From Spirogloea muscicola (Eukaryota; Streptophyta; Zygnematophyceae; Spirogloeales; Spirogloeaceae), in the NCBI GenBank assembly GCA_009602725.1, contig WELB01000199.1, forward strand, positions 122,820 through 164,715: a stretch of 41,896 bases of DNA. Direction: 5' to 3'. The notes under the pieces are model-generated. The model did not search any database. It was not told where the DNA came from and was given only the letters and a program-made list of their open reading frames with translations. Position 1 is the stretch's first letter, and the number at the start of each line of letters is the position of its first letter. Positions 1-41,896 of this stretch are shown piece by piece. The translations under genes were made by a program, and so were the position numbers.

Positions 1-253
1 CCGAGCTGGCCTGCGCGCCCGCGCCGCCGTCGGCGGCGGCGGTGACGGCGGCGGCGGCGGCGGCCTCGGCGCTCCTCCCTGCCGCCTTCTCCTGCAGGTC
101 CGCCTCTGCCTCCGACATGCTGCCGGGCATCGCAGGCTCAGGCTCGGACCTGGGCTCAGAGCCACTGCTTGAGCTCCCGCGCCCGTTCTTCCGGTGCTCT
201 CTTCCATGCGGCTTAACGACTGGCATGGCCGCAATGGCCTCGTCGGCTCGCAT
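1..253 (-). CDS. possible partial hypothetical protein running off the left edge
   Basis: On the minus strand an open frame starts at the ATG at 253-251 and stays open to the window edge. It reads as a hydrophilic N-terminus rich in Ser, Glu and Pro followed by an alanine run encoded by GCC repeats. No family is recognised. The plus strand is also open (42-275) and would read as an Ala/Ser-rich, transit-peptide-like sequence that could be an upstream exon of the sigma factor gene next door. The sequence alone does not decide between these. If the minus reading is right, the gene is divergent from the sigma factor gene with about 230-390 bp between them. Low confidence because GC-rich repeats readily produce open frames. 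Confidence 0.22.
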   Translation of the reverse strand, partial: MRADEAIAAMPVVKPHGREHRKNGRGSSSSGSEPRSEPEPAMPGSMSEAEADLQEKAAGRSAEAAAAAAVTAAADGGAGAQASS

Positions 254-487
254 CTGTGGACTCTCCGACACCTAATAGTATCTACTGTTTCATGAACTCC
301 TGCTCTTCTTGATACTTGATTTCTGGTCAAGTAGCGCGCGATGATAGCTCTGCTGATCATTTGGGTTTGTTTTGCCAGTGGGTCTTTATCGTCTCCCTTT
401 CTAACGTCAAGTGCAGGCAGTCCATGGAGGCTACGTGCTTGGTCTTAGTGGAACAATGAGCTTTGCTGGAGGCGTTGAGGCCTATTA

Positions 488-2959
488 TTGTTGGTGGCGT
501 TTTGTGGCAGCCGGATCCACACAACGGATCACCTCCTGGTGGCGCATCACGCGCCGTCGCGCGGCGCGGCGTCGCTCGCCGAGAACTGGCTCAGCTCCAC
601 GAGCGACGCGGCGACGACCCGCGCGGCGGCGGAGGAGGCCATGGCCCTGGCCAGAGCCGCGGCCAAGGCCGCGCGCGAGGCCGCCGCCATGGCCTCCGCC
701 GGCGGCTACTTCCCACCACCGCCCACAGCCCGCCACAACGGTGCCTCTAACCAAGGTGGCTCGTCGCTGCCCAGCTCGAGGGACCGCCGCGTCGGCGCCG
801 ACGATGCTCGGCCGTGCCTGGAGGCCGGCAAGGGCTCCGAGGTCCTGTGGGAGGACGAGGGCGAGGTGCCGACGGCCATGGCGCAGGCCATGGAGCGGGC
901 GCAGGAGCAGGCCCGCCTGCGGGACGACAAGGCTGCAGCGAGCTGTGGCGCCGGCGGCGATGAGGCCACGAGGACCTTCGCCGTGCGCTCCACGAAGCGG
1001 ATCGAGCGGCTGCAGAAGCGGGAGCGTGCGACCGAGCGCGCGGAGCAGGTGGCCGCCGCCGCCTCCATCGCCGCACCGATCAAGGCCAAGAAGCCGTCGC
1101 TCGGGCAGCACGACCCCTCCGACCCCATCCGGTCGTACCTTCGCGAGATTGGCAAGACGCGGCTGCTCACAGGCCTTGAGGAGGTGCAGCTCAGCCAGGG
1201 CATCCAGGTCAGTCACCACTAGCCCCCCTAGCTGTGAACTTGAGGACATTGATAGCTGCGTGGCAGCCTTTTTCTGCTATAGAGTATGTGCCGAGGGAAT
1301 TGATTGAGCAGTGTTTTGACAACTTATCGTTATTACTGGCTCTTAGACGTACTGTAGGTTTTAGTGTGCCTCAGTCAGTGCATATCAATGTGCACGCACT
1401 AAATTGTGGATGCTATACTGAAATTGCAGGATCTGCTGAAGCTGGAACGGCTGAGCAAAAGCCTGGCAGAAGAGCTGGGGCGGGCGCCGACGCTGGCGGA
1501 GTGGTCGCGCGCTGCCGGCATGGAGCAGACGGCGTTCGAGACCCGCGTCAAGGATGGGCGTGCCTGCAAGGACAAGATGGTGCTCTCGAACCTGCGCCTC
1601 GTCGTCTCGGTCGCCAAGAAGTACCAGGGCCGCGGCATGGCCTTCCAGGACCTCATCCAGGTCCACAGCTGGGCAGCCATTGAACGCCACTCATTAGTTG
1701 CCATTAGCATGGCATCATCACTTGTCTCGGATGTGCGAGTTGTGGCCCCCAGTTGCTGCTGAAGAGAATATTGGCTTGCTGTGAAGATCGATGCTGAGCA
1801 TGTTGCCACATACAAGTTCCAGCTGTGCAGGCCTATGCTATTGCCTCCAAGTTACGCTACCAGTGATTGTTATCTTAGATTGAGCTGAGATTGACCTAGC
1901 TAGGGTCTTGTGGCGGCTGCAGGAGGGCAGCATGGGCCTCATTCGCGGTGCAGAGAAATTTGACCACACCAAAGGCTTTAAGTTCTCGACATATGCACAC
2001 TGGTGGATCCGGCAGGCCGTGACACGCGCCATTGCTGACCAGGCCCGCACCATCAGGCTGCCGGTGCGCCACTCTCAGCCCTGAAAGACCAACGGCATTG
2101 TTTTTGTCGGCCAGGGCCGCACAATTGGATCAGATTGTCAGCTTACTGCAACATTGATGAGCAGCTAAGGTATGGTCATGCAGCATGAAGGTGTAGCCAA
2201 ATCTAGTGGTGCACGGCAACAGTTTGGCTCAGCAGCTGCTGACCATATTGTCAATGTGCGCATGGGACAGGTGCACTTATACGAGGTCATTTCGCGTATC
2301 AACAAGGCAAAGAAGCTGCTTATCCAGGAACATGGGCGGCCGCCGCGTGAGGATGAGCTTGCGGAAATCGTAGGCATGCCCGCCGACAAGATCAGGTCAA
2401 TTCTCAAGGCTGCGCGCATCCCTGTATCTATGGAGAAGCCGGTTGGCAAGGACGGCGACCAGACCCTCTCGGTGAGCCCGCATGTGTTTTCTTGCCTGAA
2501 AGGTTGTCGCTGCATACATCCACAGAGGTTGTGGTCGCATTATCACCGATATTCGTCATTTCAAGAGTTTCGATCATTGATTGCTTGTGCTGGCATGTCA
2601 GGCACTAAGTCTATGCAGAATCAGGCTAAATGGGCACTTACTGGTTCTATTTGGCTACTGCTGCTGTGTGCCTCCAGGAGTGCATCGCGGATCGCGACAT
2701 AGAGTCGCCCGAGGACGCTATTGCAAAGCGGTTGCTGAAGCAGGACTTGGAGGCGGTGCTCCACACGCTCAACCCACGCGAGCGCGAAGTGATGCGGCTG
2801 CGCTATGGCCTTGATGATGGCCGCGTGAAGACGCTCGAGGAGATTGGGAACATCTTCCGGGTTACGCGCGAGCGCATTCGGCAGATTGAAAGCAAAGCCC
2901 TGCGCAAGCTGCGGCAGCCGAGCCGCAACAGCGTCCTGCGCGCTTACCTTGAGGTCTGA
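488..2959 (+). CDS. SIG: plastid sigma-70 factor for the plastid-encoded RNA polymerase
   Basis: This is a sigma-70 factor that would direct the bacterial-type plastid RNA polymerase to promoters. I place five exons: (488)-1207, 1430-1660, 1923-2063, 2271-2471, 2678-2959, all joined in phase 0. Exon 1 ends in region 1.2 ([17 protein letters not shown]). Region 2 spans exons 2-3 and includes [17 protein letters not shown], the core-binding segment around [15 protein letters not shown], and [13 protein letters not shown] for -10 recognition and melting. Exon 4 is region 3. Exon 5 is region 4, with a helix-turn-helix ending [18 protein letters not shown], and stops at TGA 2957-2959. Exon 1 is very GC-rich with an Ala/Arg-rich leader. 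Its frame is open from 479, the first in-frame ATG is at 641, and an acceptor at 510 could join an upstream transit-peptide exon, so the N-terminus is unresolved. About 473-524 aa, normal for plant-type SIG proteins. The subfamily cannot be assigned by eye. Confidence 0.92.
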
Positions 2960-4382
2960 GGCCCCGCCCGCAGCGCTGCCTTGGCCTGCTCGTTCCGCAG
3001 CACCGGAGGTCGATACCTCTCCCTCCTTTTGCCCTTCTCCCTGCTTTCTCTCTCCTCCGCCAGGGGGAAGTGGCTGAAGCAGCTACGGGACTGGAGCTGC
3101 ATATGGGCCCGCTCCTTCCTGTGTATCTAACCATTATTGGAGCACGCCTGCCAGTGTTGAGCAGGACTCAGCACCGGCGGCCAGCGTGCGCGGCGACCGG
3201 GCCATAGATGGCCCAGCGCTGACTAGTGCAGCTCAGGACAGACACCTTGGTATTGAAACGGGACAGATGTGCATTGAGGATCAGACCAGGTTGTCAGCAT
3301 GCGAGTGTTGAGATGGCCTTCACGTGTGCAGCTCACTTGAGTCGGTGGAGCCCCTCAGGCATAAATGTCCTGAAGGGTAAACGACTGCTCAGTGCCAGCA
3401 GCCCCCAAATTGGATACAGTATGTCAGGCGCCGCTTGTGTGGTTGACCTGGCAGCCTATCATGTGCGGTGCCATCAGGGATGCATATTGCCTTGTCACTG
3501 AAGGTTCAAGATTTTTGCATGCACGATTTGTCTTCACGTCAGGCCAACATGCTTGCATCTCTGCTGGTCTTTGTTGGTCGTGCTTTCTGTAGCGGCTGCT
3601 ATGGATGCTACTTAGAGCAAGACCTCAGAATGCGAGATAAGGAGCTGGCCCCAGGTGAGCACCAAAGGGCACCGGGTATGGGCATCTTTGTTTCGATGGT
3701 CTCAATGGGCGAGTGGAAGAGGGAAAGCTCATGTAGTGGGCAAAAGGTTTGCCATATGTTATCATGTTGATGCCCACTAATTACCGCTTTGACAGAGTTT
3801 GCCAGATTGACTCAAAGGCAGTGTTAGCTTCCAATGACTGCAGAATGCAAAGTAACTCGCTGAGTTGCAATTTCAGCAAAATTTTGCCAATGAAGAACAG
3901 CGCTTCCAAATTGACTGATGGCTGTGAGAGGCCAGCCCAAAAGAATGGACAAGGTCTGGAGGGGCCAATGAGGTACACATGCCTCGACGATTGTGCGATG
4001 CCTGCAGACTTGTTCCAATGCAGGTTTCAGCAAATTATACACAGTGCTGCACTTAGCAAGAAGAAAGTGCGCGCTCATAGCGGCACTTAGCGGCAAGAAG
4101 ATTAAGGCGGGAAAGATAAGCGGGCCGGGAGATGGCGGAACCCAGGGCCGTGAGACACACGCCTCGTCCCGCCAAAATTGGTGGGGGGGGGCGCGGGAGT
4201 GCCGGAAAAGCGCGCGAACGGGCGAGCCTCCGCGAACACCCCCCCCACAGTCCGCCACGGCGGTGCCGCCCCCCCTCCTCCCCCCCTCCTCCCTCCCTCC
4301 TCCAGCCAGGCCCCTGCTCTCGCCACACCCGGCCTCCCTCCACTCTCAGCTCCGGAGGCCGAGGCCGCAGGCCAGGCCCGCC
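2960..4382. other. intergenic region between sigma factor and DDM1 genes
   Basis: No convincing coding exon was seen. It should contain the 3' UTR of the sigma gene. A copy of the dispersed hairpin repeat lies at 3921-3966. From about 4130 the sequence turns strongly GC-rich, with C/T-rich runs, up to the DDM1 start codon; that part is probably the DDM1 promoter and 5' leader. Open frames here (for example 3226-3501 and 3749-4090) have no recognisable motifs. Confidence 0.6.
3921..3966 (-). repeat. dispersed hairpin repeat, copy 1
   Basis: Reverse-strand copy of the short repeat recurring in intergenic parts of the window. Read on the minus strand it has the order GGCCCCTCC, AGACCTTGTCCATTCTTTT, then GGGCTGG, a short loop, and CACAGCC. 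The closest relatives are the copies at 10872-10933 and 10501-10580. Confidence 0.75.
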
Positions 4383-9252
<4,870 letters not shown>

Positions 9253-9900
9253 CCAACTTTGCTCATTCTTTCGAGAAGGGCGCTCTGTGAAGTCCTACAT
9301 GTGGGTCTTTGATTCCTCATGGAATGGAGGCTCATGAAATAGAGGCAATGGCAATTGTGGAATTGTGCGGCAGCATTATTGAATGTCTCTCTTCATAGCC
9401 ATCACATTGATGGAAGAAGAGGGAAGCAGATTAACAGGATTTTACACATAGTGTACGAATACATGGAGGAAACCCGTCTCAGAAGGAACCCGGAGAAAAA
9501 GTTCCTTCAATAGCTGGTGAGGAGACTGAACATACTTATTGCGCCTAATTCTTTCGGTGGTATGTATGAGGTGAAATCAGATTGGCCAATAGTTGGCCAT
9601 GCCGTTTGATTACTTGGACATCTTGTGCAAGTCAAGGTATTGCAGCAGGGAAGATCTAAGAGGTCATCCGTATCTGCAAGTTCTTGAAGGCGCAGGGATG
9701 AACTGCCTAAACACGGGCTGCATTTCGCAATAAATGCCTGCCGATGCATCTGCTACAACGAGTCAACTTGTGAGACGTGAGCTCTTCCAAAGGGGCCGAG
9801 GGCAGTAAGAAGCCAGCCCAAGAAGTTGATAAGGTTGACAAGGTGACAACGTCAAAGGGTCATGAGGTCTACCACAAGCAAGCAGAAGCTAAAGGGGACA

Positions 9901-9955
9901 AAGAAGAAGTGGCACTCCCAATGGGGGCAAGGGCTGCGAAAGAAGCCCGACCAAG
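9901..9955 (-). repeat. dispersed hairpin repeat, copy 2
   Basis: Minus-strand copy with the 3' module (AGTGGCACTCCCAATGGGGG read on plus) and the GGGCTGCGAA arm. The second stem arm is altered (AAGCCCG), so the hairpin is weakened here. Confidence 0.7.
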
Positions 9956-10500
9956 CCCAAGGCCGGGAGGATGAGGTGCATCTATCAGAAGTGCTAGTAG
10001 TTAGTACGCTTAAGTGAGAGAAGAAGCTCATCTGAAAGAGGTTGATGACTGTGAAAGGTCAGTCCAAAACAGGGTGAACGAGGTTCCAGTCGGAACATGT
10101 ATATCATAGCTTATTGCAACGACACCTTTGCTGCACACATGCAGCAATAAAAAACTGCAGAGTACTAAGACCAGAATGTTGAACATCTGTGTCCTCCCTG
10201 GTTGACAGCTACTAGCATACTCAATCTCACAGTCATCCTCATCCGAAGCGCGAAGTCATCCTCATTCTCTCTCTTCCCTGCTGCTACATGATCTTATTTG
10301 CTGGCGTTGATCAGGAATTACTGAGTGACTCACCAGCAGTAGCCACTTCTTTGCCGGGTTGCGTGCGCTTTCACGTGGGGCTTCCTGCTGGATCTTGTCC
10401 ACTCTCTCAACTTTGTTAGCTTTGGTTTCACTTCGTCCTTTACTGAGCTGGCCTTCTGGCACCAATTCTAAGATGGCGCTTCTGGCCCCTTTCGTACTCC

Positions 10501-10580
10501 GGCCCCTTCGAACCTTGTCAATCCCTGTCGGGCTGGCTTATCACAGCCCTTGCCCCCAGTGGGAGAGCCGCTTCTCTTTC
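10501..10580 (+). repeat. dispersed hairpin repeat, copy 3 (near full length)
   Basis: Plus-strand copy showing the whole order: GGCCCCTTCGAACCTTGTCA, then GGGCTGGCTTATCACAGCCC, then TTGCCCCCAGTGGGAGAGCC and CTTCTCTTTC. The 6-bp stem GGGCTG/CAGCCC is intact. Confidence 0.78.
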
Positions 10581-10631
10581 TGGCCTGGCCTGTGTCATCT
10601 TTACAAAACTCATCTTTAACAAAACTGTGCG

Positions 10632-10660
10632 CAAAAGAAGAAGTGGCACTCCCAATGAAT
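10632..10660 (-). repeat. dispersed hairpin repeat, 3' fragment
   Basis: Only the outer module is present (AAGAAGAAGTGGCACTCCCA on plus, followed by ATGAAT). It faces copy 3, with about 50 bp between them. Confidence 0.6.
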
Positions 10661-10871
10661 GCGTGTATATTAAGAGATGGGGAGGCCATGTGTGGCCAAG
10701 TACAAAGGCAAGCACATTGGACAAATGTACGTCACCTGCTGCTAAGCTGACCCGCTCAGTAACCACGAGTCAGCACATAGAGGTCGCTAGCTGACGCTCG
10801 AATACCGGACGGCACTTGACTAGCTCTTGTGCCAGCAGCTAAGGCTCGACCAGCTTTCTGATGCAGAGCAT

Positions 10872-10933
10872 AAATGGGGGCAAGGGCTGCGAAAAGCCAG
10901 CCCAAAAAGAATTGACCAAGGTTTGGAGGGGCC
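10872..10933 (-). repeat. dispersed hairpin repeat, copy 4
   Basis: Minus-strand copy from ATGGGGGCAAGGGCTGCG through AAAAGCCAGCCCAAAAAGAA to AAGGTTTGGAGGGGCC. It is almost the reverse complement of copy 3 and lies about 300 bp from it. Confidence 0.78.
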
Positions 10934-11194
10934 TACAAAAGGGGGGGTTGCGCAACGGAGGGGGGGTGGGGCGCGCCGTTGCGGAGCCGCCGCTCCTCGT
11001 CTCGGGCCCGCTTCAGACAAGTGGAACGAAGGACAAGTGGGGGCCGGGACGCCACAGCACTGCCAATATAACGACAGTGGTCTCTGCGAAAGGCCAGCCC
11101 AGGGGCGCGCCCCCGTCTCGCCGTCTCGTCAGCTTAAGCCCAGCAGTCGCGCCAGTCCGGCCCCGGCATCAGCTCCGCGCTCGCGGCGGCCCCT

Positions 11195-11227
<33 letters not shown>

Positions 11228-11228
11228 T

Positions 11229-11229
11229 N
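11229..11229. other. single N between GGC and GCC runs (likely collapsed gap)
   Basis: The N is flanked on the left by a (GGC)n run and on the right by a (GCC)n run, so the flanks are near reverse complements. This is a typical place for a polymerase stop or a misjoined assembly. Reading frames across it should not be trusted. Confidence 0.6.
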
Positions 11230-11451
11230 CGCCGCCGCCGCCAGCACCGGCGGCAGCGCCGCCGAGCCCGCGAGCGGCTCGCCTCGCCGCCTGCCTGACG
11301 AGGAGGCTCAGCCGCCAGACTCGCCAGCGTGAGCGCCTGCGTCCGACTTTTGCATGGACCCCAGTGGCGGCTGAGATGGTTATGCAGACCCTCTGTGGCG
11401 CTCGCTGCGGAGGTGGCCTCCATCGCTGCTGCTGCTCAGGCCCGCCTGATC

Positions 11452-13098
11452 ATGCGCAGGCCCACCGAGGACATGGGTTCGCTCGACGGCCACGAGAACG
11501 GAGCGACGGACCGCAGAGAAGCAGCGGACGGCAATGGCGCCGTGCACAGTGACCGTGGCGCTGCTGCCGGCGACGACAGTACCCCGCTAGCCGAAGATGG
11601 GCGGGTGACCATCTTCAGCAACAAGTCCGCCGGTGCGAACGGCATGCATGAGGTGAACCCTCTCCGCCGTCTCCTCTCTGCTTGTGCTGGAGCTGCCGCA
11701 GCCGCTGCTTCTGTGTTGAGCCGGTCAGACTGAGGGTGAACGACCACGGATGTACATCCGTGGTCGTTCACCAGTTGACGAGTGCCATGCAAATGGCAAG
11801 TACATGACGGCTTGCAAGACCTCCTTCTGGCAGGACAACGGCTTGGAGGAGGAGGAGCCGTCGCCTGTGGAAAGCTCAGAAGGCAATGGGATTGTGTTAG
11901 ACAACGATCCTCACAAGGCTGACTCCCAACGGGACAGGGAGGCGGCGGCACGCGAGGTACCAGTTTGGGCTTGACAATGTCATCAAGCGTCTCTATTACT
12001 TCTTGGTAATTTTGCAGCTCAGTTGACGTCGGTCTGTGGCTCTGAAGCATCGCCGTCATAGGCTGGCGAGCTCGTGTACGCCTGCTGAGGCTGCTTGAGT
12101 GTGCAGGAGAAGCTTGGCTCGGAGATAAAGTCAGCAAATGCGCGGGCAGACGCAGCGGAGGAGCAGCTGGCGCAGCTGAAAAGCGAGCTGACATCTGCCA
12201 AGGAGGACCTCACAACAGAGTCAGAGTCCAGGTCAAAGCTGCAGTCCAAAGTGCAGTCTCTGGAGGAGGAGTGTCGCTGCTTGACTGAGGTACAGTAGCC
12301 CGACAGAGTCCAATGTACTGATATACAATATTTCTTCCCCCTTGTCAAGGCGCCAACCAGTGTGCATATTGCTGCGTGCCTGCTGTCTATGGATCGCTCT
12401 GTCATGCGAGCTGCCAAGGTGTGCTGTGGAGACCCAGCTAGCCTGCTTATGTGCAACTCGGGCAGACTTGGTCTGCTGGGGCGTTTCTTGGTTAGCACCT
12501 GCGTGATTGATTGGGCAGCTCTTGCTGTTGCAGGACCTCTCGAAAGCGCAGGGAGCAGCAGATGCGCAGGTCCAGATAGCCCAGAAGGACTTGCAGGCTG
12601 CCGAGAAGAGGTTTGGCTGCTCTGGGTCCCTCGTCTCGCCCTATCCTGCTCAGATTCATTTGCCAGAAATGGCACAATGTGTGCTCCGCTTGCCAGCCCC
12701 GTTGCGCAGCTTGTTATGCAGGCTGACCAAGGATCTAAGGGGACTCTTTGGCTCGCTTGCCCAGGGTTGTGGAGCTGACAGAGAAGGTGGCAGCCATCAA
12801 CAAGGACTTGTCGGCCATGGTGAGCCGCGTGTCGGCACTTGAGACGCAGGAGCAGCACATGCTGGCAGAGGTGGCGAAGCTTGCAAAGGTTGGCGCGGCC
12901 AAGAGCGAGGAGGCTGCCGAGGCCACCCGGCAGGTGGCGCAGCTGCGGGCCACCAACGAGGGCCTGGAGAAGCAGCTTGCTGCAGCCAAGGGCGCCGGCA
13001 GTGACCAGCCTGAGGCCTGGTCGCATATGCTGATCACAGTGTCTGCAGCTGTTAGCGTCGTCGCCCTCACAGTCTACATCTTGTCCAAGAAGAGCTGA
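11452..13098 (+). CDS. tail-anchored coiled-coil protein of unknown function
   Basis: Not recognised as a named family. Five exons join into 305 aa: 11452-11652, 11834-11956, 12107-12289, 12534-12610, 12765-13098. The first ~110 residues are hydrophilic and acidic, probably disordered. Exons 3-5 (about residues 109-270) form a Glu/Lys/Ala-rich heptad coiled coil (AEEQLAQLKSELTSAKEDL, RVSALETQEQHMLAEVAKLA). A single hydrophobic helix at about 280-300 (MLITVSAAVSVVALTVYIL) is followed by SKKS and the stop. This layout is that of a C-tail-anchored protein facing the cytosol on the ER, outer mitochondrial, plastid or nuclear envelope, and recalls WIT/WIP-like or golgin-like proteins without a specific match. 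The very short Lys-containing tail gives no reliable organelle call. The start is the first in-frame ATG after a GC-rich leader. Intron 1 contains a perfect 38-bp palindrome. Confidence 0.78.
11735..11772. repeat. perfect 38-bp palindrome inside intron 1
   Basis: The left arm GGTGAACGACCACGGATGT is followed directly by its exact reverse complement, with no spacer and no mismatch (centre between 11753 and 11754). It lies in the first intron of the tail-anchored coiled-coil gene. Confidence 0.95.
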
Positions 13099-14325
13099 GT
13101 GCCATATCTGGAATCTGGAGGCGCCCTGGCTGGCACCCATGCTCCGAGACGTAGCGGTGGAGTGCAGGCGCGGTCAGTGGACGCTTTGCCTGGAATGGCC
13201 TGTAGAGGCTCCCTTCGACCTGCCTTAGGCAGTGGGTCACCAGCCGCAGGACTACATCAGAAGTGGTTTGTCTTGTGCAAATTGCTTAACACGTAGCTTG
13301 TAAGAGGCAGTGGTTTTGGACGTAGCTTGTACGGGGCAGCAGTGGTGCCACCTCAGGGGCTGCTTCTTTCGGCCACGAGCGCCAGCAGCATATTAGGTAG
13401 TCTCAGTCATTGCTTTGTAGAAGCAATAATGGCGTGAGCAGTTTTGTGGCGCATCTGGACTCATGGCGCTGCAAGACCAGGCTGTCTAGATGTGTAATTT
13501 TTGGTGTGTCTGCTCCTTGGTTGCCTGCTAATGTAGCAACGAGCACAACAGGTCCTCATGCTGTGCTGGTTCTTGATATGCACGCTGGCAGCCTCTTGCC
13601 AAAGACGTTCGTCGGTGTGCCTGTCTGCGCTGCACTCAAAGATGCTCTGCTGCTGTAGGATCGACCGGCTCTGACACTGGTCAGCTTCTCTGTCACCACT
13701 GCAGGGTCGGGTGCTTCAGAGCTGCTTAAGTGCTCCTTGAGAGGTGCTTCTATGGCAAATCTAATAAGTTGACAGGATTTTAAAGAAATGTCTGCTAAGG
13801 ACGCCTCTCTTGAATCTGCCTCCGCTCTTTTTAGCAATAGTGACCAACACCTACAGGAATCCAAACATGCTATCGTACTGGCTGCCTGTCTCCAATGGCT
13901 GGCATCTTGCTGTTCCGGTTGAGGAATACCGATCTTGCACTCCACTGAACAATCAAACGGTGTCAGCACGTGCGTAGTGGCCAGTCGAAGGACAAGCAAG
14001 AGATCACTTACATTTGCATCAAAATTGGATTGACTGAATTATGTAGATCACATTCAGCAAGGTCGTGCTAGATATAATGACTTACAAAGACGAGGCATTT
14101 AAATGTGCAGTCACTATCCGTTTTGTCTTCTTGTACCTTACTGGGTGCAGCTTTTTACGTTTCCCACTAAGCAGCCTCCATGAGTCTGTTGCTGTCATAG
14201 GTGGACTACCTGCAATAGTCATTTCAAAGTTGAGTTGATCACTGCTAGAAGGTAGAGGCAATAACTACATCTCTTTACTGAGTGGTCAAGGCAGGTCTCT
14301 CTCCAGCTCCCTCTTCCCTCTTCCC
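13099..14325. other. convergent intergenic region
   Basis: It lies between the 3' ends of the plus-strand coiled-coil gene and the minus-strand HFM1 gene. No exon can be defended. A minus-strand open frame at 13999-13556 lacks recognisable motifs; it could be an extra 3' exon of HFM1 only if the 14326 stop is spliced out. The rest looks like untranslated sequence. Confidence 0.5.
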
Positions 14326-17300
14326 TTAACAGCACTTCCATGCAGCAGATAGAACGTGCATACAGAGGTGTAATGTAGGTGCCAACGTACTCTTGAATAT
14401 TGATGGCCAGTAGTCGTCAACTTCAGCAGTCTTCTCGGCTCTGTTTCTGGCTGCCGCAGTGACATCGTTTACTGCAGCTGTCTCTGTTGTCACGGTCGAA
14501 GAGTGTGCTTGGCCGCGCTTTGACATTTGCTTTGACATTGAGATTGCTTTGACAGAAAGACGTCCTTGTTCATCAGATTCATCAGAGAGTGCCACCCTGG
14601 TGAGGAGGCCCTGAGGCGATGCACTTGCAGTACTTCTTTCAGCTAAGCTGGAGCGGAGCGGCCAAGTTAGTGTGTTCCTGTTGACGCTGGGCTTGGAGTC
14701 CATGAACAACTGCGAGCACGTCTGCCAGAGGTCAAGGCCCACTGCACGCAGAAGATGTGTTTTGTTACATCAGCTTCAGTACGAGCCTCTGATTCCTTAA
14801 CCTGACTCAGTTTCCTTGAGAATAATCTGACTCAGTTGAGAACGTACAGGGATCATGCAATACTTGCCGTAGTCTTCTAGGATGAGGGCAGCAGTGGTGT
14901 TGTCAGTAGTACTGTGCCGTGCTGCTCCGGGAATATTTATGATGTACGGGCTGAAAACCAAGTCGAGAAGGTGATATTATGGTATTACTTCTTCAGATGT
15001 AATGAGGACTACCATGCATTCATTCAAGGTGGATGAAGGGAGGCTGAGCCAGAGATGCTGCCAATTGCACACTGGTCAACGTTGACTGTAGGTACCTTGC
15101 AAACTGCTCCAACCTAGATACGAATTGGAAGCCGAAGTCAGAAGCGTCCATGGCCAAGATCAATGGCAGCAGCTGTATTTGTTGCAGCCATGCATGCATA
15201 TCACAGCTTGCTGGCAAGCACTTGTTGATAGAAGCAAGAAGAAAGTAGGGGTACCTCACCTTATTCGTTCATGAAAGAGAACAGTGTTACTTCTCTCGTT
15301 GCCTATGATCTGTGTGGTGCGATGCATGACTTAGCCAATGCTGACAATTTTCAGGGTCGTTACTGCTGAATAAGGTCGCCCGATTTACAAAGATACAACG
15401 TGACAAGCAAAAGCCTCTGGGTATGTCTTTACCAAAATTGCCGTGTGCCGCTTGCCTTGAGTGATCACAGGCACGGTTCTTGTCAAAATGACCACATAGT
15501 TGCACCTCCCACTATGAACTTCATTTGACAGCTCAAGCCGCACCTCAGGAGGGAGCATGTGCAGGGAGTCCTTAAGCTGGTCCCCAAATGGGTACTTCCT
15601 ACCAGTAGCCGATTCAAGTTTACGTGGATCACTGGTTCGAAATTTTGAGAAGCTACTGATTCCTGCCTGCAGAAGTGCCTGCACATAGCTCCACAATCGC
15701 GCAATTGCTTGACAGAGGCATCATCAAGCGGACATGCCCACGTAAGTTGCTGCAACTTCTCAATGTTGGAGAAGTAGCGACTGCATTGTCCTATCACACT
15801 ATTACCTTAGCAGTCGCCATGCCAACTCCACTGAGCTGTTTTAGCTGGTAAGGAGAGTCGTCCCACAGTCGCTGCTTAAGAGCCTTGGCCAGAACAAGGG
15901 AACTTATTGACTCCTTAAACAGTTTCTTGAAGAGATAATAATCGGCCATGCAATGAAGAATGCGAACACCATTCGTGCAAATGCTGCCAACATCCTTCAC
16001 AGTTCAGCCAACACATATGCATGCGATTCTGCTGTTAGGTTGCAGAGCCCAATGGTTAAGCCTTCACTATATCGTGGACAGCCTGACATAACCCGATTCG
16101 TTCTATCATCTCAGATGTGGAACCTATGTAGTCATGCTGTGAAAGAGATATCTCTCTCCAGAAGCTCAGACCTGCGTCATTGTGAAGTCCAGGTTGGAAG
16201 GCTCTCCCGAGAGTACATCATTGATCAACACAAAGATCTTCTCATTGGCGGTCTGTATCCTTCTCTTCGGTTTTCCATTTGGTGCCAACACACGATACTT
16301 TATTCTTGATCCAGCTTCATTGTTGATGTCATTAAGCACCTTTTTCTCAGTCCTTCTCAATCTGATCCCTGCATGTGGATCTCGATATGTTAGGTTGTGT
16401 GTTAGAATTAGAAGAAGGCAGGCTCAACACATGCACAAGATAGTAAGCGCACTCAGAAAAAATGGCGAACGTGTGAGTGGATAGGCAGGAACCAACATGA
16501 GAGCTCCTCAGCCGCCGCAAGAACTTGAAGAAGATCTTCGATTGAGCTATCTTTGGGAGCACTAACGATCAACTTCATTGTAGCGAATTTGAGATAGTAA
16601 CGTGCCATGAGTTTGCCAGGCTCTGCATAGCAGAAAATTTTGCAGCCCTCAATGACTTTCCTGCTTCGAGCTATTTTCAGACATTGACAGCTTGTGATGT
16701 GTAGTAGGCAATGACAAGCTAACCTAGGGGCTGCATTGTATAGCCGTAGTCATCAATCGCAAGGAGGCCATACTTCCCAAGTTCTTTGATGTTGTCTAAG
16801 CAGATGTCTGCATTGCAGCCAGATGAGTGAGGCGAGCATATCAAAAGCATGGCGTGGTATGGCAGGCTGAAGCTTCCGGTGCCAAAATTTTATATGCAGG
16901 ATAGCACTCGTTGCTTCAAAGGACGTGCCTTTTAGACACTTCTCCAGCTGTTCTGCTGGGAGGTTGGACTTGATTTTGTAGTGCTGAGGATTCTGCACAC
17001 AGCAAGGTGCCAGTAAGTAACTTGACCTCAGCGTACAACAGCTTCAAGCTTTATGCATGACCCAGGGCCATCAACTCTTAGAAGATGCAGTCACAGGATG
17101 ATTTGCAGGACGTGTCAGGTCAAGGATCTGCAACAATCTGACATAATATGACATTGATGCTGCGTGAAATTATACACCAGCTTTGCATCACGTCTCACGT
17201 AGCAGGGCAAGGAGTAACGTTGCGCACACCTTCTTCACCCTGACATATAGATATGAGGATTTCAGCCAGTCAATAGCCAAGCTTGCATCAGAGATTGTCA

Positions 17301-20300
17301 GCAAGACAATCTCAGCATTTAGGTGCTCAGTGATACACCCAAGAAGCCTGCAGGGCACCAATTACTCAAGCTCAGTCTTCTTGAGGAGAGCTCATTAGGC
17401 ACATCTTGCCGCTTCAAAATACATGTGTATTTTGAGGTCTGAGGGCTCCTCAACGTGCTCACTCTGATTCTACAGGCTCGCTTCCACTAAGAAGGTGCTC
17501 GTAAAGGTGGACCTGGAAGGCAGTTCATTGATGCTATGTGAAATAGGATTCCTACATACGGGAAGTCGAAATGCTAGGCCGCGATGGGGCCTGCCCATGA
17601 CTTCATGTGTGGGTCTAAGCATGAGAAATTGCTCTACACTCTGTACTTACTGTGTCTTTTCTAGTCATTATGACCACACACCCAGAGTCGTCAAATTGGG
17701 GACGCCCTGCGCGTCCTGCCATCTAGATGCTCATTGCGCACACAAGAATCGTGACGTCTGGTGAGTACAAGCAGATTGAACATGGCATGGCTGATGCGCC
17801 AAAAGCAAGTTGGATCAACTTTATTGGAGGCATGTATCGCAGGCAGCTGAAGATAGCAGTGGAAGAACGCACATACTTGCAGCAGCATGGACCTTCCATA
17901 CTCAACATAGCCGCCCTGCTCCTTATTGCTGCAGTCATCAAAGGTTGGATGAGATACTAAAGCGACTGTCATGACCGATTTATACTGATGATCCAACATA
18001 GTTGGATGCAACATAGCAGGAAGGTGCCTCCCTTGAGGATGCATGAAAGCCAATCTTGTCAAATGCCATTAAGCTCGGACACGAAAGGTAAGGTAAGAGG
18101 CTCACTAGTACTGAGTGGACTTTATGACAACAAGATGTGCTGGCAGATTCACCCCGTGAGCTAGGGTGTTTGTAGTACAAAGGACTTGGAGGTCAGCATT
18201 TCGGAAGAGGCCCTCGACCAGGTGCCTATCCCTGTGATCCATTCCCCCGTTATGGAAGCCCACTTCCTTTCACAAACGAGAAAAGCTTAGACAGCGACGT
18301 CTCATAATATTCCATATGCCAGATCGTGCACTGACTTCGCTTAAGGACCTTTCACAATGGACCATTCAATTGCTCCAATAAAGCAAAAGCAACTTTACCA
18401 GTTGTAAATTTGACGAATAAGGAGGGAGGTTGGTTAGCTGGTGCTTACCACCACACCTTATGCATATCTGCATCTGTTTGTCACTTGTGGCAAGAGCAGC
18501 TGCTTGAAGTGACTCATGATGGTACTGACTCTTGATGAAGCTGAATTGTGAACCTGGGCGCAGAACTTCTTCGGCAAGGTACAGTGCAGCATCCTGAGCT
18601 CCTTTCCTTGTGCTGCAGAAGACAAGAGATGGCTTGCCAGCACTGTGCTGCGTAATGATATCTACGGCACAGTATGACAAACACATCTGCTCTGTCAGGT
18701 CAGTCCCTCTTGAACACGTCCATATGTGTAGGAAGGTGTAATTTCTAGGTGCTAGCATGACAACTACTTAACAAGCTTGCGTTCATAGATAGCACTCTTA
18801 TTGAAGCCTAGTGCACCTTCCAAAGGCCTATCATATGGAAACTTCTTTGAGTCCGTTCACCTAAGAGGAAATTTTGTAGTTTCTGCAAGGTCATGAAAGA
18901 TGAGTGTCAAGAGTGCATATAGTCGACTCATATCTACGATAGCTTGTCCCCAGGATTGAGAGCTCAACAAAATCCAACCATCTTGCTGTGTCTAGAGTAA
19001 TATCAAAGCAGGGCAAAGCCCTAAGACTCAAATTCTACATGCAATAGTCACTGTATTGCTACAGACTCTGCTAATGATGGTGCCAATATACATACCTTCT
19101 CAAAGAAGTAGTCATTTCGAGCAGCGGAATAGCCTGTAATAATCAAGAAGCTACAAAGCGTCAGATCAGAGCGAAAAGAGCTATTGCAACGTACAAGCTC
19201 ATTGTTCAATGCTCATCGAGGTGAATTGAAAGAAATGAACAACTTTCTATGCATTACGGAAAGCTACAAGTGGTCCAAGCACCTAGTACTCTTGTGACAA
19301 GTTGGACAGGCCTCGTCTCCTCTCCAAACCTGCACTCACAGGTGTGTGATGAAGATAGATTTAGACATAGTAGACTGCTGCACTGCTGATATAACAGACC
19401 ATCAGATTGGAGAAAATTTGACTGCTTCTGTGGGACACTACCTATTCACTGGCTGGATCTGATGAAGTGGCTGCAAATGTCTGTCCTGCCACATTTGAGA
19501 TGCAAATGCAAATGCAACGGCCATGGAAAGGGTGCCTCAGCTCGTAAATGACTTACTTGCAAAGGCCACTGTGATCAACTTGGAGCCATTCTCCTGCAGA
19601 ATCTCAGACAATCTACTTTTCAGTAAATGTGTACAGCAGGCGCGAGCACAACACATTAGAGGCATTTATCCAATGCAGTATCAAGATGTGCATCTTCCTT
19701 CAGACTCAACGATGAGGGCCACAGCTGTGTCCTTCCTGGAACTTAGCTTAGTTACAAAGACTTACTGACCTATATCTTCGATATTGGGAATGGTGGCCGA
19801 CACTGCCATAAATCGTACAGCAGCTATCTGTGTCTGTCGCATCTCTGGGAATCTGGCCAACATCTTGATGCGGCTAACTACAGCTTCAAGTGTTGCACCA
19901 CGAGATTCGCTGAGGAGGTGCACTTCGTCAATTAGGAGGAGGCCAATGTCAGCAAAGAAGCCCAAGCCTCCGCGATCCCTGTGCTTCCTGCTGATCGCAT
20001 CAAACTTCTGCATTTACAGATGAACCTTAGTAATTACCCAGGGGATTCCCAGGAGAGTGCACAGACAGTCAGAGGAGTACTGAGTAGGAGTGGTACCCTG
20101 CTATGACATTCTCAGATGAGATAAGACACTCTTATGATATATAATGAAGACGTTCGTGTGTGACGTGTATTATACAACGCAGGACAATGCCTTATGACGC
20201 GTGACTCGAGATATCACGTATAGATGTGGTGTATGAAGCATGGAGTAGGATATGTGAAGTATGAAGCATGCCGCATGACAAATGACATTTGACATTCACA

Positions 20301-21286
20301 TGACATATAAGTGTGTTGCCTGACTTGTGCTCATGCTCATGGTGAGTATAACAGTGTTTCGAGACGCGGGTGCAACATGAGCCACTGTTCAATCACCTCT
20401 GGCGTTGTGCAGATAATGTCCGCATCTTGAAGTTCTGCTAATGTTGTCTGATCACTATCTCCGGTGAGCTCCTGACATCTCAGACCAAGAACCTTGCCAA
20501 ACCTACTACTCCAGTCTTGTTGTCGCTCCTGTACAAGTGCCTGTACAGTTTGCAGACACTAGCACTTGCAGGTTTTGCGAGTCGTCTTGACAAGTACACG
20601 CTTTCAGCTGCAAGTGTGAAGTGCTGAGAAGAGTCTGCATGCTTCAAGTCGATGCATGTCGTGCGATGATCTCACTTTCAGCGGCGCAATATACACTGCT
20701 TTCAAGCGTCCTGAGCACCTCAGGAACTCCTCATCACATGTGACATGTGCTCGTAGAAGCCTCAATATGGCGAGCTCAAATAGGACGGTCTTCCCACTGC
20801 AGTCCTCGAAGAGACATGAGATGACGCACAGACTTGACTGAACCTTGTAGTACTAGTGAATTATGGCCAACCCATAACACATACTAACAACTTGGACAAC
20901 CCGTACAGATGCTCTTGATCAGGAAGACTGGTACTCCTTGCCTGCCAGTCGGAGAAGATACAACGATGTTCTGGTCTGATTGAAGCACTGAGCCAAAGCT
21001 CTCACTCTGTACAGCGTTAAAGTATCTGAAGGCACATCCATGATGTTCTTGTCATCTTACAACAATGATCTTCACTTCTCGTAATGGAAAACCACAGATT
21101 GTATACAACTCCCAATACGGCTCGGCTGGGGCCGTACGGTTCACTGTCTGACGAGGCTGGTGCTCATCAGCCTCTGCCAAGTGGACGCGTATGAATCGTG
21201 TAGCCAAAGTCCTACCTGAACGGAAACAGGGGCTGATAGCAGCGGGGGAGCTCCTCCACCGCTCTCAGCTGGACGTCGCTCGCCAT
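14326..21286 (-). CDS. HFM1: meiotic DNA helicase HFM1/MER3 (Ski2-like, Sec63 domain)
   Basis: Helicase that unwinds recombination intermediates for class I crossovers in meiosis. Twenty-four exons join in one 991-aa frame: 21286-21216, 21025-20942, 20796-20676, 20540-20397, 20007-19770, 19593-19557, 19329-19283, 19133-19096, 18882-18861, 18691-18449, 18262-18106, 17928-17877, 17722-17651, 17512-17463, 17347-17230, 16992-16929, 16807-16724, 16622-16497, 16368-16172, 15994-15806, 15678-15433, 15172-15096, 14950-14868, 14741-14326. Motifs: SSPTGSGKT (about 47-55), DEVH (about 167-170), [24 protein letters not shown], motif VI AGRAGRP, winged-helix/Sec63 blocks ([33 protein letters not shown]) and GRKYPFG. 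The family usually has SGRAGR in motif VI. A stop lies in frame just upstream of the ATG. Introns 2, 16 and 23 need GC-AG splicing; exon 9 has only 22 nt. The Ser/Thr-rich last exon is the least certain, and the protein is shorter than the ~1100 aa plant homologue. Confidence 0.94.
17414..17435. repeat. short intronic inverted repeat in HFM1 intron 14
   Basis: Two perfect 10-bp arms, TCAAAATACA and TGTATTTTGA, are separated by 2 nt. It lies inside a 115-nt intron about 28 nt from the donor side, where it could fold in the pre-mRNA. Confidence 0.85.
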
Positions 21287-21710
21287 CGATGTACCTGGCG
21301 CTTCTCACAGCAGCTTCTTAAGCATCAGCAGCCGCAGTCTTCGATGCGCGGCGGTCCCAAGTCCAAGCTGCAGTGCGGCCGACCCACGGCCTGATCAAGC
21401 CTGCAAAGCAGCCATGCGCGGGGCTGCGAAAGGCGCGGCAGTCGAGGCGCGACTCTCTGCCCTTAGCATGTGTTTCGTCGGGGCGCTAGCGGCTGGCAGG
21501 CGGGCCGGCTCGCCTGCTGCCGGTGTCGCGGGCTCGAGCAAACGTCGACTGGCAGCTCGGGGCGGGGCGAGGGGCTCCTCCTGCCTCGGGATCAAAATCT
21601 CACGCCGGCCACGTGGCGGCGTCCTCCAGCCGCTCCGGCCGACGACCGACCGGGAGCCTGCCCCCGTTCGCACGACGCAGCCCCCCTTCAGAAACTTCCG
21701 TCAAGAGAGA

Positions 21711-22132
21711 CGGCGCGCGGTGCGCATGAAATGGAAGGGAGGCCAGAGTGCGCCAGTACACTGATCAGGCAGGAGCTAGCGAAGCATGGGGCTACTTTGA
21801 TCGAAGCCTTATGCTAAAGTTTAGCGTTTGGCGCCTTCGTGCTTTGGCCCCTTCGAACCTTGTCAATTCTTCTCGGGCTGGCTTCTCACAGCCCTTGTTC
21901 CTGTTGGGAGAGCCACTTCTCTTTTTCTAGTGTTGGCTGAGGTGAGATTGCGAGAGCAGGCTGAAGGGGGATTGAGCACCCACAAGGGAGCACATACAGA
22001 TCCGACAGGCTAACTTGGGGAGCCGGAGCACGGCCACAGAAGCCAGTGGCCTAACTTAGAGCGCGCCCAGCACGCTGATGAGTAACCAAAGCTTGGGAAC
22101 GTTGCATACTCAGCGGAGGCCGCACTCTTTTA
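21711..22132 (+). repeat. dispersed repeat A, diverged copy with nested insertion
   Basis: It opens with GGCGCGCGGTGCGCATGAAA followed by GGAAGGGAGGCCA. It resumes after about 21935 with the GCACATACAGATCCGACAGG block, the ACGGCCACAGAAGCCA block, CAGCACGCTGATGAGTAAC and TTGGGAACGTTGCATACTCA. The same order occurs at 31477-31715 and 35169-35436. The middle is interrupted by unrelated sequence containing a hairpin repeat. Confidence 0.7.
21839..21930 (+). repeat. dispersed hairpin repeat nested in repeat A
   Basis: It reads GTGCTTTGGCCCCTTCGAAC, CTTGTCAATTCTTCTC, then GGGCTGGCTTCTCACAGCCC and a diverged end GTTGGGAGAGCCACTTCTCT. The stem GGGCTG/CAGCCC is intact. Its absence from the other two repeat A copies indicates that it arrived after repeat A. 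Confidence 0.75.
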
Positions 22133-23083
22133 CATGCAACTGATGCCTGCGTACTGCGTGTACTGCTGACGCGTACTGCTTGTATGCACTAAGCTGGCCC
22201 CCCGGATGCACTGGACCACTCCATACAGTATTGACTGCCAGCGAGTGGATGATATATCAGCTGAAAAGCTGATATCCTATCAGTTGAAAAGTAAGCCGTC
22301 ACTATGTACATGCAGCCCATTGCCAGCCCAGAGGGCGAGCTCAAGATCACTTGGCTGTACTAAGTCTTGAAATTATGTTCTTCTTGCAGTGCAGCTGGCC
22401 TCTGCGTGTGCCATCCATGCAACCACGTCATGGAGACTACGCTCTGCTTTTCTCTTGCCAAACATGTCAAAACTTTACATATCCTACAGACTTTACTTGG
22501 CAAGATCTGTTGGCAGTTTGACCACAAAACGTGTATCATGAGCGCTCGTCGGATCATGGGACTCACCACTGCTTAATGCACCAACAGCTCAATATTTGCG
22601 GAGACTGGAGACCAGCTTACTCCATCCTTGACTGAAGCTGAGCTGTCAGCACCCAAGTCAGATGGAAAGGAATTGCACTTCAAATCTGGCCTCAGCCGTA
22701 GGTTGGTGATCTAAAGCCTAACTTCTGTGCAGGGCTCCTTTGCAGGTAACTTAATGCCTGTAACAGTATTTAACAGGGATCTAAAGAAGGACAAGCAGGA
22801 GCTGACTTCTCGGTCACATGAGTAGAGCTACTGACTGCAATACACTTGGTCGGATGACCAGCATCCAGCTCATTGACGTATGTGTCCATTCTTGGCGGAA
22901 CGAGCATACAACTCATGTAGCTCCCTTAGACTTTGATAGTCATATTTGTTAAGTATAGAAATATGGTGAAACAGTGGGCTGGAATGATCAACCATTCCGC
23001 TCGTCCTGCTGGGCCGATTAGAGTCTCCCTAGATAAGGGAGGCCCTGGCATTTTTTTTTTTTAACATTAAGCCCAAGCAATCC

Positions 23084-23231
23084 CGGCGGCTCTGTGTGCG
23101 GCTAGTCGGCGCTGTGTGCGCGGCGGCTCTGTGTGCGGCTAGTCAGCGCTGTGTGCGCGGCGGCTCTGTGTGCGGCTAGTCAGCGCTGTGTGCGCGGCGG
23201 CTCTATGTGCGGCGAGGCGGATCTGTGTGCG
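23084..23231. repeat. tandem repeat, four copies of a 37-nt unit
   Basis: The unit begins CGGCGGCTCTGTGTGCGGCT and continues AGTCAGCGCTGTGTGCG. Copies start at 23084, 23121, 23158 and 23195. The second and third are identical, the first differs by a single base in the middle, and the fourth is diverged. Its two halves are themselves related (CTCTGTGTGCGG and GCTGTGTGCG). Confidence 0.92.
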
Positions 23232-25490
23232 GCAGGTGGAGCTGAGTGCTCACCGACTCTGTGTGTTATCAGGCAAGTCTTTGTGCTATTCTAAACTCAG
23301 TATGACTACGAGTGGATCTGCGTCTGCGTCTGTGTCTGCATCTGCACCGAGACGAGGACGCTTTGCTGGTCCTCCTGATAAGGAAACGTGCAATGGAGGA
23401 CTCTGAGTGGAGACGACAGGAAGTAATGGCTGTAGGACGAGAAAGACAGGTACAGACTGCAGAACGTGAACAGCAGGGACAGGTTGCTGAATGTGAAAGA
23501 CAAGAGCAGGCAGAGCAAGAAATTTTTCAATATTTGCCATGCCATCCACTACCAGTTCTTAATAGTCAATAGCTGTGCTGAGGAGGACTCCGCTATGATA
23601 CTTCCTCTCGGAAGTCGCACCTGAGACCATAGCACCTAGTCATGAGGCTTCTGCCCCGCCTAGACACAGACACTGGGCTTGCTCGGCACAACACAAGTGA
23701 CTAAGCCGAGCTGGGGCACAAACTAGATCCTTGTGCCTTGACAATGACATCCGTCCTGAGGACTCCTGCAAAGAGACCAATCATGCAAGCCAGAAACGAG
23801 TACTAACATGTGTGCCCAACCTATGCTGGCATGGACCATATCCAGTGGATATGCAGGATCTTAATAAAATGAATATTTGCCTTCTCATCGGAGCTTGTAC
23901 ACACTCTGTATGTAGAAATCTTGAGTTTTTCTGCTGCACACTCAGCAGCTGTGAGCATACCACAATCCACTCGCTGCAATGGCCAAAGCAGGTAAATCTG
24001 ACCTGCATTTAATAAGTCGTCCATAGGAGGCTGGTGTAAAGAGTACAACATATGCAAGGGTACTAAGGTATCTTCTTTAGGCTGCTTCTTCTCACATTAA
24101 ATTTATCTTGGCAGCCAAGCGTCTAGTTCTCAGCCACAGCGTCGCCTTGATGCGGCTAGGAGCAGCTTGTGCAAATTGCAAATATCTGAACAGGACGCAG
24201 CCAGTCAATCTGCACTCTAGCAGCAAACACAGATGCTACTGATAGCCTGAGAGCTGACTAAGTCGTACTCCACAGCCAAGGTAATGCAGCTGTACCTATA
24301 TGATCTTGCCAGCTCTCCAGATAATATTAATCAGCAGACCGTGTCTGCACTTTGTACCTATGATACTGCCAGAAGTAGTCAGTTGCTGCGTGGATGCTGA
24401 TCATTGTCATGAAGTGCGAATGCAGAAGAGCGCTGCCACTTTGACTGCTCTCTCGTAAGCAATGTGCAGACCCAAGGCTAGGACACCGACCAGCTTGTTA
24501 ACCTGCCCTCTGAGCAGTTCGGGAACCACCAACTCAACAGAAATGCCAGAAATCCTGTATGACATGGCAGAAGGTGCAGCCCTTCACATAGCTCCCTACC
24601 ACATCTACACCTATCTGCATCAAGGACATGGCTTGCCAGATAAGATCCTTTTTCTCTGGGGTCAAGCAGATATTGTCCTCATATCTCTCTCTTTTTGTAC
24701 CTGCCAATCTGACATGCATGCCTGCCCTGTACCGAAATCTTAGACGCACATGCGGGTTCACTAATTGCATCAGATATATCATTTTAGCATATCTCAGACC
24801 ATTGTAAATATACCTACCCCAATCTGACCTCCAAAGAAAGTAATGGCAAGTGATCCAGACCAGTCCTCCCAGAGGACTGCAACATGAACGTGTGCCGGCA
24901 TACTGCAAGGCTGATATATTGGAATGCTTGCACTGGCTGAACCAGCATATTAGGCAGATCTGATGTGCTTTAGCAGACACTAACCCAGTCAATGGGATGA
25001 TCACAACATGGAGCTATGAGGTCATCCAAATGCTATCCTGCTATCACAGGCCGCGCCTGGAGCCCTGTGCCTTTCACGACCTACACGAGGTAAGGGGGGC
25101 CTCCTCCAAGGCCAGTGCTATGTATTGCGAGGCTTGAAGAGCGCGGCCGCCGTGATCATCAAGGGCTGGCATTTGGAGACCCAGAGCTACTACCGCGAAG
25201 ACACGGAGAGAAGGCAGCGCAGTCGAGTCATCGCAGAGCGCCAAGGCAGCATTGCCACCTAATGGCTGCAAGAGAAGATTCTTCTGGCAGAGGCCCATAT
25301 GAGAGAAGGTGGCGCACTACCCGTATAGACGTCTAATGAGCATGAGCTCGAGGACAGGATTGCTGGCTCACTAAGCCGCCCAGTGAGCCTTATCTTGTCA
25401 TTGCTCAATCGCCTGTTGGCCGTGCCGGCGCTTGCCAGCCATGGTGTCCGCCACAGCGTGGTGGCATTGAGCAGCTATTGGCCACCACTT
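23232..25490. other. gene-poor region with degraded, mobile-element-like open frames
   Basis: An ATG at 23302 opens a Ser/Ala-rich stretch ending PRRGRFAGPPDK. After a frame change it continues as an Arg/Glu/Gln-rich stretch (REQQGQVAECERQEQAEQE) to 23572. A basic start followed by charged helical repeats, closed by stops and next to a tandem repeat, suggests a decayed element, but no reverse transcriptase, integrase or protease motif was found. The remainder to 25490 shows no exon I can defend. The 3' UTR of the minus-strand MUB gene should lie just left of 25491. Confidence 0.35.
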
Positions 25491-26684
25491 TCATAATATT
25501 GTGCAGCCCCCGCACTTGTTCGTCTTTGGAGCATCCGCCTGCTGCTGAGCTGCAGCACATCAAGGACAAAACACAAACCAACACATCAGTAATGGGGGTC
25601 TGTGCAGACAGAGGTGTAGACCTGTGCTGTAAGCGCTCCTCTGAAGCAGGCATGCCGCCAACAGTAAAGGGGAGGTTTGCAAGCACAACTCTCCCGGCCT
25701 TAATGTGATTTAGCACATGATCGGCTGAGTGGAGAAATAGGTCCCAAAGAATCTGAAAGTCGATGTGACACGACATCAGGAAATTTATTTGGCTGTCTGT
25801 TCTTAGCTGACCAGGTCAAGCCTGTGCTAGACATGGTGGGCCATGCGATTGCAGGAAGGCAGCCAGTAAGACACTCACACTGGACTTTGTCTGTCGAGGG
25901 CGGCCGGACGACGACGTGCATGGTGAGCACAACGCCCGGGAACTCGCCAGCAGGAACCCGTGTCTCCTGCAGTGTCTTGGTGTTTTCCAGGATCTTGCCG
26001 GCATTGATCAGCTTCAGGTCGCTCACTGACTTTGGTGCCCCCGCTTTCTCTGTATGACCCCGTGTGAGCAACAGTGGCCGTCAGTCAAGCTATGTTAGAA
26101 GTGGGGTTTCAGCAGAACTCAGAGGGCTTCTGGGTTGCGTTAAGACAAGAAGGCTTCAGGCAGTCAGCCCCATTAAAACGACTGCATGCCGCTGATGCTG
26201 CTGCCAACAGTGCCGCACGGGACTATAAGGGCCATCCAGCCACAAGCCAAGCCGGCGGGGCCACAGCGGCCAAGTAAGGTGGGGGTGTGGCCGCTTCTGC
26301 CTGGGGCCTCCTGGCGACGCAAATGCTAACGGGAGAGCTCTACAGGGCCTGCCGTTTGCAAACCCCGCTACGCAAGCCAACAAAGCCTGTGCAGCGGGGA
26401 ACCGGGTGACACCGCTGTCACTGGAAACCCGACCCAACATAGCCACATGGCCACGCCGCACGCTCGTTGGCGCAGCATCGGCAGCTGGAGGAGTCCGACG
26501 AGGTGGCCCTGACGGCGGGGCGGGGGCTCTGAGCAAGGGCCTGACCTGAGGGCCACTGGGAGATGATGGACTCCTTGAGCGCCTGCACGGTGGTGGCGGG
26601 CGCGAACTTGGTGGGCCCGATGTCCGTCCCGTCGTACAGCCGGAACTTGATGTCCACCGCCTCGTCCGTCGCCACCGCCGCCAT
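25491..26684 (-). CDS. MUB: membrane-anchored ubiquitin-fold protein (MUB)
   Basis: A plant-type ubiquitin-fold protein. In plants MUBs are prenylated, sit at the plasma membrane and dock a group of ubiquitin-conjugating E2 enzymes there. Three exons give 122 aa, the usual length: 26684-26546, 26049-25879, 25549-25491. Exon 1 has the ubiquitin-fold start VDIKFRLYDGTDIGPTKF and TTVQALKESIISQWPS. Exon 2 has SVSDLKLINAGKILENTKTL and the family signature VVLTMHVVVRPPSTDK. Exon 3 is short and ends KCGGCTIL, a CaaX box; the final Leu predicts geranylgeranylation. The paired Cys before it resembles the palmitoylated position in homologues. Two introns are GT-AG, both in phase 1. The start ATG lies in a CCATGG palindrome that is also the candidate start of a plus-strand ORF, so the two genes overlap at their 5' ends. 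Confidence 0.95.
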
Positions 26685-26894
26685 GGCTGCCGCCGCTCGC
26701 CGCTCCCTCGGCGGCCGGTCGGAGGGAGGCGGGGCGCCGAGCGCACGCCGCTCAGAGCGCGCCGCCGACGGCGGCGGCGGAGGCGGCGGCGGCGGCGGCG
26801 AGGCCGTCGGCGACGGCGGCGTCTCCTCGCTCCGCAAGGCCGCCAAGCACGGCGACGCGCAGGCGCAGTACACGCTCGGCCTCTGCTTTGCGCA
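26683..26894 (+). CDS. Sel1-repeat protein, 5' fragment cut by an N
   Basis: The plus-strand frame starts at ATG 26683 with a basic Ala/Arg/Gly-rich leader and a Gly run encoded by GGC repeats. It then reads LRKAAKHGDAQAQYTLGLCF, which fits the start of a Sel1/TPR-like repeat (Ala-Ala-x-x-Gly, AQ, LG). Sel1 repeats are short helical hairpins that act as protein-binding scaffolds. The frame meets the N at 26895, and the sequence beyond is unrelated G-rich DNA, so the gene is truncated by a gap or misjoin. The frame is also open upstream, antisense to MUB exon 1, so the start is not certain. It is divergent from and overlaps MUB. Confidence 0.5.
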
Positions 26895-26895
26895 N
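26895..26895. other. single N followed by a G run (likely collapsed gap)
   Basis: The N interrupts the Sel1-repeat frame exactly where a second repeat would be expected. It is followed within 16 bases by a long run of G, a common cause of assembly breaks. Confidence 0.6.
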
Positions 26896-27482
26896 GGGGA
26901 CTGGTGGCAGGGGGGGGGGGGTTGGAAACGGGGAAATGAGAGGCAATTAAATCGAAACCGTCGGCCAATGCCCTCGGCGAGCGGCTGGTAACGGATACAA
27001 GCGCCGGCCGGCGAGAGGGGGGGGTTCCGGCGGCGGGGGGTGCTGACGACCCGGGGCCCGGCCGATGACGGCGACGGGCGGCGGGGCGGAGCCGGAGGGC
27101 GCTGACGGCGCCGCTAGCTTTCGTCTAGCGCGCGGGCCCGCTTCGGCGCCCTGCGCTAACCCCGACGGCTCCGAGGGGAGAGGGAGGGCGGCCCCGGGCG
27201 AGGCGTCCGGTCACAGCATCGACGTGCGAGCGGGGAGGGAGGCTGGGACGCCCGTTAGTTCCTCGCTTACTTTCGGCCAGGGCCCTGGAGGCCGAGCCTC
27301 GGACGCCGCCATTGCCGCAGCAGCCGCCGCCGCCGCTGCCGCCGTCGCCGCCTCCGTGTTCGCAGCCGGCGCCGCCGCCGAATGCGGGATGGCGTCGTCC
27401 TGACCCGCCGATTGGCGGCGGCGGCGGTGGAGATGAGGGCGGCGGCGGGGTGGCAGCGGCGGGCTGCGTAGCGGCGGCGCCG
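26896..27482. other. GC-rich leader and promoter region of RPP30
   Basis: Strongly GC-rich sequence with CCG/GCC runs up to the RPP30 start codon. The long open frames on both strands (27065-27403, 27267-27653) are low-complexity Ala/Arg/Pro translations with no domain. The region probably holds the promoter and 5' UTR. Confidence 0.5.
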
Positions 27483-30400
27483 ATGTTCTACGACCTGAAC
27501 CTCGCGGCGGACAGCCTCGGCGGCGGCCAGGCGCTGCGCGAGGCGCTGGCGCTGGCCGTGCGCCTCGGCTACCACGGCGTCGCGCTCAACCACGCCGTCT
27601 CGGGGCCCATGTCCGAAGCCGACGCCTGCCGCCTCAAGCCGCTGGACTTCCAATCAGGTCTGCATGGGCCTGCCCTGCCAGAACAAGCTTGCGTGATCGC
27701 ACCGTCACACACCTAGCCACAAGCTGAGTGACGAGTGCGCACATGCAAGGCCGTAGAGCCATTGGGGAGTTCACGGCGAGTGTAGAGGACAATGGCAGAT
27801 GGTGATGGACAGAGGCATTGCCTTCAGGTTAATACGACTACGAGTCACGGACAAACAGCTTGTGCTCACGATTGATCAGGCCTTCCATGCAGTCCTGGCA
27901 GCGGCCCCCGGCGTGGCCGAGGGCGCGAGGTGGCACCAGGTACCTTCCAATCAGCTGTAAGCCCACCACTACTTCTTACTGCCTCGGAGAGTGGTGGTCA
28001 CTCCGTCTGTACCTTCTGTTGCTTTTTGCATGCTGAAAGCGGAAACACTTTGTCAAGTAGGTTTGGGGTTTTGGGATTTAGGCTTTACCCACAACTTGTC
28101 AGCAAGGAAGAACAGCATCACGGAGGAAGCCTCCATTGCCAATGCATATCTGGTGTTTCTCACTGGACTTTGAGGTGCTGCGAGCTGTAGCGAATGTACC
28201 TGCATTGCAATAGAAGCCTCTGTTATTCAAGAGGGAGCTATGAGCAGCGCAAAGGCTGCCATGCAAACCAGGCAACTATCACGCCGTGAATCATAGCAAA
28301 ATCCAATGCTATGGATTCATGAGCAGATGGCCTCCGTCCGTGCGCTTCTTCTTTTCCATGGGAAAGACGGAGCTTTAAGCATAGGCCTTGTACACTGCAG
28401 GGGTTGCTGGCAAGGTCACCTGCAAGGGAGTCTAAGCAGCTCACGCGAATAACAGGTGCGCTAATGACCAATCCATGTAGGGCACCGCAGATTTATACTC
28501 ACCCACCACAGCACTGAACTTTGGACAGCTGCTTCTTAGGAAACCATCGCTTGATCTGTGTGAAGTGCGTCAACTCTGGCTTCCTGATGCTTATGTGCTT
28601 CAGAGATGTTGCCAAAGTTCTAACAGTCAATCTGATCACATGCTAGATTGTGAAGCCTCATGCTACTCCCCTGCTTACTTCACAGTTTCAACTGATGATA
28701 CCAGTCACTCAAGCGCTCTGAACTCGGGGAATTTGGTGTTGGCATCTTATGACCTTGTTGCTATCCAACCTCTCAGCCAGAAAGTTCTTGCTCAAGCATG
28801 CTCATCTTTAGATGTAAGCTACCTTCTGGACGATGAATTTAGCGTCATGCTTGCTTTTTGTATGGTGGCTCTGTGAAGATGTGTAGCCCTTTGTTGTTCC
28901 TGCTGGAGCAGCTGATGTTCAGTCTGGAGTTGTTTGGTCGAGTCAAAACCACCCGTCAAGCGATTCTTAGACCTACAGCTTTCTGCTCTTCAAGTTGCAG
29001 GTGGACTTGATAAGTCTGGATTTGAGTCAAAGGTTGCCATTCCGATGGAGGCCGCCCATGATCCAGGCAGCTCTGAAGGTGAGATGAAGTCGGTATTTGC
29101 CACCTCACAAAGAAGAAGTCAAGCTCTGCTTTAAAGAGCCTCATGTCTTTCGAGTTAGTCAAAAATATATGCTGCTATAGGAACACTCAGACTGAGCTCT
29201 ACCAAATTCGCCTCGGGCACGGTGGTAAGGACATGCTTGTAAAGCCACTGTGTGTCAGGTGCAAGTTGCCATAAGAGCTGACAGTGTTCTTTGCTTTTGT
29301 CCTTATACTTCAGAGAGGTATCCACTTTGAGATCTCATATGCAGCTGCTCTGCGAGACCTTCAAGCACGGCGCCAATTTTTCTCAAATGCACAGGTTAGT
29401 ATCTTCTTGACATATTACTACTGCTGTCCTTCTCAGAGCAGTATCATCTGCAAGAGTAAAGTGCCTTGTCCCTTACCTGGCAAGTCTGGTCTGACCCTGA
29501 CATGCCCTCTCAGGCGTTAGTGACAGCTACACGTGGAAAGAATCTGGTGATTACAAGTGGGGCGCAGCAGGCATTTGAGATGCGAGGCCCATATGATGTA
29601 GCAAACATGGCCACACTCTTCGGAATGAGTGTGGCTTCGGCCAAGGCAGCTCTTGCTCAGAGCTGCTTGTAAGTTGATGAGCTTCTACATATTGCTAGGA
29701 GGTCATTTGAGGACAATCTACCTTGCAGTCGTTGAAGCAGACAATGCTTCTTGCCACAAAGTTATCTCTGAGCATTGACCACCCCTACAGTTGCTGTGAA
29801 GTCGACTCTCTGCTTTTTGCTTATAGAATTTATCGTTTTTTGATGTTCAAGTCCCTGATTCTAGCTCCCTCTTTCTACCAGGTCAGTGCTGATCCATGCA
29901 GAGACAAGGAAGATGACGTACAAGGCAGCGGTGCAGATTGAGCCGTCCACAGCTGCAGTGACGAGCTCTGCCTTTACGGTGAGCGACTCATGGGAAGTGG
30001 ACCTTGCCACCAGTCAGGTTGGGGAAGCTTCTCAAGAGCAGCCGCGGCGCGATGCAGTCAATGCAGCAGAACCGGCCAAGACGCAGGAGCCTGTGAAGAG
30101 CTCCTCCTTGGCGGGTCTTATGGCAGCTGATATTGATGACCGAGGGAAGGCCCAAGTGATGCCAGAGCAGATGCCAGCGAAGGTGCCCTTTGCTGTCGAT
30201 GACAGGAGAGATGCAACTGGTGCGTTTGTCCCCAGCATTGGCAGCAACGCAGGTGCCTCGAGCAACGCAGGTCCCTCGAGCAGCAGTGGTAAGAACATGC
30301 CACAAAGGGAAAGTGAGGACTTCATCTCCATGGTATGGAATGGCACGCTTGATGTGAAGGAAAGTGTGCCAGCAGGAAAGAGCCGCTTGCCCAATCTGCC

Positions 30401-30485
30401 AGGACCCTCCCATAGGAAAAGAGGGCGAGGACGGGGCCACCCGCAGGCTTTGCCTCGAACGATTGGCAAGAAATACCAACACTAG
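27483..30485 (+). CDS. RPP30: RNase P / RNase MRP protein subunit RPP30
   Basis: Subunit of the nuclear RNase P and MRP complexes, which process tRNA 5' ends and pre-rRNA. Exons: 27483-27657 (start MFYDLNLAADSLGG), about 27880-27939 (AFHAVLAAAPGVAEGARWHQ), 28440-28455 (16 nt, LTRIT), 28686-28813 (SYDLVAIQPLSQKVLAQACS), 29001-29078 (VDLISLDLSQRLPFR), 29314-29394 (RGIHFEISYAAALRD), 29514-29668 (GKNLVITSGAQQAFEMRGPY, DVANMATLFGMS), 29882-30485 (SVLIHAETRK and a long tail). The TIM-barrel core follows RPP30 end to end. The link from exon 1 to exon 2 is unresolved: the 27657 donor gives the wrong phase, so either a later donor near 27693 or a missing exon is used. After the core, about 180 residues rich in Ser, Ala and Glu end in a basic stretch (HRKRGRGRGHPQA). 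The start is the first in-frame ATG. Confidence 0.93.
28440..28455 (+). other. 16-nt micro-exon of RPP30
   Basis: CTCACGCGAATAACAG sits between an AAGCAG acceptor and a GTGCGC donor. It supplies Leu-Thr-Arg-Ile-Thr plus the first base of the next Val codon. This is exactly what is needed to join exon 2 (phase 0) to exon 4 (phase 1) and to restore the conserved (Y/L)TRLTV strand of the family. Confidence 0.82.
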
Positions 30486-31476
30486 CATTGTTTTGATTAG
30501 CAGGACTTAGGTGTATTCACCACATTACACTCGTCTTCAATGAAGTAGAGAGTGCGGAATCGCTGAGCAATAGGCGTAGGAGTGTGCCTCTCTGAGAGAA
30601 GCTGGCCTCTTTGACTTGGTCTTGCAATCAGCACATGTTGATGTTTGCTAGCTCACAGGAGCTAGTATGAGCCTGTAGTGGCGCATAAGCGCACCTTGAA
30701 GTCTTCATTGCAACGGACTTATCAAGTCTGCATCCAGTCACTCACAATGTTATAGCAGTGGCTGCCCACTTGGCAAGCACATACTGTATGCAAAGCAGGG
30801 AAGTGGGCAGGAAGGTGGGGCATATGGAGAGATTGGCAGGGTGGGTGTCGGCTTGAAGCGCAAGATCAACTATCACAAACACAGACTAATCCAAGCCCGC
30901 GAGCACGGCACCTCCAACTCAGCTTCGGTTGGGAAAGCTACCTTATCCACCTTACATGGCCCAATGGCATCAAAGGAGTAACCCATCCTGCCGCCCGAAC
31001 TGCTCATAGCAAAGCCTTAACAATAATCGAAAAGCCCATCCGATGGGAGTGACCTACCTTGACAAGTATTGGCGGGTATTGACTAGGCAAGCGGTGTGTA
31101 CCTTGTGTGTGTAATCAAATCGGATTAGCCAGCAGGCAGATAGACGTCGCCCTGACGGAAACCGGAGGCCGCAGTCAAGAGAAATTGCTCGCCCTCAGAA
31201 AACGATGGGCTAGCAAAGCCGAATAGAAAAGAATGGACAATATCTGCAGTCCAAAAAGGCCACAAATCGGTGCCGAAAAAAAAAAAGAACACACACCAGC
31301 AGCCAAGGTGCGGCCTGCATGCAAGTGGACAGCGAAGGCAAGGGACCGCTGCAGGGAAACGGCCAAGGGCATCCGGAAATTGAGCAAGGGACCCGGCGGC
31401 ATTGAAGCCAGGCTGCTCGCTCTGCTGCCCTTGACGGCGGGCCACTGCACGTCGCGCAAGGCGGTGGAGAGAGAAG
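30486..31476. other. intergenic region with a mosaic repeat segment
   Basis: It starts with the RPP30 3' UTR and contains no recognisable gene. A minus-strand frame over about 31125-31200 reads TAASGFRQGDVYLPAG and has a counterpart at about 35995-36050 on the plus strand (AAASGFRQGDSVP). A second block around 31385-31450, including GCATTGAAGCC, recurs at 35790-35850. These look like pieces of a repeated element. Confidence 0.5.
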
Positions 31477-31715
31477 GCGCGTGGTGCGCATGAAATTGAA
31501 AGGGAGGCCAATTCTAGCCTTTCAAATGTCCTGGTGACTGGGTAATGAGCTGGCTAAGGGGGACACTAATATCCCCGAGTATGCACATGCATATCTGACA
31601 AGCTATACTGCGGCGCCAAACCACCACCACGGAAGCCATTAGCCTGGGCTAATGCACGACCAGCACACTGGTGAATCGCGAGTGCTTGGGAGCGCTGCAG
31701 ACTCAATGATAGCCT
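31477..31715 (+). repeat. dispersed repeat A, copy 2
   Basis: It begins AAGGCGCGTGGTGCGCATGA, continues with the TGAAAGGGAGGCCA block, TCCTGGTGACTGGGTAATGA, CTAAGGGGGACACTAAT, the ACCACCACCACGGAAGCCAT block and TGGTGAATCGCGAGTGC, and ends near GGGAGCGCTGCAGACTCA. It is highly similar to 35169-35436 in the same orientation. It is also the empty-site version for the small insertion at 35371-35394. Confidence 0.88.
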
Positions 31716-32977
31716 CATCCTTTAGCATGCAATGATGGCTTGCGGGACGCTAAAATGGCCTAAGCTACCCGCCCAACTACGTCGGCGGGCATCAACATGC
31801 AGTGCCAGGCGATGGAGGAGGGCAGACCACTTCGTTCCATAGCCGCCGTATATGTCCATGGCGCATGGGAAGAAGTGGTCGCCCGGGGGTGGTCATTATA
31901 GTGCCTCTCCTTCTTCCTCTCCGCATGATGTGTCGCCCAACCTGGCACAGTGGGTGTGGGTCAAGCCAGCGAGTCTTAAGCGCCCCGTGTACGTCGACGG
32001 CGAGCGGGACGCACTCGGCCCCCACTGGGAGGTCGGCGCATGTGCGTTCCTTGACGCCCGCCGCTTGGCGGACTGCATAGTCCGCCTCCTCCGACGAGCG
32101 TTGGGCGCTCCTGGAATCGACGCAGTCGGTGGTGACGACGTCGGCAATGAGCCGGGCCCCCCCCCGCCTAGAGAAAGAGCTCGCCCATTGAGGATAGGGG
32201 CTGGAACAGCCAGCCCAAAAAAGAATGAGCCGAGTACAAGAAGCCCAAGAAGAAGGGGGCCAGGCGAAGCACTAAGGCGAAGCACTAAGAAAGAAGCACA
32301 CAAGAAGAAACAAAGCAGCTACTAACTAGTCCGCCTAGCGCGCTGGCGACGAGATCGGCACTCCGGGTGGGAAGGCGGCCATCCGCCCCAGCTGTCAGGG
32401 GCCTGACGCTGGAATTCTCCAGCGACACCGTGTAAGCGGCCTCCAGGAATGTGCCTTACATAGCGTTGCGCAGCAGGTCGTGAGTGCCGGTCCGCTCCCC
32501 TCCCTGTGCACCGGAGCATGTGGGCCGCCAAATACGCCATTCTGAACAGCGCTCGCCGCACTCACACTGCTGTACACCACTAAGGCAGGGTGGATCAGTA
32601 AGAAGTATAAACCTATCCCAGGTGTGAGCTATCTTTTCATTTGAACTATCTTTGTATACGTGCTTTTACTCTTTCTTTGCTTGTGCCTCTTCCAAGAAGG
32701 GGTGAGTGAAAGGTAAAATGCTCTTAAGCGCTTCTGCATTGTCTGCATTGAGCGAACTTATCGTATCCAACCTTGCTTTTCACTTGTATTGGATCATTGA
32801 ATCAACTAAAGGATTCAGACCTAATCTACCGCTTTAGCAAACCCATAGGAGTTAGCCACTCTTGAGTTGGAGCTGCGCTGAAAGAATATAGCAAAAGCTA
32901 CCCCAACCTACAAGGTCCTTTACATGAAAGTAAGGATTAAAAACAATCTAGTATTCTTATATCGAGATCCGGGTGCA
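31716..32977. other. repeat block upstream of the inverted ORF pair
   Basis: No gene is supported. A plus-strand frame (31852-32325) contains RPVYVDGERDALGPHW, which resembles GPVYVDRKGRAFITN at about 35897-35940, and then runs into a hairpin repeat. This points to a fragment of a repeated coding element rather than an intact gene. The 32580-32970 part is AT-richer and featureless. Confidence 0.4.
32173..32230 (-). repeat. hairpin repeat, second subfamily
   Basis: Read on plus: GAGCTCGCCCATTGAGGATA, then GGGGCTGGAACAGCCAGCCC, then AAAAAAGAATGAGC. The next nearest copy is at 36709-36760. This subfamily has the GGGCGAGC module in place of the CCCCCATTGGGAG module. Confidence 0.75.
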
Positions 32978-32984
32978 ATGGGCG

Positions 32985-34061
32985 ATGGCGATGGAGGTCC
33001 ATGATATGCTGCCTGACGCAGAGGGCGGTGGCGGCGGCGGCGAGCCTTTTGCCAACCCCGAGCGAGCCACGGCTGAGCAAAGGTTGGATGCCTTCATACA
33101 AATCGCCTCCGTTGCGGGCGCCGCCGAAGCCGCCATCATCGCCGCTGCGGTCGACAGCGACGGCGAGGGAGAGTGGGCGAAGGACATTGGGCGGGGGAAG
33201 CAGAAGGCGGAAGAGCAGCCGAAGCAGCATGGCCCCGCAAACGCCACTGGCCCAAGAGCCTCCCAACGTCGAGGAGAAGGAAGTGGCGAGGCGAGGAACC
33301 AGGAGAAAGATGATGTGCAGGAGGGTGCAGCGGAGGGTGTGAAGGACAAAGGGAAGGCCCCAGCAATCGATGAGTTGAGAAGCGATTCGAATGAGCGACC
33401 AAACGCCGGCATCATAGGCCAGGGTGAGCGCAGTGCGAGGATGAGCGACGAGCAGGTGGTGTGGCTGGAGGGGGCACTGAGGCACTGGAGCCAGTGGATG
33501 GAGACTTGCGTCCCAGGGCAGATGACGTCCATGCCGGGCAGTAAGTACGTGGGCTTCGATCCCGCGCGCGAGCCGCAGGTCTTGCGTGAAGGTAGGCTGA
33601 ACCTCGTGGGCCATGACGAGTACCAAGTCTGCGTGTCCAACTCCTGCAAGGCCGCAGTCGGTGACAGGGTCCTCTTCTTCAGGGACGTCGGCATCAACTA
33701 CAAGGACGGGTCAGTCACCACGCAGATAGTCTGCGACGACGTCGTCATCAAAGAGTTGGACTCAGTAGCCCTGGGCAAGATACAAGGAATCACGGGCGCA
33801 AGCGACAGGCAAGTGGGGGCTGATCACTGCTGGGTGGGCTTCCCCGTCCAGGACTTCACCAAGATTTCTCACTCTATCGGTACGCTGAGGCCGAGCGTGA
33901 TGAGCACGCTGCAGGTGGCTTCTGGGCACTATTGGGCAGTCTCGGGCTGGGGTGTGAGGGACAATATGGAAATGCAGGGGTTGTCCCTCATACCCCCGAG
34001 ACGGTCCAATAGTGCCCGGAAGCCACCTGCAGTGTGCTCATCACGCTCAGCCTCAACATAG
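32985..34061 (+). CDS. unknown protein, plus-strand member of an inverted ORF pair
   Basis: Intronless frame of unknown function. The N-terminal half is low-complexity: a Gly run, then an Ala-rich helix, then an acidic/Lys-rich, probably disordered stretch (KDKGKAPAIDE). The C-terminal half looks like a folded, beta-rich domain (SKYVGF, LVGHDEYQVCV, AVGDRVLFFRDVGI, TQIVCDDVVIKELDS, VGFPVQDFTKISHSI, QVASGHYWAVSG). The minus-strand ORF 34971-33988 is homologous over almost the whole length, with its stop next to this one's end. After VASGHYWAVSG a 4-nt difference removes the partner's stop position, and the frame reads through the centre into the antisense of the partner to 34061; these last ~35 residues are probably not native. 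The first ATG (32978) is out of frame here because of a small deletion relative to the partner; 32985 is the in-frame start. Confidence 0.6.
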   Translation: MAMEVHDMLPDAEGGGGGGEPFANPERATAEQRLDAFIQIASVAGAAEAAIIAAAVDSDGEGEWAKDIGRGKQKAEEQPKQHGPANATGPRASQRRGEGSGEARNQEKDDVQEGAAEGVKDKGKAPAIDELRSDSNERPNAGIIGQGERSARMSDEQVVWLEGALRHWSQWMETCVPGQMTSMPGSKYVGFDPAREPQVLREGRLNLVGHDEYQVCVSNSCKAAVGDRVLFFRDVGINYKDGSVTTQIVCDDVVIKELDSVALGKIQGITGASDRQVGADHCWVGFPVQDFTKISHSIGTLRPSVMSTLQVASGHYWAVSGWGVRDNMEMQGLSLIPPRRSNSARKPPAVCSSRSAST

Positions 34062-34971
34062 CAATAGATTGAAAGATCTTGGTGAAGTCCTGGACGGGGA
34101 AGCCCAGCCTGCAGTAGTCAGCCCCCGTTTGCCTGTTGACCGCGCCCTTGAGTTTCTGTATCTTGCCCAGTGTTATTGAGTCCAATTCTTTGATGATGAC
34201 GTCGTCGCTGACTATCTGGGTGATGGCGGACTTGTCCTCGTACTTGATGCCGACCTCGCCAAAGAACAGGACCGTGTCACCGACTGCGGTCTTGGGGGGG
34301 GCGGACATGCAGACCTGGTACTTGTCATGGCCCACAAAGTTCAGCATACCTCCACGCAAGACCTGCCGCTTGCGCGAGAGCGAGCAATTGAAGCCCACGT
34401 ACTTGCTGCTCGGCGTGAACGTCATCTGCAACGAGTTGTAAATCTCCATGCTCTTGGTGAGGTTTGCGCATGCCTCCGCCAGCCTCACCACCTGCTCTTC
34501 GCTCAGCCTCGCACTGCTCTCTCCATGGCCTGTGATGACGGCGTTCGGTGGCTCGTTCGTATCCCTCCTTGACTCATCTATCGCTTGGGCCTTCCCCTTG
34601 TCCTTCACACACTCCGCTGCACCCGCCTGCGCATCATCTTCCTCCCGGTTCTTGGCCACTTCCTCCCCCTCGGCCATGGGAGGCTCTTGGAACAGCGGCG
34701 GTTGCGGGCCATGCTGCGTCGGCTGCTCTTTCGATTTTCGCTTCCCCCGCCCGATGTCCCTCGCCCACTCTCCCTCGCTGTCGGCCGCGACGGCGATGAA
34801 GGCGGCTTCGGCGGCGCCCGCAGAGGAGGCGACCTGTATGCAGGCATCCAACAGATTGATCAGCCGCGGCTCGCCTGCGCGCGGCAAACGCTCGCCGCAG
34901 CCGCCGCCGCCCTCTGAGTCAGGCAGCGGGTTGTGGACCTCCGCCGCCTCGGCTCGGTCGCCATCGCCCAT
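33988..34971 (-). CDS. unknown protein, minus-strand member of the inverted ORF pair
   Basis: Intronless frame from ATG 34971-34969 (MGDGDRAEAAEVHNPLPD) to TGA 33990-33988, about 327 aa, homologous to the plus-strand ORF 32985-34061. It has the same plan: acidic/Gly-rich start, Ala-rich helix (ASSAGAAEAAFIAVAADS), a charged linker, then the conserved domain with SKYVGF, LNFVGHDKYQVCM, AVGDTVLFFGEVGI, TQIVSDDVIIKELDS, LGFPVQDFTKIFQSI and QVASGHYWTVSG. Differences between the copies are spread along the sequence while both frames stay open, which suggests both were under protein-level selection for some time. No family or catalytic motif is recognised. The frame is also open upstream to the N at 35050. 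Confidence 0.62.
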   Translation of the reverse strand: MGDGDRAEAAEVHNPLPDSEGGGGCGERLPRAGEPRLINLLDACIQVASSAGAAEAAFIAVAADSEGEWARDIGRGKRKSKEQPTQHGPQPPLFQEPPMAEGEEVAKNREEDDAQAGAAECVKDKGKAQAIDESRRDTNEPPNAVITGHGESSARLSEEQVVRLAEACANLTKSMEIYNSLQMTFTPSSKYVGFNCSLSRKRQVLRGGMLNFVGHDKYQVCMSAPPKTAVGDTVLFFGEVGIKYEDKSAITQIVSDDVIIKELDSITLGKIQKLKGAVNRQTGADYCRLGFPVQDFTKIFQSIAMLRLSVMSTLQVASGHYWTVSGV

Positions 34972-35049
34972 TGCGGGGCGGGTGCCGGCTCGGCGACCGG
35001 CGCTGGGCTCGGCGACCGGCGCTGGCTGGGCTCGCCAGCGACCGCGTCG

Positions 35050-35050
35050 N
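35050..35050. other. single N at the start of a GGC run (likely collapsed gap)
   Basis: Preceded by ACCGCGTCG and followed by (GGC)n. It lies just upstream of the minus-strand member of the inverted ORF pair, so the promoter side of that ORF is not reliable. Confidence 0.55.
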
Positions 35051-35168
35051 GGCGGCGGCGGCGTCGCTGGCGGCGGCGGCGGCGGCGTCGGCAAGCTCGG
35101 GGGCCCTCGGGCATGCATGCAGGGAAAAGTTGCGGCTACCGATATTCAGATGCCGGGAAGAGGAAGAC

Positions 35169-35436
35169 GAAGGCGCGCGGTGCGCATAACATTGAAAGGG
35201 AGGCCATTTCTAGCCTTCCAAAAGTCCTGGTAACGGGATAATGAGCTGCTAAGGGGGACACTAAATATCCGCGAGTGAGCACATGCGTATCTGACAAGCT
35301 AAGCTGAGGAGCCAGACCACCACCACGGAAGCCATTAGCCTGGCTGCACACTCAGCACGCTGGTGTATCGGAGAAGTGGCAGTCCAAATGGGGGCACGCT
35401 GGTGTATCGCGAGTGCCTGGGAGCGCTGTAGACCTG
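35169..35436 (+). repeat. dispersed repeat A, copy 3
   Basis: It begins AAGGCGCGCGGTGCGCATAA and keeps the same blocks in the same order as 31477-31715: TCCTGGTAACGGGATAATGA, CTAAGGGGGACACTAA, ACCACCACCACGGAAGCCAT, and GTGCCTGGGAGCGCTGTAGA at the end. It carries a 24-nt insertion at 35371-35394 between two exact 15-bp copies of CACGCTGGTGTATCG. Confidence 0.88.
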
Positions 35437-35535
35437 AGCGCGCTGAAGAGGATCGTCCTCTCCCCCTTTGTTTCTTCTTGTGCTTGTTTCTCTTAGCGCT
35501 TCCCCTGGCCCCCTTCACGTACTTTGTTCACTCCT

Positions 35536-35760
35536 TTTTTGGGCTGGCTTTTCCAGCCCCTATCCTCAATGGGCGAGCACTTTCTCTCTCTCTTCTGGCC
35601 GCGCTTGCTTTCCTGGCCAGTCGCAGCGATTGCCCTCTGTCGAACCCTTGTCCATTCTTTATGGGCTGGCTTGGCCAGCCCCTCTTTCTCTATGGGCGAG
35701 CCTTTTACTATCACAGCCCTTGCCCCCATTTGGAGTGCCACTTCTTCTTTCTTTCTGCTG
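35536..35760 (+). repeat. hairpin repeat cluster 1
   Basis: Tandem-like copies in one orientation. A second-subfamily unit (GGGCTGGCTTTTCCAGCCCC then TGGGCGAGCACTTTCTC) at about 35540 is followed by another with GGGCTGGCTTGGCCAGCCCC at about 35663. That one runs into a first-subfamily 3' module (TTGCCCCCATTTGGAGTGCC, ACTTCTTC). The stem arms are intact in both. Confidence 0.8.
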
Positions 35761-36175
35761 AAAAGAGACGTAGAGCCGCATGCGAATGACCTGAGCGAGC
35801 GAGCCGGCAGCATTGAAGCCCGGCACCTCCCCTGGCTGACCCGCTCGCCAATCAATGGCCTGCCGGGCAAGCCGCTGCAGGAGGTCGACTGCCGTAGGCC
35901 CCGTGTACGTCGATCGCAAGGGCCGCGCATTCATCACCAACCGGGTGATCCGGCCCTTCCTTTCCACGGCCCACGCCTTGTATCTGCGTGCTGGCCGCGC
36001 TCTCGCTGCAGCCTCTGGCTTTCGTCAGGGGGATTCTGTTCCGACAGCTAGTCTGTCGGATTTGAGGCTCCTCACTCGTAGCTACTGAGTGGTCCATCCT
36101 ACACCCGTTCTGCCATAGCGCTTTGGGCTTTCGTTATTCAGGCCCCTCCGTCAGTTGGCCCATTCGATGCTTTGT

Positions 36176-36260
36176 CAACTGTCATGTCAATGTCAACGTC
36201 AATGTCAACTGTCATGTCAACGTGTCATGTCAGTGTCAATGTCATTTTCAAAGTGTCAAT
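36176..36260. repeat. TGTCAA-rich simple repeat
   Basis: Alternating TGTCAA, TGTCAT and CGTCAA units, about a dozen, irregularly spaced. It lies just left of hairpin repeat cluster 2. Confidence 0.8.
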
Positions 36261-36269
36261 CTTTTCGCA

Positions 36270-36765
36270 CAGCCCTTGCTTTTGGGCTAGCTTTGCCAGC
36301 CCCTCTTCTCTATGGGCGAGCACTTTCTCTTGCCCCAATCCTCCAAACCTTTGTCAATTCTTTTTGGGCTGGCTTTTCGCAGCCCTTGCCCCCATTGGGA
36401 GTGCCACTTCTTCTTGCCCCCATGGGAGAGCCACTTCTTCTTTTCGGGCTGGCTTTTCACAGCCCTTGCCCCCATTGGGAGAGCCACTTCGTAGAAGTGC
36501 TCGCCTATAGAGAAGAGTGGCTGGCAAAGCCAGCCCAAAAAGAATACACTTCTCTCCAGCCACCGCCCTCTCTTGGCCTTCGTTTGTTTCAAATACACGA
36601 ATTTCTTCTGCCTAAGAAGCGTCTTCTTCTTTGGGCTGGCCTCTCACAACCACTGCTGTCAATTGTGAAGAGCTTTTTCTCAAATGGGCCAGAGAAGGAA
36701 GGAAGGGCTCGCCCATTGAGGATAGGGGCTGGAAAAGCCAGCCCAAAAAAGAATGAACAAAGCGA
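36270..36765. repeat. hairpin repeat cluster 2, both orientations
   Basis: Plus-strand units: GGGCTAGCTTTGCCAGCCCC at about 36285, GGGCTGGCTTTTCGCAGCCC at about 36366, GGGCTGGCTTTTCACAGCCC at about 36450 and a decayed GGGCTGGCCTCTCACAACC at about 36633. Minus-strand units: 36493-36546 (GGCTGGCAAAGCCAGCCC) and 36709-36760 (GGGGCTGGAAAAGCCAGCCC). Both subfamilies are mixed. This is the densest occurrence in the window. Confidence 0.82.
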
Positions 36766-37359
36766 GCTTGCTCCAACAAACAGTTCATTCTCTCGATCGA
36801 GGATAAGCGAGTGAGGGCTGGGACCGAGCAGCCCTCCACTCGCCCTCCACGCCGACGCTGCCGCCGTCGCTGCTGTGGTCGTTGCTGCCGCTGCCGCTGC
36901 CGCCGCTGCCGCCGCCGCCGCTGACACACCAGCGGGCATCGAGCGCGCCTGCGCCCCGGACGTGCCAAGAAGGCACGGGCAGGCGTACTAAGCTTGACTC
37001 GCTGCTAACGAGCCTCTTACCGACGAACTCCACTGACCGATATGTAAGCTGACACATTGGCAAGATACACTCATGCATGCTCGACTTGACGCTCCGTGCA
37101 TAGTCTCGGAGTCAACCTGGTCAGGACTCACAGCTGGAAAGGGGGTTAATCTGATATTATCCATCACAAGCTCGAGTCATCTCAGTATGCGATTACCAGG
37201 CTATCTATTTGCACATGCTCCTGTTTCAAACGAAAGCGATGCCTTGGAATTCTCGCTTCTGACTTCCATGCACATTGTGTTGCGTTGCCGGCCACGTGGG
37301 TACTTGCCACTGGTGTACCATAGCCGGCCGAATATACGCGAGGCGCTTCTGCTACGATC

Positions 37360-38304
37360 ATGGTGGTCGTGGACCAGCTCTCGGCCAGGCTTCAGCAAGC
37401 ACAGCTTATGCCACAGCAGTATTCGGACGATGATGTGGACGGAGATGAGGCCAGGGACGAGGCCGGTCTATCTGACGGCAACAGCCAGGACAGCCAGGAC
37501 AGCCAGGACATCGAGGTCATTCTGCAGAGGTCGTCAGAGTGCCTGTTCAACGGATGCGATGCGATGTCCTTTGTGGCAAAATATGACAGTATGAGTCTGA
37601 GGATGGGCTTCCCAATGTGTATGTCCCACGTGGACACCGCGGAGATGAGACGGTCCCTGGCCACCGTGGACAAGAACGTGAACATGCAGAAGACCAGCTT
37701 CGTCTTTTACGACTTGAAGACCAGCTACCCACACTCCAACGACGTGACACAGATAGGGGCCGTCTCCGACGCCGGGGCCGAGTTCGAGCAGTACGTCACC
37801 TCGCCCTTCGAGGGAATCAGGGACAAATTTCTGTCCAGTTATCCAAGCAGGTCACTGAAAAATTGGTTGATAGAGCCGGGCCTAGCCTTCGCATTGTTCA
37901 TGGAGTGGTTGGTGAAGACGCACGATGAGAGGCACGGCCGTGACAGCCCCTTAGACAGCCTCATCCTGGTGGCACAATATGGCGCGTGTTTCGACCACAT
38001 GCACCTTGTCAGGTCGTGCAGGAAATACCAGGTGCTCATGCCCAAGTGCAGAGTGGCGGATACCGTGTTGATTTGCAAGATCTTGGAGGGGTTGAGGACC
38101 GATTGCAAGCTCATCACGTTAGTGAGCAGTTGTGCGCCCACGTTCCTGGAGGACCTGGGCGATGCCCGCACAGCTGCACTCGCCCTCTGTAAGGTCATGC
38201 GCTGCATAGACCCTCACTGGAGGGACCTGATTTGGTCGTCGAGTACACCGCTCTGCGACTACGTGACTAGGCTGGGCTTTAGCGCGAGGAAGACGGTGGC
38301 GTAG
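37360..38304 (+). CDS. DEDDh exonuclease-like protein with incomplete active site
   Basis: Intronless 314-aa ORF (ATG 37360, TAG at 38302-38304), unlike the intron-rich genes around it. The N-terminus is acidic with a QDSQDSQD run. From about residue 112 it follows the layout of DEDDh 3'-5' exonucleases: Exo I region FVFYDLKTSY...VTQIGAVSD, Exo II region LILVAQYGACFDHMHL, and Exo III region FLEDLGDARTAALALCKVM. At the expected catalytic places Asp118, Asp212 and Asp268 are present. The glutamate of DxE is Lys120, the usual Asn of the Exo II motif is Tyr, and the Exo III histidine is Leu263. A standard two-metal mechanism is therefore unlikely. It could be a nucleic-acid-binding pseudo-nuclease, a decaying gene, or an unrelated fold; the frame is open throughout and of even composition. 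Repeats flank it on the left. Function unknown. Confidence 0.55.
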   Translation: MVVVDQLSARLQQAQLMPQQYSDDDVDGDEARDEAGLSDGNSQDSQDSQDIEVILQRSSECLFNGCDAMSFVAKYDSMSLRMGFPMCMSHVDTAEMRRSLATVDKNVNMQKTSFVFYDLKTSYPHSNDVTQIGAVSDAGAEFEQYVTSPFEGIRDKFLSSYPSRSLKNWLIEPGLAFALFMEWLVKTHDERHGRDSPLDSLILVAQYGACFDHMHLVRSCRKYQVLMPKCRVADTVLICKILEGLRTDCKLITLVSSCAPTFLEDLGDARTAALALCKVMRCIDPHWRDLIWSSSTPLCDYVTRLGFSARKTVA

Positions 38305-38626
38305 GCGCAGTCGTCTACCAACTGAGGGAATGCGCCCCTCAGTGCCCGTCGATGTAGGGTATGATCATCGCCTGGCGAATGATAAAGAGCTATGGAGGTC
38401 TACAGCGCCTCAAAGTATCTTGGTGTAAATATGTGCCCCACTGCTCAATCTTGTTGTGATGTGAAGCTGCACTAAATGCACTCAGAAGACTGGCCAGGCA
38501 GTGGACAATCTTAGTATAACATTGACAGCAGGTCTTGTATAAGGAGCCCCACTTCATAGGATCTTAGAGGACGGAATTCGCCTTCAATGCAGTAGAGATC
38601 CCTTCTCTTTACTACACGTGTTGCAG
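38305..38626. other. convergent intergenic region
   Basis: It separates the plus-strand exonuclease-like ORF from the 3' end of the minus-strand NDUFAF5 gene. It should contain both 3' UTRs. Nothing else seen. Confidence 0.5.
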
Positions 38627-41600
38627 TCAGTCTATCTTGTACCATGACCCTGATGGCAGATTCACCCGCCCTTGCTCCTCTGCCGCTGGTTGTCCTGGCT
38701 TGGCAGCTTCCGGGCCTTGCTTGAGGGCTTTGCCAAGGTCCTGCAGGGAGACTGTCGCCGACCCCCTCCTTCTGGGCCGCTGCTGGGAGCTGTGCGGGCT
38801 CCAGCCCGCCATATATATCACCTGTATCCAAGAGATTGGCTCGCATGAGTCATGGTGCAAATATGAGCGTACAAATCCTCAGAATTTGAGATCCTATGCA
38901 ACAAAGTCTCGGTGTAATGATAGATCAATATCTGCATAGACAGAGGCCCTTTCTCTGACAACATGCATGCTCGGAAGGCACTGTAGATACAGGACACTGG
39001 CCCTTGGCATGGGGTGCATCAGATACTGTGGAACTCTGACAAGCTGAGCATATGCATGTTATAAGTTCGCAAGGGCAAGCTTGATAATGCAACGCATAAG
39101 TCATACGTTAGTGAGTATTTAAAACTTGAGAATGTTTATAGTCTGTACTGTTGGATGGAGAGTTTGCAGCTCAAGTCCCCTTCACCTGAAAGGTTGCAGG
39201 GACAGTGCCATCCTCCTCCCCAAACATAGCTTGATACGTAGCTGCTGCTGCCAAAGCGGTGTCCCGCTTCAGAATCTGCAGGTCAAACGTGAATGCCACT
39301 ATCACTGGCGGCCATGGTACACACATTGCTCGGACATTCATCAGAGCAGTGTGAAAATCATGGGCACATGAGAACTCATGGGCACTACCTTACTCCGCTG
39401 GAGCACAGCGTTGCTTTCGCCCATGGCCCTCAGGTGCTCCACAAGCTCAATAACTGAGAATGTGAGAGCAAGAATGCCATTGGCTTTTGCCTAAGGATGC
39501 CAACTTAGACATGGACATGTGACATCGTAAATCCTGCATGGGCAACCCATACGTTTCATGCCCATGCATTGGGGATAGCTGCCTCTGTCTCAGCCTAGTC
39601 TGAAGGCTAGGCTGAGACAGAAGCTATGCAAGCCTTGCAACAAGTTTGTGTTAAACCTGAACAGGCTGGTGCCAGTCAGCATGCTTGAGAATGCACTGGC
39701 AATAAGCGAGTCAGGTTTGCAGCCAACCAGATGGGTAGCGCACAGTAAACTGGTCAACATCGACTGTAGGCAGCGCAAGGCCTGCCCTGGTCAGCAGGTT
39801 GCCGGCGTCTCATACCTGCATCACGCAAGGCACACGGTGTTGTGAGAAGCTTGCAGGGGGCTTCAACTATACACCTCAATGCTGGCAGCATGGCGTGGTG
39901 ACTGGCAGAATCAAGCACGTGGGGTACCTCCTATCTGTGCAAGCAAGTGCAGCCTATTGGTCATGAGAAGCCTTTCCAGAAGGTCGCACAGTTTGCATGT
40001 CTCTACCAGCACTAGTAGAAATCGACAGCATCATCTATTGCGCAGCTTGACCAGTAAATCTGGAAGCCTGAGGGCATGCGACTTGGACCTGAGCCAGCGG
40101 CGATAGCCTTGGGCTCACTCCACCCTCACGCTCCAGCTGAGCGACTGTGCAGGCTATTCTGAGCTCCCTGTGACCACAATGAAATTTTCAAGAGCTTTCT
40201 GAGAAGCATGGACAATTTCAGTCTTTCTGAGATGGCCGTTTATAGCCATTGCCCACGCTTGAACGAGCTTCTTCTTCAAAAAGGCGTAATGGGTACAGCG
40301 AATTGCAAGCCTGAAGTGGATCTGCTAGAGATTGACGTCCAGACTCAGGGAACAGCACTCAGAGACAACGAGCTCAGACTTGTGAGATGTTGACAAACAC
40401 AGTGCCAACTTAGCCAATCAATCCACAGAATGCAGGTTGATAGGTGCAGAAAATTTGGCTGCATGCCTCAAGGTCTCGCCGCCAAACATTGCCCCAAGAA
40501 ATAAGCCGTCCGGCCGCAACGCCATCCTGCACTGCCATGCTCAACTTAATAAGTGCAGCACTTTCTGCTACTCTGTGTTATCGGAGTCTTTGCCTGCAAC
40601 AAATCCTGCAGACGTGGCAGCTTGCATGCTACCATGGAGGCAAGTTGCTGGCACCAGGGGGCTACCTGCATCATCGTTCCCGGTAAGTCATTGACCCAGT
40701 GCAGTCCCAAGGAGCTGATGATGACGTCAAATGACCTGCATCCAGGCCACAACCGCAAATCTCAGAACTTGCCAAGACCAGTGCCCTGCACTCCATGGCG
40801 ATCAAGCAAACCGTGAACGACTTGTCGTGGCCACAAGCTGCACCTACAGCTTCTACACTAAGCAAAAATCAGAGCCTCCCCTCCACCCATTGTGGAGTGA
40901 CGGGGTCAATTATGGCCAATTACGAACGAACCCTCAATAGAGTCCAGTAAAGGATAGAAGCAGGGAAGCGTGCATCAGGCCTGTGTCGAGGAAGAGCGCC
41001 TCACTCTTCTTCAAATGGGAGCAGCTCGTCGTCATTCCCCACCATGTGGACATCCCCCCGGCTCGACTGCTCGTCGACGAGGGCCTTGGAACGTGCAATC
41101 ATCCCCTCGGAGCTGTCCAGCGAGACGAGCTTCTCCACGCCGCCTGCAGCAGCTCCCACTCCGAAAACGTAGCCTTGTCAGCAGCCCGAGACGGTTGGTG
41201 CTAATTGCAGCATCACTTTTAAGATAGGTATCCGATTTGGGGACTTGAATGGGCTAAAACAATCTCAAATAAATCTCAGAAAAGGTTACAGCGGGGAGGC
41301 ACCCAGAAAAAGGGAGATGGCTCTCAGCTCCGGGTTTGTGAGGTTTAGAACTTCACTGAGTCTGAGATCTGAGACAGCCCACAAAACATGTACGATGGTT
41401 GTCGCGACAGAGGCAGAGGGGGGCGAGGGCCCTGCCTCGGCGGCCCAGCTGGCGGCGGACGTCGCACAGGGCCCCGCCGAGGCTCAGCCCCACCGGGAAG
41501 GTCCTCGCGCAGTCCTGGCGATGGCGCGACGGCGCCAAGAGCACACCAAGTGAGGTCCTCAGACGGCCAGCCTTAATGGATTTAGGTTAGTGGTTTAGGG

Positions 41601-41754
41601 GTTTGGGTTTAGCGCGGCAGGGAGGGCGGCTCACGTCCAGCCGGTCGAGCAGGCGGTCCGTGACCTCCGCCAGGATAGGGTCCGGCTCGCCGCCGCCGCC
41701 GCCGCCGCCGCCGGCGGCGGCGGCCGCCGTCGCCTGCCACGCCGCGCGGTCCCG
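38627..41754 (-). CDS. NDUFAF5: mitochondrial complex I assembly factor NDUFAF5 (SAM-methyltransferase fold)
   Basis: Mitochondrial protein of the class I methyltransferase fold. The human homologue hydroxylates an arginine of the NDUFS7 subunit early in complex I assembly. Exons: 41754-41635 (RDRAAWQ, then [18 protein letters not shown]), 41514-41436 ([16 protein letters not shown]), 41143-41005 ([20 protein letters not shown]), 40735-40666 ([19 protein letters not shown]), 40531-40467 ([19 protein letters not shown]), 40167-40089 ([20 protein letters not shown]), an unresolved exon at about 40000-39920, 39763-39728 ([12 protein letters not shown]), 39453-39389 ([16 protein letters not shown]), 39275-39186 ([20 protein letters not shown]), 38821-38627 ([28 protein letters not shown]). 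The first exon with the targeting peptide is not resolved: a stop lies just upstream of the RDRAAW acceptor. A Gly run is encoded by GCC/GGC repeats. The intron after 40467 must use a GC donor. Confidence 0.9.
39584..39621. repeat. intronic inverted repeat in NDUFAF5
   Basis: The arms TCTGTCTCAGCCTAG and CTAGGCTGAGACAGA are perfect over 15 bp around an 8-nt loop (TCTGAAGG). It lies inside the intron between exons 39763-39728 and 39453-39389. Confidence 0.92.
41580..41613. repeat. degenerate plant-type telomere-like repeat in an NDUFAF5 intron
   Basis: On the minus strand the sequence reads CTAAACCCAAACCCCTAAAC followed by CACTAACCTAAA, several imperfect units of CCCTAAA. It starts about 22 bases inside the intron that follows exon 41754-41635. 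Confidence 0.7.
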
Positions 41755-41857
41755 CTAGCGGCGCAGACAGCGCGGGCGAGTCGGCAGGAGCCAAACGGCA
41801 GAGCCTCGCTTCTTCTACGCGGATCTAGGCTGCCCACGCTGCTGCCACGACTGTGGC

Positions 41858-41892
<35 letters not shown>

Positions 41893-41896
41893 GAGC
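41755..41896 (-). other. right edge: probable upstream exon or leader of NDUFAF5
   Basis: The last 30 or so bases are (GGC)n/(GCC)n. Between them and the RDRAAW exon are possible splice signals (a GTAGAAG donor near 41820 and the CTAG acceptor at 41755-41758), but no single frame with a clear start and targeting peptide can be chosen. The true start may lie outside the window. Confidence 0.35.

Follow-up and report, generated by a model that had tools for sequence, protein, structure and literature searches.

A near-palindrome of about 2 kb in the genome of Spirogloea muscicola (153 Mb in 471 contigs) raises the question of what two related open reading frames (ORFs) that face each other tail to tail represent: genes encoding proteins, the source of a hairpin RNA, or remnants of genes. 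It was analyzed here within a window, the whole stretch of 41,896 nucleotides under study (C199:122820-164715); coordinates given without a contig name are those of this window.

Structure of the palindrome

The sequence-only reading described two tail-to-tail intronless ORFs of the same family, separated by 16 nt and forming a near-palindrome of about 2 kb, and this description was confirmed by alignment, by blastn and by the reading frames. In a global alignment, the arms (32978-33966 and 33979-34974) are identical at 796 of 972 aligned bases (82%) and differ at the 176 others, with eight gaps, one of them terminal, and blastn detected a single palindrome at 32987-34948. The inverted arms include an ungapped 382-nt block at 84% identity plus further blocks. 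At the centre (33949-33996), an innermost 16-bp stem (33949-33964 with 33981-33996; 15 of 16 positions paired, 94%) surrounds a loop of 16 nt, and this is the truncation point of both gene copies.

The plus-arm ORF (32985-34061, plus strand, 358 aa; 362 aa as listed from a GTG at 32973) shows homology to the family only up to about 33962-33964, and its last 34 residues correspond to the loop and to the antisense of the minus arm. An ATG is found at the site of the family's start codon (32978-32980, plus strand), but a 14-nt deletion puts it in a different frame from the remainder of the arm; compared to its kin, this arm carries additional shifts of 1 and 5 nt that cancel each other. The minus-arm ORF (34971-33988, minus strand, 327 aa; 376 aa as listed from an in-frame ATG at 35118) ends early after a 4-nt deletion near the centre. 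Upstream of the minus-arm ORF, 155 nt of 5′ flank (34972-35126) are shared with two full-length copies of the family, C199b and C158a, and a further stretch (35127-35367, a dispersed repeat from 35169 on) with the fragment C158b, whereas comparison with the other copies detected no family 5′ flank on the plus arm. Neither arm is a complete gene. The open runs of the arms are nevertheless longer than composition predicts: in 500 mononucleotide shuffles, the longest open run in any frame averaged 168 codons and reached 320 codons once. Antisense open runs (241 and 245 codons) are also present.

The gene family in Spirogloea muscicola

Searching the genome at the protein level yielded 10 matches, which correspond to seven copies of the family, a lower bound: the two arms, C199b (C199:226914-228329, at 226.9 kb), C158a (C158:16618-17856, at 16.6 kb), C158b (C158, at 31.5 kb) and one copy each on contigs C139 and C55. 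C199b, which is full length and lies 70 kb from the minus arm, and C158a have intact and longer ORFs (471 and 412 aa, respectively). The C139 copy is frame-shifted, the C55 copy is spread over several frames and C158b is only part of the 5′ half. The C139 and C55 copies lie in regions colinear over about 30 kb (82-86% identity in the five longest blocks); for C199b and C158a, colinearity extends over about 3 kb within otherwise rearranged and repeat-rich surroundings. Past the motif where both arms are cut short, the sequence continues for 97 residues in C158a, 126 in C199b and 82 in the C139 piece; compared to these three measured copies, both arms are devoid of 82-126 C-terminal residues. 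With 118 aa of the C-terminal part as query, matches were obtained to C158a, C199b, C139 and C55 and, from the arms, only to 21 residues of the plus arm that precede the break; the C-terminal part is retained in four of the five other copies.

The ORFs had been said to belong to no recognizable family, a statement that held in Pfam, NCBIfam, PDB sequences and a protein collection. Pfam gave no match above cut-off for the arms (two sub-threshold ones for the minus ORF, E = 0.067 and 0.22, and none for the plus ORF), nor any for pieces of four relatives; NCBIfam gave none; and PDB sequences gave none for the minus ORF, with a best profile E of 0.11. A known protein or transposon protein family was rejected, as no profile match exceeded the cut-off in these three resources. 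In the protein collection, where a single-sequence search scored 2,527 candidates and a profile search the 7,999 candidates sharing most words, the sole relative was the gene model SM000158S02006 (P0002; s158:16747-17856), which falls on C158a and matches 90% of the C158a ORF at 100% identity. Both searches returned no relative outside S. muscicola, and neither the arms nor C199b as predicted proteins. Among viral contigs, 23 pattern matches included no relative of the family. The predicted structure of SM000158S02006, aligned with the proteins of the two arms, has a mean pLDDT of 30.2. The family is so far known only from S. muscicola and may be fast-evolving. A foldback or miniature inverted-repeat transposon was also rejected: many dispersed palindromes would be expected, and seven copies and one palindrome were found (both lower bounds).

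Relationships of the two arms

Over the domain (33540-33962), identity of the minus arm is 87.9% to C199b, 83.6% to the plus arm and 82.9% to C158a; the plus arm, for its part, matches C158a at 84.5% and C199b at 81.1%. In the 5′ half, the plus arm is 81.2% identical to the minus arm compared to 81.3% for C158b. The minus arm is the nearest copy to the plus arm in two of six segments (32985-33200, 84.6%, and 33830-33962, 88.0%). The 5′ half is mosaic, the minus arm being nearest to C158b (94.4%) and then to C158a (87.1%) in 33200-33420. Among the 52 informative sites of the four long copies, 37 group the plus arm with C158a and the minus arm with C199b, 11 group the plus arm with C199b and four group the two arms together. 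None of six trees joins the arms: the minus arm groups with C199b over the domain (bootstrap 100%, compared to 41% for the node of the plus arm), and in the 5′ half its partner is C199b or C158b. In most trees, the shortest branch is that of the minus arm, which favours raw identities to it. Kinship of the plus arm is weak and its margin of raw identity small, but the minus arm is clearly nearer to the full-length C199b than to the plus arm.

These comparisons indicate that the arms are not sisters and that their divergence precedes their joining. As C199b is full length and the minus arm truncated, truncation and junction would postdate the split between the minus arm and C199b, and hence the divergence of the arms. 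The palindrome had been considered old and possibly maintained because its arms have diverged along their whole length; identities, trees and informative sites do not support this view, since a divergence older than the junction does not date the palindrome. The point is a general one: how far the arms of a gene palindrome have diverged gives no date for it, since the arms may diverge before joining. As the copies are mosaic, the arms could originally have been sisters, with gene conversion masking this relation.

Formation of the palindrome

Homology to C199b stops at 227954 for the plus arm and at 227971 for the minus arm, i.e., 17 nt apart, and homology to C158a stops at 17564 for both. For a gene of about 1,240 nt, we estimate at some 3% the chance that two independent breaks would fall so near each other. 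The palindrome is probably made of two 3′-truncated, pseudogene-like paralogues derived from an inverted pair that lost its middle; they most likely have no function as proteins, and none is established for their RNA. Two already-diverged paralogues of the intronless family would have come to lie tail to tail, and the middle of this inverted pair, including the 3′ ends of both genes, would then have been lost at nearly equal gene positions. The distal stem and the loop of the folded inverted repeat may have been skipped or cut; as folding sets equal gene positions opposite each other, either event would remove equal lengths from both arms. The remnants would be truncated arms that presumably lack any protein function. 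In the innermost stem, two bases are common to both arms and differ from C199b, which is compatible with local copying across the hairpin. The weak kinship of the plus arm, the mosaic copies and reading frames that are open beyond neutral expectation (see below) argue against this deletion model, and no spacer-bearing precursor of the arm pair was found. An inversion with both breaks at one gene position was rejected, as the head-to-head C-terminal pair that it predicts is absent from the matches of the C-terminal query. If inert, the palindrome amounts to two truncated gene copies of an ordinary kind.

Potential for a hairpin RNA

The palindrome could instead be an active silencing locus, in which a transcript crossing the centre would be diced to 21-24-nt siRNAs directed against C199b and C158a, an alternative that we regard as possible but unlikely. 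That such a transcript would fold into a long imperfect hairpin, as proposed from the sequence, was borne out in silico, 865 of 870 predicted pairs on the plus strand and 845 of 849 on the minus strand being formed from arm to arm. The minus arm shares exact 21-mers with C199b (n = 80), C158b (n = 58) and C158a (n = 34), and the plus arm with C158a (n = 31), C158b (n = 6) and C199b (n = 3). The locus therefore displays close inverted copies of a gene fragment, an in silico fold into a long duplex and intact relatives sharing 21-mers, which are among the features of hairpin-siRNA loci, and the fold and the shared 21-mers predict a real capacity to form silencing RNA. Since the family 5′ flank is found on the minus arm and none on the plus arm, a leftward (minus-strand) transcript appears likelier, and silencing would most likely involve transcription from the minus-arm side. 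Both gene ends being gone, transcription leftwards from about 35.1 kb would cross the centre and yield a hairpin RNA of about 2 kb. Machinery of this kind is encoded by Spirogloea, for which three DCL2/3/4 genes, three AGO1/5/10 genes and one member of the AGO2/3/7 clade are reported in a publication that describes small-RNA knowledge in streptophyte algae as “almost non-existent” (PMC7994812).

Several observations argue against silencing. Only three perfect duplex runs reach at least 18 nt (31, 22 and 18 nt), although the longest run attains 45 nt on the plus strand if G-U pairs are allowed; neither arm shares any exact 21-mer with C139 or C55; and Rfam at gathering scores gave no match in 32400-35600. 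Moreover, the 221,896 bases formed by the window and the fetched pieces, which were picked for this study and are not a random sample, contain ten rows of inverted repeats of at least 150 nt within 3 kb, four of which, the palindrome included, have arms that meet at the centre. With three further abutting inverted repeats in this sample, the abutting shape alone is not special here and is weak evidence for silencing.

The architecture resembles that of two loci of land plants. In soybean, GmIRCHS, a candidate for the I allele, is a tail-to-tail inverted repeat of gene fragments (1,087 bp, 78 bp apart) thought to yield double-stranded RNA against intact family members (PMC13051633). In both systems, a fragment of a gene, about 1 kb long, is repeated tail to tail at close spacing, but GmIRCHS includes a portion of a DnaJ promoter and has a known silencing phenotype, whereas the arms studied here are 82% identical and are read from sequence alone. 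In rice, a deletion between the paralogues GluB4 and GluB5 created the tail-to-tail arrangement of Lgc1 that triggers silencing of the family (PMC10647759). A deletion would have left inverted tail-to-tail paralogues here as well; however, silencing is established for Lgc1 and hypothetical here, and both gene ends were lost here at the same gene position. The inverted-duplication model for the origin of plant miRNAs also involves inverted gene-derived copies forming a hairpin (PMC3237417), potentially directed against the parent gene as it could be here, but the arms of this palindrome do not derive from one duplication event. A natural hairpin-RNA locus made of two distinct paralogues and silencing intact family members in a zygnematophyte alga is conceivable, though unlikely. 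If this were true, family silencing of the Lgc1 type would not be confined to land plants; if the palindrome is transcribed, it offers a direct test of the control of gene families by hairpin siRNAs in the algal lineage that is sister to land plants.

Coding constraint

It is rather improbable that one or both truncated ORFs encode a working, shortened protein. A dN/dS well below 1 had been put forward as a sign of protein function, but the value between the arms is 0.75 over 318 codons (0.70 in the domain) and falls within the range of wrong frames: in the frame comparison, the true frame gives 0.76 compared to 0.69-0.93 for the five other frames. In pairwise comparisons of the four long copies (six pairs), dN/dS is 0.75-0.93 overall and 0.58-1.28 by region, and the true frame is the lowest in only two of these pairs. 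The distribution of differences over codon positions showed no departure from 1:1:1 in 12 tests (smallest p = 0.078). Conversely, the codon make-up of the arms is that of coding sequences (GC of 0.75-0.79 at third positions compared to 0.45-0.47 at second positions), and neutral simulations, run 4000 times from each of two roots, never kept all four long frames open; the two arms together stayed open in 0.05% and 0.35% of runs, respectively. Since the frames are open beyond the neutral simulation, some past coding constraint is likely; it probably acted during part of their history, plausibly at a time when the copies were still complete genes. When only the tip branches are considered, the frame stays open by chance in a fraction of 0.27-0.29 of runs for the minus arm and 0.09-0.11 for the plus arm. 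The absence from both arms of the C-terminal part, the out-of-frame start codon of the plus arm and the failure of the protein collection to return either arm as a predicted protein also speak against a short protein.

Assembly and single-duplication hypotheses

An assembly artefact, in which the arms would not be adjacent in the genome, is very improbable. A single N at 35050, in the minus-arm 5′ flank, could point to it. However, a palindrome created by a chimeric read would contain a single locus twice, whereas the arms show the many substitutions and gaps described above, and these differences are phylogenetically structured; furthermore, a random false join would leave unexplained two breaks within 17 nt in gene coordinates. 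The history implied by the sequence-only reading, in which one truncated gene was duplicated once in inverted orientation and the two arms then accumulated their differences in situ, would account for arms of equal length with the same end point, for the two stem bases unlike C199b and for the two segments in which the plus arm has its top raw identity to the minus arm, but it is hardly tenable, as it requires arms that are closest relatives, contrary to all six trees, to 48 of the 52 informative sites and to the grouping of the minus arm with C199b (100% in the domain) or, in the 5′ half, with C199b or C158b.

Surroundings of the palindrome

Other genes of the window include one at 485-2960 (plus strand), which we take to resemble a plastid RNA polymerase sigma factor gene, and one at 27480-30490 (plus strand), presumably related to the RNase P subunit gene RPP30; a DNA query with the 3′ part of the latter (29480-30500) found no second copy. 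A 314-aa ORF at 37360-38304 (plus strand), which to our eyes resembles a 3′-5′ exonuclease, has a single full match in the genome and no Pfam match, and was not found beside other copies of the palindrome family (best E = 0.15). The intron-containing gene at 5600-9240 (plus strand) is, we assume, a SNF2-like helicase gene. It has partners on contigs C16 and C309 at 83-93% identity, in line with the genome triplication reported for Spirogloea (PMC7994812). One 10-kb piece of each of these contigs showed no match of at least 100 bases to the window, so no empty site could be placed.

Another repeat family, unrelated to that of the palindrome, provides one of the four abutting pairs (C16:698026-699158; L034 5840-7120) and forms meeting or near-meeting inverted pairs at C95:5900-6375, C16:711053-711528 and C127:307140-307626. 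A dispersed repeat of about 500 bp occurs in the window at 31467-31961 and, as a shorter copy within the 5′ flank of the minus arm, at 35169-35370; it is also present at C199:235728-236219 (90%) and on C55 and C158. Besides the one at 35050, single N bases lie at 11229 and 26895. Short GGGCTGG...CCAGCCC repeats are found in both orientations at 32172-32228, 35522-35600, 36280-36545 and 36700-36762, and many copies of them occur in the other fetched pieces.
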